DNA of 64,000 nt from Desulfovibrio ferrophilus (GTDB lineage Bacteria; Desulfobacterota; Desulfovibrionia; Desulfovibrionales; Desulfovibrionaceae), in contig NZ_AP017378.1 in NCBI RefSeq assembly GCF_003966735.1, positions 3,368,905 to 3,432,904 on the forward strand, written 5' to 3'. The translations under genes were made by a program, and so were the position numbers. Each line of letters begins with the position of its first letter. The stretch's first letter is position 1. The notes beneath the pieces were generated by a model. It worked only from the letters and a program-made list of their open reading frames with translations. It was not told the origin of the DNA and searched no databases. Shown piece after piece: positions 1 to 64,000 of the stretch.

Positions 1-998
1 CCAAGCGGTCACGGATCTCATTCGCTGGAGCGGCCAAGGCTTCTCCCGGGGACAGTCCATGGACAAAAACGCCAGCAATAGTTCTGTAACGAGCCTCGGC
101 GGCATTGAAATTGGCTCGGACCACGTGAGGCAACAAGGAGGCATTGCAATCACCATGAGGGCTGTCCAGCAGTCCTCCCATGGCGTGAGCCATGGCATGG
201 ACCGCTCCGAGAATGGCATTGGAAAAGGCGAATCCGGCGTGCATGGAGGCCAGCATCATTTTGTCACGGGCGGCAATGTCATTGGGCGACGCGATGGCAT
301 CCAGCAGGTGAGCCCGGACCAGACGAATGGCACTCAGGGCGAAGACGTCGGTGGTTTCGGAGTTGACCAGCGAGACATAGGCCTCAAAGGCGTGAGTCAG
401 GGCATCCAGCCCTGTGGCAGCTGTCAGCGTGGGACTCATTGTGGTGGTGCAGATCGGGTCCACCAGGGCCGTGTCCGGCACGGTGGATTTGCTGACAATG
501 GCGATTTTCACTTTGCGGGAGGTATCGTTGATGATGGCGAATTGCGAGACGTCGGCTGAGGAGCCGGCCGTCGTGGGGATACAGATTAGTGGAGGAGCGG
601 GGATTTCAACCTGATCCACCCCTTCGAACTCCAGAATGTCCTGACCGTTGGTCGCCATGATGCCGATACCTTTGGCGCAGTCCATAGGGCTTCCCCCGCC
701 AACGGCCACGATGCCGTCACATCCGTGGGACATGAAGACATCGACACCGCTACGCACCTCCGTGTCTCTGGGATTGGGAGACACCTCGCTGAATACGGTG
801 GTTTCAATACCGTTATCAATCAGACTGTTGACTACCAGTTCGGTCCAGCCCGCCTCCAGAACTCCGGGGTCGGTGACCACGAGGCAGTGTGTCAGCCCGA
901 GATTGTGGGCGTATTGTCCGGACACCGAGGCTGACCCCTGCCCGTAGATGACTTCGGGAGCGATGAATTTTCGTAATTTTGTGATGTCCGCAGGCATG
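1..998 (-). CDS. iron-containing alcohol dehydrogenase, ErcA-like (C-terminus outside window)
   Basis: This is the N-terminal 332 codons of a group III (iron-dependent) alcohol dehydrogenase; the C-terminus lies beyond the window start. The reverse-strand reading begins MPADITKLRKFIAPEVIYG. It carries the NAD(P)-binding GGGSPMDCAKG segment near residue 100, GLDALTHAFEAYVS near residue 200, and the metal-ligand region HAMAHAMGG...SPHGDCN near residue 270. The LRKFIAPE opening and the EFEGVDQV and TTAGSSADVSQFAI stretches resemble the ErcA branch, which has been linked to regulation of ethanol oxidation, more than fermentative AdhE or DhaT. The start at 998 is chosen because GGAG lies five bases upstream. 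Its alcohol substrate cannot be read from the sequence. Family assignment is firm; the ErcA sub-assignment is from memory. Confidence 0.85.
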
Positions 999-1076
999 TC
1001 ATCTCCAATGCTTGGCTGTACGGTAACGACCGAACATGAACCCAGAATATTGATAATATCATTTTAAGAGGCTCAC

Positions 1077-1098
1077 GCCTAGAGGTTGGAGTCTAGGC
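1077..1098. repeat. inverted repeat in the gap between the alcohol dehydrogenase and groES
   Basis: Seven-base perfect arms, GCCTAGA and TCTAGGC, are separated by eight bases. The site lies 79 bp upstream of the minus-strand alcohol dehydrogenase start. It could be an operator for that gene or a weak hairpin, and no T-run follows it. The rest of the 999-1353 gap holds the groESL promoter and CIRCE. Confidence 0.4.
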
Positions 1099-1252
1099 AT
1101 CTTCAATGTTCGTGGAGGGGAGTGCGTGAGCTCGTTCAGGGATTGCTAATGCTTATGTTGGGGCCCATCGAAAAAAAATGAGGGCCGGGTGTTGACATCT
1201 AGAGCAGCGGTTATATCACTTTGCGACGCCGCTCGTTCGGCTCGGATGTGAA

Positions 1253-1281
1253 TTGACATCAGAGCTTCGGGCGGCTACCTC
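1253..1281 (+). promoter_or_regulatory. candidate groESL promoter
   Basis: TTGACA at 1253-1258 is followed after 17 bases by TACCTC at 1276-1281, a reasonable housekeeping -35 and a weak -10. The CIRCE element starts eight bases after the -10, where a HrcA repressor would block initiation. Another TTGACA at 1192 has no well-spaced -10. Confidence 0.45.
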
Positions 1282-1288
1282 GTGAGCG

Positions 1289-1315
1289 CTGGCACTCGCC
1301 AACGCAGAGCGCTAA
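1289..1315. promoter_or_regulatory. CIRCE operator (HrcA site) upstream of groESL
   Basis: The arms CTGGCACTC and GAGCGCTAA are separated by exactly nine bases. The canonical CIRCE is TTAGCACTC-N9-GAGTGCTAA, so three of 18 arm positions differ. Position directly upstream of groES fits the classic role: HrcA binds and represses chaperonin transcription until heat shock titrates GroEL. No hrcA gene lies in this window. Confidence 0.8.
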
Positions 1316-1353
1316 CAACGAGACCCAAAATTACAGCTATCGGAGGATAAGCC

Positions 1354-1644
1354 ATGAAACTGAAACCGTTGAACGATCGTGTGCTGGTTAAGCGCCTGGA
1401 GGGTGAAGAAGTCACCTCCGGCGGTATCATCATTCCTGACACTGCCAAGGAAAAGCCCATGAAGGGTGAGATCGTGGCCGCTGGCCCCGGCAAGACCGAC
1501 GATTCCGGCAAGGCCATCAAGATGACCGTCAAAGCCGGTGATCTGGTGCTCTTCAACAAGTACGCCGGTACCGAGATCAAGATCGAAGGCACCGAGCACC
1601 TCGTCATGCGCGAGGACGACATCCTGGCTATCATCGAAGGTTAA
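1354..1644 (+). CDS. groES: co-chaperonin GroES
   Basis: This 96-residue protein forms the heptameric lid of the GroEL folding chamber in the cytoplasm. [14 protein letters not shown] at the N-terminus and the mobile-loop region [18 protein letters not shown] near residues 17-35 are diagnostic, and the length matches the family. GGAGGAT precedes the ATG. groEL follows after 25 bp, forming the usual operon. A CIRCE operator upstream indicates HrcA-type heat-shock control. Confidence 0.98.
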
Positions 1645-1669
1645 TCTCATTTTTTAAGGAGCATATCCA

Positions 1670-3316
<1,647 letters not shown>

Positions 3317-3346
3317 GCCACTCACGCTTCCAAGCTCGATTATACG

Positions 3347-3376
3347 GGGCCGTTCCGAAAGGGACGGCCCTTTTTT
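3347..3376 (+). terminator. intrinsic terminator after groEL
   Basis: A perfect 10-bp stem (GGGCCGTTCC with GGGACGGCCC allowing one G-T pair) encloses a GAAA tetraloop and is followed by six T residues. Confidence 0.92.
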
Positions 3377-3474
3377 GTTGCCAAACAAGTGGGCCCGCTC
3401 GTTGGAGATGTGTCCTAATCAAAAGGGCTTTCAGCCCCTTTGCCTTCAAGACGCTTAATGCTAGTTTGCGCCCC

Positions 3475-6078
3475 ATGAACGACTTCACGCACGGCGGGCA
3501 TATCCGTCGACTTTCCGAAGCTGCGGGATGCAATCGTGGCGAGCTTGTGGACTTTTCGGCGAACATCAATCCGCTGGGACTGCCGGACTGGTTTCGTGGG
3601 CTTATTGCCAGTGAATTGTCCGGGCTGACGCATTACCCCGATCCATATTGTGGCGAGTTGACTCAGTCCGCGGCTGAACGCTTTGGCGTGGCAGCGGAGG
3701 AAGTCATTGCGGGCAACGGCTCCACCGAGATTCTGTATGCCTTGTGTCCTGCTTTGAATATCCGTCGGGCTATCGTGCCTGTTCCGTCCTATACGGATTA
3801 TCGCCGGGCCTGCGAATTGTCGGGTGTTGACGTCGAGGCCTTTGTGCTGGATGAGGCCGCTGGCTTTGCCGTTGATTTCGATGCTCTTGCCGAGTGGTTG
3901 GAGAGTGGTGGCTCAGAAGATTGCGCCGTTTTTCTGGGGCAGCCCAACAACCCCACGGGCGCATGCTTTGATCCCGACGAGCTGCGGACATTGGCGGAAC
4001 GTTTTTCCGAAACCTGGTTTGTGGTGGACGAGGCCTTTGCCGATTTTGTTCCGGGGCTGGACCGGTTGGCGTCTTCCCGCCCGGCCAATGTGATTGTTCT
4101 GTATTCCCTGACGAAATTCTATGCGGTTCCGGGGTTGCGTCTGGGCCTTGGATTTGCGGCATCTGATGTGGCCAAGACCATCACCGGGCGCATTCCTCCC
4201 TGGTCCGTGAACGGTCTGGCTCAGGCCGTGGGGTGTCGTGCACTGGAAGATTCGGAGTACGCGTTGCGTACGGTGCAGGCTGTGGAGGCTTTGCGCGATG
4301 AATTGCAGGCGTCCTTGTCTGCGTTGCCCGGGCTGACGGTGTTTCCGGGGACGGCTAATTTTCTGCTCTGCCGTATCGACAGAACGGACCTGGATGCCTC
4401 GACGCTGGCAGAGCGACTTCTTGAGCAATGGATAGCTATTCGTGTCTGCCAAAGTTTCGATGGGTTGGATGACAGATTCTTTCGGGTGGCGGTTCGCCCC
4501 GCGCATGAGAATGCACAGCTCATCTGCGCGTTGGAGCAGGTCTTTGCCGTGTCATCGGTTGCAAATGGACCTGTTCTGCATCTGAAGAAGCGCCGGACCC
4601 CGGCCCTCATGGTCCAGGGCTGTTCATCCAATGCGGGCAAGAGTGTGCTGGCTGCGGCCTTGTGCCGGATTCTGTTGCAAGACGGGTATGACGTCGCTCC
4701 ATTCAAGTCACAGAACATGTCGCTCAATTCCTTTGTGACCCGTGATGGTGGCGAGATGGGGCGGGCTCAGGTCACCCAGGCCCAGGCCTGTCGCTTGGAC
4801 CCGGATGTGCGCATGAATCCTGTGCTGCTCAAGCCCAGTTCGGACGTGGGCTCGCAGGTGATCATCATGGGGCAGCCCATCGGCAATATGAAGGTGAAGG
4901 AATATGTGCGCTACAAGCCCGAAGCCTTTGCCCGGGCCAAGCAGGCCTATGATTCCCTGGCGGCTGAGCACGAGGTCATGGTGCTGGAGGGAGCCGGTAG
5001 TCCGGCGGAGGTGAACCTGAAGCGTCACGACATCGTGAATATGGCCATGGCTCGATATGCCAATGCTGGTGTATTGCTGGCTGGGGACATTGATCGGGGC
5101 GGTGTGTTTGCCTCGTTCGTGGGTACCATGGAGCTGCTGTCCGAATGGGAACGCGCCCTGGTGCGCGGTTTTGTGGTCAACAATTTCAGGGGGGATGCCT
5201 CCCTGCTGGACGAGGCTTTGACGATCACCACGGACCGTACGGGAGTGCCCTTTGCCGGGGTGGTGCATCATCTGACTGATTTGGGATTGCCCGAGGAGGA
5301 TTCGGTCTCCTTCAAGAGTGGAGTGCTTGATCGCCTCCCTTCCGCTGAGCGGGTGGTGGATATTGCGGTGGTGGATGTGCCGCATATCTCCAACTTTACA
5401 GATCTGGACGCCCTGTTGGGTGAGCCGGACGTTCATCTGCGCGTGGTGCGTCGGGTTGCTGACCTGGGTTCTCCGCATGCCGTGATTTTACCGGGCAGCA
5501 AGAACGTGGTGGCGGATATGCATTTCTTGCGTGAAACAGGCATGGCCCAGGCTCTGTTGGATCTGGCAACCCAGGGCGAGACCGAAATCGTTGGTATCTG
5601 CGGGGGCTTCCAGATGTTGGGCCGGACGATCAGCGATCCACTGGGCCTTGAATCCGGTGGCGAGTTGGCGGGATTGGGACTATTGCCTCTGGCTACAGAG
5701 CTGGCGCCGGAAAAGACATTGATCCGTGCCAGGGCCACGCATCTGGGTACGGGTGAGGCGCTTCATGGGTATGAGATCCATCATGGCCGTACGATTCCCC
5801 TTGGCGCCACACCGAAGATTTGCGTCATGCGCAGTGATGGCGAGCCCCTTGGCTATGAGGATGCGTCTGGGCTGGTCTGGGGCAGTTATCTGCATGGCCT
5901 GTTCGATGCCGATGTATTTCGTCGCCGCTTTGTGGATCAACTCCGCAAACGCAGTGGGCAGGAGCCTCTGGGGCGGGTTGTGATGGCCTATGACCTGGAA
6001 TCCGCCTTGGATCGTCTGGCCGATGCGGTGCGCTCCAGTCTGGATATGAAATCCGTCTATCGGATGTCAGGGTTGTGA
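3475..6078 (+). CDS. cobQ: fused threonine-phosphate decarboxylase (CobD/CobC) and cobyric acid synthase (CobQ/CbiP)
   Basis: Two cobalamin enzymes are joined in one 867-residue chain. Residues about 1-355 are a PLP aminotransferase-fold L-threonine-phosphate decarboxylase: HGG and FSANINPLG near the N-terminus, and [14 protein letters not shown] holding the PLP lysine. This domain makes the (R)-1-amino-2-propanol phosphate used for the nucleotide-loop linker. Residues about 375-867 are the glutamine-dependent amidotransferase CobQ: P-loop-like [31 protein letters not shown], the class I amidotransferase cysteine in [10 protein letters not shown], and HHGRT. The start is set at the ATG at 3475; a TTG three codons upstream is possible, and neither has a strong ribosome site. 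No cobalamin riboswitch was seen in the short upstream gap. The reading frame is intact throughout. Confidence 0.95.
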
Positions 6079-6489
6079 TGATTGTTGCTGCGCAATAATT
6101 GCGGTTGCAAGGTGCATTTGAGCGGTGGGGTGGGGCGATAATTGCTCTGCCCCTTTATGTTTTTTGATTTGTATGCGTTTGCAACGTGTTGATACTGTGG
6201 GACTTTGGTGCTGACTCTTGCACATTGACGTTGCATTCGTGAATTACATCACGAAGTGTATGAATGCCGTGACAAGGTCCGATATAACCGAGAAAATTCA
6301 TTAAATTAGGTGTTTGAAACTGTTTTGGGCATACGTAGGGACAAATATTGAGTGATGATGTTTCACGGTAGAATCCCCGGAAGAGTCTGGAAAGCAAGCG
6401 TATTTCGATATTTAATAGAAAAAAGTCGTTGCTTCCCGTATTGCATTCAGCTATGCAGTGCGCATCTATATTGAACCTGGAGGAATACA
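6079..6489. other. 411-bp intergenic leader before the MucR-type gene
   Basis: No convincing gene is present. GGGGC and GCCCC arms near 6131-6152, followed by a T-rich stretch, may terminate the cobalamin gene weakly. The remainder is A+T-rich and probably holds the promoter and a long untranslated leader of the regulator at 6490. No well-spaced -35/-10 pair stood out. Confidence 0.4.
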
Positions 6490-6888
6490 ATGGACGAATA
6501 TTTGAAAGAAGCTCTTGAGATCGTGAAGGCGCAGGCGAGCGTCCGTAATATGACCGAAGAAGAGATCATTTCCATGGTGGAGAAGCTGGCCAAGGGCATC
6601 GGCTCCATCAGCGAGGGTGTTGAAGAGGCCGCTGAGGCTCAGAACCCCGCCGTTGATCCCAAGAAGGCCATTCGTGAGAAGAGCATCATCTGTCTCGAAT
6701 GTGGCAAAAGCTTCAAGGTGCTGACCAAGCGCCACCTGATCACTCACGACCTGACTCCTTTGGAATACAAGGAGAAGTGGGGCTACACCAAGAAAACCTC
6801 TTTGGTCTGCAAAAGTCTCGCTCGTGAGCGCCGCAAGAAGATGGCCGACATGAAGTTGTGGGAACGCCGCGGCAAGAACAAGAAGTAA
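6490..6888 (+). CDS. MucR/Ros-family zinc-finger transcriptional regulator
   Basis: This 132-residue protein belongs to the Ros/MucR family of prokaryotic C2H2-type zinc-finger DNA-binding regulators. The finger is ICLECGKSFKVLTKRHLITH near residues 67-86, followed by the family block LTPLEYKEKWGYTKKTSLV. The N-terminal 60 residues are acidic and helical, as in relatives. The C-terminal tail is very lysine/arginine-rich. TGGAGGAA is well placed before the ATG. The gene stands alone between a long leader and a strong terminator. Target genes cannot be inferred. Confidence 0.93.
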   Translation: MDEYLKEALEIVKAQASVRNMTEEEIISMVEKLAKGIGSISEGVEEAAEAQNPAVDPKKAIREKSIICLECGKSFKVLTKRHLITHDLTPLEYKEKWGYTKKTSLVCKSLARERRKKMADMKLWERRGKNKK

Positions 6889-6915
6889 CACAACTTCGAC
6901 ATGATAATGACACGG

Positions 6916-6945
6916 AAGGCCCGGCTGCAAAGCCGGGCCTTTTTT
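6916..6945 (+). terminator. intrinsic terminator after the MucR-type gene
   Basis: AGGCCCGGCT and AGCCGGGCCT form a perfect 10-bp stem with a four-base loop, followed by a T-run. Confidence 0.92.
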
Positions 6946-6969
6946 GTGGTGAACTGTTAGGATGCCCAC

Positions 6970-7635
6970 ATGAATGTCTTTGATCTTTCTGCATTGGACT
7001 TTACTTGGCCCGATGGTGCTCCCTGTTTGTCCGGCATCGATTTCATCGTAACACGAGGTGAATTCGTGTTGCTCAAGGGGCCCTCCGGGGGCGGTAAATC
7101 GACGTTGCTCCGAGTCTTGGCACGGTTGGAACAGCCAGCTTCAGGAGGCTTGCTGTATCAGGGTAAATCCCTTGATTACCTGCCGCCGGAACACTACCGG
7201 CGCGAGGTCTGTCTGATCCAACAGACCCCTTGCATTGTCTCGGGCAGTGTGCGCGATAATCTGCTGTTGCCGTTTTCCTTTCGTGCCAATCGGGAGTTGA
7301 ATCCCCCCGCTGACGATGCCCTGCGGCAAGGGCTCGATTCCCTGTTGCTGTCGGGTGTGTTACTGGATATGGCAGCCAAAAAGCTCTCGGTGGGGCAGCG
7401 CCAGCGTCTGTGCCTGTTGCGGGCCATGTTGCTTGGGCCCCAGGTCATGTTGCTGGATGAACCGACCAGTGCGTTGGACCCTGAAAGCCGACGGGTGGTG
7501 GAGGATACTGCCGAACGTCTGTGCGCGGAGCTGGGGGTGACGGTGCTTCTGGTGAGCCATAATGAATATGCGCCAAGAACCGTCCCCTTCAGGACCGTAA
7601 ACGTGGCGGCCTGTCGCCTTGAGGAGGAGTTATGA
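6970..7635 (+). CDS. fetA: ABC transporter ATP-binding protein, FetA/YbbL-like iron export
   Basis: This 221-residue ATPase energises the membrane protein encoded immediately downstream. It has Walker A GPSGGGKST near residue 37, a Q-loop, a signature KLSVGQRQR near residue 137, Walker B VMLLDEPTSALD near residue 158 and an H-loop SHNE. The pair matches the FetAB (YbbL-YbbM) system, implicated in iron export and oxidative-stress resistance in Escherichia coli. The stop overlaps the fetB start by four bases (ATGA), indicating translational coupling. The iron role is inferred from family and partner. Confidence 0.88.
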   Translation: MNVFDLSALDFTWPDGAPCLSGIDFIVTRGEFVLLKGPSGGGKSTLLRVLARLEQPASGGLLYQGKSLDYLPPEHYRREVCLIQQTPCIVSGSVRDNLLLPFSFRANRELNPPADDALRQGLDSLLLSGVLLDMAAKKLSVGQRQRLCLLRAMLLGPQVMLLDEPTSALDPESRRVVEDTAERLCAELGVTVLLVSHNEYAPRTVPFRTVNVAACRLEEEL

Positions 7636-8429
7636 CCGGTACCGGACCCATTGCCATCGGGCCGGAACAACTGGCTCTGACCCTTGTCTTCGTGCTCGTG
7701 GCAGGCGGAATTTCTCTGGCCTATAATCTGGGGCTGCACAAGAGCTTGGCTGTGGGTGCGGTGCGTACCTTCGTCCAACTTTTCCTGATGGGCTATGCCC
7801 TGAAATATGTCTTTGCCCTGGAGATGGGGTTGTTGGTAGTGGCTGTGTTTGCCGCCATGGTGGCTGCTGCCGCGCATATCGTGCATGGGCGGGTGCCCGA
7901 GCGGGACGTGGCCTTTGGCCTGCCCGTGTTCGGGGCCATGGTGGCGACCTACATGCTGGTTGCCACCACCGTCACCGGAGTCATTATCGGCGCAGACCCG
8001 TGGTGGGAACCCCGCTATTTCCTACCCATCGGCGGCATGGTGGCCGGCAACTCCATGAATGCTCTGTCCATCTCCCTGGAACGGCTGTTCTCATCCCTTC
8101 GTGCCCGACGCGAGGAGATTGAAATGAAGCTTTCCCTCGGGGCGGATTACCGCGAGGCCAGTAATGACATCATGCGTGAGGCCATCCGTGCGGGCATGAT
8201 TCCTTCCATCAATTCACTGATGGGGGTGGGTTTGGTGTCCATTCCGGGCATGATGACCGGTCAGATCATTGCCGGAGCCGATCCGGCCATGGCCTGTCGC
8301 TATCAGATCGTGGTGATGCTGATGATAGCCGCAGCCACGGCCCTGTCTTCATTCATCGTGGTGACCATTGTACGGCGTATGTGCTTTGGGGCGGACTATC
8401 ACCTGTTGTTGCGTAAAGACGGGGATTAA
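7632..8429 (+). CDS. fetB: ABC transporter permease, FetB/YbbM-like (UPF0014)
   Basis: This 265-residue inner-membrane protein has about seven hydrophobic segments and belongs to the UPF0014 family. Family landmarks are AVGAVRTFVQLFLMGYALK near residue 37, PIGGMVAGNSMNA near residue 134 and INSLMGVGLVSIPGMMTGQIIAGADP near residue 195. It is translationally coupled to the upstream ATPase. By analogy with E. coli FetAB it would export iron. A strong terminator follows. Confidence 0.9.
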   Translation: MTGTGPIAIGPEQLALTLVFVLVAGGISLAYNLGLHKSLAVGAVRTFVQLFLMGYALKYVFALEMGLLVVAVFAAMVAAAAHIVHGRVPERDVAFGLPVFGAMVATYMLVATTVTGVIIGADPWWEPRYFLPIGGMVAGNSMNALSISLERLFSSLRARREEIEMKLSLGADYREASNDIMREAIRAGMIPSINSLMGVGLVSIPGMMTGQIIAGADPAMACRYQIVVMLMIAAATALSSFIVVTIVRRMCFGADYHLLLRKDGD

Positions 8430-8470
8430 ATCTGGCGTTCAGGCTAGAGATATTTTCCAGCATGCAGTGA

Positions 8471-8497
8471 GGGGCCCGAATCGGGCCCCTTGTTTTT
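8471..8497 (+). terminator. intrinsic terminator after fetB
   Basis: GGGGCCCGA and TCGGGCCCC form a nine-base stem with a one-base centre as written, which opens to a short loop in RNA. TTGTTTTTT follows. Confidence 0.85.
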
Positions 8498-8555
8498 TGC
8501 TTGCAGTCATCCCGGCGAAGCCGTGACAGGTATGAGCCGAGTACCGGATTGCTGG

Positions 8556-9401
8556 TTATTTCCTGCCTGAGATCAGTTGCAGCATGTCCTGCCCTCCGGG
8601 CCAATCCTGATGGAAGATGGTGTCGTTGAAGCCAGCTGTCTTCAACAGCTGATGGTATTCCTCGTCAGTCCAGGCCTGCACGGTATTGCGGTAGCTCTGC
8701 AGTGTGCCCGTTTCTGGAATTGCCACGTGGAAACATTGCAGGGCAACGTTTTGTTCTGGGTACCAGTGGCTACTGGTCAGGCAGAGGTGTGGATTGTCGG
8801 AGAAGAGACCACTCTGCGCCGTATACCAGCCATTGCCCTGAGCGATGCCTTGGACTGCGGCATGAGTATGGGCCTCAAGCACGATTCGTCCACCCGGAGC
8901 CAGTGCCTTGTATGCCTTGGTCAGCAGTTTGGCACAGTCTTCAGGTGGGAAGATATTCAACTCGCCGTAAAGCAGCGTCACCAGATCGTACGGTTCTTCG
9001 AACTCTTCATGAAGTACATTGCCGAGTGCGAAGGTACACTGGTTGGGTTTTTCATAATGGAGCTTGGCGTGATCGATGGAAGCCGGTCCGAAATCCATAC
9101 CCCGATAGGTGTGCCCCTGGTTTGTAAAGTGAGGGGCATACAGTCCAGGGCCGCACCCCAGATCCAGAATGCTGGAAGGGGTGTCACCAAGAATTTCATG
9201 ATGAAGCCAACGAGCCTGGGCCTGTATTGTTTCGCTTCGCCTGCTGGCCAAATCATGGTCCTGAGTCAGGTGCTCGTAAAGCATGCGGTGACTGAACTCC
9301 GGATCATTCCAGGGAATTTTGTACGCTCCGGACCACAGGGCATTGGGGATGGGGATGGAGTCGAGGGTCTTGATAATGTCGTGATGGAGTAGCATAGCCA
9401 T
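8556..9401 (-). CDS. class I SAM-dependent methyltransferase
   Basis: This 281-residue protein has a Rossmann methyltransferase core: SILDLGCGPGLYAPHF (motif I, SAM-binding) near residue 78, an acidic motif II at YRGMDFGPASI, and a post-motif GGRIVLEAHTH near residue 172. The N-terminal 60 residues are probably a substrate or cap region. The substrate is unknown. GAGG is only two bases from the first ATG but eight from an in-frame ATG two codons later (9395), so the true start may be 9395. It is a single gene, convergent with fetAB. Confidence 0.85.
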   Translation of the reverse strand: MAMLLHHDIIKTLDSIPIPNALWSGAYKIPWNDPEFSHRMLYEHLTQDHDLASRRSETIQAQARWLHHEILGDTPSSILDLGCGPGLYAPHFTNQGHTYRGMDFGPASIDHAKLHYEKPNQCTFALGNVLHEEFEEPYDLVTLLYGELNIFPPEDCAKLLTKAYKALAPGGRIVLEAHTHAAVQGIAQGNGWYTAQSGLFSDNPHLCLTSSHWYPEQNVALQCFHVAIPETGTLQSYRNTVQAWTDEEYHQLLKTAGFNDTIFHQDWPGGQDMLQLISGRK

Positions 9402-9448
9402 ATCCTCATGAGACCGGGCAGTACCCGGGCTGAGTGCATACGTATTAA

Positions 9449-9475
9449 CGGAGCCGACGCTTGGGCGTCGCTCCG
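9449..9475. repeat. hairpin upstream of the methyltransferase
   Basis: CGGAG...GACGC and GCGTC...CTCCG arms form an 11-bp stem with a single-base bulge and a TTGG loop. No T-run follows on either strand, so it is more likely a leader structure than a terminator. The remaining bases between 9402 and 9644 hold no gene I can support. Confidence 0.4.
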
Positions 9476-9640
9476 ACTCTGTCGGGGGGTATGATGAACC
9501 GGCACCTGCGGGGCAGGACGGTTCGAGGAGTGGCTAGTACATAACGCGGGTTGGATACATCTCCTGTGTGGAGTTGTAAAGAGTGTACGTTACGAAATAT
9601 TCAGTCTTCAGATAGTGTGGCCGTCAAGGATGAAGATATG

Positions 9641-9673
9641 AAATCGCCCCCGCGTGCGGAGCATGCGGGGGCG
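9641..9673 (-). terminator. intrinsic terminator after purE
   Basis: Thirteen-base arms at 9645-9657 and 9661-9673 pair with one G-T mismatch around a three-base loop. On the minus strand the hairpin is followed by ATTTCAT, a short U tract. Confidence 0.7.
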
Positions 9674-9730
9674 AAAATGAACTTGCAGCAAGCAGCTTCC
9701 GTCCGGGCGGGTACTGCTGTTGATAGTCGC

Positions 9731-10219
9731 TTATTTGTTCAGGCTGGCGGCAGCCTTTTCCACGGAGGTCTTGAAGTCTTCACGTACGGCCAGCAGTTTG
9801 GCTTCGATGTCCTTGTCGGACAGCGCCAGGATCTGGGCGGCCAGCCAAGCGGCGTTGCGTGCCCCGGCCTTGTCCAGAGCGACTGTGCCTACCGGGAATC
9901 CCGGAGGCATCATCACTGTTGCCAGCAGGGCGTCCATGCCACCCAGTTCCGAGGCGGTGATGGGGATGCCGATGACCGGACGGATGGTCTTGGCGGCCAC
10001 GGCTCCGGCCAGATGCGCGGCCATGCCTGCGGCACAGATGTAGACCTGGCAATTTTTCTCTTCCAACTCGGCGACGAGTTTGGCTGTGCGTTCGGGGGTG
10101 CGATGCGCACTGGTCACGGTAAAGGTGTAGTCGATGCCCAGTTTGTCCAGAATGTCTGCGCAGGGGCGGACTTTCTCCTCGTCGGAGATGCTGCCCATGA
10201 AAATGGCTACACGGCTCAT
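9731..10219 (-). CDS. purE: N5-carboxyaminoimidazole ribonucleotide mutase PurE
   Basis: This 162-residue protein catalyses the carboxyl shift making 4-carboxy-AIR in de novo purine synthesis. Diagnostic motifs are GSISDEE near residue 9, TSAHRTPE near residue 36, [16 protein letters not shown] near residue 60 and [15 protein letters not shown] near residue 86. Length is typical of stand-alone class I or II PurE. Class cannot be decided here because no purK is visible. It follows purD after three bases, so the two are cotranscribed. Confidence 0.96.
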
Positions 10220-10222
10220 GAC

Positions 10223-11497
10223 TTAGCTCCTTTTGAGTCCTTTGTCGCCGATGTCACGGCGGAAATAGCAGTTATCGAAATGGATTTTTTCAATGGCCTG
10301 ATAGGCAAGTTCCTTGGCGGAACTCAGATCAGCCCCCAGAGCCGTAACACCCAGGATGCGGCCGCCGGAGCTCAGAATCTTATCTCCCTCGGCCTTTGTT
10401 CCCGCTTGGAAGACCTTGACCTTGTCCATGGCGTCGGCGTCGGCCAGGCCGGTGATTTCCATGCCTTTGGGGTAGCTCTTGGGGTAACCCTCGGCTGCCA
10501 GGACAACACAAACACTGGTTTCGTCATTCCAGTCGATGCTCATCTCGTCCAGGGTGCCGTTGACGCAGGCCATCATGATCTCGAAAAGGTCAGAGTCCAG
10601 GCGTGTCAGCAGGGGCTGGCATTCGGGATCACCGAAGCGCACGTTGTACTCAAGCACCTTGGGGCCTTCATCGGTATACATCAGCCCGGCATAGAGTACG
10701 CCCTTGAAGGGGTGTCCAGCCTTGGCCATATGGCGAATGATGGGGGCCAGGGTCATTTCGGCAGTCTTTTCGTAGTCAGCCTTGGGCAGGATGGGGGCGG
10801 GGGTGTAAGCGCCCATGCCGCCGGTGTTGGGGCCTTTGTCTCCTTCGTAAACGGCCTTGTGGTCCTGGGAGGAGGGCATGACACTGATGTTCACACCATC
10901 GGAGAAGGCCAGGAACGAAGCTTCTTCGCCAATCAGGGCGTCTTCGACCACAACACGTTCTCCGGCTGCACCAAAGACCTGCTTGACCATCATCTCGTCC
11001 AGAGCCTCCAAGGCCTCTTCGCGAGTTTTGGCTACGACCACTCCCTTGCCAGCGGCCAGGCCATCGGCCTTGATCACGCAGGGCATGGAGCGTTCGTCAA
11101 CGTGCGCCCGGGCCTGATCGTAGTCATCGAAGACTTCAAAATCGGCAGTGGGAACACCTGCGGCGCGCATCACGGTCTTGGAAAAGGCCTTGGAGCCTTC
11201 CAGTTGTGCGGCAAAGGCATTGGGCCCGAAGCAGGTGATGCCTTCCTGGTCCAAGGTCTCCTTGAGGCCGAGTACCAACGGCAGTTCGGGGCCGGTGACC
11301 ACCAGATCAATGGCGTTGTTTCTGGCGAAGGCGGCGATGGCTGGCAGATCGTCGTCATTGATGTCGACGTTTTCACCCAATTGGGCGGTACCGCCATTGC
11401 CGGGGGCGATGAACATCTTGTCCACCTTTGGGCTTTGGGCGAGCTTCCAGGCCAGGGCATGCTCCCGGCCTCCGGAACCAACGATGAGAATACGCAA
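10223..11497 (-). CDS. purD: phosphoribosylamine-glycine ligase PurD
   Basis: This 424-residue ATP-grasp enzyme joins phosphoribosylamine and glycine to form GAR in purine synthesis. It begins (M)RILIVGSGGREHALAWKLAQ and has PGNGGTAQ, ADGLAAGKGVVVA near residue 145 and the ATP-grasp region NTGGMGAYTPAP near residue 215. The start is a TTG at 11497 with GAGGAGG five bases upstream; this gives the normal family length. The open frame runs 84 codons further upstream without homology to PurD. purE follows directly in the operon. Confidence 0.95.
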   Translation of the reverse strand: MRILIVGSGGREHALAWKLAQSPKVDKMFIAPGNGGTAQLGENVDINDDDLPAIAAFARNNAIDLVVTGPELPLVLGLKETLDQEGITCFGPNAFAAQLEGSKAFSKTVMRAAGVPTADFEVFDDYDQARAHVDERSMPCVIKADGLAAGKGVVVAKTREEALEALDEMMVKQVFGAAGERVVVEDALIGEEASFLAFSDGVNISVMPSSQDHKAVYEGDKGPNTGGMGAYTPAPILPKADYEKTAEMTLAPIIRHMAKAGHPFKGVLYAGLMYTDEGPKVLEYNVRFGDPECQPLLTRLDSDLFEIMMACVNGTLDEMSIDWNDETSVCVVLAAEGYPKSYPKGMEITGLADADAMDKVKVFQAGTKAEGDKILSSGGRILGVTALGADLSSAKELAYQAIEKIHFDNCYFRRDIGDKGLKRS

Positions 11498-11938
11498 GGC
11501 GTCCTCCTCTGCTCGGCCACTGGGGGCCGAAAGGGGTGTCGAAAAAATAAGCGGGGGGCGCGGGGTGCGGGTGGTTCCCGGAATGGTCCCGGCGTCCCTC
11601 CGTCGGGTCGTCTGGATCGGTTGCGTGTATCTATCGTACCTGTGGCTCAAAGGCAAACTTGCGCCGTCAGGCAAACTCGCTGCGGGGGCGCCATGGTGGA
11701 GAACCAGCAAGGGGGCAAAGCTCCAACGACATTGACTTCCGTCGTGCACTCAAGGCATGTTCATGTCATGAGCGGAAATTGTCCTACCGGTAATTGAATC
11801 GAGGGTGACATGACTGCCTGTCTTATGCGCCGCTGGGTGTAGGCTACTCATTCGGACTTGCTACATCGTGTTGGTGATGTGCACACTGGGCGCACTCCGT
11901 AGGTGTATGTTTTTGTTTCTGACAGAGAGGGAGATTCA
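11498..11938. other. divergent intergenic region between purD and the SlyD-methyltransferase gene
   Basis: About 440 bp hold no gene I can support. The purD-proximal half is G+C-rich and the other half is mixed. No purine riboswitch core or clear promoter pair was recognised. It should contain divergent promoters for the two flanking genes. Confidence 0.35.
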
Positions 11939-13174
11939 ATGATCGAGGATGTACTGGGCGAAGCCATCGACGCCCCACTGTCACGCGGCATGCAGGCCGA
12001 GGTGGAGTTCACGGTTCGCTGGAGTTCCGATGAAGCCTCCCACGAAGAACGATACCTGGCGCGCAAGGTTGACCCGCATCGGGATTTTTTTCCCCCCGGC
12101 ATGGATGCTCCGCTCAAGGGGGCTGAAGTTGGGACCACGTCTACGGGCGATTATATTCCCGGCAAAGTCGTCCCTGGCCAGCGGCCGCGAAAGATTGCTA
12201 CCCTTGATCGTGGTTGTTTCAAACCCATGAAGATTGGTGGGCGTACCGTGGAGCCTGTCTCCGGGCGGTTTTATCCCTATCAGTTGCTCGGTTCGCATCC
12301 CGGTATTCGAACCACGGACGTCCGTCCCGCATTTCGTGTTGTGGATGTGCGCGGCTCTGAAGTCAAAGTCGATTTCAACCATCCGCTGGCCGCGCGGCAT
12401 CTGGCAGTGGAGGCACGATTGGTCAAGGTGTATGATCGCCGCTCGCGTGGGAAATTGCCCGACTGGATGGAAGAAATCTGTATGAATGGACCGGGCATGC
12501 AGGCTCGGACAGGCGGATTGCGGACAAAGTTTGACGTGGACTATGCTCTCCAGCGCCAGGACGAGGACGACTCCGGATTCTATGCTCAGCCTCGGCAGGT
12601 CGACCACGTGGATAAAACGGCCTTGCGTCTGATTCGTGAGGAGTACACGAAGCGTTTGTCGACGGGGGCCAAGGTCCTTGACCTGATGAGCAGCAAGCAA
12701 TCCCACCTCCCCGAAGACATGGACCTTGCGGTGACGGGCCTGGGGATGAATGTGGAAGAATTGGGCGCCAATACGCTTCTGATGGAGCGTCTGGTCCATG
12801 ACCTGAACGCCGAGCCTGCTCTGCCTTTTGGCGACGCATCTTTCGACAACGTGGTCAACAGCCTGTCCGTGGAGTATCTGACCAATCCCCGTGCTGTGAC
12901 TGCCGAGGTGCTACGAGTCTTGCGCCCCGGTGGGCAGTTCATGGTCAGCTTTTCCAATCGCTGGTTCCCGGAAAAAGTCACGGCCCTGTGGACAGAACTG
13001 CACGATTTCGAACGCATGGGCTTGGTGCTGGATTACCTGCTGGAGGCAGGCTTCAAGGACTGCTGGACGGTGTCCATTCGCAATCATTGGCGGCCCAAGG
13101 ACGATCCTCATTTTGCCAATACTTGGGATTCCGATCCCGTCTTTGTCGTCGGGGGCGTAAAAACCAACTCATAG
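11939..13174 (+). CDS. SlyD/FKBP-like domain fused to a SAM-dependent methyltransferase
   Basis: This 411-residue protein has two parts. Residues about 1-170 resemble a SlyD-type FKBP prolyl isomerase: a GMQAEVEFTV strand, GRFYPYQLLGSHPGI, and VDFNHPLAARHLAVEARLVKVYD, close to the SlyD signature V-D-x-N-H-x-L-A. Residues about 235-400 are a class I methyltransferase with a degenerate motif I (KVLDLMSSKQSHLP), PALPFGDASFDNVVNSLSVEYL and VLRVLRPGGQFMVSFSNRW. The methyl acceptor is unknown. The start at 11939 is preceded by GAGGGAG; an in-frame ATG 12 codons upstream lacks a ribosome site. The last codons form one arm of an intergenic palindrome. Confidence 0.82.
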   Translation: MIEDVLGEAIDAPLSRGMQAEVEFTVRWSSDEASHEERYLARKVDPHRDFFPPGMDAPLKGAEVGTTSTGDYIPGKVVPGQRPRKIATLDRGCFKPMKIGGRTVEPVSGRFYPYQLLGSHPGIRTTDVRPAFRVVDVRGSEVKVDFNHPLAARHLAVEARLVKVYDRRSRGKLPDWMEEICMNGPGMQARTGGLRTKFDVDYALQRQDEDDSGFYAQPRQVDHVDKTALRLIREEYTKRLSTGAKVLDLMSSKQSHLPEDMDLAVTGLGMNVEELGANTLLMERLVHDLNAEPALPFGDASFDNVVNSLSVEYLTNPRAVTAEVLRVLRPGGQFMVSFSNRWFPEKVTALWTELHDFERMGLVLDYLLEAGFKDCWTVSIRNHWRPKDDPHFANTWDSDPVFVVGGVKTNS

Positions 13175-13287
13175 ACGCTCATCTATTTTGTTGCTGCGTG
13201 CCGTTCAAACTCTCGCATATCTCAGATATGCGTCGAGCTTGAATTGCTCTTGCGCCTCATATCTGACCATCTCTGAGTTGGTTTTAC
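13160..13287 (+). repeat. intergenic palindromic element, copy 1
   Basis: Outer arms AAAACCAACTCA (13160-13171) and TGAGTTGGTTTT (13274-13285) pair perfectly over 12 bases. The left arm is also the end of the preceding gene, including its last codons. An inner hairpin has CGCATATC/GATATGCG arms near 13220. The family words TTGCTGCG (near 13192) and CTTGCGCCTC (near 13251) flank the inner hairpin. Confidence 0.75.
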
Positions 13288-13447
13288 CTGATGTGTCGGG
13301 CAACGCATTGAAAGATAAGTGTTTTTTAGCGCTTTGCATTCAACCACTCCTGATCCGTTTTGATGCTGCGCCACTTTTGAAGAAGGAAAGGCCGGAAAGC
13401 AGGAAAGGCTGGAACACACATAATTCGTTTAAGATTTACCAATAGAC

Positions 13448-13483
13448 AATGGCCCGCCCCGGAGCATCCGGGGCGGGCCATTT
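13448..13483. terminator. strong hairpin terminator between the SlyD-methyltransferase gene and uvrA
   Basis: Sixteen-base arms at 13448-13463 and 13467-13482 pair perfectly around a GCA loop. A short T-run follows on the plus strand. It probably serves uvrA from the minus side and the SlyD-methyltransferase gene from the plus side. No gene lies between 13288 and 13447. Confidence 0.85.
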
Positions 13484-13529
13484 GTGTTGCTTTTGAAAAG
13501 GGGCTTCCCTTTCCTCCGCAGGTCGTGCA

Positions 13530-16292
13530 TCAATCCAGCAAAAACTTGCCGGTTACGGATTCGGGATTGGCGGCGATGTCCTCGGGGGTGCCTTCGGCCA
13601 CCACCAGGCCGCCGTGTTCGCCTCCGCCGGGGCCGAGGTCCAGCACCCAGTCCGAAGCCTTGACCACGTCCAGATTGTGCTCGATGACCAGCACGGAGGC
13701 GCCCCGATCCACCAGTCGATGTAACACCTTGATCAGCTTGCCCACCTCGTGCATGTGCAGGCCAGTGGTGGGTTCATCCAGGATGTACAGGGTGCCGGGC
13801 AAGCTTCGCTTGCCCAGTTCGCGGCTGATCTTGATGCGTTGGGCCTCGCCACCGGAAAGGGTGGTCGCGGGTTGTCCCAGGCGTAGATATTCCAAACCCA
13901 CATCTTCCAGGATAGACAGACGGCGCACGAGTGCTGGATAGTTTTCGAAGAATTTCAGGGACTGGCGCACCGTGAGGTTCAGGACCTCCGAAATGTTCAA
14001 CCCCTTGTAGGTCACGTCCAGGGTCTCGCGATTATAGCGCTTGCCCTTGCAGACGTCGCATTTGACGAACACATCAGGCAGAAAGTGCATTTCCACGCGG
14101 ATATGCCCGTCGCCCCGACAGGATTCGCAGCGCCCGCCACGCACATTGAAGCTGAAGCGCCCAAGCTTGTAGCCCCGGGCCTTGGACTCCTTGGTGCCCG
14201 CAAAAATCTTTCGGATTTCGTCGAAGATTTTGGTGTAGGTCGCGGGGTTGGAGCGTGGCGTGCGGCCAATGGGCGTCTGGTCGATGGACACGATGCGTTC
14301 GATCTTGTCGATGCCGTCGATGCCCGAGAGTTGGCCCGGGTTGTCTACCTTGATGCCACGCGCCAAGGCCAGATGCTTGTACAGAGTATCCACCACCAGC
14401 GAACTCTTGCCCGAACCGGAAACCCCGGTGACACAGGTCAGACTGCCCAGAGGGATACTCACATCCAGGCCGCGCAGATTGTTGGTAGTCACGTTTTTCA
14501 GGGTAATGGAGCCGTTGGCCGGGCGTCGCTGTTCGGGTTGCTCGATGGTCAGATCGCCACGCAGATACTTGGCAGTCAGGCTCTTCTTGCTTTTCATCAG
14601 GTCGGGGACGTTGCCCTTGTAGACGATTTCGCCGCCAAGCCAGCCCGATCCCGGTCCAAGTTCGATGACATGGTCGGCATTTCTGATGGTGGCTTCATCG
14701 TGCTCGACCACCAACACTGTATTGCCCCTGCCCTGCAACTCGCGCAGGGTTTCCAGAAGCCGGTCATTGTCGCGCGGGTGCAGGCCGATGGACGGTTCAT
14801 CCAGAACATAGGTCACGCCCACCAACCCGGAGCCAAGCTGGCCTGCCAGACGGATGCGCTGGGCCTCACCACCCGAAAGGGTACTCATGTTGCGGGCGAG
14901 CGAGATATAATCCAGGCCGACATTGACCAAAAATCTCAATCTGTGAGTGAGTTCCTTCATCAGTGGCTCAGCGACGGGAGCTTGTGCGTCGTTGAAGCTC
15001 AGTCCTTGCAGCCACTTCAGGGCACGGCGGATGGACAGGCTGGTGAATTCAAAGACGTTCAGATCTTCCACTCGGGCAGCCAGCGTTTCGGGGCGCAGGC
15101 GCGCGCCGTTGCAGGCCGGACAGGGCCGTGCCTGTCTGAAGCGAGAGAGCTCGTCGCGCCAGACATGGCCAAAGCTCATGCCCGCTTCAAGCATGGCAAG
15201 TACACCTTCCCAGTCGACTGTAGCGTCGCCATGGAACAGTGCCTGATGGGCGTCCTCGGAGAATTCACCAATGGGTGTCTTCAGGCTGAAGCCGTGACGT
15301 TTGCCTAATTTTTTGAGCTTGCCCTCATAGCGTTCGAACACTCGCGGGTTCTTCCAAGGGATGATGGCACCCCCTGCCAGTGAGAGTCCTTTGTTAGGAG
15401 CCAGAAGATTAGGTTCGAAATAATCTACACTGCCGATGCCTGAGCAAACCGGGCACGCCCCTTGGGGGCTATTGAAGGAGAAAAGTTGAGGAGACAGGGC
15501 TGGGAGGCTGACCCTGCAATGCGTACAGACGGATTCGGAGCTGAAGAGGATGTCTTCTCCGTCCCGATCGCCGCCTACCAGATTCACGGTTAACCGCCCC
15601 TGACCATAGCGCAGGGCCAGTTCCACGGAGTCCGCCAAGCGCTTGCGCATGCCTTCGCGGACCACGAGACGGTCCACGACAAGATCTACGCTGTGCTTCT
15701 TTTTCTTGTCCAGCTCGGGCAGTGGTTCGAGGTTTGTGACTTTGCCGTTCACGCGCACTCGCACAAAGCCTTCGGACAAAAGCTTTTTCATGCGATCAGC
15801 ATGAGTGCCTTTCTGATGTTCGGTCAGCGGGGCCAGGAGTAGAAACTTGCTGCTTTCGGGCAAGGCCATGATCTCGTCCACGATCTCGTCTGAGGACTGG
15901 GAACGGATGGGCCTGCCACAATCCGGGCAGTACATGGTGCCCAAGCGGGCAAAGAAGACGCGGAGGAAATCGTAGATTTCCGTTACGGTGCCGACGGTGG
16001 AGCGTGGGTTGCGTGAGGTTGTCTGCTGCTCGAGGGAAATGGCCGGGGACAGGCCTTCGATCTTGTCGACTTTGGGTTTGTCCATCTGCGGCAGAAACTG
16101 GCGAGCATAGGCAGACAGGGACTCCACGTAGCGCCGCTGTCCCTCGGCATAGATGATATCGAAGGCGAGGGTGGATTTGCCCGAGCCACTAGGGCCACAG
16201 ACGACCACAAGTTTCCCGCGCGGGATGTCCAGATCCAGGTCTTTCAGGTTGTGGTGTCTGGCACCTTCTATATGGATGCAATCGTGATTCAT
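13530..16292 (-). CDS. uvrA: excinuclease ABC subunit A
   Basis: UvrA is the damage-recognition ATPase of nucleotide-excision repair and loads UvrB. Both ABC modules are present. The first has Walker [14 protein letters not shown] near residue 35 and [17 protein letters not shown] near residue 485. The second has [13 protein letters not shown] near residue 640 and [14 protein letters not shown] near residue 825. Zinc-finger motifs such as [27 protein letters not shown] and [18 protein letters not shown] are intact. The start at 16292 ([16 protein letters not shown]) aligns with the family. An in-frame ATG at 16400 would add 36 unrelated residues and lies inside an inverted repeat. The distal ATPase site motifs LDEPSIGLH and LDEPTTGLH are conserved. 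Confidence 0.95.
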
Positions 16293-16394
16293 ATGTTTGG
16301 CTTGTCCGTGCGGGCAGTGAAACACTGCGCGGTTTCGGTGAGACTGGGTTTGATGAGAGAAGTCCTTGGTGCCGAGCTTAGGATTGTAGTCATT

Positions 16395-16433
16395 TGCCAT
16401 TGAATGGCAAGGAACTAGGAATAATTCCTAGTA
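16395..16433. promoter_or_regulatory. two adjacent perfect inverted repeats upstream of uvrA
   Basis: TTGCCATT-G-AATGGCAA spans 16395-16411 and ACTAGGAAT-A-ATTCCTAGT spans 16415-16433. Both are perfect palindromes with a single central base, three bases apart, about 100 bp upstream of the chosen uvrA start. They look like operator sites. An SOS-type repressor is possible for uvrA but neither matches the E. coli or Bacillus LexA consensus. Confidence 0.5.
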
Positions 16434-16539
16434 AAGAACAGCATTTCAGTGCCTTGGGTGGATGAAAGCAATGCGCAGATTAATGAGGTCTATCACAGAC
16501 CACGCGGGCAGCCTTGTCAGCGGGGGCCTCGCCTGCACA

Positions 16540-17922
16540 TTAGTGCTCAATCACAGACAATTTCTTCCATCGCCCGCTTCTGAAGCGCAGGTAAGCAAAT
16601 CCGGCGTATACGATCAGGAACGTCACGAGGCAGGTCCAGGCGGCATACAGCCCAAGGTGCAGCACCTCCACCACGATGAAAGTGGGCAGGATCATGACGA
16701 ACAGGGACATGAAACCGGCCAGCAGCATGATATAGCGGGTGTCGCCCGCGCCTTTGAGAGCGCCCGTGTAAGCTATGACGACGCCGTCGAAGACGGTGTA
16801 GGCCACCACAAACAGCAACAGGATACGCCCTGTTTCGGCGATGGGTGCGTATTGTGCGACGGTGTAGGCCGCAGGTTTGAACGCGGCAAGCAGCGGTTCG
16901 GGGAACAGGACGAAGATCGCCCCGATGGACAGTCCCCAGGCCACACACAGCTGGACGCAACTCTTGGTCGCTTCTTCTCCGTCCTGCGGGCGTTTGGCAC
17001 CAATGGATTGGCCCACCAACGTCTCTACGGCGATATGCAGCCCAATCATGGGCAGAAACGTAAAGTGGTTTAGGCTGAAGACCATGTTCGTGGCCGCCAA
17101 TTGGTCATTGCCGATGCGTCCCACAATGAGCACAAAGGCCATGAAGCCGAACACGTCCAAAAAGAATTGCGCCCCGCCTGGAGCACCGAATTTCAGGAGT
17201 CTGCCAAACAACTCTCGATCGAGTCCGAAAGAGGAGATCATGCGATATTTTTCTTCATATCTGCGCCGAAAGATCAAAGCGGCGAAGAGGACTGCCGTCA
17301 AACCCCAGGCAAAGACCGTGGCGTATCCAGCACCTTCAATACCCATTTCGGGCGCACCCCATGCGCCGTTGATCAGGGCGTAATCCAGCGGGATGTTCAC
17401 GGCGGCTCCGATCATGTTCACCAGCATTACTGGCCGGGTCAGTCCGCGCCCTGAATAGAAGGTGGAGAGAGCCATGGCCAGAATGTTGAGCACGGCACCG
17501 AAACACAGGATGCGGAAATAGCTGATTTCCATGACCTGTACCTCTGGCGTATGGCCCACAAAGGCAAAGAACTGCGGGGCGGGCAGGCTGAGAACGGCAA
17601 TGATTACACCGGAAGCCAAGGCCAGCCAGACGCCTTGCCACAGGGCCGAGCCCAGCCGTTCGTGCCGTCCGGCTCCGGTGTATTGAGCCACGAATACGTT
17701 CACGTAGCTGACCATGCCCATGAAGAAGGCCATCAGCGTGAAGTTGGTGATGCTGGCCGACAGCGAGGCTGCGAGCGTTTCCAAAGAATACTGCGCCAGG
17801 AATATTCTGTCCGTGAATTGGGTGACAGTGGCCGACAGCATGCTTGCCATCAGCGGCAAGCCGATGTGCAGGACGTGGCGGTATCCATTGGGGGCGTTCC
17901 AGCGCCGAGTAATGGCGTTCAT
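16540..17922 (-). CDS. MATE-family multidrug efflux transporter
   Basis: This 460-residue inner-membrane protein has about 12 hydrophobic segments in two similar halves. It fits the MatE family (NorM/DinF-like), which exports drugs or organic cations by Na+ or H+ antiport. Family features are the N-terminal LPLMASMLSATVTQFTDRIFLA, the repeat-like FTLMAFFMGMVSYVNVFVAQYTG, and GAPGGAQFFLDVFGF starting the second half. It is divergent from the Lrp/AsnC gene at 18125, which may control it. Substrate is not inferable. Confidence 0.9.
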   Translation of the reverse strand: MNAITRRWNAPNGYRHVLHIGLPLMASMLSATVTQFTDRIFLAQYSLETLAASLSASITNFTLMAFFMGMVSYVNVFVAQYTGAGRHERLGSALWQGVWLALASGVIIAVLSLPAPQFFAFVGHTPEVQVMEISYFRILCFGAVLNILAMALSTFYSGRGLTRPVMLVNMIGAAVNIPLDYALINGAWGAPEMGIEGAGYATVFAWGLTAVLFAALIFRRRYEEKYRMISSFGLDRELFGRLLKFGAPGGAQFFLDVFGFMAFVLIVGRIGNDQLAATNMVFSLNHFTFLPMIGLHIAVETLVGQSIGAKRPQDGEEATKSCVQLCVAWGLSIGAIFVLFPEPLLAAFKPAAYTVAQYAPIAETGRILLLFVVAYTVFDGVVIAYTGALKGAGDTRYIMLLAGFMSLFVMILPTFIVVEVLHLGLYAAWTCLVTFLIVYAGFAYLRFRSGRWKKLSVIEH

Positions 17923-18124
17923 ATCTGATCCTGAATCTGAAGTCTGTTTTAAACAAAAGGGCTATATTGACAGGGCTTTCTGCTGGTGCCGGAAGATAGG
18001 GACGACGAGTGATCCTGTCAATGATGCTTGACAAGGGGCAGGGCTTCTCTGGCTGAATTTGACGAATCAGGGTTTACGACGCCGCTTTGCTTGTGTATCG
18101 TTCGTTGAAAAGGAGAATATCCGA

Positions 18125-18577
18125 ATGATTGACGATATTGATGTGCAAATTTTGACGATCTTGCAGGAGAATGCCAGGACTTCCAATGCGGAGATTGCCC
18201 GGCAGGTGGGCAAGACGGCGTCTGCAGTGTTTGAACGTATCAAAAAGCTCGAAAAGACAGGAGTTGTCAAGGGCTACACCGCGGTGGTGGATCCTGCCGC
18301 CCTGGAATGTTCCGTACTGGCCTATGTGTTTCTCCGGCTTTCACCGCATCGTCTGGCGCGGACGGTAGGTGCGCAATTGACCGAGATCGCGGGCATACAG
18401 GAAGTGATTCATATGACCGGCGAGGAATGCTTTCTGGTCAAGGTTCGCTGCAAGGACACTGAAGCTCTGGAGCGTATTGTCATGAGCATCAATGATATCG
18501 ACACAGTGAGTAGTACCCGAACCGTCATTGCGTTCCGAGCCATGCGGGAAAGCCTGGTGATTCCGGTTGGCGGCTGA
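18125..18577 (+). CDS. Lrp/AsnC-family transcriptional regulator
   Basis: This 150-residue protein has an N-terminal AsnC helix-turn-helix (IDDIDVQILTILQENARTSN..EIARQVGKTASAVFERIKKLEKTGVVKGY, residues about 2-55). A RAM/Lrp effector-binding domain follows, with VLAYVFLRL and VIHMTGEECFLVKVRCKD. The ATG at 18125 follows AAGGAG and gives the family start; a longer frame adds 22 unrelated residues. Divergent placement opposite the MATE exporter suggests local control. The effector, probably an amino acid, is unknown. The stop codon lies in an arm of a palindromic repeat. Confidence 0.93.
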   Translation: MIDDIDVQILTILQENARTSNAEIARQVGKTASAVFERIKKLEKTGVVKGYTAVVDPAALECSVLAYVFLRLSPHRLARTVGAQLTEIAGIQEVIHMTGEECFLVKVRCKDTEALERIVMSINDIDTVSSTRTVIAFRAMRESLVIPVGG

Positions 18578-18692
18578 AAAGGGCGCATCTGCTGCGTTGC
18601 TACTGCCCGTTCGATTCCTCGCCTATGTTTTGATAGGCGTCGGCCCCGCACAAACATCGCGCCTGGCGTTCACACCCTTTTGGGCCACCAAC
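18566..18692 (+). repeat. intergenic palindromic element, copy 2
   Basis: The arms at 18566-18583 and 18675-18692 match at 15 of 18 positions as inverted repeats. The left arm includes the end of the regulator gene and its TGA. An inner hairpin CGCCTAT/ATAGGCG lies near 18619-18640. The GCTGCGTTGCTAC and CATCGCGCCTGGCG words correspond to the TTGCTGC and CTTGCGCCT motifs of other copies. Confidence 0.7.
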
Positions 18693-18798
18693 GGGAGAGC
18701 GGGAGTCGTGCAAAGCAGTGTCCCTGGAAACTGAAGGAGAAGGACGGCGCATTATTCGAATCAGATATTTTGATTCGCCAATCATGGAGGGAAACGAC

Positions 18799-19158
18799 AT
18801 GGACAAAGTCAATCTGAAGGACAAGCTGGCGCTGTTCAGCGACTTGTGGAGTCCGAAAATTGTCGGGCAGGTGGGCGATATGCACTTGAAGCTCGGCAAG
18901 ATCAAAGGCGAGTTCGAATGGCATTCTCATGAGAATGAAGATGAATTGTTCTATGTGGTTCAGGGCCGCATGATCCTGCGCTTTCGCGACAAGGATGTGG
19001 TGCTGGAGCCGGGCGAGTTCATCACCGTGCCCAAGGGTGTGGAACATATGCCCGTGGCCGAAGTGGAGACGCACCTGCTGATGATTGAACCGGTGGGGAC
19101 GGTGAATACCGGTGATAATGAGGGGTCTTCCAGAACCGTCGAGCCAGAGTGGATCTAA
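18799..19158 (+). CDS. cupin-domain protein
   Basis: This 119-residue single-domain cupin has the first metal-binding motif around WHSHENEDELFYVVQGRM (two histidines and a glutamate, residues about 38-55) and the second around PGEFITVPKGVEHMPVA (residues about 69-85). Such small cupins are often mannose-6-phosphate-isomerase-like or metal-binding enzymes; no reaction can be assigned. GGAGGG lies seven bases before the ATG at 18799. Palindromic repeat copies flank the gene on both sides, so it is probably its own transcription unit. Confidence 0.88.
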   Translation: MDKVNLKDKLALFSDLWSPKIVGQVGDMHLKLGKIKGEFEWHSHENEDELFYVVQGRMILRFRDKDVVLEPGEFITVPKGVEHMPVAEVETHLLMIEPVGTVNTGDNEGSSRTVEPEWI

Positions 19159-19283
19159 TTGGCTGTTGATAAAGGCTCGATTACTTCGTTGCTGCGAAAG
19201 CGCCGAGCCTTCACGTATGCCTAAATACGCATCAGGCTCGGCTTTCCTTGCGCCTCGTGCTCAAGCCTTTTTGAACAGCCAAT
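19158..19283 (+). repeat. intergenic palindromic element, copy 3
   Basis: Outer arms at 19158-19178 and 19263-19283 match as inverted repeats at 18 of 21 positions (ATTGGCTGTT...AACAGCCAAT). The element starts at the last base of the cupin stop codon. The inner stem pairs CCGAGCCT with AGGCTCGG and GTAT with ATAC. TTGCTGCG and CTTGCGCCTCG are the clearest examples of the family words. Confidence 0.8.
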
Positions 19284-19383
19284 GGGATGAATAGTGTCTG
19301 TGGGGGTGCTGAGTAGCTCGTAGCAAAGGCAGAACCATGGATGTTGTTTGAAGAGAATTTGACGTTCGAAAAAGGAAGTCGCC

Positions 19384-19860
19384 ATGAATACATTCACTAT
19401 GTCTGAGCCGTGTGAACTGCGGCCCATCCGGTTCATGGAATTGCTGGAATTTGATGGATGGCGGATCAAGGTCTACGGCATTGCCTATGGCCGCGAGGAG
19501 CCGAGGTCGGAACTGATGGCTGCGGCGCGTGTTCTGGCGCGCCGGGCGTTTCCCAGGCCTGCATGCGAGGATGGGCGTTATGGGGTCGGGTATCTTGGTG
19601 TGCACGACGGGCGTGGATCTAACTTTGTGTTTACGGATTGGTGGGCCGACGAGAATGAGTTGCACCACCATGTGTTCATTTCACCGAGCGATGATCCCGA
19701 AGCTCTTGAAGAATTTACCGCCACAGGCGTCTCGGCCTGCATCTGGGACATGAAAGTCATGTGTTTTGAGCGCGATACCTGGGTGAAAAAGGTGCTGCGC
19801 AACCCTGACGGGCCGGATTTGCAGGCGTATCTGGAAACCGGACTGGAAGGGGAATATTGA
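19384..19860 (+). CDS. uncharacterised conserved-looking protein
   Basis: This 158-residue soluble protein is not recognised. It has no signal peptide or membrane segment. Notable stretches are GYLGVHDGRGSNFVFTDWWADENELHHHVF near residues 70-98 and CIWDMKVMCFERDTWV near residue 120, rich in tryptophan and histidine. AAGGAAG precedes the ATG. It lies 27 bp upstream of the cyclase-family enzyme and is probably cotranscribed, so it may act on the same small molecule. Codon use is like its neighbours and supports a real gene. Confidence 0.75.
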   Translation: MNTFTMSEPCELRPIRFMELLEFDGWRIKVYGIAYGREEPRSELMAAARVLARRAFPRPACEDGRYGVGYLGVHDGRGSNFVFTDWWADENELHHHVFISPSDDPEALEEFTATGVSACIWDMKVMCFERDTWVKKVLRNPDGPDLQAYLETGLEGEY

Positions 19861-19887
19861 AACAGTGTTGGGCCCAAGGAGGAGCAG

Positions 19888-20541
19888 TTGCTTATTGACT
19901 TGTCTCATAACATCGTCGCCGGCATGACGACCTTTCCCGGTCTGCCCGGACCAGTCCTCGGGGAACACCTGTCACGCGAGGCATCAAAGGCGCACTATGC
20001 ACCGGGAACCACTTTTCACATAGGAAGCATCGACATGGTGGCCAATACGGGCACCTATCTGGATGCTCCGTTTCATCGCCATGAGAATGGTGTGGATGTG
20101 GCAGGCCTGAGGCTGGAGAGTCTTGCCGATGTGCCCGTGGCACTGTTGCGGCATCCCTTGAAAGCTGGGCGAGCCATCGATGCAGAGGCTTTTCAGGGGC
20201 TGGATGTGCGCGGCAAGGCCGTGGTGGTGGCCACTGATTGGTCCCGCTATTGGGGCGATGAGGCGTATTTTACTGGCTATCCATTTCTTACTGAGCAGGC
20301 TGCGAAGTGGTTGCGCGATGCTGGGGCAGCGTTGGTAGGTATCGATTCCCTGAACATCGACGACGATACGGATCCGACCCGTCCGGTCCATACCATCCTG
20401 CTGGGGGCGGGCATCCCCATCGTTGAGCATTTGACCCGCCTGGACGAAGTCCCTGAGGATGGGGCGCGGTTCTTTGCAGTCCCTCCGAAGGTTTGCGGGT
20501 TGGGATCATTTCCGGTGCGGGCATTCGTGCTTTGCTCGTGA
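19888..20541 (+). CDS. cyclase-family (kynurenine formamidase-like) metal hydrolase
   Basis: This 217-residue protein belongs to the cyclase/KynB fold family, whose members hydrolyse formylkynurenine, isatin or related amides using Zn or Mn. The metal site is represented by GSIDMVANTGTYLDAPFHRHENG near residues 45-68. It is a variant of the common H-x-G-T-H-x-D-x-P-x-H: the first histidine is asparagine and the second is tyrosine. GIDSLNIDD and the late HTILLGAGIPIVEHLTRLDE are family-typical. Translation starts at TTG (19888) with AAGGAGGAG just upstream; no better ATG exists. No tryptophan-degradation genes lie nearby, so the substrate is open. Confidence 0.85.
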   Translation: MLIDLSHNIVAGMTTFPGLPGPVLGEHLSREASKAHYAPGTTFHIGSIDMVANTGTYLDAPFHRHENGVDVAGLRLESLADVPVALLRHPLKAGRAIDAEAFQGLDVRGKAVVVATDWSRYWGDEAYFTGYPFLTEQAAKWLRDAGAALVGIDSLNIDDDTDPTRPVHTILLGAGIPIVEHLTRLDEVPEDGARFFAVPPKVCGLGSFPVRAFVLCS

Positions 20542-20572
20542 GTACCCCAGTGCGGAAATTTTTATTGGCCCA

Positions 20573-22498
20573 TTAGTCTTCGGCTAACTCTTCCAGCCGA
20601 GCCTCAATGGTTTCCCAGCGCTCCAGCGCAGATTCAAGCTCGGCTTCCAATGTCCCCAGTTCAGCTGCCTTGGCGGTGATGGCCTCGTGGCCCTTGGCCA
20701 GGAAGTCGGGGTCGGCAAGCTGGGTGTTGAGCATGTCCTGGGCCTGTTCCAGAGCATCCATGCGCTCAGGCAGGGCGTCCAGTTCGTCACGCAGTTGGTC
20801 GCGCTCACGCTTTTCGCCAAAGCTCAGCTTGCGCTTGCTGGTGGGTTGGACCTTGGGTTTGCAGATTTTGACTTTGGGCGCGGTCCGAACTTCGGGTTCC
20901 GGCTCGGGGCGTTGGCGCAACCAGTCGTCGTAACCGCCAACATATTCGCGGACAGCTCCGTTTTCCAAGGCCAGAGTGGAGGTGACCACGTTGTTCAGGA
21001 AGGCGCGGTCGTGGCTGACGATGAGCACGGTGCCAGAATAGTCCAGCAGGCGTTCTTCCAGTAGGTCCAGAGTCTCGGCATCCAGGTCGTTGGTGGGTTC
21101 ATCCAGCACCAGCACGTTGGAAGGCCGGGTAAAGAGTTTGGCCAGCAGCAGGCGGTTGCGCTCTCCGCCCGAGAGTACGGAAACCGGGACCATGGTCCGG
21201 TCCGGCGGGAACAGAAAATCCTTCAGATATCCCACCACATGCTTGCTGCCTTCGCCGATGGTGACCACATCATTGCCGCCCGCGATGTTGTCGCGAACGG
21301 ATTTGTTCAGGTCCAGCTCACCGCGCAGTTGGTCGAAGTAGGCCACTTCCAGTTGCGTGCCCATGCGCAGCTCGCCGCAGTTTGGTGCGAGCTTGCCCAG
21401 CAGCAGTTTGAGCAGTGTGGTCTTGCCCGACCCGTTTGGGCCGATGATGCCCACCTTGTCCCCGCGCAGGATGGTCGTGGAGAAATCACTGAACACCGGC
21501 GTTTCACCGTAGCCGAATCCCACGCCTTGGGCTTCGATCACCAGTTTGCCTGATTTGTTCGCTTCCTGAACCTGCATCTTGACGCTGCCCATGCGTTCGC
21601 GCCGGGCGGCGTGTTCACGACGCATCTGCTTGAGCGCTCGAACACGGCCCTCGTTACGGGTGCGCCGGGCCTTGATGCCTTGCCGAATCCAGACTTCCTC
21701 GCGGGCCAGTTTTTTGTCGAACTCGCGGTGGTGTTTGTCCTCGGCGTCCAGATGTTCCTGTTTACGCTTCAGGAAGGTGTCGTAGTCGCAGGACCAGTCG
21801 AAGATCCGTCCGCGATCCAGCTCGATGATTCTTGTGGCCAGCTTGCGCAGCAGCATCCTGTCATGAGTCACGAAGAACAGGGTTTTGACCTTGCGCAGCA
21901 GGAAGTCTTCCAGCCATGTGATGGATTCGATGTCCAGATGGTTGGTGGGTTCGTCCAGAAGCAGCAGGTCAGGGTCCGAGGCCAGAGCGCGAGCCAGCAA
22001 TGTCCTGCGCTTCAGACCACCAGAGAGGGTGGAGAATTCGGCTTCCGAGTCCAGCTTCAGGCGTGAAAGCACCGTTTCCACGGTGCGGTGCGCTTCCCAG
22101 CCTCCACCTGAATCAAGGGCATGCTGGGCGTCCTGCAGCCGGGAGAGCAGTCCCGAGTCTTCGGGAGTGGACTCCAATTGCTGCGAGATGGCGTGATACT
22201 GGATGAGGGCATCGCCCAGTCCCGCCACGCCGGTCGCCACCACATCGAAGATTCTGCCGCTGATGTCCGTGGGCACATCCTGTTCCAGACGCGCCACACG
22301 CATGCCCTGAGCCGTGGCAACGACCCCCGCGTCGGGAACCAGGTCGCCGGACAGAAGCTTCATGAGTGTGGATTTGCCCTCACCGTTGCGACCCAGCAGG
22401 CAGATCCGTTGTCCGGGTTCCACCTGCAGGTTCACATCGTCAAGAAGCTTGGGGCCACCAAAGGACAGGCTGACGTCCTGAATGCTGATCAAGGCCAT
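20573..22498 (-). CDS. uup: ABC-F family ATPase, Uup-like
   Basis: This 641-residue soluble protein has two ABC ATPase domains without membrane segments. Walker A motifs are GRNGEGKST near residue 36 and GPNGSGKTT near residue 355. Signatures are LSGGLKRRTLLARAL and LSGGERNRLLLAKLF, with DEPTNHLD and DEPTNDLD. A lysine/glutamate-rich coiled coil forms the last 80 residues, typical of Uup, which acts on ribosomes or DNA branch intermediates. It follows yajQ after 19 bp and ends the rhlE-yajQ-uup cluster. Confidence 0.92.
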   Translation of the reverse strand: MALISIQDVSLSFGGPKLLDDVNLQVEPGQRICLLGRNGEGKSTLMKLLSGDLVPDAGVVATAQGMRVARLEQDVPTDISGRIFDVVATGVAGLGDALIQYHAISQQLESTPEDSGLLSRLQDAQHALDSGGGWEAHRTVETVLSRLKLDSEAEFSTLSGGLKRRTLLARALASDPDLLLLDEPTNHLDIESITWLEDFLLRKVKTLFFVTHDRMLLRKLATRIIELDRGRIFDWSCDYDTFLKRKQEHLDAEDKHHREFDKKLAREEVWIRQGIKARRTRNEGRVRALKQMRREHAARRERMGSVKMQVQEANKSGKLVIEAQGVGFGYGETPVFSDFSTTILRGDKVGIIGPNGSGKTTLLKLLLGKLAPNCGELRMGTQLEVAYFDQLRGELDLNKSVRDNIAGGNDVVTIGEGSKHVVGYLKDFLFPPDRTMVPVSVLSGGERNRLLLAKLFTRPSNVLVLDEPTNDLDAETLDLLEERLLDYSGTVLIVSHDRAFLNNVVTSTLALENGAVREYVGGYDDWLRQRPEPEPEVRTAPKVKICKPKVQPTSKRKLSFGEKRERDQLRDELDALPERMDALEQAQDMLNTQLADPDFLAKGHEAITAKAAELGTLEAELESALERWETIEARLEELAED

Positions 22499-22517
22499 GA
22501 GAGTCGGTCCTGTCCTG

Positions 22518-23012
22518 CTAGTTCTTCATGTTCACGAATTGCAGGGGCAGTTCAAGGTCCTTGCTGTTCAGCATCTGGATGACGGTTTGCAGGTCATCCA
22601 GCTGTTTGCCGGTGACGCGAACCTGCTCGTCCTGGATGGCGGCCTGGATCTTCTTGAGCTTCTGATCCTTGATCAGCTTCACGATCTTTTTGGCGTTATC
22701 CTTGTCGATGCCTTCGCGGATCTTGATCTGCTGCTTCAGCGTACCGCCGGAAGTGGGTTCCTCCTGGCCGAATTCCAGGACCTTGGGGTCCACCTTGCGG
22801 CGCATGCAGTGCGAAATGAGCATTTCGCGCACGGCGCGGATCTTCATCTCGTCACCGGTGTGCAGATTCAGGACTTTGTCCTTGCGGTTCAGGGTCAGCT
22901 CCGTGGTAATACCTCGGAAGTCATAGCGGGTCTGGACTTCCTTGAGCACGTTGTTCACGGCGTTATCCACTTCCTGCATGTCCACTTGGCTCACGATGTC
23001 GAACGAGGGCAT
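22518..23012 (-). CDS. YajQ-family nucleotide-binding protein
   Basis: This 164-residue protein matches the YajQ (DUF520) family from the start [21 protein letters not shown] to the end [20 protein letters not shown]-type and [22 protein letters not shown] blocks are conserved. Some relatives bind cyclic di-GMP; binding by this one is not shown. The start at 23012 follows GGAG; an upstream in-frame start adds 10 unrelated residues. It lies between rhlE and uup in the same direction. Confidence 0.95.
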
Positions 23013-23084
23013 ATTTTTACTCCGTCGATTTGGTTGAAGCAAAGGTCAAATCCGGGGAGCACCTCCCGGAATAGCATTTTATCC

Positions 23085-24512
23085 TCAGCGAGAGGCGCGG
23101 CGTCGTCCGCTGGACGGCTGGCTTCGGCGTTGACCGCCACCAGCGCTGGAGGGTTGGCTCCGGCGTTGTCCACCGCCACTACCGCCGGAAGGCTGGCTTC
23201 GGCGCTGTCCGCCACCACCGCTGGATTCGTTGCTGCGGCTGCTACCGCCACCGTTGCCATTGCCACCGTTGCTGCGGCTGCTACCGCCACCGTTGCTGCC
23301 CCTGCGGGAGCGACCGGGCCTGCCAGCACCAGCCTTGGCGCGGGGCGGACGTGGGGGACGATGATTGTCATTGCTGCCAATGGGCTTGGGCGCATTGTAG
23401 TCGAAATCATCCAGCACCACGCGGGCAATCTTTTCGCCAATGGCGCGTTCGATGTCACGCACATCCGAGGTGTCCTCGGGGGTGACGAAGGTCAGAGCGT
23501 CGCCCGTACGGGCAGCACGACCGGTGCGGCCAATACGGTGGGTATAGGCGTCGGCAGTGTCGGGTACGTCAAGGTTGATGACATGGGTCACGCTGGAGAC
23601 ATCGATGCCGCGAGCGGCAATGTCCGTGGCGACCATGATGTCGTAACGTCCAGCCTTGAAGCCGGACAGTGCCTCTTGGCGACGGTTCTGCGACAGGTTG
23701 CCCTGCAGGCTGGTAGCCTTGTGTCCGGCACGCTCCAGCTGCTGAGCCAGGCGCTTGGCCCTGTGCTTGGTGCGGGTGAAGACCAGCACCGAGCCGGTGC
23801 GGGTGATGCCCAGCACATGCTTGAGCAGGCTGGTCTTCAGGTGCCCGGGCACGGGGTACAGGGAGTGCGATACGGTTTCGGCAGGCATGGCCAGACCGAT
23901 CTTGACCACCTTGGGACTGTTCAGGGCTTCGTCAGCGAGCTTGCGGATGTCCGTGGGCATGGTGGCCGAGAAGAGCATGGTCTGTCGTTTGGGCGGTGCC
24001 TGGGACAGGATGCGTCTGATGTCGGGCAAAAAGCCCATGTCGAACATGCGGTCGGCCTCGTCCAGAACCAGAATCTCGAGCCTGGAGAGGTTGGCATGGC
24101 GATCGTTCATCAGGTCCAGCAGGCGGCCCGGACAGGCCACAACGATTTCGGCGCCGCGCCTGAGCTTGTTAATCTGGGGTGATTTGCCCACACCGCCGTA
24201 GACGGTGATGGAGCGCAGGCCGGTCTTGCGGCCCAGAGAAATGATTTCGTCGTTGATCTGCTCGGCCAGTTCACGGGTGGGAGCAACGATCAGTGCACGC
24301 AGATGTCCGCGTGGCCCTGCGGCCAGCCGCTCCAAAAGCGGCAGGGCGAAAGCGGCCGTTTTGCCGGTACCGGTCTGGGCCAGGCCCAGGATGTCCCGCC
24401 CTTCCAGAGCTGGCGGCATGGCCTGCTCCTGAATGGGGGTGGGGGAGGTAAATCCGGCAGCAGCGATGCCCTCACGAATGGAGGGACGCAGGGAAAAGCA
24501 ATCGAAAGTCAT
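23085..24512 (-). CDS. rhlE: DEAD-box ATP-dependent RNA helicase, RhlE-like
   Basis: This 475-residue helicase has the full DEAD-box set: a Q-motif region PTPIQEQAMP near residue 26, AQTGTGKTAAFALP near residue 45, PTRELAEQI, VLDEADRMFDMGF near residue 148, FSATMP near residue 180 and HRIGRTGRAARTGDA near residue 325. After residue 375 the tail is low-complexity, G/S/R/Q-rich, with GGGQRRSQPS repeated three times; such tails bind RNA. RhlE proteins act in ribosome assembly and RNA decay, often in the cold. A hairpin with a U-rich tract lies in its leader. Confidence 0.95.
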   Translation of the reverse strand: MTFDCFSLRPSIREGIAAAGFTSPTPIQEQAMPPALEGRDILGLAQTGTGKTAAFALPLLERLAAGPRGHLRALIVAPTRELAEQINDEIISLGRKTGLRSITVYGGVGKSPQINKLRRGAEIVVACPGRLLDLMNDRHANLSRLEILVLDEADRMFDMGFLPDIRRILSQAPPKRQTMLFSATMPTDIRKLADEALNSPKVVKIGLAMPAETVSHSLYPVPGHLKTSLLKHVLGITRTGSVLVFTRTKHRAKRLAQQLERAGHKATSLQGNLSQNRRQEALSGFKAGRYDIMVATDIAARGIDVSSVTHVINLDVPDTADAYTHRIGRTGRAARTGDALTFVTPEDTSDVRDIERAIGEKIARVVLDDFDYNAPKPIGSNDNHRPPRPPRAKAGAGRPGRSRRGSNGGGSSRSNGGNGNGGGSSRSNESSGGGGQRRSQPSGGSGGGQRRSQPSSAGGGQRRSQPSSGRRRASR

Positions 24513-24527
24513 GAAAATCCTATTGTA

Positions 24528-24565
24528 AAAAAGAAAATAGCCCCGCGACGCAGTTGGCGACGCGG
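24528..24565 (-). promoter_or_regulatory. attenuator-like hairpin in the rhlE leader
   Basis: Arms CCGCGACGC (24543-24551) and GCGACGCGG (24557-24565) pair except for one central mismatch. On the minus strand the hairpin is followed by a U-rich stretch just upstream of the rhlE start at 24512. No minus-strand gene ends here, so premature termination within the rhlE leader is a possible control. Confidence 0.45.
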
Positions 24566-24773
24566 TTCCTCAGTTGATGACACTCTATCGGTCATCCTGG
24601 GGTCGCTTTGGATCGGAATGCTGATCAATCGCGGGGAGGGGATAGACCCAGCGCATGGTGGCTCAGCGAGGAGTCACCGGGGCGGGCCCGACAGATGTGT
24701 TCACGCCCTATATAGGGTTCAGTGTGCAGATGTAAAGGGGATATTGATCATATGCGGATTTTTTATCCAGAGT

Positions 24774-24787
24774 TTGATATACATCAA
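24774..24787. promoter_or_regulatory. FNR/CRP-type palindrome upstream of the cupin gene
   Basis: TTGAT-ATAC-ATCAA matches the FNR consensus TTGAT-N4-ATCAA exactly and extends to a 16-base palindrome (24773-24788). It lies about 95 bp before the cupin start at 24881. A CRP/FNR-family regulator responding to oxygen, redox or nitrosative signals would fit an anaerobe. Confidence 0.6.
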
Positions 24788-24880
24788 AGGAGTCCGCGAA
24801 GAGCGGCCTTACTGTGAAGTTGAGCCGGGATGAACCTGGCAAAAATGACACTAAGCTGGAATTCCGGCATGGAGGATGAC

Positions 24881-25219
24881 ATGGAACTTATGAAGAATAT
24901 TCCCTTTTCCGAGGCTCTGGATATCGGCGCTCTGGTGGACTATGAAGAGGGCCGCGTGGTGAGCCGCACCCTGGCTCAGAAGCCTACGGTCAATGTAACC
25001 CTGTTTGCATTCGACTCGGGCGAGGGCATCAGCTCCCATTCGTCGCCGGGTGATGCCTTTGTGCACATCCTGGACGGTGAAGCCCAGGTCACCGTGGGTG
25101 GTTTGACCCACACCGTGAGCGCCGGACAGTGCATCGCCATGCCAGCCAACGTGCCTCATGGGTTGGAAGCGGAAAAGCAGTTCAAGATGATGCTCGTGGT
25201 CGTCAAGCCTGAAAAGTAG
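24881..25219 (+). CDS. cupin-domain protein
   Basis: This 112-residue single cupin has the motif GISSHSSPGDAFVHILDGEAQVTVG near residues 46-70 and the second motif AGQCIAMPANVPHGLEA near residues 78-94. Histidines at HSS and PHG are candidate metal ligands. The start at 24881 has GGAGG upstream; an upstream frame adds 17 unlikely residues. A perfect FNR-type palindrome precedes the gene, suggesting redox control. Its reaction is unknown. The stop codon abuts a palindromic repeat. Confidence 0.87.
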   Translation: MELMKNIPFSEALDIGALVDYEEGRVVSRTLAQKPTVNVTLFAFDSGEGISSHSSPGDAFVHILDGEAQVTVGGLTHTVSAGQCIAMPANVPHGLEAEKQFKMMLVVVKPEK

Positions 25220-25342
25220 GGATTGTTGAAAAACACGTGTCTGCGGCGTTGTTTCAAGGAACTGAAGACCTCGTGTACTAAGGAGTACACGAGGTCTTCA
25301 GTTCCTCTCACGCCTAGCATCCGCACATTTTTGAACAATCCC
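25219..25342 (+). repeat. intergenic palindromic element, copy 4, with a 23-bp perfect inner hairpin
   Basis: Outer arms GGGATTGTT (from 25219) and AACAATCCC (to 25342) extend to about 20 imperfect pairs. The inner arms at 25257-25279 and 25284-25306 are perfect inverted repeats of 23 bases around an AAGG loop. The left end overlaps the cupin stop codon. Confidence 0.85.
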
Positions 25343-25617
25343 GAACACTGTTCTTTGCATCTGCTTTGTTGCTGCGGAAAAGTGAAACCCTCATGTATGT
25401 CGAATACAGTTCTGCTCTCTGTATCCGTAAGACTCGTAGACTCGTCTAACGGCAAACAGGTTGTCGGTCTTCACTTTTCCTTGTGCCTTGCATCTGCACG
25501 ATCATGGATAGCCCCGCTGGGTTGATGCATCTAGGGCGATGCTTTTATCATTTGTAAGGCTCGTGGCTTATCAACGGCTGAAGGGAGGCTCCGCACATTT
25601 TTGAACAGCCTCTGGGA
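25343..25617 (+). repeat. intergenic palindromic element, composite copy 5
   Basis: TTGTTGCTGCGG near 25364 begins a copy whose inner arms GGAAAAGTGAA (near 25375) and TTCACTTTTCC (near 25480) pair perfectly over 11 bases. CTTGTGCCTTGC follows. A second right end, CACATTTTTGAACAGCC, lies near 25596, so two copies appear nested or fused. No gene is seen up to 25749. Confidence 0.55.
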
Positions 25618-25749
25618 GACCGCTTCGTGTGTCTTTTTTAGTCATTTTGGGGCAGCAGCTGTGATGCTGCCCGGTGGGCCAGAAAAGCTAGAGAATAATT
25701 GAATAAATTGCGGCCTGACGATGGCCGGCTATTAGCCAAGGAGAGAATC

Positions 25750-26409
25750 ATGAGCAAGACAGAACGTACTGACGGGGCCATCCTGCAGCGGGATAAGGAA
25801 ACCTGGGCCATTGTGCCCCGCACCCCTATGGGGATGCTGACCCCTGAAATCCTTGGACGCATCAATGATGTGGTCAAGAAATGGAATGTGCCCATCGTCA
25901 AGATTACCTCGGGGCAACGCATTGCGCTGGTGGGTATCCGTGAAGAGGATATCGAGTCCATCTGGGATGATCTGGGCCGGGACATCGGACGGGCCACGGA
26001 GTTGTGCGTACACTATGTGCAGGCTTGTCCCGGAACGGCAGTTTGCCGGTTGGGCGTGCAGGATTCACTGGGTATGGGCAATGAGTTGGAACCCAAATAT
26101 CTCGGAGTGGATTTTCCGGCCAAGGTCAAGATGGGCGTGTCCGGCTGTCCTCTGTCCTGCGCCGAGTCCAAGCTGCGTGACATCGGTTTGGTAGGCAAGC
26201 GTGGTGGATTCACGGTCTATTTCGGTGGCAACGCGGGCAACAAACCCCGCATTGCCGACGAAATCGCCGTGGACCTCGAACGTGAGCAGGCTCTGGAACT
26301 GGTGGACAAGCTGCTGGCCTATTACAAGGACAATGCCCGCAAGCGCGAGCGCACCGCCCGTTTTGCGGAACGCGTCGGCATCGAGGCCATCAAGGACGCC
26401 GTGCTCTAG
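25750..26409 (+). CDS. low-spin assimilatory-type sulfite reductase (siroheme, 4Fe-4S)
   Basis: This 219-residue protein matches the small monomeric assimilatory-type sulfite reductase known from Desulfovibrio. It contains a nitrite/sulfite reductase ferredoxin-like half domain (residues about 1-70) and the siroheme/4Fe-4S half domain. Four cluster cysteines are visible as CPGTAVC near residue 97 and GCPLSCAES near residue 135. It is far shorter than dissimilatory DsrAB or CysI, as expected for this family. AAGGAGAG precedes the ATG at 25750. It stands alone; its physiological role in sulfate reducers is not settled. A hairpin terminator follows. Confidence 0.9.
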   Translation: MSKTERTDGAILQRDKETWAIVPRTPMGMLTPEILGRINDVVKKWNVPIVKITSGQRIALVGIREEDIESIWDDLGRDIGRATELCVHYVQACPGTAVCRLGVQDSLGMGNELEPKYLGVDFPAKVKMGVSGCPLSCAESKLRDIGLVGKRGGFTVYFGGNAGNKPRIADEIAVDLEREQALELVDKLLAYYKDNARKRERTARFAERVGIEAIKDAVL

Positions 26410-26470
26410 CAGTTACTCAATTTCCCTGCCTTCGTCCCATTGGGCGAGGTGAAAATAATGAGAATGAATA

Positions 26471-26505
26471 AGCCCCCACGTCAGCTGTGACGCGGGGGCT
26501 CTTTT
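26471..26505. terminator. terminator between the sulfite reductase and chemoreceptor genes
   Basis: Arms AGCCCCCACGTCA and TGACGCGGGGGCT pair with one mismatch around a GCTG loop, and CTTTTG follows on the plus strand. It can serve both convergent genes. Confidence 0.8.
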
Positions 26506-26526
26506 GTCAGGATGAAATGGGTGCGT

Positions 26527-28539
26527 CTAGGATATCTCAGGTGCGCAGATGCCCGCTGCCGCGTCCTGCTCTCTGCATTGGCTCAGCTCGCTGATCAGTT
26601 CCTGTAGCTCTGAAGCCAGGGCGGTCAGGCCTTCGATGGAGCGGGCGGATTCGCTCATACCGGCGGCTGTTTCGGTGGAGATGCGGTTGATTTCCTCGGT
26701 GGCGTTGTTGATCTCCTCACTGGTGGCGGATTGTTCTTCCGCTGCCGTGGCAATGGAGCGGACCCTGTCTGTGGTGGTTTCCACGATGCCCATGATGTCC
26801 TGCAGGGATTCGCCAGCTTGGGAAGACAGCTCGGAGCTGCGGGCGACAGCTCTTTCGGCATCGTCCATGGCAGTGATGTTGGAGCGGGTGCCTTCCTGAA
26901 TGCCCTTGATGGCGCTGCCGACTTCCTGAGTGGCCTGCATGGTCTTTTCGGCCAGTTTGCGAACCTCGTCGGCCACTACGGCAAAGCCTCGCCCGGCATC
27001 ACCTGCACGGGCGGCTTCAATGGCGGCGTTCAGCGCCAGTAAATTGGTCTGATCGGCGATGTCATTGATGACGCCCATCACGGTTCCGATGCTCTCGGCC
27101 TGTGTGCCCAACTCCGACAAGGACGTCTTCATGAGCCCGGTGCGCTCGGCTACTTCAGAGGAGGCCTCCATCACCTGGGAAACAATATTGGCGCCTTCGC
27201 TGGCCTTGGTGCTGGCATCTTCGGCTTCGGTCGCGGCGTCGGAAGCATTGCGCGCCACTTCCATGACCGTGCAGTTCATTTCTTCCATGGCGGTGGCGGT
27301 TTCACTCACGCGTTCCTGCTGCAGGGATGCTCCTTCGGAGATTTGGTGGGTCTGTGAGGAGAGTTGATCCGTTGCGTTGGTCAACTGCTCTGCAATGGCC
27401 GAGGCCCGGGCGGCAACGTCGGTCATCTTCTTCATAAGCAGTTCGCCCCGTTTTTTTTCGTCGTGGGCTTCGGACATGGCCTGGTGGGCCTTGGCAGCTT
27501 GTTCTTCGGCTTCCAGACTTTTGGCTTCGGCCTCGTCCATGACGCTTTTCAGTGATTCAACCATACTCACCACACCCTGGCGCAGAACCTCCAGTTCGCC
27601 TGTGAAGGAGACGGCGTTGCAGGACTCGTAGTCACCGCCAGCAACGTCTTTTGTTCTTTGCTGAAGTTGCTCCAGAGGACCGAGGATGGAACGGATGACC
27701 GAGAAAACACCACCCACCAGAAGGAGTGCAACGACAAGTTCGACCCCGATCATGACGGTCTGGACAAGCGAGGTGCGGGATTCCATTTTGTCATGAGCTT
27801 CCTGCGACAGGTCGGTAAGGAGCGGGTCCAGGCTGCTACCCACTGCGGCAAATTCCTTGCGGCTGGCCTCGATGATATGAGTCTGAACCGTGAATTCCTC
27901 AAAAGCCAGTTTGTAATCTTCGAGGATGCCGATGAGGTTCATCTTCATGCCGATGCCCATGCTCGTTGAATTGTCCAGCATGGTTGCCATGGCTTCATGG
28001 GCGGTGTTGAATTCGTCTATGAAAACGGCATCTCCGGAGATCATGAAGTCCTTTTCGATGCGACGGAGGGTCATGAAACCCGCGATGAGCGAATCGTCCC
28101 TGCGGGAGCGGATGGCGGCCCCGGCAGAGTCGACCACGTAGAGGAATTCACCGCGCAGGCCATCCTCGTCCGTCAGACCCATGGTTTTTACGGCTTCTAC
28201 GGCTTTGGCGAACTTGGACTCGTAATCGTCGAGCAGGCCATGGGCCTGTTTCACGCGGGGAGAAAAAGAGGCGTCGGCTGCCGCCATGATCTCCAGATTA
28301 CCCCTGGTGTCTTCGATCTGACGGGCCAAGAGGCTGACGAAGGATAATTGGCGCTTGGCAAGGAATTGTTCTTCGGCTTGTTGGCTTTGCAGTAAGGAGG
28401 CCTCTGCTGACAATGCGGCAACATTGGCAGCAACGGCATCCTGAATGAACCTGGTCCCAATCTGGTTGACGAAAAAGACGATGCCAAGGCCAACCAGAGC
28501 AATGGCGGCAATGGTGTATAGCTTGATTTTTATGGACAT
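26527..28539 (-). CDS. methyl-accepting chemotaxis protein
   Basis: This 670-residue transmembrane chemoreceptor has a first membrane helix at residues about 7-26, a largely helical periplasmic region to about 260 and a second helix near 265-287. A HAMP domain and the cytoplasmic signalling domain follow. The hairpin tip [40 protein letters not shown] is conserved. The sensor region is an all-helical bundle without a recognised ligand motif. The protein lacks a C-terminal CheR-tethering pentapeptide. AGGGAG precedes the ATG. It stands alone. Confidence 0.95.
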
Positions 28540-28600
28540 GTTTTCTCCCTGTGGATCAATTTGCGATGGCCAACAGCTATGCGCATAGCACGAAACTATA

Positions 28601-28627
28601 ATTGATCAACATTGATAAATCATTGAT
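28601..28627. repeat. three phased ATTGAT repeats upstream of the chemoreceptor
   Basis: ATTGAT occurs at 28601, 28611 and 28622, spacings of 10 and 11 bases that place them on one DNA face. They lie about 60-90 bp upstream of the chemoreceptor start and may be an activator site. Confidence 0.35.
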
Positions 28628-28790
28628 ACCGCAACTAATTGTGTGATTTGGATAACTTCTTGTGCCCCAGGGTCAACCCTTGGTTTGGCCTTGGGGCAGG
28701 CTTGTTCAGCGGGACGAGGAGTGCTCGATTGTGAGGGCTTAACCTATCGGTTTGTCGATGTGCCCGTGAGGTGGGGCTGGAAGTCTGCAA

Positions 28791-29057
28791 TCAGGACTTG
28801 CGATCCAGCAGAGAGGCGATCCAGAAGGAGAGTTTGTAGGAGGCCGCAAACCAGACCAGCAAGGCGACAGCACGTGCCGGCAGGTTTTCAGCAAAGAATG
28901 CGGCCTTGGACAAATAGGCCGATGCCGTGAACATCAGCATTAGCCAGATGAGCAGCTGGGTCAGATGCGTGGAGTTTTTGATAATCCTGCGTTTGCGGCC
29001 CATGAACAGACCGATGACCCAGGTTGCGACGCAGCAGATGATGAGAAGTTTCAGCAC
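28791..29057 (-). CDS. small membrane protein of unknown function
   Basis: This 88-residue protein has three hydrophobic segments (residues about 2-18, 33-50 and 63-82) separated by short basic stretches such as GRKRRIIKN. The start is a GTG with no clear ribosome site; an ATG at codon 19 is an alternative. It follows the RND pump gene after 49 bp on the same strand and may be cotranscribed. No family is recognised. Confidence 0.6.
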   Translation of the reverse strand: MLKLLIICCVATWVIGLFMGRKRRIIKNSTHLTQLLIWLMLMFTASAYLSKAAFFAENLPARAVALLVWFAASYKLSFWIASLLDRKS

Positions 29058-29106
29058 GATAATCGTCTACATGGCTTTGTCTGGAAAGGCCAGAGCTCAC
29101 GTCGGG

Positions 29107-32100
29107 CTAGGTTGCTGCCTTGGAGTCGTTGAACAGGGCGTAGTAGGCCACCGGGACCACCAACAGGGAAAATCCTGTGGAGGCAAACAGGCCGGTGATC
29201 AGCGCCCAGGCCAAACCAGAGAAGATTGGGTCCAGAGTGATGGGCCAGGCGCCCAAGGCCGTTGTGGCGGCGGTGAGTACGATGGGCCGCAGCCTGACGG
29301 CTCCACTCTGCAGGATGGCCTGCTTCAGGGGGGTTCCCTGAGCCTGGGCTCCCTGAATGAATTCGATGAGCACCAGTGAGTTGCGGATGACAATACCGCC
29401 CAGAGCGATCATGCCGATCATGGATGTGGCCGTGAAGAAGATGGGGTTGGGCAATTGTCCGACGTCCGAGGCAAAGAAGACGTTGAGCAGCCAGAAGCCG
29501 GGCATGATGCCGATGACGGTCAGGGGGATGGCGCTCATGATCAGGGCGGGCATGCCCCAGGATTTGGTCTGGATGACCAACAGGATGAAGATGCCGAGCA
29601 GGGCGGCTCCAAAGGCCAGTCCCAGATCGCGGAAGACATCCACGGTGATTTTCCATTCACCTTCACCGGCCCAGGTGACCTCGGTCTGCGGAGGCATGGG
29701 ATCGCTTTCAAGACGTGATTGCATGTCGAGCACCGCCTCGGCGGGTGAGCGTCCGGCCATGTCGCCGAAGGCATAGGCCACGCGGCGCAGATTCTTGTGG
29801 TAGATGGGCTGATCTTCAAGCTGGGTTGTGAATGTGCCCAGTTCTGCCAGGGAGACCATGCCTTCCGGCGCATTGTCCGGGGCACTGTGCAGAGGAATCT
29901 GTGACAGTCCTGAAGCGGAGGAACGCTTGTGGCGGGGCAGGATCAAGCGCACCGGCAGGGGCTGGCGTTCATTGGGCAGATGCATGGTTGCGGGGGCGAC
30001 GCCGGAAACGGCCATGGACAGGGCATCGGCTACGACTTGGGAGGTTACTCCGTGCAAGGCGGCTTTTTCCTTGTCCAGCTCGAAATCCAGATAGGGCCGT
30101 ATGGTCTCGGCCACGGTGTCAACGTCTGTAACCATGGGTTCGGAGCGCATGACCTCGGCGACATGGTCGGCCCCGGCCAGCAGTTGGCTGTAACGGGCCT
30201 CCGGGTGACCATAGACCTCGGCGGTGAGGGTTGAAATGACGGGGGGGCCAGGGGGGACTTCCACCACCTGGATGTCGGCCCCGGCTTGGCGGGCGATGAT
30301 CTCCAGGTCCGGGCGCAGGCGCAGGACGATGGCGTGACTCTGCTGTTGGCGGCGGGATTTGTCCGCAAGGTTGATGCGTATGTCGGCCATGTTGCCGCCC
30401 TGGCGCAGGAAGTAGTGGCGGACCATACCATTGAAGTCCATGGGTGAGGCCGTGCCCGTGAAGGTCAGAATATTATCCACCTCGGGCACGGTGCGCAGGT
30501 AGTCCTCGAAGCGGCGAACGACGCGGTCCGTGGATTCCAGCGGCGTGCCCTCGGGCATGTTGATGACGATCTGAAATTCGTTTTTGTTGTCAAAGGGCAG
30601 CATCTTGAGTGGCACCAAACGGAACGCGGCCAGGGCGCAGGAGCCAAGCAGGAGGAGCCCTATGGCCGTCCAGAGTCGTATTCGCATTGTGCGCGATTCA
30701 AGGAAAGGATTGACCAGAGTCGAGTAGAATCGTGCGATACGCGGGTTTGCTCCGCTGGTATCATTTCCTTTGGTTTGATTCGCGTCAGCCCCGCTCTTGT
30801 GTTTGAGCAGCAGGTGCGAGAGCCAGGGCACGATGGTCAGTGCTGCCAGGGTGGAGAAAGTGACCGTCAGGGGGACGTTGGCAGCCATGGGAGCCATGTA
30901 GGGCCCCATCATGCCACTGATGAAGAACAAGGGTATGAATGAGACGATGATAGCCAGGGTGGACAGGATGACCGGGGGCAGCACCTCGGACACGGCGAAC
31001 AGGGTCGCCTTGCGGGCGGGCAAGCGGCCCAATCGGATATGACGCTGGATGTTGTCCACGTTGGTGATGGGGTCGTCCACCACCAGTCCCAGAGAGAGGA
31101 TCAGGGCGAAGAGAGTGACTCTGTTGATGGTGTATCCCAGCGCATAGTTCACGAACAGGGCCAGGGCGAAGCTGATGGGGACGGCCAAGGCAACGACAGC
31201 GGCTTCGCGTTTGCCCAGGGTGAAGGCCAGCAGAATCACCACCGTCAGGATGGCGAAGAAAAGCGACGAGAGCAGGTTGTTGACCTTGTCCTGAGCCGTG
31301 GCACCATAGTCCCGGGTGATGGTGTAGGAGACTCCGTCGGGCAGTACCGTGCGTTCCAGTTCGGCCATGCGACGATGCACTTCCTGCGCCACCCAGACCG
31401 CATTGGTCCCCCTTTTTTTGGCGATGGCCAGAGTCACACAGGGGTGCCCTGAATTTGTTTCTTTGGACAGCCCGGACTCCTGGCTCTGGCGATGGGAAAA
31501 ACTGATGCGTGTCAGGGTTTCGGCTTCGCGGGGGACATCCATGACTTGCGCCACATCGCGCAGTGTGACGGGGCGGCCTTGATACACGCCCACGACCACG
31601 TCTTCCACTTCCCTGGTGGAGCGCAGAAACGAATCCGAGCGCACGGTGAGTTCGCGGTTGGCGCTGATCAGGGTCCCGGCGGTGACGGAGGTGTCCGAAC
31701 CTTGCAGAGCCCGGGTGATGTCTTCAGGGGCGACACTCATGCCCGCCATGCGTTGCGGGTCCAACTCCACGCGAATTTCTCGGGAACTGCCTCCGGTGAT
31801 GGTGACGTTGGAGACGTCGGGCACTTCAGACAGGCGATGGAAGATTTCTTCGCTCATCCGGCGCAATTGATGCTCGTCGTAGCGGTCCGAGTACAGGGAG
31901 ACCATGACAATGGGAACGTCATCAATCTCCACGGGTTTGACTGTCCAGTTCTGGACAACGGACGGCACCAGGTCGAGGTTTTTCTGGATGGTGTTGTGCA
32001 ATTTGAGCAGGGAATTCTCGCGGTCTTCCCCCACGAAAAAACGCACGGTGGTCAAGGCCTGATTACGTCGGGAGGTGGAGTAGACGTACTCGACGCCATC

Positions 32101-32361
32101 GATTTGCCACAGGATGCGTTCCAGTGGCGTGGTGACGAGTTTTTCGACTTCCTCAGCGCTGGAGCCAGGAACCTGCACGATAACGTCGGCCATGGGCACC
32201 ACGATCTGTGGCTCCTCTTCGCGAGGGGTCAGCAGGATGGCCGAGGCGCCCAGACAAAGCGCTGTGAGCACGAACAGGATGGAGAGACGTGTCTCCAGAA
32301 ACGACTCGACCACGGCCGGGATCAGCCCGCGCGGTTCACGCGGTTTGCCGTTAGTTGGCAT
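29107..32361 (-). CDS. RND-family efflux transporter permease
   Basis: This 1084-residue inner-membrane proton antiporter is of the AcrB/HAE1-like RND type. It has one N-terminal helix, a large periplasmic loop, a helix cluster near residues 330-530, a second loop and a final cluster. The helix-4 proton-relay region reads LILSLGLVVDDPITNVDNI near residue 405, with the paired aspartates. The start at 32361 has GGGAG upstream and overlaps the end of the adaptor gene by 11 bp, indicating coupling. No outer-membrane factor gene is adjacent. Substrate is unknown. Confidence 0.93.
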   Translation of the reverse strand: MPTNGKPREPRGLIPAVVESFLETRLSILFVLTALCLGASAILLTPREEEPQIVVPMADVIVQVPGSSAEEVEKLVTTPLERILWQIDGVEYVYSTSRRNQALTTVRFFVGEDRENSLLKLHNTIQKNLDLVPSVVQNWTVKPVEIDDVPIVMVSLYSDRYDEHQLRRMSEEIFHRLSEVPDVSNVTITGGSSREIRVELDPQRMAGMSVAPEDITRALQGSDTSVTAGTLISANRELTVRSDSFLRSTREVEDVVVGVYQGRPVTLRDVAQVMDVPREAETLTRISFSHRQSQESGLSKETNSGHPCVTLAIAKKRGTNAVWVAQEVHRRMAELERTVLPDGVSYTITRDYGATAQDKVNNLLSSLFFAILTVVILLAFTLGKREAAVVALAVPISFALALFVNYALGYTINRVTLFALILSLGLVVDDPITNVDNIQRHIRLGRLPARKATLFAVSEVLPPVILSTLAIIVSFIPLFFISGMMGPYMAPMAANVPLTVTFSTLAALTIVPWLSHLLLKHKSGADANQTKGNDTSGANPRIARFYSTLVNPFLESRTMRIRLWTAIGLLLLGSCALAAFRLVPLKMLPFDNKNEFQIVINMPEGTPLESTDRVVRRFEDYLRTVPEVDNILTFTGTASPMDFNGMVRHYFLRQGGNMADIRINLADKSRRQQQSHAIVLRLRPDLEIIARQAGADIQVVEVPPGPPVISTLTAEVYGHPEARYSQLLAGADHVAEVMRSEPMVTDVDTVAETIRPYLDFELDKEKAALHGVTSQVVADALSMAVSGVAPATMHLPNERQPLPVRLILPRHKRSSASGLSQIPLHSAPDNAPEGMVSLAELGTFTTQLEDQPIYHKNLRRVAYAFGDMAGRSPAEAVLDMQSRLESDPMPPQTEVTWAGEGEWKITVDVFRDLGLAFGAALLGIFILLVIQTKSWGMPALIMSAIPLTVIGIMPGFWLLNVFFASDVGQLPNPIFFTATSMIGMIALGGIVIRNSLVLIEFIQGAQAQGTPLKQAILQSGAVRLRPIVLTAATTALGAWPITLDPIFSGLAWALITGLFASTGFSLLVVPVAYYALFNDSKAAT

Positions 32362-33505
32362 GGTCCGCTCCCGGCAGGCCGACGGTTTCACCTCCGGACA
32401 GGCCTGCGAGTATTTCCACTTCGTTGCCTTGATGTTCGCCTGTTTTGACATAGATCCAGGTCCAGGATCCCTTGTCTTGGAGCAGGACGGATTCCAATTG
32501 GCCCACGCGGCGAATGGCGTTTACGTCCACGAGCACGGCGTTGCGTTTGCCCGCTGGAACCAGCAGTCGTCCGAACATGCCAGGGTGAAGACCCGGTATG
32601 TCCGGCAGTGCGACCTTGACCAGAAATGTCCGGGTGGCGGGGTCGGCGGAGGGAAGGACCTCTTCGACCACACCTCGGGCCGTGCGCTCCAGAGCGGGGA
32701 TAACAATGTTCATTTCAACACCGGGACGTACACGCCTGATGAGCCCCTCGCGCACGAAGGCTTCAAGGCGCATGGCTCCGGCGGTTTGAACAACCAATAG
32801 TGCTTTGCCCGGTATGGCCAGATCTCCGGGTTCCACGCTGCGTCTCGCCACTTGCATGTCCTCGGGAGCGCGAATCACGGTGTACCCCAGGGCGATGCGG
32901 GTCTCTTCCAGGGCTTCGGCCGCACGACGGGCTTCGGATTCTGCTCCGATTAAACCTTCCCGAGCCTGCTCAAGACGAGACAGAGCTTGGCGATAGTCGG
33001 CTTCGGCCTGATCCATTTCGCGGGAGGTAACGGCCTTGTCCTTGAAGAGTTTCTGGATGCGTTGGAATTGAGCCACGGCTTTGCTGTTTCCGGCCTGGGC
33101 TTCGCTGATGGCCTGGCGTGCCTGTTCACGTTTGGCCTTGGCGGATTGAAAGGATTGCTCGGCCTGAACACGCCGGGAGGTGAGTTCCCGGTCATCCAGA
33201 ATGATTAGCGGTTCGCCACGTTTGACTACATCCCCGGCTCGAACCCGAACTTCTCTGACCTTGCCTGTGACCTGGGCTTCGATGCGGGTTTCAGTGCGTG
33301 GTCGAACCGTGCCTACGGATTCAATCACCTCGGTCATTTGCTGCAGGTGTGCCACGGTTGTGACTTGCGGTGGTTGTCTTGCAGGGCCGGACTTTGCGAC
33401 GTGTCCGGGAGCAAGAGTATCGCTCTGAAATGCCCCGGCGAACCAGAGGATAAGCAGCAACGTGGCGGCTGCGACAATGATGGTAATGACTTTGCTCTGC
33501 TGCAT
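32351..33505 (-). CDS. RND efflux periplasmic adaptor (HlyD/MFP family)
   Basis: This 384-residue membrane-fusion protein links the RND pump to an outer-membrane channel. It begins with a membrane anchor (KVITIIVAAATLLLILWFAGAF). A lipoyl-like half follows (TRIEAQVTGKVREVRVRAGDVVKRGEPLIILDD), then an alpha-hairpin coiled coil near residues 100-185, the second lipoyl half (TVIRAPEDMQVARRSVEPGDLAIPG) and a beta-barrel domain. The start at 33505 gives a normal N-terminus; the open frame continues about 100 codons upstream without homology. It is translationally coupled to the pump gene. Confidence 0.93.
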   Translation of the reverse strand: MQQSKVITIIVAAATLLLILWFAGAFQSDTLAPGHVAKSGPARQPPQVTTVAHLQQMTEVIESVGTVRPRTETRIEAQVTGKVREVRVRAGDVVKRGEPLIILDDRELTSRRVQAEQSFQSAKAKREQARQAISEAQAGNSKAVAQFQRIQKLFKDKAVTSREMDQAEADYRQALSRLEQAREGLIGAESEARRAAEALEETRIALGYTVIRAPEDMQVARRSVEPGDLAIPGKALLVVQTAGAMRLEAFVREGLIRRVRPGVEMNIVIPALERTARGVVEEVLPSADPATRTFLVKVALPDIPGLHPGMFGRLLVPAGKRNAVLVDVNAIRRVGQLESVLLQDKGSWTWIYVKTGEHQGNEVEILAGLSGGETVGLPGADHAN

Positions 33506-33693
33506 GTCTCTCTTGCCCTGAGGGATGAGGTGATGTCGGATTCGGTTCGGTGGGCATGCTGCCCGAGAGTTCTGGCTGTCTATAGCATGAGAAGACGGGC
33601 GGAGAAAAGCCGGAGGTGGCAATACGTTAGCATGTCCGAGCGTTGCAGTAGGAATTGAGTGGGAAAAGATGTCAGCGCTGGAGGCAGTGTGGA

Positions 33694-33888
33694 TTATTCG
33701 GCTGACGGAATCTTGGCTCGGCGCAAAATCGCCATCAGTGGGCAGGTGTTGGTGAAGGCGGACTGCAACATGTTCAGGCCAACGAAGGCGGTGAGCAATA
33801 GCCACCACGCGGAATGGAACTGAGACAGTGCGAGGCTCAGAATGATCATGATGCCCGCGACTCCGCGAGTGATGCGTTCAACGTGCAT
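33694..33888 (-). CDS. DUF2892 (YgaP-like) membrane protein
   Basis: This 64-residue protein has two hydrophobic helices and the family pattern MHVERITRGVAGIMIILSL..WWLLLTAFVGLNMLQSAFTNTCPLMAILRR. Related sequences occur as the membrane tail of YgaP rhodanese proteins and as stand-alone proteins. The start at 33888 matches family length. A longer in-frame start at 33966 would overlap the upstream gene by 41 bp. Function is unknown. Confidence 0.8.
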   Translation of the reverse strand: MHVERITRGVAGIMIILSLALSQFHSAWWLLLTAFVGLNMLQSAFTNTCPLMAILRRAKIPSAE

Positions 33889-33925
33889 GGCGACCTTCTG
33901 TGTCTGGGGTGCGGCCTGCTTTGTG

Positions 33926-35206
33926 TCAGGATTCTTCGGTGGCCTGGTCTGCCTCGGCGGGGCCATGTTTGAAGAAGGTGTTGGCCCACAGGACGGACTT
34001 GTAATAGCTCACCGCGACAACCAGGCGATTTAATCCGAGTTTGTCGGTGAGGTGATCCAGGTCTTCCCATTTGCCCTTTTCATGGGCGCGAACCAGTTCC
34101 AGCCATTTGGCGTGGTCGGTATCTTCGCCGAGCAATGCGCTTTTGAGATCCTGTGCCAGGGGCAGCTTGCCCACAATGTCGGCCATGGGCATTTCCAGCA
34201 TGGCTTCAAGCAGCGAGAGGAGTCCCAGAAGGAACATGCTGTCCGGGTCTGCCTTGGACTGGTCATGACTATGGGAAATGAGTTCCAGGAACTTGCCGCG
34301 CTGGACGGCAATGAAAAACAACTCGGAGCTTTTGCCTTTGGGTTGTAGATCAGTCAGCACAATCACTCGCAGCCAACTGCGCAGTTGCTTCCAACCCAGT
34401 AGAACAATGGCCTGCTTGATGGACTGGATGGGCTGGGTGAAGGAAAACGCCGCGGAGTTCAGATACGTCAGCAACCGGTAGCTGATGGAGACATCGGTCT
34501 GGATGTCTTTGGCCAGGGCCTCGAAGTCTGGGTCTTTCTGTTCGATGGCCTTCAAGAGGCTGAAACGTGAGGCCTGATGCGAGGTCAGCTTCTTGCCGGA
34601 AACCAGCTCCGGGCGCTTGAAGAAATACCCTTGGAACAGAGGGAATCCCAACTCCTTGGCCATGGAGAAGGTTTCCATATCTTCCACCCGCTTGGCCAGC
34701 ATCAGAGCGCCAGCTTCTTTGGCCTTATCCAGGATGGGGGCCAATTCAGCAGGGGATTTGCCCAGAGTATCGATGATGACCAGGTCGGCAAGGTCTTTGC
34801 CCACAGGCACCTTTCCCTCAAAGTCGTCCACTGCGATGGAGTAGCCGTTGCGTACAAGGTCGCGCAGAGCCTCGATAGTCTCGTCCGAGGCCAGCGCAGA
34901 TTCCGGGATCTGGATCACGGTCTGACCGGGGGGAAGGGCGTAGGGCACGCTCTCCAGAATGTTCTGCTCTCCGAAGTTCAAGAGAATTTTTTTGTCGGAC
35001 CCATAAAAGTCTTCGGCTGCGATTGTGGAATCGGCTGCTACGTCAAGGGTGGCCTGATCCAGGTCGGAGATGTCGGCACGCTCGGCGTTTGGCCCTCCGC
35101 GGAACAGCAGTTCATAGCCCCAGACCTTACTTCGGGTGTCGAAGATGGGCTGCCTGGCAAGGTAGGTATGGAGAAAACAGGGCGCTTCTGCCGTATCCTT
35201 ATTCAT
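33926..35206 (-). CDS. EAL-HDOD signalling protein (YuxH-like)
   Basis: This 426-residue protein has an N-terminal EAL-type fold (residues about 12-200) and an HDOD domain (residues about 205-390). The EAL part reads YLARQPIFDTRSKVWGYELLFRGG. The glutamate-alanine-leucine catalytic motif is replaced by ELL and the metal ligands are mostly absent, so cyclic-di-GMP hydrolysis is unlikely. This is typical of the YuxH branch. The HDOD part has SLLKAIEQKDPDFEALAKDIQTDVSISYRLLTYLNSAAF. Such proteins are signalling scaffolds. The product is probably cytoplasmic, as no membrane segment is seen. Confidence 0.9.
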   Translation of the reverse strand: MNKDTAEAPCFLHTYLARQPIFDTRSKVWGYELLFRGGPNAERADISDLDQATLDVAADSTIAAEDFYGSDKKILLNFGEQNILESVPYALPPGQTVIQIPESALASDETIEALRDLVRNGYSIAVDDFEGKVPVGKDLADLVIIDTLGKSPAELAPILDKAKEAGALMLAKRVEDMETFSMAKELGFPLFQGYFFKRPELVSGKKLTSHQASRFSLLKAIEQKDPDFEALAKDIQTDVSISYRLLTYLNSAAFSFTQPIQSIKQAIVLLGWKQLRSWLRVIVLTDLQPKGKSSELFFIAVQRGKFLELISHSHDQSKADPDSMFLLGLLSLLEAMLEMPMADIVGKLPLAQDLKSALLGEDTDHAKWLELVRAHEKGKWEDLDHLTDKLGLNRLVVAVSYYKSVLWANTFFKHGPAEADQATEES

Positions 35207-35368
35207 CGAATCCTCGTGGGGCCGGGGGAGGTGAAATCAGTGTCCTGCCTATATCGTCACCGGGAATTATAAAATGGGGACGCGATGAGCGCAAGGAAAA
35301 GGCAGAGAAATGGCAATGAATACAAAGAATATGTGTTAATTCAGTTGCTTTTGCATGTTCTTCTATTG

Positions 35369-36205
35369 TTAATCACGCATTCTCGGGTCAAACAGATCAC
35401 GCAGGGCTTCCCCCAGCAGATTGTAGCCCAGCACCGTGATCAGGATCGCCAGCCCCGGGAAGAACGACAGCCAGGGTGCAAACGTCAGTACGTCCTTGCC
35501 TTCCATCAGGATATTGCCCCAGCTCGGCATGGGGGGCTGCACGCCCAGTCCCAGGAATGAGAGCGAGGATTCAACGAGGATGGCGCCAGCCACACCCAAC
35601 GTGGCGGAGACCAGCACCGGAGCTATGGCGTTGGGCAGGACATGGACGAAGATGATGCGTGCCGGGCTGGCTCCGGCCACCTTGGCCGCAAGCACGAAGT
35701 CCCTTCTGCGCAGGGTCAGAGCCTCGGCTCTGACCAGTCGGGCCACACCCATCCATGATGTCGCGCCGATGACAATCATGATGTTTGTCAGGCTGGGTTC
35801 CAGAAAGGCGATGACCGCCAGGATCAGGAAAAACGACGGAAAACAGAGCATCACGTCAACGCCGCGCATGATGAGTTCATCCACCAATCCACCGAAATAC
35901 CCGGCCACAAGACCCAGAGTCAGCCCTATGGAGACGGAGATGCCCACGGCTACAAATCCGACCCACAGGGAGACGCGTGCGCCATAGAGCATGCGTGAGA
36001 GCACGTCGCGGCCCAGGGCGTCCGTGCCAAAGGGGTGGGCCGGTGTCGGGGCCTGAAGGATGCTGTTCATGTTCAGGGTCGTGGGATCAAAGGGCGAGGC
36101 CCAGGGGGCCAGCAACGCTGCCACCGACATGATGCCCACGATGAGGCCACCAGTCAGGAGCATGCCGTTGCGCGACCAGAAGCGGCGGGAGCCCAGCAAG
36201 GTCAT
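35369..36205 (-). CDS. ABC transporter permease, DppC/OppC-like
   Basis: This 278-residue inner-membrane permease has about six hydrophobic segments. The binding-protein-dependent transport signature EALTLRRRDFVLAAKVAGASPARIIFVHVLPN lies near residues 160-192, where the coupling helix contacts the ATPase. Family context is di- or oligopeptide (or nickel) uptake. Its start overlaps the stop of the upstream permease by four bases. No ATPase or binding-protein gene is adjacent in the window, so the partners must be encoded elsewhere. Confidence 0.92.
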   Translation of the reverse strand: MTLLGSRRFWSRNGMLLTGGLIVGIMSVAALLAPWASPFDPTTLNMNSILQAPTPAHPFGTDALGRDVLSRMLYGARVSLWVGFVAVGISVSIGLTLGLVAGYFGGLVDELIMRGVDVMLCFPSFFLILAVIAFLEPSLTNIMIVIGATSWMGVARLVRAEALTLRRRDFVLAAKVAGASPARIIFVHVLPNAIAPVLVSATLGVAGAILVESSLSFLGLGVQPPMPSWGNILMEGKDVLTFAPWLSFFPGLAILITVLGYNLLGEALRDLFDPRMRD

Positions 36206-37197
36206 TGGCTATTCCTCCCGGCACGGATGCGCGGGTCGGCTAGTCCGTATGCCAGATCCGCCAGCAGGTTGCCCGCCAGTGTCAGCATTGCGCCCAGCAC
36301 CAGGTTGCCCATGATCAGAGGATAATCCCGTGCCATGACGCCCTGATAGAATAGCTGGCCCAGGCCGGGCAGGGCAAAGATGGATTCGATGATCACACTG
36401 CCGCCGATGAGTGCCGGGATGGACAGGCCGAGGATGGTGATGACCGGCAGCAGGGCGTTGCGCAGGGCATGCTTGAAGATCACCGTGCCGAGCGGCAGGC
36501 CCTTGGCACGTGCGGTGAGGATATAGTCCTGCCGGAGGACTTCGAGCATGCTGGTGCGCATGAAGCGTGACATGCCTGCCAGACTGCCGAAGGTGTAGAC
36601 GAACAGTGGCAGGATCAGATGGCTGGTCAGGTCCCAGAGTTTACCCGTAAACGACAACTGGTTGAAATTCAGGGAAGTCAGTCCCGAAATGGGCAGCAGC
36701 GGCCAATGGATGCAGAATCCATACATCAGCAACAGGGCCAACCAGAATCCCGGCATGGCGAAGCCTATGAAGACAAAGACTGTGGAGGCGCGGTCGAACC
36801 AGCGGCCCTGCCAATAGGCCGAGGCGATGCCGATGGGGATGGTGATGGCCAGAGTCAGGATCAGTGAGGCGATGTTCATGCCGAAGGTCAGGGGTAGTCG
36901 TTCCACGATCTTGTCCCAAACGGGGCGGTGGTCGCCACTCATGGAGCGGCCGAAGTCCAGATGCGCGAGCCGTGAAAGCCAGCTGACGTATTGCACGTGC
37001 AGGGGCTTATCCAGGCCGTAGAGGGCTTCGAACCGTGCGCGGGCGTCGGATGAGGCCTCGGGGTTCATTGTGGTCTGGAGGTCCGTTGGCGAACCGGGCG
37101 CAAGATGAATCACCGTGAAGCTGATCACAGTGATTCCGATGAAGATGGCGCAGATCCAAAGCGCCTTGGTGATAATACGTCGAGCGAGCTCAGGCAT
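36202..37197 (-). CDS. ABC transporter permease, DppB/OppB-like
   Basis: This 331-residue inner-membrane permease has an N-terminal helix (ALWICAIFIGITVISFTVIHLAPGSP) and five further segments. The coupling signature EVLRQDYILTARAKGLPLGTVIFKHALRNALLP lies near residues 218-250. It is the first gene of a two-permease unit with the DppC-like gene. Upstream is the tRNA-Ala locus that carries the genomic island. The substrate is likely a peptide but cannot be fixed without the binding protein. Confidence 0.92.
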   Translation of the reverse strand: MPELARRIITKALWICAIFIGITVISFTVIHLAPGSPTDLQTTMNPEASSDARARFEALYGLDKPLHVQYVSWLSRLAHLDFGRSMSGDHRPVWDKIVERLPLTFGMNIASLILTLAITIPIGIASAYWQGRWFDRASTVFVFIGFAMPGFWLALLLMYGFCIHWPLLPISGLTSLNFNQLSFTGKLWDLTSHLILPLFVYTFGSLAGMSRFMRTSMLEVLRQDYILTARAKGLPLGTVIFKHALRNALLPVITILGLSIPALIGGSVIIESIFALPGLGQLFYQGVMARDYPLIMGNLVLGAMLTLAGNLLADLAYGLADPRIRAGRNSQ

Positions 37198-37341
37198 GCA
37201 CTCTTCTTAGAAGAAGAACGTCTTGGAAGCAATGGACGTTTGTTTGGGCCAGTTCAGGCCATGATTATTTTGTTCGTTTTTTTGCGATTAGTGGTTGACA
37301 ATTGGGGGCGAGTCGAGGCAGTAAGTTCGTCCCAACAGTGT

Positions 37342-37466
<125 letters not shown>

Positions 37467-37487
37467 GTTTGGGGCTGAAATGGGTTT

Positions 37488-37507
37488 TGTGTCCGCTATG
37501 TGTCCGC
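37488..37507. repeat. paired TGTGTCCGC repeats, possible integrase arm sites
   Basis: TGTGTCCGC occurs twice, 11 bases apart. The same doublet is at 44788-44807, 45067-45086 and 52453-52472, always near a tRNA end or island edge. Similar short direct repeats serve as arm-type sites for tyrosine integrases; this role is inferred. Confidence 0.45.
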
Positions 37508-37526
37508 CGGTCCAAATCTGGCTGTC

Positions 37527-37649
37527 CAAATCGCTGAAAATTCCCCGCTGGCGACGTTGCTTCGTCGAATGCAAATCCTCATGTATTTGGAATACACTTC
37601 GGCCTTGCATTCGCCTCGCGTCTTGCCCGCGTGGTTTTTGAGCGATTTG
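37527..37649 (+). repeat. intergenic palindromic element, copy 6
   Basis: Outer arms CAAATCGCT (37527) and AGCGATTTG (to 37649) pair. The inner stem joins GAATGCAA to TTGCATTC around 37567-37611, with GTATT/AATAC at the tip. A truncated copy ending mid-element lies at 52492-52545. Confidence 0.75.
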
Positions 37650-37671
37650 ATTAAGAAGCGGAGATTAGCTG

Positions 37672-38395
37672 TTAGGAGGCCGACCCATAATGGGCCGCTA
37701 ATATGCTATGGATAGGATTGTCTCGGGCCGCTTCAAGGTGCGAGTAGCGGTCCGTCATTCTGAGAGTCTTGTGTCCGATCATCTCCTTGGCGTGCTTGAG
37801 TGTGCCACCCGCCATGATGATGTTCGAACAGAACGTGTGCCGATTGTCGTGGAAGTGGAAGTCGGTCAGGTCCAAGTCTTTGCAAACCCGTTTCCAAGCG
37901 GTCTTGATGTCGCCCATACGGGGTCCATCCAGATGGCTGACAACGTAGTTCCCGACCACTTCGATACCCCGTGAGCTGCGCATCTTGTCGAGGTAGGCCC
38001 GCCGTTCAAGCAAGGCTTGTCGGGTTCTTGGCATGGCTGATGGTCGCCATGAGCGCATTTGCCCACTTCTTTTCCAAAGGCTTCAAGAAGGTCAGATACC
38101 CCTTTGCCGTTGTTGGGCTGAGGTCGCCTTCCTGTTCCCTGCGTTGCCATTCCTGTCTGCACAACTCCGCAACATCGCCAAAGGTCTTGCCCTTGCGCTG
38201 TTTCCGTTGCTGCCTCTTTTCCGGCATGTGTCCGTCGTCCAGAATGACCCTGAGCTTGTTTGCTTCTTGCTGCGCCAGATCACGCCGCCGAAACGAGCCG
38301 TGATACTTCTTCCGGCCCGTGTCCGGGTCGAGATACTGTACAACGTAGCTTTTACCATTCTTGCGCGAACGCGCCGCTATAGTGACTGTTGCCAT
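37672..38395 (-). pseudogene. decayed tyrosine-recombinase integrase of the island
   Basis: Two frames together resemble one phage-type integrase. The 5' part (38395 to 38006, 129 codons) has the N-terminal arm-binding start VTIAARSRKNGKSYVVQYLDPDTGRKKYHGSF and part of the core-binding domain. The 3' part (38058 to 37672) has the catalytic C-terminus: FHFHDNRHTF (H-x-x-R), MIGHKTLRMTDRYSHLE (H and the nucleophile tyrosine). They overlap in different frames, and roughly 100 residues with the first catalytic arginine are missing. A deletion with a frameshift best explains this. It is transcribed toward the tRNA. The island should no longer excise on its own. Confidence 0.85.
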
Positions 38396-38423
38396 TGACT
38401 AGTCCCCACGGAGCATTCGCCCG

Positions 38424-38603
38424 TCAATTCCCTATTTGGCTGTCAATGAACCGCAGCAAATCCTTGGTTCGGATCAGCTTTCGGGAGCGTACCAGAACAC
38501 AGGGCAACTCGCCATAGTCCAGCATGCGCGAGACCGTGGCCCGATGCACCCGCAGGATGTCCGCGGCTTCCTGAATGGTGAGGAGAATTTTGTCTGAAAT
38601 CAT
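38424..38603 (-). CDS. small helix-turn-helix protein (excisionase-like)
   Basis: This 59-residue protein reads MISDKILLTIQEAADILRVH and continues RATVSRMLDYGELPCVLVRSRK. It fits the MerR/AlpA-like excisionase helix-turn-helix (DNA-binding domain, excisionase family). GGAG lies five bases before the ATG at 38603. It sits just upstream of the integrase on the same strand, the usual place for an excisionase or recombination directionality factor. It is intact although the integrase is not. Confidence 0.78.
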   Translation of the reverse strand: MISDKILLTIQEAADILRVHRATVSRMLDYGELPCVLVRSRKLIRTKDLLRFIDSQIGN

Positions 38604-39027
38604 ACATACTCCGGTTGCTTGGCATGAGTGCCTTTGCGATTGGCCCGGAGTATAGCTCGGGAATAGTCCGAAACGTCAACTAAGCAGCTAAATTAGTTGT
38701 ACAAATTAGCGCTATTTAGTGATTGTGGAGTTAGGTCGAAAGTGTTTTTTTGTGCAAAATAGCGAATGAATTGAGGTTATTGTGCTACTTGGATGTGGTG
38801 GAGGTTGAATTTGCGTAAAAGGGGGTCTAAAATAGGTTTTAGGTTTGGTAAAAAGTGATTTTGAGTATGTTGGTAAAGGTAATAATTTTTGAGATAAACA
38901 AATTGAAATTTGAGATGGCACATGGAGTTAGAATTTATAAATACGGAAAGAACAGTCCAGAAGTCAAAAAAGCGTATTGAGAATTAAAGAGAACGAGCAA
39001 CAAATTCGCTTTTTGGATTGACAAAAA
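38604..39027. other. A+T-rich gap between the helix-turn-helix gene and the cyclase operon
   Basis: No gene is supported. A candidate minus-strand promoter for the helix-turn-helix gene is TTGACG (complement at 38674-38679) and TATACT (complement at 38649-38654), 19 bases apart. Base composition changes sharply to A+T-rich near 38690 and stays so to about 44830. Confidence 0.4.
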
Positions 39028-40251
39028 TCATTCAATCCAATTTATACGAAAGTACTGTGCCTTCTCTTTGAAGCCTTTGAATTTATGAGGATTCATAGGC
39101 TCAAGATATTCTTTGACGGACCAGTTTTTTGCTAATCCGTAACGACTACTTAGCTTTGTGTGATTCGTCATTGCAGAAAGAGATTCAGAGATTAAGACCT
39201 CTTTTGCTTTGGCTTTAGAATTTAAACGGGCAGCTAGATCGACAATAGGGCCGTGAGGATCGTTTCCATAAAAAAATATAACATCACCAGCAGCTATGCT
39301 AATTTTCGATTGTATTTTGTGATTAGAATTTAAGTAGTATTTGTTGTTTGTATCCAAAAGCTCTTCTTGGATAGAGATGGCCGCTAGTATAGCCTGTTCT
39401 GGTTCATTGATTGGAAACGTAGCCATTACACAATCGCCAATATATTTTACGATAGTTCCATTGTGGCGTATAATTACTTCTGTGGCAATCTTATTATGTT
39501 TATTGCATTTGAATAGTCCTTCATGGAATCCTTCATCTTCTTTTATAGAAACAGATTCTGCAAGATCTGCAAATAAAATAATGAGGCTCTGTTGTGTCTC
39601 CTCAAAAAGACATGATATTTCTGTAGATGAATTAGCACTCATCTCGAAAGCTTTGTACGGATGCTCGAATGTTTGTCCATATGCTGTTGTGAAAACGTTT
39701 TTAGGTTTTTCTCTGGTGATCAGATGCTTGTAGTATCTAGGTATCGATTCTATTAAAAGATTGCGTTTTTCTTCGGCGATTTCAATCAATCCTCTAAAAC
39801 CACTTTTCTTTAGGTTTCCTAGGTTTGTTTTGTCTAGCATGTTGTCGAAATCATAACTGTAACCTGTTGATACAACGTTGGTTTTTTGGTGTTGTGTAAA
39901 AGCTATCATAGGGTAAGTTAGGAGGTGTTTTCTTAGGAAATTTGCAAGTTTAAACCCCGTTGGAATAAAATCTAGTTCTTCCTTGTCATTGTTCTCGTAA
40001 GATAAGAGTTTTTCTTGTTCACTTTCTAATAAAGCAAGGTCTATGAATATGCTTTTTATTTTATCGCCAGACTCAATTGACTTTTGAATTATGGAAAGGG
40101 CATTCGAAAAGTTTTCAGTTAGTTTTTTTTTGTAACTAAAATCAGATATAAGTACATATTTAAAATTAAAATCCCAGTCTTCAAGTTTTGGTATGAAGAC
40201 ATTATTTACGTAATTTGGTTCGTCATCAATTATTACAAGTGTTTCAATCAT
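39028..40251 (-). CDS. receiver-like domain fused to class III nucleotidyl cyclase
   Basis: This 407-residue protein has two domains. Residues about 1-130 look like a response-regulator receiver: the acidic pocket LVIIDDEP, a candidate phospho-acceptor aspartate in SIFIDLALLE near residue 72, and IAFTQ. Residues about 215-400 are an adenylate/guanylate cyclase catalytic domain: IILFADLAESV (metal aspartate), HNGTIVKYIGDCVMATFP (second metal aspartate and a lysine) and GPIVDLAARLNSKAKAKEVLIS. In the last motif the usual G-D-x-V-N reads G-P-I-V-D, so a base-recognition aspartate and the transition-state asparagine appear changed. Its start overlaps the upstream gene's stop by four bases. Product nucleotide is unknown. 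Confidence 0.85.
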   Translation of the reverse strand: MIETLVIIDDEPNYVNNVFIPKLEDWDFNFKYVLISDFSYKKKLTENFSNALSIIQKSIESGDKIKSIFIDLALLESEQEKLLSYENNDKEELDFIPTGFKLANFLRKHLLTYPMIAFTQHQKTNVVSTGYSYDFDNMLDKTNLGNLKKSGFRGLIEIAEEKRNLLIESIPRYYKHLITREKPKNVFTTAYGQTFEHPYKAFEMSANSSTEISCLFEETQQSLIILFADLAESVSIKEDEGFHEGLFKCNKHNKIATEVIIRHNGTIVKYIGDCVMATFPINEPEQAILAAISIQEELLDTNNKYYLNSNHKIQSKISIAAGDVIFFYGNDPHGPIVDLAARLNSKAKAKEVLISESLSAMTNHTKLSSRYGLAKNWSVKEYLEPMNPHKFKGFKEKAQYFRINWIE

Positions 40252-43200
40252 AATATCGATTCCGCCTTGTAAAATAAAATTGTTACTATTGTTTTATTTT
40301 TAATGCGCTGGCATTTCAGTCTTGCGCAGTATTTGTCTATTAATTGTTGAATTCTATGAGAGTAGTTTGTTGTTTGTGGTTCATTTTCAAATCCTGGGCC
40401 ATCATCGATGTAATGCATGTATATATATTTAGCATTCGATTTTATCACAAATTGTACTGATAAATCAGTGCAAGGTTTTAATTTTTTAATAACGTTTAAA
40501 AGTGTAGAGTGAAAGTTGTCGAGAAGTGACCTGAAAGTCTCTTCGTCTACAAATGCTTTTAATGAATTTGTGTGGATTTCTTTGTTGCTGTAATTTATTC
40601 GATGCTCGCTTTGTTTCGAATGAATAAAATCGCTCGTAATCTCATAAATATCCGAAAATAAAGACTTAATGAACTTTTTTAATATGCTTTTATCTTGCGT
40701 GATGTGATTGTTTATGCGGTCTCGGATGGCGTCCGTTGATTCGTTTTCCCATGTTTCAATAAAGTGCTCCTTTGTCACGTCTTTACTTATCAACAAATAG
40801 TTTATTGTACTGTCTAGTGTGTCAAGATCTTCTAGGAAAGATTGATCAAAGTATCCATGCTGTTCGAGTAGAGGTGAAAATAACTCAGGGTAGCTCTTGA
40901 GCGCGTTGTATATCGTATTAAAATTTTCGTTTAAGTTTGATTCATGGTGATAGTGTTTTAGTAAAAGTTTTTTATGATTTGCGTATGACAATGCTGCAAG
41001 CGAGTTGGTCCATTTAAATGATATGTCAGAGTGATTTGATCTTCCTATTTTTTTAGAGAATAAGATGTTCCAAATATCTTTAAGAGCGATAAGCTCAGGT
41101 CTTGTAAAATCATCATGGTTTTTTATTGCGTAAATGCGTGATACTTGATTCACAGCGTTTAGTATGTTGAGATAATTGAACTTCAGTTCATCGTCATCAG
41201 AGAGTAATGTTACTTGCTTGCTAATAAATTGAACACATTTAGATAGATTGTCATGTCCTATTGTTTCTTTGTTGATAAGTAGTTCAGCCATGCACTCAAG
41301 AGTTGTTGTATTTTTAATTGTGATGTGAAGTATTTCTTCAAAGTTATCGATGAAGTATTTTGAGTCAGTATGTATCAGTATGGCGATAGCGTGAGAGTTT
41401 TTCCAGTTGTTGTGCATAACTTCGATGCAGTTTTTGCACAAATTATGTTTTGTGTCTTTGTCCAGGTTGTTTAAGTATTCAGAAAAGGAGAATATTTCAA
41501 AATACAGTACCGAGAGAAGCGTTTTGAAAAGTGTTTGATTTGATGAGAAATTGTTAATTATTTGAATTATAAATTCAGTTGAATGCATGTCGTCTTGAAG
41601 TGATTTTTGAAGATGGATGCGACAGGTTAATGTTTCAATCGGAGCATGTATTGTTTTACTGGGTTTAAGTTTGTCCGTTCGATTTTTTTCAGAAGGTATT
41701 TTTTTATTTTTTTCGATACAATTCATTAAAGTATCGTTTAGCGCTCGAAGTTCGTTGCTATCAATGAGTGATTTTATTATCTTATTTTTTATACAAAGCG
41801 GGCAAGTATTGTGCTTATATTGTGGGATCGGTATATTAGCATATTCAAAAAATTCAATTTGTGTTTTATTGTATTGTTTTAAATTGCAAAATTTTATTGT
41901 GTCTTTAATTTTAGAACGATCAAGTATGACGTATATCAAGCATTTATCTGGTTCAAGGTAGCTACATGAGTGTAGTATGTTCCAGATAGTTTCTCCTGAG
42001 CTTATTGTAGAGTCAATTATTAGTATTGTTTTTATGTTTTCAAAATGGTTAGGGTTTAAGGGTGTTCCATCGTCTTTTATTTTATGTACTTCACACCCAA
42101 ATTCATCAGATATGGTGTCGGTCAAAAGTGTGATGTCTTTTGTTTCAATGTTATGAAAGACATGTGATATTTTGTCTGTTTCGTCATTAAGGTAGCTTTC
42201 TATTATGTGGGCTAGTTTGTATGTTACTATTCCACCGAATGTTTTACAAATTTTATCAATATTGAAGCAATATGGAAAATGGTTCTTGTTTTTCTCGGAT
42301 ATGTAGTGGCCCATAGCCACAGGTATGTTGTATTCGAATAGCTGGTTTACAAATTCTTCTGGTGAGATAAATGTTTCAGCTTCTGTGCTTTTAGTTATCG
42401 GTGACCAGCTTTCATTGATTTTATTGATCTCACTCCAATGCCATTGGTATGGTTTTGATTCTTTGAATAGTTCTGTAGCGTTATGATATATACATTGAGT
42501 TTCAATTGGTTGATTGTTGTTGCTATACTGTATGCTGTCTGTTGTCTTGCGTAAGTCTATAATGCTGTGAATCTTAGTTATCCTGTCACTAATGTTGCGC
42601 ATTTCTAGCTGTTGAATGACTTTTTTAATTGATTTCGAAGTGGCTATAACGTCTACTAAAATTATTATGGAATCGTAACTTCCAAGCTTGTATAGTAATA
42701 GTTTGTCTATCTCTGGTGTTGAGCTATTGATGTGGGTTATGTTGGGATTTTTGTTTTTAATGAAACTGTATAGTGAGGATCCGATTTGATCGCCAATGCT
42801 TGAGATTGATAGTATGCAAGTTGGTTTGTTTTTAGGGATTTTTATTTCGTTTGCGACTACCCGTATTAGCTGGTTTTTTAGCTCGTGTTTTCTAAATAAA
42901 GATCCAATTTCAAAAAATACGTTTGAGAACGCATTTGTTGGAAATAAGAATTTCCCATCATGTCTAATGCCATTGTCTACATTGTTTATCGCAGATATAA
43001 GTGATTTTTTTTCTCTCTCTATGATAGCATTTAACGCTGTTTCAAAACTAAATGAGAGGCCGATGGTTTTGTTTTTTCTTTTAACGAAAATATTATCCCA
43101 ATATTCAGGTATCGTCTTTATATCAATATATTCTTTGTTGATTGCTTTAATGACAGTTTCTGTGCAGTTCGATTTGTCTGAGTAATCACCTATAACTTTT

Positions 43201-44690
43201 ATATCATAATTGTATTCTTTTCTATTGATAGATATAAAAGGTCTAATGGTGTATCTTTTGTCTATACCATCCCATTCTTCAATTTCATTTAACGGCAGTA
43301 TTGTGTCGTGATGTTCGTAGTTGATTCCTATTATTTTATAATTGTCTAATCCAAGAAAATATATTTGCATAAGAAATGGATAAAGCATGTCTTTATCCCA
43401 TTCAACTTTATGAAAATCTATGCATATTATATCAGTTTTTTTACACGATTTTGTGAACTGATATAGATCGTTTACATAGAATATTGCCGATCTGTTAATT
43501 TTTGATGTGTATGGTGTGTAAAATTTCACATCATCTATTTTATTTTGTGAGTATTTTAATATATTTTCGTTTATTTGTGTGGTCTCCGCTTCTCGTAATT
43601 CTTTTAAAGGGATTAATATTTCTAAATGTACACCTGGAATTTCTCGTATTGATTTAAGTGTTCGACTTTCATTGCTTGTTTTATAGGTGCCTACATCATT
43701 TGAATAGTAATCATAACAAATATAATTTCTATCGCTTCGGCATATTACCGCTCCTCGACATTTTTTTGCTAAGTTTTTGACGAAATATAGTCCGCGAGGT
43801 GGTATGTAATTATTCCATTCCAGTTTTGAATCAGCTTCTTCTAAATTTGTCTTCTGTTTACTTGTAGAATGAAGTTCGAATGCATATTTTATTATTGCAG
43901 AGTTGGATTTGTTCGTGTTGTCAATAACGTCATCTGCATCGTAAGCCTTTCTGAGGGTTTTTACTATTCCCGGTCCTGTGTCGCTAATCACAATTTGTAA
44001 GCATTCTGAATTTCCGAGTTTTTTAAGAAATCTTCTTAGGAATTTTGGTGATTGTGCTTGTCTGTAGAGCAGGATTTTGTCAGCGATATCTGTGCTAATT
44101 TTAGGTATTAATCCTATAGCAATTTTTGCATCATTAGTGTTCTTGTTTTTTATGGTTCCGTGTTCATATGCATTTTTTCCTAGTTCTCTGATTATAATGC
44201 TCTTTATACCAGCTAAATTTGTATTTTTAATGCCAGTGTTCTCGACGGAGTATTTCAATAGACTTGATTCTAAGTTTAACTGATTAATTATATTGTTGAA
44301 TGATTCTCTGTTGAATTCTTTTAATCTCATGCATTTTTTTGGCATATAATCTTTATATTCTTTATCGTATTCTGAGAGTTTTATATCAATTCCCCTGCTC
44401 CTCAAGTAATTTAGCAGTTGGAATGAGTACATAAAGGATTCAACTCGGAGCGCCGTTTCATTATATATTTTATTAGGTCCGTTTGTGGGGCTAATTATCT
44501 GAATTTTCATTCCATTTACATTTTTGCTTATGATCCATGTCGCAAAAATGCAGAATGCATATATATCTACGTATTTCACATTTTCTAAACTAATCAAGAT
44601 GTTTGAATATTTTGCTGATTCTACTTTGTTAATAAATTGTTCAATTTCTTTAATATCTATTCTTTTGAGGCTAGTATCAAAACTTTCCAT
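40248..44690 (-). CDS. large STAS-GHKL ATPase-phosphoribosyltransferase-like protein
   Basis: This 1480-residue protein is soluble and A+T-rich in coding. Residues about 28-72 resemble a STAS domain (NILISLENVKYVDIYAFCIF). Residues about 160-330 form a GHKL ATPase: N-box IIIRELGKNAYEHG, G1 box VISDTGPGI and G2-like PPRGLYFVKNLAKKCRG. Two phosphoribosyltransferase-type PRPP loops follow: SIIILVDVIATSKSI near residue 700 and ILIIDSTISSGETI near residue 915. A C-P-L-C pair lies near residue 985 and a long helical region follows. The C-terminus has another G1-like IDDGPGFENEP near residue 1425. No histidine-kinase dimerisation domain is visible. It is the first gene of an operon with the receiver-cyclase. 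I do not recognise the full architecture. Confidence 0.8.
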   Translation of the reverse strand: MESFDTSLKRIDIKEIEQFINKVESAKYSNILISLENVKYVDIYAFCIFATWIISKNVNGMKIQIISPTNGPNKIYNETALRVESFMYSFQLLNYLRSRGIDIKLSEYDKEYKDYMPKKCMRLKEFNRESFNNIINQLNLESSLLKYSVENTGIKNTNLAGIKSIIIRELGKNAYEHGTIKNKNTNDAKIAIGLIPKISTDIADKILLYRQAQSPKFLRRFLKKLGNSECLQIVISDTGPGIVKTLRKAYDADDVIDNTNKSNSAIIKYAFELHSTSKQKTNLEEADSKLEWNNYIPPRGLYFVKNLAKKCRGAVICRSDRNYICYDYYSNDVGTYKTSNESRTLKSIREIPGVHLEILIPLKELREAETTQINENILKYSQNKIDDVKFYTPYTSKINRSAIFYVNDLYQFTKSCKKTDIICIDFHKVEWDKDMLYPFLMQIYFLGLDNYKIIGINYEHHDTILPLNEIEEWDGIDKRYTIRPFISINRKEYNYDIKVIGDYSDKSNCTETVIKAINKEYIDIKTIPEYWDNIFVKRKNKTIGLSFSFETALNAIIEREKKSLISAINNVDNGIRHDGKFLFPTNAFSNVFFEIGSLFRKHELKNQLIRVVANEIKIPKNKPTCILSISSIGDQIGSSLYSFIKNKNPNITHINSSTPEIDKLLLYKLGSYDSIIILVDVIATSKSIKKVIQQLEMRNISDRITKIHSIIDLRKTTDSIQYSNNNQPIETQCIYHNATELFKESKPYQWHWSEINKINESWSPITKSTEAETFISPEEFVNQLFEYNIPVAMGHYISEKNKNHFPYCFNIDKICKTFGGIVTYKLAHIIESYLNDETDKISHVFHNIETKDITLLTDTISDEFGCEVHKIKDDGTPLNPNHFENIKTILIIDSTISSGETIWNILHSCSYLEPDKCLIYVILDRSKIKDTIKFCNLKQYNKTQIEFFEYANIPIPQYKHNTCPLCIKNKIIKSLIDSNELRALNDTLMNCIEKNKKIPSEKNRTDKLKPSKTIHAPIETLTCRIHLQKSLQDDMHSTEFIIQIINNFSSNQTLFKTLLSVLYFEIFSFSEYLNNLDKDTKHNLCKNCIEVMHNNWKNSHAIAILIHTDSKYFIDNFEEILHITIKNTTTLECMAELLINKETIGHDNLSKCVQFISKQVTLLSDDDELKFNYLNILNAVNQVSRIYAIKNHDDFTRPELIALKDIWNILFSKKIGRSNHSDISFKWTNSLAALSYANHKKLLLKHYHHESNLNENFNTIYNALKSYPELFSPLLEQHGYFDQSFLEDLDTLDSTINYLLISKDVTKEHFIETWENESTDAIRDRINNHITQDKSILKKFIKSLFSDIYEITSDFIHSKQSEHRINYSNKEIHTNSLKAFVDEETFRSLLDNFHSTLLNVIKKLKPCTDLSVQFVIKSNAKYIYMHYIDDGPGFENEPQTTNYSHRIQQLIDKYCARLKCQRIKNKTIVTILFYKAESIL

Positions 44691-44726
44691 ACTCTTATCT
44701 CGTGGTTGAGTTAATATTTTGCCATG

Positions 44727-44755
44727 CGTATATAATATCGTTGATAAAGTGTCAT
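44727..44755 (-). promoter_or_regulatory. candidate promoter of the GHKL-cyclase operon
   Basis: On the minus strand ATGACA (44755-44750) is followed after 17 bases by TATACG (44732-44727), about 37 bp upstream of the start codon at 44690. The surrounding sequence is very A+T-rich, so chance matches are likely. Confidence 0.35.
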
Positions 44756-44787
44756 GCTTTTCATCTGATTTGTTTGTATTTTTTAGA

Positions 44788-44807
44788 AGTGTCCGCTATG
44801 TGTCCGC
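44788..44807. repeat. paired TGTCCGC repeats at the right side of the island
   Basis: The AGTGTCCGCTATGTGTCCGC doublet matches the left-end copy at 37488-37507 except its first base. A further doublet is just outside at 45067-45086. Confidence 0.45.
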
Positions 44808-44847
44808 TTTCATATTTGACACATGCGTAACCTATTGAAATTACATG

Positions 44848-44863
44848 ATGCTGTGCACAGCAT
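44848..44863. promoter_or_regulatory. 16-bp perfect palindrome upstream of the GHKL-cyclase operon
   Basis: ATGCTGTG-CACAGCAT is a perfect palindrome without a spacer. It is 158 bp upstream of the operon start and could be an operator or a recombination-accessory site. Confidence 0.35.
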
Positions 44864-44948
44864 GCACAAACGGTAGGGCGGGAGGTTTGACGGACGAATG
44901 CTCTTTGATTTTAGCTGGTTAGGTTTGTTTTATTTCTCCTGATGCCGA

Positions 44949-45045
44949 TGAATGGCATTCAAGAGGTCGTGGGTTCGATTCCCTCCAGCTCCACCACCGA
45001 TTATTCAAGGGATTCAGGTATTTGCCTGGGTCCCTTTTTTCGTGG
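44949..45045 (+). repeat. attachment site, right end of the island (attR), displaced tRNA-Ala 3' end
   Basis: Bases 44949-44996 are the 3' part of a tRNA-Ala(GGC) with T arm GTGGG-TTCGATT-CCCTC and CCA. Upstream bases do not continue the tRNA, so it is a fragment. The following terminator is conserved to 45045. The mismatches with attL (one T/C, GG/CA and CC/TG) fall in the variable loop and T stem. Confidence 0.85.
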
Positions 45046-45365
45046 TGAAGAGGCGTTTTTGGGTTTTGTGTCCGCTATGTGTCCGCTCTATGTCCGTATC
45101 CCGGTGCCGAATTGCAAATAATCATAGGAGACTGTATGCCCGGTTTACCAAAGCGAATGGATAAATTGAAATTTGCCTGAATCACTGAAAAATGACCCTC
45201 GGTATAGAAGAATGCCGTGGGTGAATCATTGGTTTTCCCTGTTTTAGGGAGTGGGATGATTTCTGACTGTCATTTTAGATGATTATCCATGGGAAGCTGA
45301 GTTGTATTCTGTCGACTTTGCCGGGTCTAAACTCTTGGCTGCACCGTCAACCGGGTAGGGAAAGT

Positions 45366-46652
45366 ATGGGCGATAACGTATTGATTCATCAGGATGTTTC
45401 TGAGGAAACCATCCTGATCGTCGAGGACAGTAGGACCATGGTGTCTCTGTTGTCTCGCGCCATACAGAAGGAATTCGGCCTGCAGGCTGTGATCTGCAGA
45501 ACTTATGCAGAGGCACAGGATCAGCTTCAGAACTCGGATCAGGTCTATTTTGCTGCGTTGCTGGATCTCAACCTACCCGACGCCCCGAATGGGGAGGTTG
45601 TTGACCTGGTTACGGGCAAGGGGATACCGGCCATCGTTTTCACGGGCGAAATGTCGGACGATTTGCGCGATATCATGTGGTCCAAGCGTATCGTGGACTA
45701 TGTGGTCAAGGACAATGTGGATAATATTCAGCAGATCATGGGCATTGCCAGACGACTCAAAGGCAATAAGGACCTCAATGTGCTTGTCGTGGACGATTCG
45801 TCTACGAGCCGGACTGTTATTAAGGATTTGTTGAAGGTTTGGAATTTTAATGTGCTGGAGGCCACAGACGGTCGCGAAGCGCTGAATATCCTTGCCAGCC
45901 ACGATAAGATCAATCTTTTGATCACCGACTATCACATGCCAAAAATTAACGGCATCGAGTTGGTTAAGGAAGTCCGGCGTAAGTTCTCAAAGTCGCGGTT
46001 GCCGATCATTGGTATTTCCGGCGTTGGCGGTGCCACCACTTCGGCCCATTTCATCAAATGCGGTGCCAACGATTACATGCACAAACCATTTCTGACCGAA
46101 GAATTGTATTGCCGGGTGATCAGCAATATTGAAACTTCGGAATATATCGCGGCTATAAAGGATCTCGCCGAGCGGGATTATTTGACGGGTATTTTCAATC
46201 GCCGTTCCTTTTTTAGTTATGGCAGTAAATTGTTTTCCAGCCACCAGCGTGGCCAGATTGAGATCGTGCTGGCGATGATCGACATTGATTGTTTCAAGGA
46301 CTGCAATGACAAGTACGGCCACAGCGCCGGTGATGAGGTTTTGAAATTCGTTGCCGAAACGCTGACGGATAGTTTTCGGGATACGGACCTTGTCGCCCGC
46401 TTCGGAGGAGAGGAATTTTGCGTGGCCTGTGTGGATCTGGCACCCGAAGAGATTGCTACGGTTTTTGAAGAAACTCGCCGCGCCATTGAAGAGGCCATTA
46501 TCAGGATTATGGATTACAAGATTCGTGTGAGCATTAGCGTCGGTGTGTGCGCCCAGCACGCGGATAGCCTTGATGGGATGATCAAGATTGCTGATGAGAT
46601 GCTTTATCAGGCCAAGAAAAATGGTCGTAATCAGGTTTGTATTGCTGACTAG
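45366..46652 (+). CDS. double-receiver diguanylate cyclase (REC-REC-GGDEF)
   Basis: This 428-residue cytoplasmic response regulator has two receiver domains (residues about 14-125 and 140-255) and a GGDEF domain (about 290-428). The first receiver has ILIVEDSRTMV and LLDLNLPDAP; the second has VLVVDDSSTS, LITDYHMPKINGIELV and a conserved lysine in YMHKPF. The cyclase active site is RFGGEEFCV, an active-type GGEEF, so it should make cyclic di-GMP. RDYLTGIFNRRSFF opens the domain. The ATG at 45366 follows AGGGAAAG; the upstream frame is not conserved-looking. It is a single gene next to the island edge. Confidence 0.94.
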   Translation: MGDNVLIHQDVSEETILIVEDSRTMVSLLSRAIQKEFGLQAVICRTYAEAQDQLQNSDQVYFAALLDLNLPDAPNGEVVDLVTGKGIPAIVFTGEMSDDLRDIMWSKRIVDYVVKDNVDNIQQIMGIARRLKGNKDLNVLVVDDSSTSRTVIKDLLKVWNFNVLEATDGREALNILASHDKINLLITDYHMPKINGIELVKEVRRKFSKSRLPIIGISGVGGATTSAHFIKCGANDYMHKPFLTEELYCRVISNIETSEYIAAIKDLAERDYLTGIFNRRSFFSYGSKLFSSHQRGQIEIVLAMIDIDCFKDCNDKYGHSAGDEVLKFVAETLTDSFRDTDLVARFGGEEFCVACVDLAPEEIATVFEETRRAIEEAIIRIMDYKIRVSISVGVCAQHADSLDGMIKIADEMLYQAKKNGRNQVCIAD

Positions 46653-46694
46653 TTTCGTCTCTGTCTTTCGGGTTTGACCCGCCCTTCCATTCAC

Positions 46695-46727
46695 GCAGGT
46701 TCCCCAGTCTTGGGACCTGCTGTTTTA
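46695..46727 (+). terminator. terminator after the REC-REC-GGDEF gene
   Basis: GCAGGTTCCC and GGGACCTGC form a nine-pair stem with one bulged T, followed by TGTTTTATT. Confidence 0.65.
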
Positions 46728-46765
46728 TTCTTTCATATGTTTTAAAGGACGTGGCGGACGGAGAT

Positions 46766-47485
46766 TCAGGCGATTTCGGCGTTGCGGAAGACGTCCTGTC
46801 CGGCGAGCCAGCGCCCGGCGGCAGTGTCGTCGCCGAGGGCGATGTCCAGAGCTGCAATGAATCCTACATAAAATGAAGTCAGGCCGTGATTGCGCATGGC
46901 GATCATGAAAGCCGTGGAATAGAGGTCCGTGGCCTGTTGCAGTTTGGGATAGCAGGGGACGTCCATGGCCCGGTGTTCCTCAAAGCCTTGCTCACAGGCC
47001 GTTGCAGCTGTGGAATGGTGGCTACGGCAGGTAAATGGACGGATTTCGTAGATCAAGCAGAGCTGCTCCTGCCCATCGTCAAGGAAGGGGCACGGGGTCT
47101 TGTTTTCCAGCCACCACTCGAGACGCATGGGGTCGCCATGCTCAACCATGCCATGGATGTTCTGCTGAATCTGGGTAAGTACAGGCGGCTCAAGATTGAG
47201 CCGTAGCTGCTGCGCGATGATAAGCACCTCGGGGATGGATGTGCTGACGCGGGTATGGCAGCAGTAAGTGCATCCGGGGGTGCATTCCACATCGTCGGGC
47301 ACGGGGAAGGATTGGGTGATCGTGGCGAATTGCATCATGCCGTGGCCTAGCAGGGGAACGCTCAGCCCGTGTTCCGCGATGCCTTGAGAGATGAATTGAA
47401 CGGCCTGCTCAAGACGTTGGCGGAGATGGCTGTCAGCCTGCCCGGAGGTGTTCTCGTCTTGATGTTTCGTTGTGTTGTTCGTCAT
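46766..47485 (-). CDS. YkgJ-family cysteine-cluster protein
   Basis: This 239-residue protein carries the zinc- or iron-chelating CxxCxxxx(x)CC-type cluster of the YkgJ/Fli family: CTPGCTYCCHTRV near residue 69, then C-P-F near residue 132, CLIYEIRPFTCRSHHS near residues 142-157 and later cysteines (TACEQG, VPCYPK). Function of the family is unclear; some members modify or chaperone metals. The start at 47485 is the first ATG; the open frame continues to a TTG without a ribosome site. It is convergent with the GGDEF gene. Confidence 0.82.
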   Translation of the reverse strand: MTNNTTKHQDENTSGQADSHLRQRLEQAVQFISQGIAEHGLSVPLLGHGMMQFATITQSFPVPDDVECTPGCTYCCHTRVSTSIPEVLIIAQQLRLNLEPPVLTQIQQNIHGMVEHGDPMRLEWWLENKTPCPFLDDGQEQLCLIYEIRPFTCRSHHSTAATACEQGFEEHRAMDVPCYPKLQQATDLYSTAFMIAMRNHGLTSFYVGFIAALDIALGDDTAAGRWLAGQDVFRNAEIA

Positions 47486-47815
47486 GGATGGTTTTCCGCC
47501 GAGTTTCACATTCGCCAAAAAATTGTTGTTTGATTGCAGAGGGAAACCAGTCGCATTGCGGCTTGGGCATGCTTGGGCAAGGGTATCAGAATACAGGCTA
47601 GCTCGCCATAGTCTGTCGTGTGTCGGATGGTTTTAGCAGGGCTGAGTTCGCTGTTGTGGGGGTGCTTGCTGTCGTACCTGCGTGGTCTGTGGAATGAATG
47701 GGCCAACGGGTGCTTGTGTCATTTCCGTTGCGGTTCTTGTTCCTCCTCCGGCTCTTGTGATAGTGTCAGAGTTGCCCCTTTTTTGGGCTTTGACAGCGAA
47801 CCCGAGGAGCCTGGA

Positions 47816-50635
47816 ATGCTGCCTGAACCATACGATCAAATTTATGCAGAGTTGCTTGATTTCATGCCCAAAGAGCGTGCGTATACCGACGCGCTCAGGA
47901 CACTGGCCTATGGTACGGATGCCAGTTTTTACCGCCTGATTCCCAAGATTGTGGTGGATACCGATTGCGAGGATGAGGTCGTGGCGATTCTGAAGATTGT
48001 GAATCGCCATCAGGTGCCCGTGACCTTCCGCGCAGCGGGCACGAGCCTTTCGGGGCAGGCCATCAGCGATTCCATCCTGGTGCGTCTGGGCGATGGCTGG
48101 CGGAATTATGAAATTCTCGACAAGGCCAGGAAGATCGCTCTGGAACCCGGGATTATCGGTAGTCACGCCAACCGTATCCTTGCACCCCATGGCAAGAAGA
48201 TCGGGCCGGACCCCGCCAGTATCGATACCTGCAAGATCGGTGGTATTGTGGCCAATAATGCCTCGGGCATGTGCTGCGGTGTGGCTGAGAATTCCTACAA
48301 GACGTTGGATTCCCTGCGCTTGGTCCTGGCCGACGGCACCCCCCTGGATACGGCCGATCCCGCCAGCCGTGAGGCTTTCGAAAAGAGCCATGGGCATATT
48401 TTGGAGGGGCTGGTCGCCCTGCGTGAACGGGTGCTGGCCGACAAGAAACTCGCCGCCCGCATTCGCCGCAAATTCAAGATCAAGAACACCACCGGCTACA
48501 GCCTGAACGCCATCGTGGACTTCGATGACCCCTTCGAGATCTTACAGCATCTGCTGGTGGGGTCCGAGGGCACTCTGGCCTTCATCTCCCGTGTCGTTTA
48601 TCGCACCGTGGTGGAGCACCCGCACAAGGCCTCGGCCCTGATGCGTTTCCCGGACATCCGCTCGGCCTGTGAAGCTGCGATCATTGCTCGCGGACAGAGG
48701 GTGTCCGCCGCCGAATTGATGGACCGTGCGGCATTGGCTTCGGTGCAGGACAAGCCCGGTATGCCAGATGGCCTGACAGAGTTGGGGCCGGAAGCCGCGG
48801 CCCTGCTGGTGGAGGTGCGCGGCAAGACCGAGCAGGAATTGGAGGCCAAGGTCGCCAAGGTGCTGGATGCCGTGAAGGATATTGCCAGTGTCACCCCGCA
48901 CCAGTTCACCTCGGTCCCGGCGGAGTTCAATTCGCTCTGGAATGTGCGCCGGGGGTTGTTCCCGGCTGTGGGGGCCGTTCGCGATGCTGGGACCACCGTC
49001 ATCATCGAGGACGTGGCCTTCCCCATCAAGGATTTGGCCGAGGCCACTCTGGAGTTGCAGGAGCTGTTCATCAAGCATGGCTATGACAAGGCCATCATCT
49101 TCGGCCACGCCCTGGAGGGGAATCTGCACTTCGTGTTCACTCAGGACTTCAATGTGCAGGCCGAGATCGACCGTTATGCTGCCTTCATGGACGATGTGAC
49201 CCAGATGGTTGCCGGAAAGTACAAGGGGTCATTGAAGGCCGAGCATGGGACCGGGCGTAATATGGCGCACTTTGTGGAGTTGGAATGGGGTCGCGATGCC
49301 TACAAGTTGATGGAAGACATCAAGGCTCTGTTTGACCCCAATGGCTTGCTCAATCCGGGAGTTATTCTGAATGAGGACCCCGAGGCCCATCTGAAGGATT
49401 TGAAGCCCCTGCCTGTGGCCGATGATATCATCGACCGCTGCATTGAATGTGGATTCTGCGAGCCGGTTTGCCCGTCGAGATCACTGACCTTGACCCCTCG
49501 CCAACGCATCGTGGCCTTCCGCGAGCTTTCCCGGCAAAAGCAGGTTGGTGATGCGCAGGAGACGATCAAGGCCTTCAAGAAGAGTTATGACTATGACGGC
49601 GAAGCCACCTGCGCTGCGGACGGGCTGTGTGGCACCAGATGCCCGGTGGCCATTGATACGGGCAAGTTCATCAAGCTCTATCGATCCTGGGAACGTGGCA
49701 AATGGCAGAAGGCCCTGGCCTCTGCCGTGGCAAAGAATTTCCCGCTGGTCATTGCGGGTGTGAATATGGACCTGGGTATCGCAGGGGCTATGCACGATCT
49801 GTTGGGCGACCGGGCCATGGATGGTCTGGGACACGGGCTGCACAAGTATTCCGGCAAGCGCCTTCCTCGCTGGAATGTCTCCATGCCCAGAGTCGCCGCG
49901 AAACCCCGGATGAACACAACCCCTGACAGTGCCGACAAGGTGGTCTACTTCCCCAGTTGTGTGGCTCGGCATATGGGGCCGGAAAAGCACGACCCGGACA
50001 AGTCCGCGATTCGCGATCATACCCTGAGCGTGCTTGCCAAGGCTGGTTATGAGGTTATTCATCCCGAGCGCATGAACAGGCTCTGCTGCGGGCAGCCGTG
50101 GGAGTCTAAAGGTCTGGTTGATCAGGCCGATTCCAAGCTGCGTGAACTGGAGCAGGCTCTGCGCGATGCCAGCGAAAACGGCAAGTATCCCATCCTCTGT
50201 GATACGAGTCCCTGCCTGTATCGCATGAAGGAGCATATCGAAGGGTTGCCCCTGTATGAGCCGGTCGAGTTTGTGGGCAAGTTCCTGATGGACAGGCTGG
50301 AGTTCACGCCCGTGAACAAGCGCATCGCCCTGCATGTGACATGCAGCTCACGCAAGATGGGGCTGGCGGAGACCATGGAGGAGTTGGCCCGCAAGTGCGC
50401 TCGCGAGGTCGTGGTGCCTGAAGATATCTTCTGCTGTGGGTTCGCCGGGGACCGGGGCTTCAATTATCCCGAACTCAACGAGGCCGCTCTCAAGGACCTG
50501 CCGGATCAGTTGGCGGGCTGCAGCGTGGGCTATTCCACTTCGCGTACCTGCGAGGTTGGCCTCTCGCTGCATGGCAAGGTGCCCTATAAGAACATCATGT
50601 TCCTGCTGGATGAGGCTAGTTGGCCCAAGGCGTAG
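47816..50635 (+). CDS. FAD-binding and Fe-S D-lactate/glycolate dehydrogenase fusion
   Basis: This 939-residue fusion has an N-terminal GlcD-like FAD domain (PCMH type) with TFRAAGTSLSGQA near residue 70 and KIGGIVANNASGMCCG near residue 140. The FAD-linked oxidase C-terminal domain ends in LKAEHGTGRNMA and LFDPNGLLNPGVIL. Two 4Fe-4S ferredoxin motifs follow: CIECGFCEPVCPS near residue 543 and CAADGLCGTRCPV near residue 598. A GlpC/HdrD-like CCG domain closes it, with CCGQPWESKG and CCGFAGDRG. The set matches D-lactate dehydrogenases of sulfate reducers, but glycolate is an alternative. The ATG at 47816 follows GAGGAG. It is a single gene with a strong terminator. Confidence 0.92.
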   Translation: MLPEPYDQIYAELLDFMPKERAYTDALRTLAYGTDASFYRLIPKIVVDTDCEDEVVAILKIVNRHQVPVTFRAAGTSLSGQAISDSILVRLGDGWRNYEILDKARKIALEPGIIGSHANRILAPHGKKIGPDPASIDTCKIGGIVANNASGMCCGVAENSYKTLDSLRLVLADGTPLDTADPASREAFEKSHGHILEGLVALRERVLADKKLAARIRRKFKIKNTTGYSLNAIVDFDDPFEILQHLLVGSEGTLAFISRVVYRTVVEHPHKASALMRFPDIRSACEAAIIARGQRVSAAELMDRAALASVQDKPGMPDGLTELGPEAAALLVEVRGKTEQELEAKVAKVLDAVKDIASVTPHQFTSVPAEFNSLWNVRRGLFPAVGAVRDAGTTVIIEDVAFPIKDLAEATLELQELFIKHGYDKAIIFGHALEGNLHFVFTQDFNVQAEIDRYAAFMDDVTQMVAGKYKGSLKAEHGTGRNMAHFVELEWGRDAYKLMEDIKALFDPNGLLNPGVILNEDPEAHLKDLKPLPVADDIIDRCIECGFCEPVCPSRSLTLTPRQRIVAFRELSRQKQVGDAQETIKAFKKSYDYDGEATCAADGLCGTRCPVAIDTGKFIKLYRSWERGKWQKALASAVAKNFPLVIAGVNMDLGIAGAMHDLLGDRAMDGLGHGLHKYSGKRLPRWNVSMPRVAAKPRMNTTPDSADKVVYFPSCVARHMGPEKHDPDKSAIRDHTLSVLAKAGYEVIHPERMNRLCCGQPWESKGLVDQADSKLRELEQALRDASENGKYPILCDTSPCLYRMKEHIEGLPLYEPVEFVGKFLMDRLEFTPVNKRIALHVTCSSRKMGLAETMEELARKCAREVVVPEDIFCCGFAGDRGFNYPELNEAALKDLPDQLAGCSVGYSTSRTCEVGLSLHGKVPYKNIMFLLDEASWPKA

Positions 50636-50674
50636 TTCTTGGCACTACGTTGGATTATTGGCGGAGATCATATG

Positions 50675-50705
50675 AAAAGGCCGGGGCGTACCCCGGCCTT
50701 TTCTT
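50675..50705 (+). terminator. terminator after the lactate dehydrogenase gene
   Basis: AAAAGGCCGGGG and CCCCGGCCTTTT form a perfect 12-base stem around CGTA. It can also serve the convergent VOC gene. Confidence 0.9.
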
Positions 50706-50733
50706 TGAAATTGTCAAAGTGCGAGGCTGTAAG

Positions 50734-51135
50734 CTATTCGCCCATGTCCATGGGGTAGGTGATCAGGTTCAGCACCGCGCCTTGCGGGTCCTGAATGATG
50801 CAGAAGCGGCCAACGCCGGGCAGGTCCGTGGGGTTTAGAAGCACTGTACCGCCCATGGCTCCGGCCATATCAGCGCATTCATCAACGTCGTCCACGGTGA
50901 CATAGCTGCGCCAGTGCGCGGGGAGTCCTTCGGGGATGTTTGCCGGGCGCTCGAACATTCCACCGACCTGTACACCATCCACCACGGCTACATGATATGT
51001 GCCGCCGCCTTCCATCGGGGCTTCTTCGTACTGCCAGTCAAACAGTTCCGCATAGAATTCCTTGGCCTCTTCCACGTTGGTGGTCATCAATTCGTTCCAG
51101 CTGAACATGCCCTGGGTTTTGTACTTGTCGTCCAT
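50734..51135 (-). CDS. VOC-superfamily (glyoxalase/bleomycin-resistance-like) protein
   Basis: This 133-residue protein has a vicinal-oxygen-chelate fold pattern: GMFSWNELMTTNVEEAKEFYAELFDWQYEE near residues 9-38, then a second half with SYVTVDDVDECADMAGAMGGTVLLNPTDLPGVGRFCIIQDPQGAVLNLI. Such proteins may be lyases, dioxygenases or drug-binding proteins; none is indicated. GAGGAAC lies before the ATG at 51135. A longer frame to 51180 adds 15 residues. Confidence 0.85.
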   Translation of the reverse strand: MDDKYKTQGMFSWNELMTTNVEEAKEFYAELFDWQYEEAPMEGGGTYHVAVVDGVQVGGMFERPANIPEGLPAHWRSYVTVDDVDECADMAGAMGGTVLLNPTDLPGVGRFCIIQDPQGAVLNLITYPMDMGE

Positions 51136-51373
51136 ATTGTTCCTCACAAATGTATGATTGTTGAAGGCTGCGTTTCGCAACCCATGTTTGATATCAGGGC
51201 TTCGGATTGATGAAAAGCCCGGTTACCCACGGGTGTATAGGGAACCTGAAAGTGCCTTCTTCCTTTTTTGATCCTACAGGCCTAAAAGATACCATGGCGT
51301 AAACATCCAAGCGTGCGCCTCTTAGGCGGGGTCATCAGGCCAGAAGGCCGATCATAACAGAGAGGATACGAAT

Positions 51374-52207
51374 ATGCTTCAATTCAAGGTTGATACGGAT
51401 ACCTGTATTCAGTGTGGCGAATGCGCCAAGGATTGTCCCTATATGGTGATCGAAATGGGCGAGGATGGTTTTCCTCGTGCCATTGCGGACCGCGAGGGCC
51501 AGTGCATTCAGTGTCAACACTGTATGACTATCTGCAAGCCGGGGTCGCTGTCCATTCTGGGGAAGGACCCGGCGGACAGTCTGCCGCTCAAGGGGAATCT
51601 ACCCAGTCAGCAACAGATGGAGACCCTCGTCATGGGGCGTCGGTCTGTGCGGCGTTATAAAGATGAGCCGGTAGACTCTGACGTGATTGCTCGAATGCTG
51701 GAAATTTCCGCTCACGCTCCCACGGGTGTCAACAATCGTGGGGTTCTGTTTACCGTAGTGGACGATGCCGAGGTCATGACCAAGGTCCGTACCCGTACCA
51801 TGGAGGGCCTTGGGCTGGCCGTGCGAGAGGGCAAATTGCCTGAGGGACTGGAGTTCATGGCGGATTTTGTCAGGCTCTGGGAAGACAAGGGAGTGGATGT
51901 CTTGTTCCGGGGTGCTCCGCACCTGCTGGTGGCTTCGTCTCCGAAGTCTGGGCCGTGTCCTGATGTCGATTGTCACATTGCCATGACCAATTTCGAATTG
52001 CTGGCCGCCAGCATGGGCTTGGGAGCACTGTGGGACGGCTTGTTCAAATGGGCTCTGACCATGATTCTGCCTGATTTGATGAAGGACCTAGGTATCCCCG
52101 AGGACCACAAGGTTGGTTATGCGATGGTCTTTGGCAAGCCTGCAGTAAAGTACCATCGCACCGTGCAGCGCAGTGATGCCAAGGTGAATCGGGTTACGGC
52201 AATCTAG
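51374..52207 (+). CDS. ferredoxin-nitroreductase fusion protein
   Basis: This 277-residue protein joins an N-terminal two-cluster ferredoxin (CIQCGECAKDCPY near residue 14 and CIQCQHCMTICKP near residue 43) to an FMN nitroreductase domain (about 85-265). The latter has RRSVRRYKDEPVDSDVI and SAHAPTGVNNRG. The two four-cysteine motifs indicate two 4Fe-4S clusters that can feed electrons to FMN. Such fusions are common in anaerobes; the substrate is unknown. GAGAGGA precedes the ATG. It is a single gene directly upstream of the second tRNA-Ala. Confidence 0.93.
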   Translation: MLQFKVDTDTCIQCGECAKDCPYMVIEMGEDGFPRAIADREGQCIQCQHCMTICKPGSLSILGKDPADSLPLKGNLPSQQQMETLVMGRRSVRRYKDEPVDSDVIARMLEISAHAPTGVNNRGVLFTVVDDAEVMTKVRTRTMEGLGLAVREGKLPEGLEFMADFVRLWEDKGVDVLFRGAPHLLVASSPKSGPCPDVDCHIAMTNFELLAASMGLGALWDGLFKWALTMILPDLMKDLGIPEDHKVGYAMVFGKPAVKYHRTVQRSDAKVNRVTAI

Positions 52208-52259
52208 CGGTAGGCTGGAGGTGGCTGTGGGCTGGATGTGAAATCCTGCCTGCACAGTC

Positions 52260-52287
52260 TTGACAAACGGGGGCTTTTGGATACATA
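52260..52287 (+). promoter_or_regulatory. promoter of the second tRNA-Ala
   Basis: TTGACA at 52260-52265 and TACATA at 52282-52287 are 16 bases apart, 20 bp upstream of the tRNA. This sequence is outside the 251-bp repeat and differs from the region upstream of the first tRNA, which has its own TTGACA at 37295-37300. Confidence 0.6.
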
Positions 52288-52306
52288 TTCGCTCTCCCAA
52301 CAGTGT

Positions 52307-52382
<76 letters not shown>

Positions 52383-52394
52383 CCGATTATTCAA

Positions 52395-52426
52395 GGGATT
52401 CAGGTATTTGCCTGGGTCCCTTTTTT
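52395..52426 (+). terminator. terminator after the second tRNA-Ala
   Basis: The same imperfect GGGATTCAGG/CCTGGGTCCC hairpin and six-T run as after the first tRNA. Confidence 0.75.
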
Positions 52427-52545
52427 CGTGGGTTTGGGGCTGAAATGGGTTTTGTGTCCGCTATGTGTCCGCCGGTCCAAATCTGGCTGTCCAAATCGCT
52501 GAAAATTCCCCGCTGGCGACGTTGCTTCGTCGAATGCAAATCCTC

Positions 52546-53121
52546 TCGTATATTCGATTTGATCATCGATAACTCCATTCATTTCTAGTGAAAAAAGGTT
52601 CTCTCCTGATGATATTCATTTGGTGTGTATACGGAAGCCTTTTGAATTCAGACCTAATAAAGCGGGAGGACCTATTTCGCGATCGTCGAAAGGCATTTTC
52701 AAATGTAAAGTAGGCTCTGGTTGCAGCATAGTCGTTGCTTCATGGCCGCGGTCATTTTTAATTGAAATGGATATTAGTTTGTTGAGGGGGCTCCAACAAC
52801 GCTATTCTTGAGAAGGAACGACCATAGTGTTTTTTCGATTTGTCAATAAAATTAAACATCCCAACCGATGGATAGGGTCACTTGGTGAATTGATTTACAT
52901 ATGCACTTTATGAAGATGGTGGAATAAATAATATAATTTTTCGAAAATAAAAAAAATAATAATAAAATATCGATTTAAAATTATAATTTTGTGCTATCTC
53001 TATCTGTTCAGTCTCTTTTATCATTATTCTAGTAAATTGTAATGACTGGTGAGCACTTCTAAATATCAATTCTATTTCGTCAAAACAATTTTCTAGGTCA
53101 ATATTTTACATGGGATGTACT
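52546..53121. other. A+T-rich gene-poor remnant next to the second tRNA-Ala
   Basis: The longest open frame (52620-52811, 63 codons) has no recognisable domain and is not supported as a gene. No integrase remains. Base composition resembles the first island rather than the chromosome, with a very A+T-rich stretch at 52920-53000. It probably is a scar of a related island whose recombination module was lost. Confidence 0.5.
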
Positions 53122-54204
53122 ATGATAAAAAAGGAATTTGCAGTGGTGTATTGCGAAGGCTTTTTCGGCAAAATGGATGGCAAAACAGCCAATGGGCTGA
53201 CCCGCTATTCAGGCCAGTATGAAATTGTAGGCGTCATCGATAGCACTAAGGCCAACTTGGATGCTGGTGAGGTTCTTGATAATGCAGCCAATGGAATCAC
53301 AATTTACAAAAATATCCGGGAAGCTTTGGACGGACAAGGGATGCCAGTAACAGCCTTTATTTATGGCATGGCCCCTTTGTCTGGTTCCTTTTCTTCAAAG
53401 GATCGAGAGGTGATGTATTATGCAATGGAGAGAGGACTCAATATTATCAATGGCCTTCATGATTTTTTAACTGACGATGAAGGATTTGTTCACAAAGCTG
53501 GCGAGTGCAACGTTCAGTTGTTTGACATTAGAAAGCAGCAAGACGCCAAGCAAAGAAGCGTTTTTACTGGGGCCATCAACAGGGTGAAATGCCCCAAGAT
53601 TGCAATTCTTGGAACGGATAGCGCTGTTGGTAAGCGCACGACATCTATTATCTTGACTCAGGCACTTCAGGAGCTCGGGCTTAAATCAGTGATGATCGCA
53701 ACTGGTCAAACGGGTGTTATTCAGGGGGCTGAGTTTGGTGTCCCACTCGATGCTTTGAAGGAGCAATTCATTTCTGGAGAAATGGAAAAGGCAATTGTTG
53801 AGGCTTGGGAAGCAACTGAGCCGGACATAATTATTATTGAAGGTCAGGGTTCCTTGAGTCATCCTGCGTATCTGAGCTCATGTTTCATCATCAGGGGTGG
53901 ACAGCCTGAGGCCATTATTGTCCAACACCCACCCAAGCGAGAGTTTCTGGGTGATTACCCAACGATAAAAATGCCTCGTTTGGAGGACGAGATCGAACTC
54001 GTTGAAGTCTTTTCGAAGTCACCTGTCATTGGCATTGCCATTAACCACGAGTCCATGTCCGATTCAGAGGTAGATGAAACAGTTGAGGCTTACCAAAAAC
54101 AGTTCGATATGCCAGCGGCAGACGTCCTCAGGTCTGGTTGTGATTCTTTAATTGCAAATATATTGACCTCCTTCCCTCAGCTCCAAGCCAAGTTGGCTCG
54201 ATGA
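53122..54204 (+). CDS. DUF1611 / DgcN-like protein
   Basis: This 360-residue protein belongs to DUF1611, which includes DgcN, described as a D-glutamate N-acetyltransferase. An N-terminal Rossmann-like part (residues about 1-150) has DGKTANGLTRYSGQYEIVGVIDS and the P-loop domain has KIAILGTDSAVGKRTTS near residue 165. IIIEGQGSLSHPAYLSS lies near residue 240. The ATG at 53122 has GGGA upstream; another ATG is four codons earlier. It overlaps the racemase gene by four bases, so the two act together. Base composition is lower in G+C than the chromosome around it, consistent with acquisition. Confidence 0.83.
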   Translation: MIKKEFAVVYCEGFFGKMDGKTANGLTRYSGQYEIVGVIDSTKANLDAGEVLDNAANGITIYKNIREALDGQGMPVTAFIYGMAPLSGSFSSKDREVMYYAMERGLNIINGLHDFLTDDEGFVHKAGECNVQLFDIRKQQDAKQRSVFTGAINRVKCPKIAILGTDSAVGKRTTSIILTQALQELGLKSVMIATGQTGVIQGAEFGVPLDALKEQFISGEMEKAIVEAWEATEPDIIIIEGQGSLSHPAYLSSCFIIRGGQPEAIIVQHPPKREFLGDYPTIKMPRLEDEIELVEVFSKSPVIGIAINHESMSDSEVDETVEAYQKQFDMPAADVLRSGCDSLIANILTSFPQLQAKLAR

Positions 54205-55322
54205 AGACACCTTACCTTGAAATTGATCTATCCAAGATACACGATAATGCCAAACATCTGATCACCATGTTCGGAGTCAGGGGTATTGGTGTGATGGGCG
54301 TAACCAAGAGTGTTTTGGGAGAGCCCAAGATCGCCGACTGTCTGATTGCTGCAGGTATTTCATCTCTGGGAGATTCAAGGATTGAGAACATAATCCGCAT
54401 GAGAAAGGCCAACGTTCAAGCGCTTCTCTTCTTGATCAGGACGCCCTCTGTTAGTGAGGTCCAGGATGTTGTTGCCTACGCGGATGTGAGTTTCAACACC
54501 GAATTGTCCGTCATTGCCGACCTTTCCAGGGTGGCTGTCCAGCAGAAGAAAATTCATGACATCGTTCTCATGGTGGAGATGGGTGATCTTCGGGAGGGAA
54601 TACTTCGACAGGATCTCGGCAAAACAATTGGAAAAGTGCTCCGAATGAAGGGCGTCCGAATCATTGGCTTGGGGACCAACCTGGCTTGTTTGAGTGGGGT
54701 CAAGCCAACCAAGTCCAACATGGATGATTTTTCTCGTTTGGCAGAAACATATGAAAGAAGTTACGGCCTCAAGCTTCATGTGATTTCTGGAGGAAATTCG
54801 GCAAATTTTGATTGGATGCTTGAAGATGACACAAAAGGCAGAGTGAATAATGTGCGATTGGGAGAGGCAATTGTTCTAGGCAGGGAAACCCTTTTGAGGA
54901 AGCATATTGGCGGGCTTCACCTCGATGCGATTACCTTGGTTGCAGAAGTGATAGAATCTAAGCGCAAGCCCTCACTTCCTGAGGGAGAGACAGGGTTGGA
55001 TGCTTTTGGCAATACTCCCGTATTTGAAGACAAGGGGGAAATGCTCAGGGCGATTGTGGCTTTGGGAAAACAGGATGTCCATGTGGCAGGCCTCGTGCCG
55101 TTGATAGATGTCGACATCCTGGGGTCGAGCAGTGATCATCTCGTAGTTGATGCCTCTAGAGCCCCATTGCGCGTAGGTGATCGAGTGCGATTTGGCTTGG
55201 ATTATGCGGCGCTTTTATCATCCATGACGTCACCATTTGTTGGACGTTCATATATTAAGGACCAATCGCAGCGTTGGCCTCGGCTCCGAGGCATCCCGGA
55301 ACGCGTGCCGGCGGTGATGTGA
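54201..55322 (+). CDS. alanine/ornithine racemase-family PLP enzyme
   Basis: This 373-residue protein has an alanine-racemase-type PLP TIM barrel in the alanine/ornithine racemase family. The start YLEIDLSKIHDNAKHLI and the PLP lysine in GIGVMGVTKSVLGEP near residue 36 are typical, with VEMGDLREGIL near residue 125 and HVISGGNSANF near residue 193 as later landmarks. It is translationally coupled to the DUF1611 gene. A racemase plus a D-amino-acid acetyltransferase-like protein suggests D-amino-acid formation followed by N-acetylation, but the actual amino acid is unknown. Confidence 0.87.
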   Translation: MKTPYLEIDLSKIHDNAKHLITMFGVRGIGVMGVTKSVLGEPKIADCLIAAGISSLGDSRIENIIRMRKANVQALLFLIRTPSVSEVQDVVAYADVSFNTELSVIADLSRVAVQQKKIHDIVLMVEMGDLREGILRQDLGKTIGKVLRMKGVRIIGLGTNLACLSGVKPTKSNMDDFSRLAETYERSYGLKLHVISGGNSANFDWMLEDDTKGRVNNVRLGEAIVLGRETLLRKHIGGLHLDAITLVAEVIESKRKPSLPEGETGLDAFGNTPVFEDKGEMLRAIVALGKQDVHVAGLVPLIDVDILGSSSDHLVVDASRAPLRVGDRVRFGLDYAALLSSMTSPFVGRSYIKDQSQRWPRLRGIPERVPAVM

Positions 55323-55756
55323 TAGCATTTTTCAATTTTGCCACCAACCCCGCAAAAAGATCAGATCCTGTGTGTTCACTCTCTGCATCCTTGGCAGTTG
55401 GAGGAGAATCTTCCGGGTTGTGGTTTGTGATTATATGCACTTGAATTGGATTGTAATACTTGTTGACTCCAGATTGGGAACTGTATAGAGACTCCAGTCT
55501 TGCAAGAAAGCCTTCTATTTATGCACGCCATTTCGATGTCCCTGTCTTTAGTGCCTCGTTCTGCTTTTCATAAATAATAGCTTATATTTCGTGGAAGTTG
55601 TCTTGAATAAAGACGTCTTCTTCTCTTGTTGGTGCGAATTGTAGTTGCATCACTCGCTTTTTGTGTTGTGTCGATACTGAAAGATGCAACCTGATATTGG
55701 TTGTATTGATTGAATATTATGTTTGTTGTGTCTTGTTAGTAAGGAAAGGATTGTTA
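55323..55756. other. intergenic region before the SulP gene
   Basis: About 430 bp with no supported gene. No displaced tRNA-Ala 3' end was found here, so a right boundary for the second island is not visible. The SulP promoter presumably lies within it. Confidence 0.35.
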
Positions 55757-57343
55757 ATGGATTCGAATCAACTGATAGCTCCCCGTTCCAGAGGCAGTGT
55801 TCAAGGCGATATTTTCTCCGGGTTGACGGTCGCTCTGGCCCTGGTCCCCGAGGCCGTCGCGTTTTCTTTCGTGGCTGGTGTATCGCCCGTTGTAGGCCTG
55901 TATGGTGCCTTCATGATGTGCCTTATCACGGCAGTTCTCGGCGGAAGACCAGGGATGATTTCCGGGGCAACCGGCGCGATGGCCGTCGTGATGGTCAACC
56001 TGGTCATGGAAGGAAACGCTCTGGGGGGGAGTCCCGCAGCTGGAGTCCAGTATTTGTTCTTTGCGTTGTTGCTGGTGGGATTGTTTCAGGCCCTGGCTGG
56101 TGTTTTCCGTTTGGGAAAGTTCATTCGCATGGTTCCTCGATCCGTCATGATGGGCTTTGTTAATGGGTTGGCCATTGTCATCTTCCTGTCTCAACTCAGG
56201 ATGTTTCAAGCTGATGGGGCCTGGATTCAGGGCCAACCGCTGTGGACCATGGCTTCACTTGTCGCTTTGACAATGGGTATTCTGTTGATTGTCCCGCGGA
56301 TTCATAAGAAGGCGCCGGGGGCGCTCGTGGCGATCATCGCCGTGTCACTTCTGGTTATTTTTGCCAAAATCGATACGCAAACGGTTCTGTCTTTCATCCA
56401 GTCCAAGGGCGGCACGGGCATTCAGGCCGGGCTTCCCTCCTTTGCCTTCCCCCAGGTTCCCCTTACTTGGGCGACACTCGTTTTCGTTGTTCCTTATGCT
56501 CTTATTCTGGCAGCCATTGGACTTATTGAGTCACTCATGACCCTGACATTGATTGATGAACTGACCGATAGCCATGGGAGTGGCAATCGCGAATGTGTTG
56601 CCCAGGGTTTTGCGAATTTCGTGAACGGGTTGTTCGGTGGCATGGGGGGCTGCGCCATGATCGGCCAGAGCATTATCAACATCTCATCGGGTGGGCGCGG
56701 TCGACTTTCTGGCATCATGGCGGCTGGAGCGCTTCTGTTTTTCATCCTGTTTATGTCCCAGTATATAGAGATGGTTCCCATTGCGGCGTTGGTCGGCGTC
56801 ATGTTCATTGTCGTGATCAAGACCTTTGCCTGGAGTACCTTCAACGTGCTCAACAAGGTGCCCAAGTGGGACGTGATTGTGATCATTCTGGTGACTTTCC
56901 TCACCGTGAAATATGATCTGGCCATCGCGGTGATCTGCGGAATCATTATCTCGGCCCTGATATTTGCCTGGGAAAATGCTCTACGTATTCGAGCGCGCAA
57001 GACGGTGGATGAGCATGGCATCAAGCATTATAAAATCTATGGCCCCTTGTTCTTCGGCTCTACCACGCTTTTCATGAGCAAGTTTGATGCGAAGAACGAT
57101 CCGCAGGAAGTCATCATTGATTTCGAAGAGTCGCGGATCATGGATCAGTCCGCCATTGAGATCATCAACAAGGTCGCCGAGATCTACCAGCGATCGGGCA
57201 AGACCATCCATCTCTGGCATTTGAGCAAGGATTGCGTCCGCCTGATCAAGAAAGCGGAGAAGATCTGCGTTGTAAATGTGCTGGAGGATCCGGATTATTT
57301 CGTCAGTATCGACAACTACCATAAGTTTCGAGAAGCGATCTAG
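55757..57343 (+). CDS. SulP-family anion transporter with STAS domain
   Basis: This 528-residue inner-membrane protein has about 11-14 helices, the SulP start RGSVQGDIFSGLTVALALVPEAVAFSFVAGVSPVVGLYGAF and a cytoplasmic C-terminal STAS domain from about residue 410 (EVIIDFEESRIMDQSAIEIINKV). IGLIESLMTLTLIDELTDSHGSGNRE near residue 265 is conserved in the family. Substrates of SulP proteins include sulfate, bicarbonate and dicarboxylates. Sulfate is attractive here but unproven. The start at 55757 follows AAGGAAAGG. Confidence 0.93.
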   Translation: MDSNQLIAPRSRGSVQGDIFSGLTVALALVPEAVAFSFVAGVSPVVGLYGAFMMCLITAVLGGRPGMISGATGAMAVVMVNLVMEGNALGGSPAAGVQYLFFALLLVGLFQALAGVFRLGKFIRMVPRSVMMGFVNGLAIVIFLSQLRMFQADGAWIQGQPLWTMASLVALTMGILLIVPRIHKKAPGALVAIIAVSLLVIFAKIDTQTVLSFIQSKGGTGIQAGLPSFAFPQVPLTWATLVFVVPYALILAAIGLIESLMTLTLIDELTDSHGSGNRECVAQGFANFVNGLFGGMGGCAMIGQSIINISSGGRGRLSGIMAAGALLFFILFMSQYIEMVPIAALVGVMFIVVIKTFAWSTFNVLNKVPKWDVIVIILVTFLTVKYDLAIAVICGIIISALIFAWENALRIRARKTVDEHGIKHYKIYGPLFFGSTTLFMSKFDAKNDPQEVIIDFEESRIMDQSAIEIINKVAEIYQRSGKTIHLWHLSKDCVRLIKKAEKICVVNVLEDPDYFVSIDNYHKFREAI

Positions 57344-57471
57344 GCAGTCCGGATTGTTCGCGATATAGGGCTGTTTTGCGTGGCATTCTACTCTGTAGGA
57401 TACCATTTTGATGAGGCTTGGATACGGTAGAGGTATTTGAACGGTTTGCCTTTGGATGTACGGGAATGACG

Positions 57472-57512
57472 CCCGCTCTTCACGACGGAATGGTTGTGGG
57501 GGGCGGGTTTTT
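57472..57512 (+). terminator. terminator after the SulP gene
   Basis: CCCGC (near 57472) and GCGGG (near 57502) anchor an imperfect stem with a long loop, followed by TTTTTT. Confidence 0.5.
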
Positions 57513-57633
57513 TCATATTGAAATTTTTGATTGAATGAACACTGTGAAAACATATAAAGTCAATAATTCAAAGCGTCAGTAGTAAAGATACCTATTGAGT
57601 GAAGTGATCATTCAGAGCCGTGTTGGAGAGAGC

Positions 57634-58653
57634 ATGAAATTTGATAAGAACAAGAGTCGGGCGATTGGATCTGTATTGGTTGCTGTTGCTTTTTTGATGA
57701 TCAGCACTGCGTGTCTGGCAGCCTCGACATTACCTGCCTTCGGTCCGCAGTCCGTGCCGCAGGAACCTGATTATTCCAAGGCGACGAGTTGGGCCTCCAC
57801 GCCATCAAACCCGGATCAATATGCCGTCGACATCTTTTGGGTCTACCCCACCGTTCTGCAGGATGACGTGCACTGGCTGATGGACATCACCGCAGCCGAG
57901 ATGCAGAAAAAAGTGCACGGCACCATCACCAAGCAGGCGAGCGTGTTCACCGGGCAGGCCAATCTCTATGCCCCCTATTATCGCCAGATGAACATGAATG
58001 CCCTGACGCTGCCAGACGAGGAAGTGGATAAGATCGGGGGGTATGGCAAGAGCGATGTTTCCCGCGCTTTTGATTACTACTTGAAGCACTACAATAATGG
58101 GCGCCCCTTCGTTCTGGCCGGTCATAGCCAGGGTTGCATGGCTCTCGCCGAGCTGATGGTGAAGAAATGGGGCAGCTTTGGCATTGAGGACAAACTCATC
58201 GCCGCCTATATCATCGGTTGGGGGATCACGGACAAGGATCTTGCGAACAACCATGCTCTCAAGATGTGTGCTTCGGCCAGCCAGACGGGCTGCATCATCT
58301 CCTACAACACCGTTGCCGATGGCAAACAGAAGGTCGCGCCCACCGTCATTTCGGGGGCTGTGGTGGTGAACCCCCTGACCTGGACCATTGATGACGCTCT
58401 GGCTCCGGCCTCCATGAATCTCGGAGCCGCGATCTTTGCCGAGGAAGGCGTTCACCAGACTTTCCCCGGCTTCACCTCCGCACAGGCCAAGGACTACGGT
58501 CTGGTCGTGGCTCCCAAGGATCCCTCCCTTATCGATATGGATTCGGAGACCTTCCCCAAAGGTGTGTATCATGTATTCGACTATTCGTTGTTCTACGAGA
58601 ACCTGAAGGCCAATGCAGCTCAGCGCATTCAGGCCTATCTCAACAAGAAATAG
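57634..58653 (+). CDS. DUF3089 secreted alpha/beta-hydrolase-like protein
   Basis: This 339-residue exported protein has a signal peptide (basic start KFDKNKSR, hydrophobic SVLVAVAFLMI, cleavage likely after CLA near residue 30). The DUF3089 domain has an alpha/beta-hydrolase nucleophile elbow VLAGHSQGCMALAELM near residue 165 and FWVYPT, typical of the family. It probably acts as a periplasmic or secreted esterase or lipase. The start at 57634 follows GGAGAG. A bidirectional terminator follows. Confidence 0.85.
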   Translation: MKFDKNKSRAIGSVLVAVAFLMISTACLAASTLPAFGPQSVPQEPDYSKATSWASTPSNPDQYAVDIFWVYPTVLQDDVHWLMDITAAEMQKKVHGTITKQASVFTGQANLYAPYYRQMNMNALTLPDEEVDKIGGYGKSDVSRAFDYYLKHYNNGRPFVLAGHSQGCMALAELMVKKWGSFGIEDKLIAAYIIGWGITDKDLANNHALKMCASASQTGCIISYNTVADGKQKVAPTVISGAVVVNPLTWTIDDALAPASMNLGAAIFAEEGVHQTFPGFTSAQAKDYGLVVAPKDPSLIDMDSETFPKGVYHVFDYSLFYENLKANAAQRIQAYLNKK

Positions 58654-58723
58654 AGTCGCTAAAAGTCAGCAGGCCATCCCATTTAACGGTTTGCTGTTTG
58701 AGGTGCTTCAGAAATGCGAACAG

Positions 58724-58756
58724 AAAAGCCCCGGACATGTGTCCGGGGCTTTTTTC
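58724..58756. terminator. bidirectional terminator between DUF3089 and ccdA genes
   Basis: AAAAGCCCCGGAC and GTCCGGGGCTTTT pair perfectly around ATGT, and T-runs lie at both ends. It serves the convergent genes on either side. Confidence 0.92.
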
Positions 58757-58814
58757 GGGATAAGGCGATTGGTGAGGTTGAGATTGTCGAGGTGCAGATG
58801 GCCGAGGGGAGGCC

Positions 58815-59522
58815 TTACGGTGTCACAATAAACGGCTGGGCCACGAAATACAGACCAAGTCCACCGACGAGCACTCCCGCTCCCTTGCGGAACCAAAGGC
58901 TGGCGTTCTGCATGGAGCTGTTCCCCAGCAGGCGACGGACCGTGGCTGTCGAACTGCCGGCGATGGCGATGGGGATGCAGTGCCCGATGCCGAAGAGCAG
59001 AATATAGAGGGTTCCCAAGGCGAGATCGCCTTGCACGGTCACCACCGCCAGGATGGGGGCGATGAACCCGAAGGTGCAGGAACCTGACAGCAGGCCATAG
59101 GCCAATCCAAGGATCAATGCTCCCCAAGCGCCGCGGACCTTGATGCGCGACATCAACCCGCCGGACATGGAACATTTCGCCACGCCCAGCATGTCCAGAG
59201 CCACCCAGATCAGGACGGCTCCAACGGCAATGGTCCAGTAGGGACCGACCTCGCCGAGCATCCGGCCCAGCAGGGAGCAGGTGATGCCCACTGCGGCGAT
59301 GGTCAGAAACAGTCCTGTTGAGAACAACACAGCGAACAGAACAGCCCGCCGGCCTTCCACCATGAGCTCCTGCCCACCCACATAGGCCACGATCAGAGGG
59401 ATCGAGGCCAGATGGCAGGGGCTGAACAGGACGCTGACCATGCCCCAGAGCAGGCAGCCTAAGGCTGCCTGTGCCGTCCCGCTGGCGATCCAACCGTTGA
59501 TGGTGATGAACAGATCGTTCAT
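58815..59522 (-). CDS. ccdA: CcdA/DsbD-type thiol-disulfide transmembrane protein
   Basis: This 235-residue inner-membrane protein has about six helices and the CcdA/DsbD beta-domain pattern. FSPCHLASIPLIVAYVGG near residue 33 holds one redox cysteine (FxPC motif) and SGSCTFGFIAPILAV near residue 146 the partner. It moves reducing equivalents from cytoplasmic thioredoxin across the membrane. It is the last gene of the ArsR-led operon and starts six bases after the thioredoxin gene, which may be its periplasmic partner. Confidence 0.9.
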   Translation of the reverse strand: MNDLFITINGWIASGTAQAALGCLLWGMVSVLFSPCHLASIPLIVAYVGGQELMVEGRRAVLFAVLFSTGLFLTIAAVGITCSLLGRMLGEVGPYWTIAVGAVLIWVALDMLGVAKCSMSGGLMSRIKVRGAWGALILGLAYGLLSGSCTFGFIAPILAVVTVQGDLALGTLYILLFGIGHCIPIAIAGSSTATVRRLLGNSSMQNASLWFRKGAGVLVGGLGLYFVAQPFIVTP

Positions 59523-59528
59523 GAGTCT

Positions 59529-59918
59529 CTACTTTACTCCCAGTTGGGCAAGCTTGGCCCGAATGGCATCCTCGGCCAGAAAGCCTTCGTGGCGATATTG
59601 TTCCCTGCCTGAGGCATCGTAGAAGATCTGCGTGGGGATCAGGCCGATGCCGAAGGGTTTTCCAGCGCCGGGGTTTTCCCATACATCGATGAACCGGATT
59701 GCCGCGCGTCCACGATATTCGACCTCAAGTTTGTCGAGGATGGGAGCCATCATCTTGCAGGGGATGCATTTTTTGGCACCGATATCGATCATGGTCACCA
59801 TTCCGGGAACCGGGACATCTCCTGGCCCCACTTCCAGGCTGCTCGACATGGCAACGGATGCTGTCAGAATCAGGAGCAGGGCCAGGGCGTATCCGATAGG
59901 GCGTTTCATCGTCTCCAT
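59529..59918 (-). CDS. exported thioredoxin-fold protein
   Basis: This 129-residue protein has an N-terminal signal or anchor (ALALLLILTASVAMSSS), then a thioredoxin fold with the redox pair CIPC at GAKKCIPCKMMAPILDKLE near residue 50. The cis-proline loop is near GLIPTQIFYD. It should act in the periplasm as the partner of CcdA. AGGAG lies before the ATG. Its start overlaps the preceding gene's stop (TAATG). Confidence 0.9.
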   Translation of the reverse strand: METMKRPIGYALALLLILTASVAMSSSLEVGPGDVPVPGMVTMIDIGAKKCIPCKMMAPILDKLEVEYRGRAAIRFIDVWENPGAGKPFGIGLIPTQIFYDASGREQYRHEGFLAEDAIRAKLAQLGVK

Positions 59919-60301
59919 TATTTCTCCTGTTTCAACAGACGTGTTGCTTCGTCGATCACACGTTCGAGTGAGGTCTGATCCAGTGTGGTTTCGCCTTTTT
60001 TCAGTCCCATGTCGGCAAGGCCGAGGTGGATGAAGTCCTTGAATCCGGCCTCTTCCAGGCTTTTGCGGGCGCAGTTCAGTGGGCAGCCATCGATGGCCAG
60101 AATCTTTGCCGCGGCCTCGGTGGTCTTCATGATGCCGGAAACTCTGCCGCCAATGCCTGCCAAACAGAACATCTTGCCCTTGCCCTCGCGGGTCAAGGAG
60201 CGGGCCGCCTGATCGGCCATTTCACCGACGTCCGCAGCTCCGGAACAGGAAAAGATCAGGGTCGGGGCCGTGCCGCATTCACAACTGCATTTGGTACCCA
60301 T
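59918..60301 (-). CDS. DGC-domain putative zinc-binding protein
   Basis: This 127-residue protein has the DGC-domain pattern: TLIFSCSGAADVGEMADQAARSL near residue 14 and LAIDGCPLNCARKSLEEAGF near residue 68. Seven cysteines include an N-terminal CSCEC. Family members are called putative zinc-binding proteins without known activity. Stop overlaps the next start by one base. It lies between two thioredoxin-like genes, suggesting a thiol or metal-handling role. Confidence 0.85.
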   Translation of the reverse strand: MGTKCSCECGTAPTLIFSCSGAADVGEMADQAARSLTREGKGKMFCLAGIGGRVSGIMKTTEAAAKILAIDGCPLNCARKSLEEAGFKDFIHLGLADMGLKKGETTLDQTSLERVIDEATRLLKQEK

Positions 60302-60319
60302 GGGAAGCCTCCTTGGCTG

Positions 60320-60553
60320 TTATTTGAGAAATTCGGCGATGTCATCGGGGGACAAGAGTTTGCCCACGGATTTCACTTCGCCATCCACCACCAGGGCCGG
60401 GGTGATCATGATGCCGTATTCGGACATCTTGAGCATGTCCGTGATCTTCTCGATGTTGCATTCAACGCCGGAGGCCGCGACGGCCTGTTCCACGTTTTTC
60501 TTGAGCTGTTCACACTTGGGGCAACCGGGGCCCAGGACTTTGATTTCCTTCAT
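60320..60553 (-). CDS. small thioredoxin-like redox protein
   Basis: This 77-residue protein begins MKEIKVLGPGCPKCEQLKKN, with the redox pair CPKC near residue 11, and ends with ITPALVVDGEVKSVGKLLSPDDI. It matches the compact redox-active disulfide protein family, often beside ArsP-like permeases. It lies 10 bp after the permease gene. Confidence 0.92.
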   Translation of the reverse strand: MKEIKVLGPGCPKCEQLKKNVEQAVAASGVECNIEKITDMLKMSEYGIMITPALVVDGEVKSVGKLLSPDDIAEFLK

Positions 60554-60563
60554 GAGAGTCTCC

Positions 60564-61865
60564 TTAGGGGAAGATGGTTCCGAAAATGACGCCGCTTACA
60601 GTGGCCATGATGACCACAAGGGATACGAAGACAACGGTCTTCTGGGTGCCGATCACGCTACGGATGACCAGCATGTTGGGCAGGCTCAGGGCAGGACCGG
60701 CCAGCAGCAGTGCCAGGGCCGGGCCATTGCCCATGCCGTTACCAATCAGGCCCTGCAGGATGGGCACTTCGGTCAGGGTGGCGAAGTACATGAATGCACC
60801 GGCCAGTGAGGCAAAGAAGTTTGAGCCCAATGTGTTGCCGCCCACGGCCCAGGCCACCCACTGTGAAGGAATGAGCCCTTCCTCGCCGGGGCGACCAAGC
60901 AGGATTCCGGCAATGAGTACACCGAACAACAAAAGCGGCAGGATCTGTTTGGCAAAGCCCCAGCTGGAACCGAACCACTCGCCCAGTTCGTCCTTGCGCG
61001 AGCTGGTGAACAACGTCAGGCCGATGACTCCGACCACGAAGGCAACGTTGGGCTGTTCGGGCAGCATGATGCCCAAGGCAATAACGGGCACGCCCACAAC
61101 GGCTACTTTCCAGATCTCCATGCCGAACCAGGCCACCAGTGACAGGGCAAATCCTGCACCGAACAGGGCGGTGATCAGCCATTTGACTGAATAGATGGTG
61201 TACCACAGGCCTTCGGTCTGATCAGGCCGGCCCCAGTTGGCGAATACGAGGATGCCGACCATGGTGGCGAAGTACACGGCATTTTGCCACAGGGGGCGGC
61301 TGACTTCCGCTTCGGGCATGGCCGCCATGAGCAGTGCTTTTTCCTTTTCCTCGTTGCGGTAGATGAAATGCATGCACAGGCCGATGACCACGCTGAAAAT
61401 GATGGCTCCGATGGCGCGGGCAATGCCCAGCTCCGGTCCTAGCACACGGGCAGTGAGTACGATGGCCAGGACGTTGATGGCTGGTCCCGAGTACAGGAAC
61501 GCCGTGGCTGGTCCCAGCCCCGCTCCCATGCGGTAGATGCCCGCGAACAGGGGCAGGATGGTGCAGGAACAGACCGCGAGGATGGTGCCCGAGCAGGACG
61601 CCACGGCGTAGGCTACGGCCTTGTTGGCTTTGGGGCCGAGGTATTTCATGACCGAGGCCTGACTGACGAAGACCGCAATGGCTCCGGCAATGAAGAAAGC
61701 GGGAATCAGGCACAGCAGCACGTGCTCGCGGGCATACCATTTGACCAGGTGAAAGGCTTCGAGCAAGGCGTTGTCAAAGCGATCCCAACCCACGGGCAGG
61801 TAGTAGCAGGCCAGGAAGACTCCAGCGATGACGGTCAGTGGTTTCCATTCGTTTTTCCAGAACAT
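60564..61865 (-). CDS. DUF318/ArsP-like putative permease
   Basis: This 433-residue inner-membrane protein has about 10 helices in two repeats, each with a family motif: SCSGTILAVCSCTILPLFAGIYRMGAGLGPATAFLYSGPAINVLAI near residue 100 and a later TEVPILQGLIGNGMGNGPALALLLAGPALSLPNM. It fits the permease family that includes ArsP, which exports organoarsenicals. An ArsR repressor and small thioredoxins travel with it. The start at 61865 follows AGGAAG. Substrate is unproven. Confidence 0.88.
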   Translation of the reverse strand: MFWKNEWKPLTVIAGVFLACYYLPVGWDRFDNALLEAFHLVKWYAREHVLLCLIPAFFIAGAIAVFVSQASVMKYLGPKANKAVAYAVASCSGTILAVCSCTILPLFAGIYRMGAGLGPATAFLYSGPAINVLAIVLTARVLGPELGIARAIGAIIFSVVIGLCMHFIYRNEEKEKALLMAAMPEAEVSRPLWQNAVYFATMVGILVFANWGRPDQTEGLWYTIYSVKWLITALFGAGFALSLVAWFGMEIWKVAVVGVPVIALGIMLPEQPNVAFVVGVIGLTLFTSSRKDELGEWFGSSWGFAKQILPLLLFGVLIAGILLGRPGEEGLIPSQWVAWAVGGNTLGSNFFASLAGAFMYFATLTEVPILQGLIGNGMGNGPALALLLAGPALSLPNMLVIRSVIGTQKTVVFVSLVVIMATVSGVIFGTIFP

Positions 61866-61914
61866 GATTCTTCCTTTGTTTGGCGAAATCGCCAAGTGTT
61901 GAAGCAAAATTTTT

Positions 61915-62205
61915 TTACGGGTTCAGCACTGACTCCAGGCACCCGAAGAAATTGAGAACACAACGCACCCGAAGGCCGTAAAAGACCTGCTTGCCGCGGC
62001 GTTCGTCTGCGACGATCCCCGCATTCTTCAGCACCAGCAGGTGCTTGGATACCGTAGACACGTCCAGCCCCACCATCTCGGTCAGGTCGCACACGCACTG
62101 TTCCCCGCGAGACAATTCGTCCACAATGAACAGGCGGACCGGATGCCCCAGCGCTTTCATGATCTGGGCACGTTCCGTGAATTTTGTTTTTTCGTATTTC
62201 TGCAT
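61915..62205 (-). CDS. ArsR-family transcriptional regulator
   Basis: This 96-residue winged-helix repressor has the metal-site-like ECVCDL variant in RGEQCVCDLTEMVGLDVSTVSKHLLVLKNAGIVADERRGKQVFYGL near residues 30-76. The CVC pair at the start of helix 3 is the position used by As(III)- and Sb(III)-sensing ArsR proteins, and a further cysteine pair lies near the C-terminus. Several in-frame starts exist; 62205 has GAGAA upstream. It lies first in the six-gene operon. A palindrome overlapping the start site is its likely operator. Confidence 0.9.
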   Translation of the reverse strand: MQKYEKTKFTERAQIMKALGHPVRLFIVDELSRGEQCVCDLTEMVGLDVSTVSKHLLVLKNAGIVADERRGKQVFYGLRVRCVLNFFGCLESVLNP

Positions 62206-62213
62206 ATAATTTC

Positions 62214-62237
62214 TCATTTGGTCAAATCTGCAAATGA
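62214..62237. promoter_or_regulatory. operator-like inverted repeat of the ArsR operon
   Basis: TCATTTG and CAAATGA are separated by ten bases and lie just downstream of the -10 element. Location and symmetry fit an ArsR-family repressor site. Confidence 0.6.
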
Positions 62238-62265
62238 ATTTAGGCCTGCTTTCCAATGCTGTCAA
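62237..62265 (-). promoter_or_regulatory. promoter of the ArsR redox operon
   Basis: On the minus strand TTGACA (62265-62260) and TAAATT (62242-62237) are exactly 17 bases apart. Confidence 0.75.
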
Positions 62266-62288
62266 CAGGATTTGAATATAAACATGAA

Positions 62289-62317
62289 AAAGGCCCCGAT
62301 CAGATGACCGGGGCCTT
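62289..62317 (-). terminator. terminator after the amidohydrolase gene
   Basis: AAAGGCCCCG and CGGGGCCTTT pair perfectly. On the minus strand the stem is followed by TTTTC, just past the amidohydrolase stop and before the ArsR promoter. Confidence 0.8.
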
Positions 62318-62367
62318 TACGCTTTTCGTTGCCGGATGGAGCTCCGGCGGGTGTTTTCCTGCCGGGA

Positions 62368-63534
62368 TCAGGTTAGCAGGTCACAGGCGATCTGGCAGTT
62401 CAGAGCTACGCCCGTGGCCAGGATGTCCTCGGGGAAGACGATTTTAGGGTTGTGCAACGGGTAGCCATTCTCCACCTGTGCGCCCAGGAAGACAAAGGCA
62501 CCCTTGGCCTGCTCCAGGAACAGGGACATGTCCTCTCCGCCCATGGTGGGCTCGGGTTCCATGACGTTGTCCTCGCCCACGAGCTTGATGGCGGCCTTGC
62601 GTGCGATGTTTGTTGCGTCTGGATCATTGCTGACCGGAGGTACTCCCTGATGGAACTCAAAGGTGAAGTCCGCACCCATGGAGGAGCAGACTCCAGCGAT
62701 GATTGTGCGCAGGCGTTCATCCCAGGTGCGCCACACGTCCTTGTCAAAGGTGCGCGTGGTGCCGTGCAGTTCCGCCCGTCCCGGGATGATGTTCATGGCG
62801 GTTCCTGCATAGAACTGCCCAACTGTCACCACCGTGGGTTGAAGTGGATTCATCTGGCGGCTGGTAACGCGCTGCAGGGCCGAGACTACCTGAGTACCGA
62901 CTTCCAGAGCGTCAACGCATTGATGAGGCATGGCCCCGTGGCCGCCCTTGCCCAGGATTTCCAGGTCGAACCAGCTCATGGCTGCCATGAGTTTGCCGTC
63001 CTTGATGCCCACCTGGCCCTTGGGGACCGTGGGCCAGACGTGCATGCCGAAGCAGTAATCCACTTTGGGTGAATCCATGATGCCTTCGGCAATCATCGGC
63101 TGAGCACCGCTTACGGCCTCCTCGGCAGGCTGGAACACAAAGCGGATAATGCCGCTCAATTTGTCCTTGGCCTCCGAGAGGACCTTGGCCGTGCCAAGGA
63201 GCATGGCCGTGTGGCAGTCATGTCCGCAGCAGTGGGCCACGCCTTCGTGTGTTGACGCAAAGGGCAGGCCGGATTCCTCTTGAATGGGCAGGGCGTCCAT
63301 ATCGGCTCGGAACATCACCACCGGACCGGGGCGTCCCGTATCCAGGGTGGCGACCACGCCGTGCTTGCCGATGCCGGTCTGCGGCTCAAAGCCGAGTTCC
63401 GTGAGGGTTTTGGCCACCAGAGCCGCTGTTTTTTCTTCCTCAAGGGCCAGTTCCGGGATCTTGTGCAGTTCCCGGCGGATTTCAATGGTCCAGTCTCTGG
63501 CGGCCTCAAGGCCTTCCTTCAACAGGTGTTGCAC
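62368..63534 (-). CDS. M20D amidohydrolase (N-acyl-amino-acid hydrolase-like)
   Basis: This 388-residue metal-dependent amidohydrolase belongs to the M20D group, which removes acyl groups from amino acids or peptides. It starts with RRELHKIPELALEEEKTAALV. Metal ligands are visible at MFRADMDALPIQEESGLPFASTHEGVAHCCGHDCHTAMLLG near residues 75-115, FQPAEEAVSGAQPMIAEG near residue 135, and a histidine near GMHVWPTVP. It follows the symporter gene after 10 bp, so the transporter may import its substrate or a product. Confidence 0.93.
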   Translation of the reverse strand: MQHLLKEGLEAARDWTIEIRRELHKIPELALEEEKTAALVAKTLTELGFEPQTGIGKHGVVATLDTGRPGPVVMFRADMDALPIQEESGLPFASTHEGVAHCCGHDCHTAMLLGTAKVLSEAKDKLSGIIRFVFQPAEEAVSGAQPMIAEGIMDSPKVDYCFGMHVWPTVPKGQVGIKDGKLMAAMSWFDLEILGKGGHGAMPHQCVDALEVGTQVVSALQRVTSRQMNPLQPTVVTVGQFYAGTAMNIIPGRAELHGTTRTFDKDVWRTWDERLRTIIAGVCSSMGADFTFEFHQGVPPVSNDPDATNIARKAAIKLVGEDNVMEPEPTMGGEDMSLFLEQAKGAFVFLGAQVENGYPLHNPKIVFPEDILATGVALNCQIACDLLT

Positions 63535-63544
63535 AGTATCTCTC

Positions 63545-64000
63545 CTAGAGTTCCGTGAACTTGAGAACGTGTTCCTTGTCCTGCGGCTTGGTCATGTACG
63601 AGACCACGATCAGGCAGGCGAAGTTCAGGGCAAGACCCTGCAGGCCGGGGTTGATGTCCCACAGCTTGGGTACAATACCAAAGACGATGGAATAGTTGTA
63701 GCAGACTCCGACCACAAGCCCGACCAGGGCACCCATGGTTGTGGCGCGCGGCCAGAAGAAGGTCGCGAAGGCCAGGGGCAGCAGCTGAACGATGGAGCCG
63801 TAAGCACCAAGCAGCAGCGCCACCAGGGTGTGTCCGCCGAAGATGGTGACCAGATACGAAACCAGGCCAAAAGCCACGACGAAGATACGGATCCACTTGG
63901 TGGCTTCAGCGTCGCTGGCAGGACGGCCGACGATGACGGCGATGAAGTCCTGGGCGAAGATGGAACCGGCGGCGTGGGTGATGGTGTCCTGCGTGGACAT
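63545..64000 (-). CDS. sodium:solute symporter (partial, C-terminal part)
   Basis: The last 151 codons of an SSS-family transporter are present; the N-terminus is beyond the window end. Visible family features are STQDTITHAAGSIFAQDFI at the first residues seen and several hydrophobic helices (IFVVAFGLVSYLVTIFGG, LVALLLGAYGSIVQLLPLAFATFFW, ALVGLVVGVCYNYSIVFGIV). The tail is hydrophilic. The SSS family imports pantothenate, proline, sugars or organic acids with sodium. Substrate is not determinable from this part. It precedes the amidohydrolase gene on the same strand. Confidence 0.88.
   Translation of the reverse strand: MSTQDTITHAAGSIFAQDFIAVIVGRPASDAEATKWIRIFVVAFGLVSYLVTIFGGHTLVALLLGAYGSIVQLLPLAFATFFWPRATTMGALVGLVVGVCYNYSIVFGIVPKLWDINPGLQGLALNFACLIVVSYMTKPQDKEHVLKFTEL

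What the first reader, a model, noticed from the sequence alone, without database searches (positions are those of the whole stretch)
39028..44690. Two-gene STAS/GHKL/phosphoribosyltransferase plus receiver-nucleotidyl cyclase operon in a tRNA island
Seen in the sequence: a 1480-residue protein with a STAS-like start, a complete GHKL ATP site, two PRPP-loop-like segments, a Cys pair and a second G1-like box, coupled by a four-base overlap to a receiver-cyclase protein. The operon is strongly A+T-rich, has its own candidate promoter, and is the only cargo of a tRNA-Ala island with an integrase. Family knowledge: GHKL proteins can feed receivers, and cyclic-nucleotide systems such as Pycsar and CBASS are common island cargo. 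Inference: the large protein senses a cue and controls cyclase output, possibly as an antiphage or stress-response system. I do not know a described system with this pairing.
Basis: partly seen in the sequence, partly recalled or inferred. Interest (0 to 1): 0.85.

Follow-up and report, generated by a model that had tools for sequence, protein, structure and literature searches.

The report
Fused defence-candidate sensor with cyclase partner
A mobile-island operon in a bacterium encodes one giant protein that looks like two neighbouring suspected anti-phage proteins joined into one, plus an enzyme that probably makes a cyclic nucleotide signal; the pair was not found elsewhere and its job is untested.

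Summary
The two genes are real: 1480 and 407 aa, overlapping by ATGA, GC 32-34% in a 54% window, between tRNA-Ala attachment repeats. Gene 2 has a class III nucleotidyl cyclase domain over Pfam's cut-off; its receiver is motif-level only. Gene 1 had no close relative in any collection searched. A faint plasmid hit led to its likely kin: residues 1-370 are homologous to PDC-M65A, and residues 780-985 match the second phosphoribosyltransferase-like module of PDC-M65B (0/100 shuffles each), the latter depending on the rows used. PDC-M65 is a two-gene phage-defence candidate of PADLOC; four of six loci that I checked lie beside Thoeris, Lamassu, Qat or SIR2 genes. So the giant is most likely a one-chain relative of PDC-M65 with a cyclase as output. 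No effector gene lies beside it, so Pycsar is not met; CBASS is not met. The pairing recurs nowhere that I could search, the integrase is broken, no promoter stands out, and both structure predictions failed. Defence function remains inference.

The parts
40248..44690 (-). gene 1, 1480-aa STAS-like/GHKL/two-PRTase-like/helical/second G1-box protein
43596..44690 (-). residues 1-365: STAS-like start plus GHKL domain, homologous to PDC-M65A
   Evidence: hhalign of residues 1-370: 76.0 against 15.2 (sd 2.2) in shuffles, 0/100, E 4.7e-10; alignment A3
42456..43013 (-). residues 560-745: first PRTase-like module, PRPP-like loop VDVIATSK from 679
   Evidence: UPRTase 0.0037-0.0041, PRTase_2 0.05; HPT/APRT models 1e-4 and 2.4e-4; homology to M65B not shown (3/100 shuffles, 56/100)
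41817..42353 (-). residues 780-958: second PRTase-like module, loop DSTISSGET from 893, matching the second module of PDC-M65B
   Evidence: PRTase_2 9.2e-6; hhalign 32.9, 0/100 shuffles; controls and dependence on rows
41793..41804 (-). CPLC cysteine pair (residues 963-966)
40251..40700 (-). residues 1331-1480: possible second, degenerate GHKL domain with DDGPGF from 1429
   Evidence: motif only; no family match
39028..40251 (-). gene 2, 407-aa receiver-like/class III nucleotidyl cyclase
39757..40251 (-). receiver-like domain, D9 D10 / D71 / T119 / K141
   Evidence: weak: Response_reg 0.14 at residues 98-142; 7/100 shuffles; residues
39154..39600 (-). class III cyclase domain; Asp 229 and 273, Lys 269 and Asp 331, Asp 338 in place of the usual Asn, Arg 342
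   Evidence: Guanylate_cyc 5.6e-9, Ma1120 5.1e-11, alignment A9
37342..37417 (+). tRNA-Ala (GGC), insertion site
37370..37507 (+). left attachment repeat
44949..45086 (+). right attachment repeat, 89% identical to the left one
37672..38395 (-). broken tyrosine integrase (two ORFs in different frames, middle missing)
   Evidence: Phage_integrase 2.4e-12 on the C-terminal ORF only; frames
38424..38603 (-). 59-aa excisionase-like ORF (helix-turn-helix of AlpA type, by eye)
   Evidence: read from the sequence; no family search of it succeeded; family name is recalled

Best explanation
The operon is a one-chain, strongly diverged relative of the two-gene phage-defence candidate PDC-M65 (GHKL protein + two-PRTase-like protein), with a class III cyclase as a dedicated output arm. 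Shown: the STAS-GHKL half is homologous to PDC-M65A; gene 2 has a cyclase domain with the residues that are invariant in its relatives. Supported but dependent on the alignment: the second PRTase-like module is homologous to that of PDC-M65B, in the order of the M65A-M65B gene pair. Inferred: the PRTase-like modules bind a nucleotide, nucleobase or PRPP ligand whose level shifts on infection or stress; the GHKL domain uses ATP to switch state and acts on the receiver-like domain of gene 2 (by phosphorylation or direct contact); the cyclase then makes a cyclic mononucleotide, most likely cAMP, which is read by receptors of the host, since the island encodes none.
For: STAS-GHKL to M65A: hhalign E 7.8e-8 with the whole protein; 76.0 against 15.2 (sd 2.2), 0/100 shuffles, with residues 1-370. 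Second module to M65B: 32.9 against 14.6 (sd 2.0), 0/100 shuffles; reversed sequence 12.7; the 8 host PRTase-family ORFs score 15.3-22.6. The plasmid and viral relatives tested are PDC-M65A/B by PADLOC. Of 12 plasmid records with an A match, 10 also have a B match. M65 pairs lie beside QatA (L007), ThsB and dGTPase (L010), LmuA/LmuB (L014) and SIR2/PDC-S25 (L072) genes. Cyclase. Host has 16 cNMP-binding matches and 8 cyclase matches, this one included. Overlapping genes, ATGA.
Against: No second case of the pair. None of the 11 plasmid M65 loci read shows an annotated nucleotide-monophosphate cyclase beside it, though those gene tables are incomplete. PADLOC's M65 models do not hit gene 1. The module-2 link depends on the two viral-contig rows: 24.4 or 25.1 with either dropped, 21.2 with both, no better than one unrelated 529-aa control frame at 24.7; module 1 shows no significant link. 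Receiver is weak. No promoter. Structure models failed. I found no text on PDC-M65 and so no test of it.
Confidence: 0.45

Rival explanations
1. An ordinary sensory system for host physiology: gene 1 senses nucleotide or PRPP state and tunes a host cAMP-type network through gene 2; it rides an island but has nothing to do with phages.
For: No effector in the island; the host has 16 cNMP-binding matches and 8 class III cyclase matches; cyclase residues look adenine-type (rule recalled).
Against: M65 kinship and defence genes beside several M65 copies; AT-rich, island-borne, and absent from the other genomes sampled, so not a conserved housekeeping gene.
Confidence: 0.25
2. A Pycsar-like abortive system: infection triggers a pyrimidine cyclic nucleotide, and a distant host-encoded receptor kills the cell.
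For: PADLOC PycC models hit gene 2, best 2.3e-8.
Against: The generic Pfam cyclase model fits at least as well (5.6e-9); no cyclic-nucleotide receptor or effector gene in the island; Lys269 and Asp331 are the adenine-type pair (rule recalled).
Confidence: 0.1
3. A decaying passenger: the island is dead, the pair is a relict without present function.
For: Broken integrase; gene 1 found convincingly in its own genome only, among 395 genomes of the phylum sample and 348 of the class; no promoter found.
Against: Both reading frames are open over 1,887 codons; the overlap, cyclase residues and GHKL boxes are intact.
Confidence: 0.12
4. The PRTase-like modules are active enzymes that make an unusual nucleotide, and the cyclase acts on that product.
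For: Loop 2 (DSTISSGET) keeps the first Asp and a phosphate-binding-like SGET.
Against: Both loops depart from the canonical acidic pair (recalled), and in the M65B rows the acidic residues are gone from both loops (such as ISASTSG, VVAATLGSG).
Confidence: 0.08

Closest known systems
PDC-M65 (PADLOC phage-defence candidate, genes M65A and M65B)
   Same: STAS-like/GHKL protein followed by a two-PRTase-like protein; gene 1 shows homology to A and, depending on the rows used, to the second module of B, in the same order.
   Different: One 1480-aa chain instead of two genes; long C-terminal part with a second G1-like box; a CPLC pair after module 2, where many M65B rows have a CxxC between the modules; cyclase partner; not hit by the PADLOC models.
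Pycsar (PycC cyclase + receptor/effector)
   Same: Class III cyclase on a mobile island; PycC model hits.
   Different: No receptor or effector gene, an extra large partner protein, adenine-type residues.
STAS-HATPase regulators (such as those at L018, L019)
   Same: STAS-like start (by eye; STAS 0.07 for L019 only) plus HATPase_c; hit by the profile of gene 1 and M65A.
   Different: About 300 aa, no PRTase modules, different neighbours.
Receiver-linked class III adenylate cyclases
   Same: Cyclase domain of standard class III type.
   Different: The receiver is barely recognisable, and its sequence matched nothing at 29 cyclase loci read from the phylum.

Membership tests
PDC-M65 | M65A-type STAS/GHKL protein | tested here: met
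   hhalign 76.0, 0/100 shuffles; but the PADLOC model itself gives no hit
PDC-M65 | M65B-type protein with two PRTase-like modules | tested here: inconclusive
   module 2 significant with the 12-row profile but row-dependent, module 1 not; the RFNDGIIQ-type signature of M65B is not seen in gene 1 by eye
PDC-M65 | two adjacent genes detected by PADLOC models | tested here: not met
   one fused gene, no PADLOC hit at E up to 1; M65A model no match in the genome
Pycsar | class III cyclase of PycC type | tested here: inconclusive
   PycC 2.3e-8 against generic Guanylate_cyc 5.6e-9
Pycsar | cyclic-pyrimidine receptor/effector gene alongside | tested here: not met
   no such ORF in the island
Pycsar | product cUMP or cCMP | not testable with these tools
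   residues point to adenine, rule recalled
CBASS | CD-NTase | tested here: not met
   PADLOC lists no CD-NTase for either protein
Two-component system | histidine kinase with phosphoacceptor-His domain | tested here: not met
   no HisKA/Hpt-type match
Two-component system | receiver domain with Asp-Asp, phosphoacceptor Asp, Thr, Lys | tested here: inconclusive
   residues present, domain score weak

The most novel reading that the evidence does not exclude
A new type of cyclic-nucleotide immunity: a single-chain M65-type nucleotide/PRPP sensor with GHKL ATPase drives a receiver-cyclase, whose cyclic mononucleotide recruits receptors of the host rather than a dedicated suicide effector. It would join the orphan candidate PDC-M65 to second-messenger defence.
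Probability: 0.25. Interest if true: 0.82.

Novelty: new variant of a known kind. Interest (0 to 1): 0.55.

Why it matters
For PDC-M65, a defence candidate, I found no published biochemistry. A relative that is fused into one chain and tied to a cyclase suggests what the GHKL/PRTase pair may do (sense and switch) and supplies an assayable output, cyclic nucleotide production, that the plain M65 pair lacks.

Tried and rejected
Close homologues of gene 1: no convincing one in 395 phylum genomes, 348 class genomes or 17 of another class (these samples overlap), in plasmids, phages, viral contigs or GTDB contigs. The contig scans need near-exact 7-10-residue matches, so they exclude only close relatives. 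Gene 2: no viral relative; 131 plasmid records match, 0 of them over 80% of the protein; its first 213 residues alone match no plasmid.

Streptomyces plasmid cyclase (L003): shares the cyclase, but no relative of gene 1 among its neighbours. Lactobacillus hit to the C-terminus: lies among phage structural genes, E 0.4, taken as chance. Hits in G674 and G713 at E 0.05-0.07 were not followed. Receiver test by sequence and profile: weak. Solved structures: none for gene 1 at E up to 1; for its PRTase pieces three chance-level hits at E about 2 and none; one chance-level hit at 0.6 for the GHKL profile. Structure predictions: mean pLDDT 35.0 and 33.6, not used, no fold search made. First M65B comparisons with 10 rows were not significant. 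The neighbour test of 29 cyclase loci reached only about 1.5 kb each side. Paper searches for the pairing gave nothing that describes it in their listings; only open-licence PMC papers are held.
Full report
What is there. Two minus-strand genes, 40248-44690 (1480 aa) and 39028-40251 (407 aa), overlap by ATGA. They are the only sizeable cargo of an island at a tRNA-Ala gene, bounded by a 138-nt direct repeat of 89% identity. GC is 32.0% and 34.2% against 54.0% for the window. The integrase is in two frames with its middle missing by eye, so the island has probably lost self-mobility. No promoter-like site lies upstream on the right strand, and such sites in the region are no more frequent than in shuffles (20 against a mean of 26.4).

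Gene 2. A class III cyclase domain passes Pfam's curated cut-off (5.6e-9) and matches solved cyclases (Ma1120, 5.1e-11). In an alignment with 21 other cyclase fragments (20 from the phylum sample and one plasmid) D229, K269, D273 and D331 are invariant; the usual Asn is Asp at 338, and Arg is present at 342. By a recalled rule (Lys plus Asp means adenine) this favours cAMP. The first 165 residues have receiver-type residues D9, D10, D71, T119, K141 and Response_reg is the only Pfam match of the first 200, at 0.14; shuffled sequences reach the observed profile score in 7 of 100 cases. The receiver is therefore probable but not shown.

Gene 1. Whole-protein Pfam gives PRTase_2 (9.2e-6) and UPRTase (0.0037), both under their cut-offs; NCBIfam gives HPT and APRT models at 1e-4 and 2.4e-4, far under theirs. 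Gene 1 had no close relative: itself alone in 395 phylum genomes; itself plus two weak, unfollowed matches (E 0.05 and 0.07) in 348 class genomes; none in 17 of another class; none in plasmids and phages at 1e-5; none in GTDB contigs in two pattern scans.

The link. A tblastn hit of E = 3 in a Cupriavidus plasmid opened a family of gene pairs: a protein of about 390 aa and a protein of about 740 aa. Those tested match PADLOC's PDC-M65A and PDC-M65B, for instance at 4.3e-126 and 5.5e-261 in a Spirosoma plasmid. Twelve plasmid records have an A match and 10 of these also a B match; two more records have short B matches without A. I read 11 of the 12 loci: 9 have one B gene of 720-745 aa next to A, L014 has B in two adjacent ORFs, and L016 has no B match. 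Residues 1-370 of gene 1 score 76.0 against the A profile; 100 shuffles average 15.2 (sd 2.2) and none reaches it. For the B profile, the first tests with 10 rows were not significant (3 of 100 shuffles for each module). After a viral-contig scan gave two more B genes, residues 780-985 score 32.9, 0 of 100 shuffles reaching it. Three alignment methods give 32.9, 32.9 and 28.9; dropping one or both new rows lowers it to 24.4, 25.1 or 21.2; the reversed sequence gives 12.7; the 8 host PRTase-family ORFs score 15.3-22.6, and among the other frames at those loci one of 529 residues reaches 24.7, the rest 15.5 or less. Module 1 shows no significant link (56 of 100 shuffles). So the A half is firm, the second B module is good with the full profile but row-dependent, and the first rests on PRTase family models and its loop.

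GHKL status. Pfam calls no HATPase in gene 1 or in the two M65A proteins scanned, but the joint profile hits three other proteins in the phylum sample, each with HATPase_c (5.8e-6, 8.1e-9, 1.1e-15).

Defence company. I ran PADLOC on chosen neighbours at six M65 loci, four of them picked because annotation or reading looked defence-like. QatA (L007), ThsB twice and dGTPase (L010), LmuA, LmuB and PDC-S02 (L014) and SIR2/PDC-S25 (L072) came up; the two genes tried at L008 gave none; L073 gave a NERD match on the other strand beyond a recombinase. The annotation tables of L009, L013 and L015 show no obvious defence genes, so this is association, not enrichment. No paper of the library holds the word PDC-M65; one search was seen as a listing only. 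In PMC11514479 (passages seen) PDC stands for phage defence candidate. The DefensePredictor paper PMC13092281 (sections 5 and 8 and passages seen) names PRTase in a figure legend on validated systems and HATPase and REC in one on predicted systems; I could not see which systems these are, so a related system may already be drawn there. Of PMC7824862 and PMC11224242 I saw passages only.

Pairing. The gene 2 search hit 71 of 395 phylum genomes, its own included; apart from gene 2 itself no listed match began before residue 159, so only the cyclase part is shared. In 29 cyclase loci read, neither the N-terminal part of gene 2 nor gene 1 had a match within about 1.5 kb. In plasmids, 0 of 131 matching records cover 80% of gene 2. 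No annotated nucleotide-monophosphate cyclase lies beside the 11 plasmid M65 loci, whose gene tables are incomplete. The pairing is so far unique.

How it may work. The PRTase loops are off-canonical (VDVIATSK, DSTISSGET); in the M65B rows the acidic residues are gone (such as ISASTSG, VVAATLGSG). Binding rather than catalysis is my inference: PurR-type regulators are a recalled precedent for PRTase folds that sense PRPP. The GHKL domain would convert ligand state into an ATP-driven change passed to the receiver-like domain, and the cyclase would emit the signal. The island holds no receptor; the host has 16 cNMP-binding matches, so the signal may enter the host network. Every step after the homologies is inference.

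Verdict. Real, rare and unusually built; best filed as a fused, cyclase-coupled variant of an uncharacterised defence candidate, with function untested.

Noticed in passing
window 37342-37580 and 52307-52545: Two tRNA-Ala(GGC) copies with their downstream flanks are identical over 239 bp and then diverge; the second may be the scar or site of another element of the same family.
   Followed up: partly
window 45279-46652: Just outside the right repeat: a gene with two receiver stretches and a GGDEF domain.
   Followed up: no
L009, L010, L011: thyX lies directly upstream of the M65 pair in three Rhizobiaceae plasmids; a dGTPase lies downstream in L010, hinting at a nucleotide-pool theme.
   Followed up: no
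L072:1222-9498: Viral-collection contig with M65A, M65B, a 1074-aa protein with a P-loop (by eye) and a SIR2/PDC-S25 protein in a row.
   Followed up: partly
L073:5302-8701: Second viral-collection contig: an intact M65B follows what looks like a shortened M65A ORF of 268 aa.
   Followed up: no
L006:5822-7131: Two small genes (255 and 180 aa) upstream of the Cupriavidus M65 pair; the second looks PIN-like by eye; no convincing family match.
   Followed up: partly
L003:7944-9188: Streptomyces plasmid class III cyclase with a C-terminal part that looks like cold-shock domains by eye; it shares the VDLAARL stretch (Asp for the usual Asn) with gene 2.
   Followed up: no
L009:10444-12687: EAL-domain gene directly downstream of an M65 pair.
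   Followed up: no
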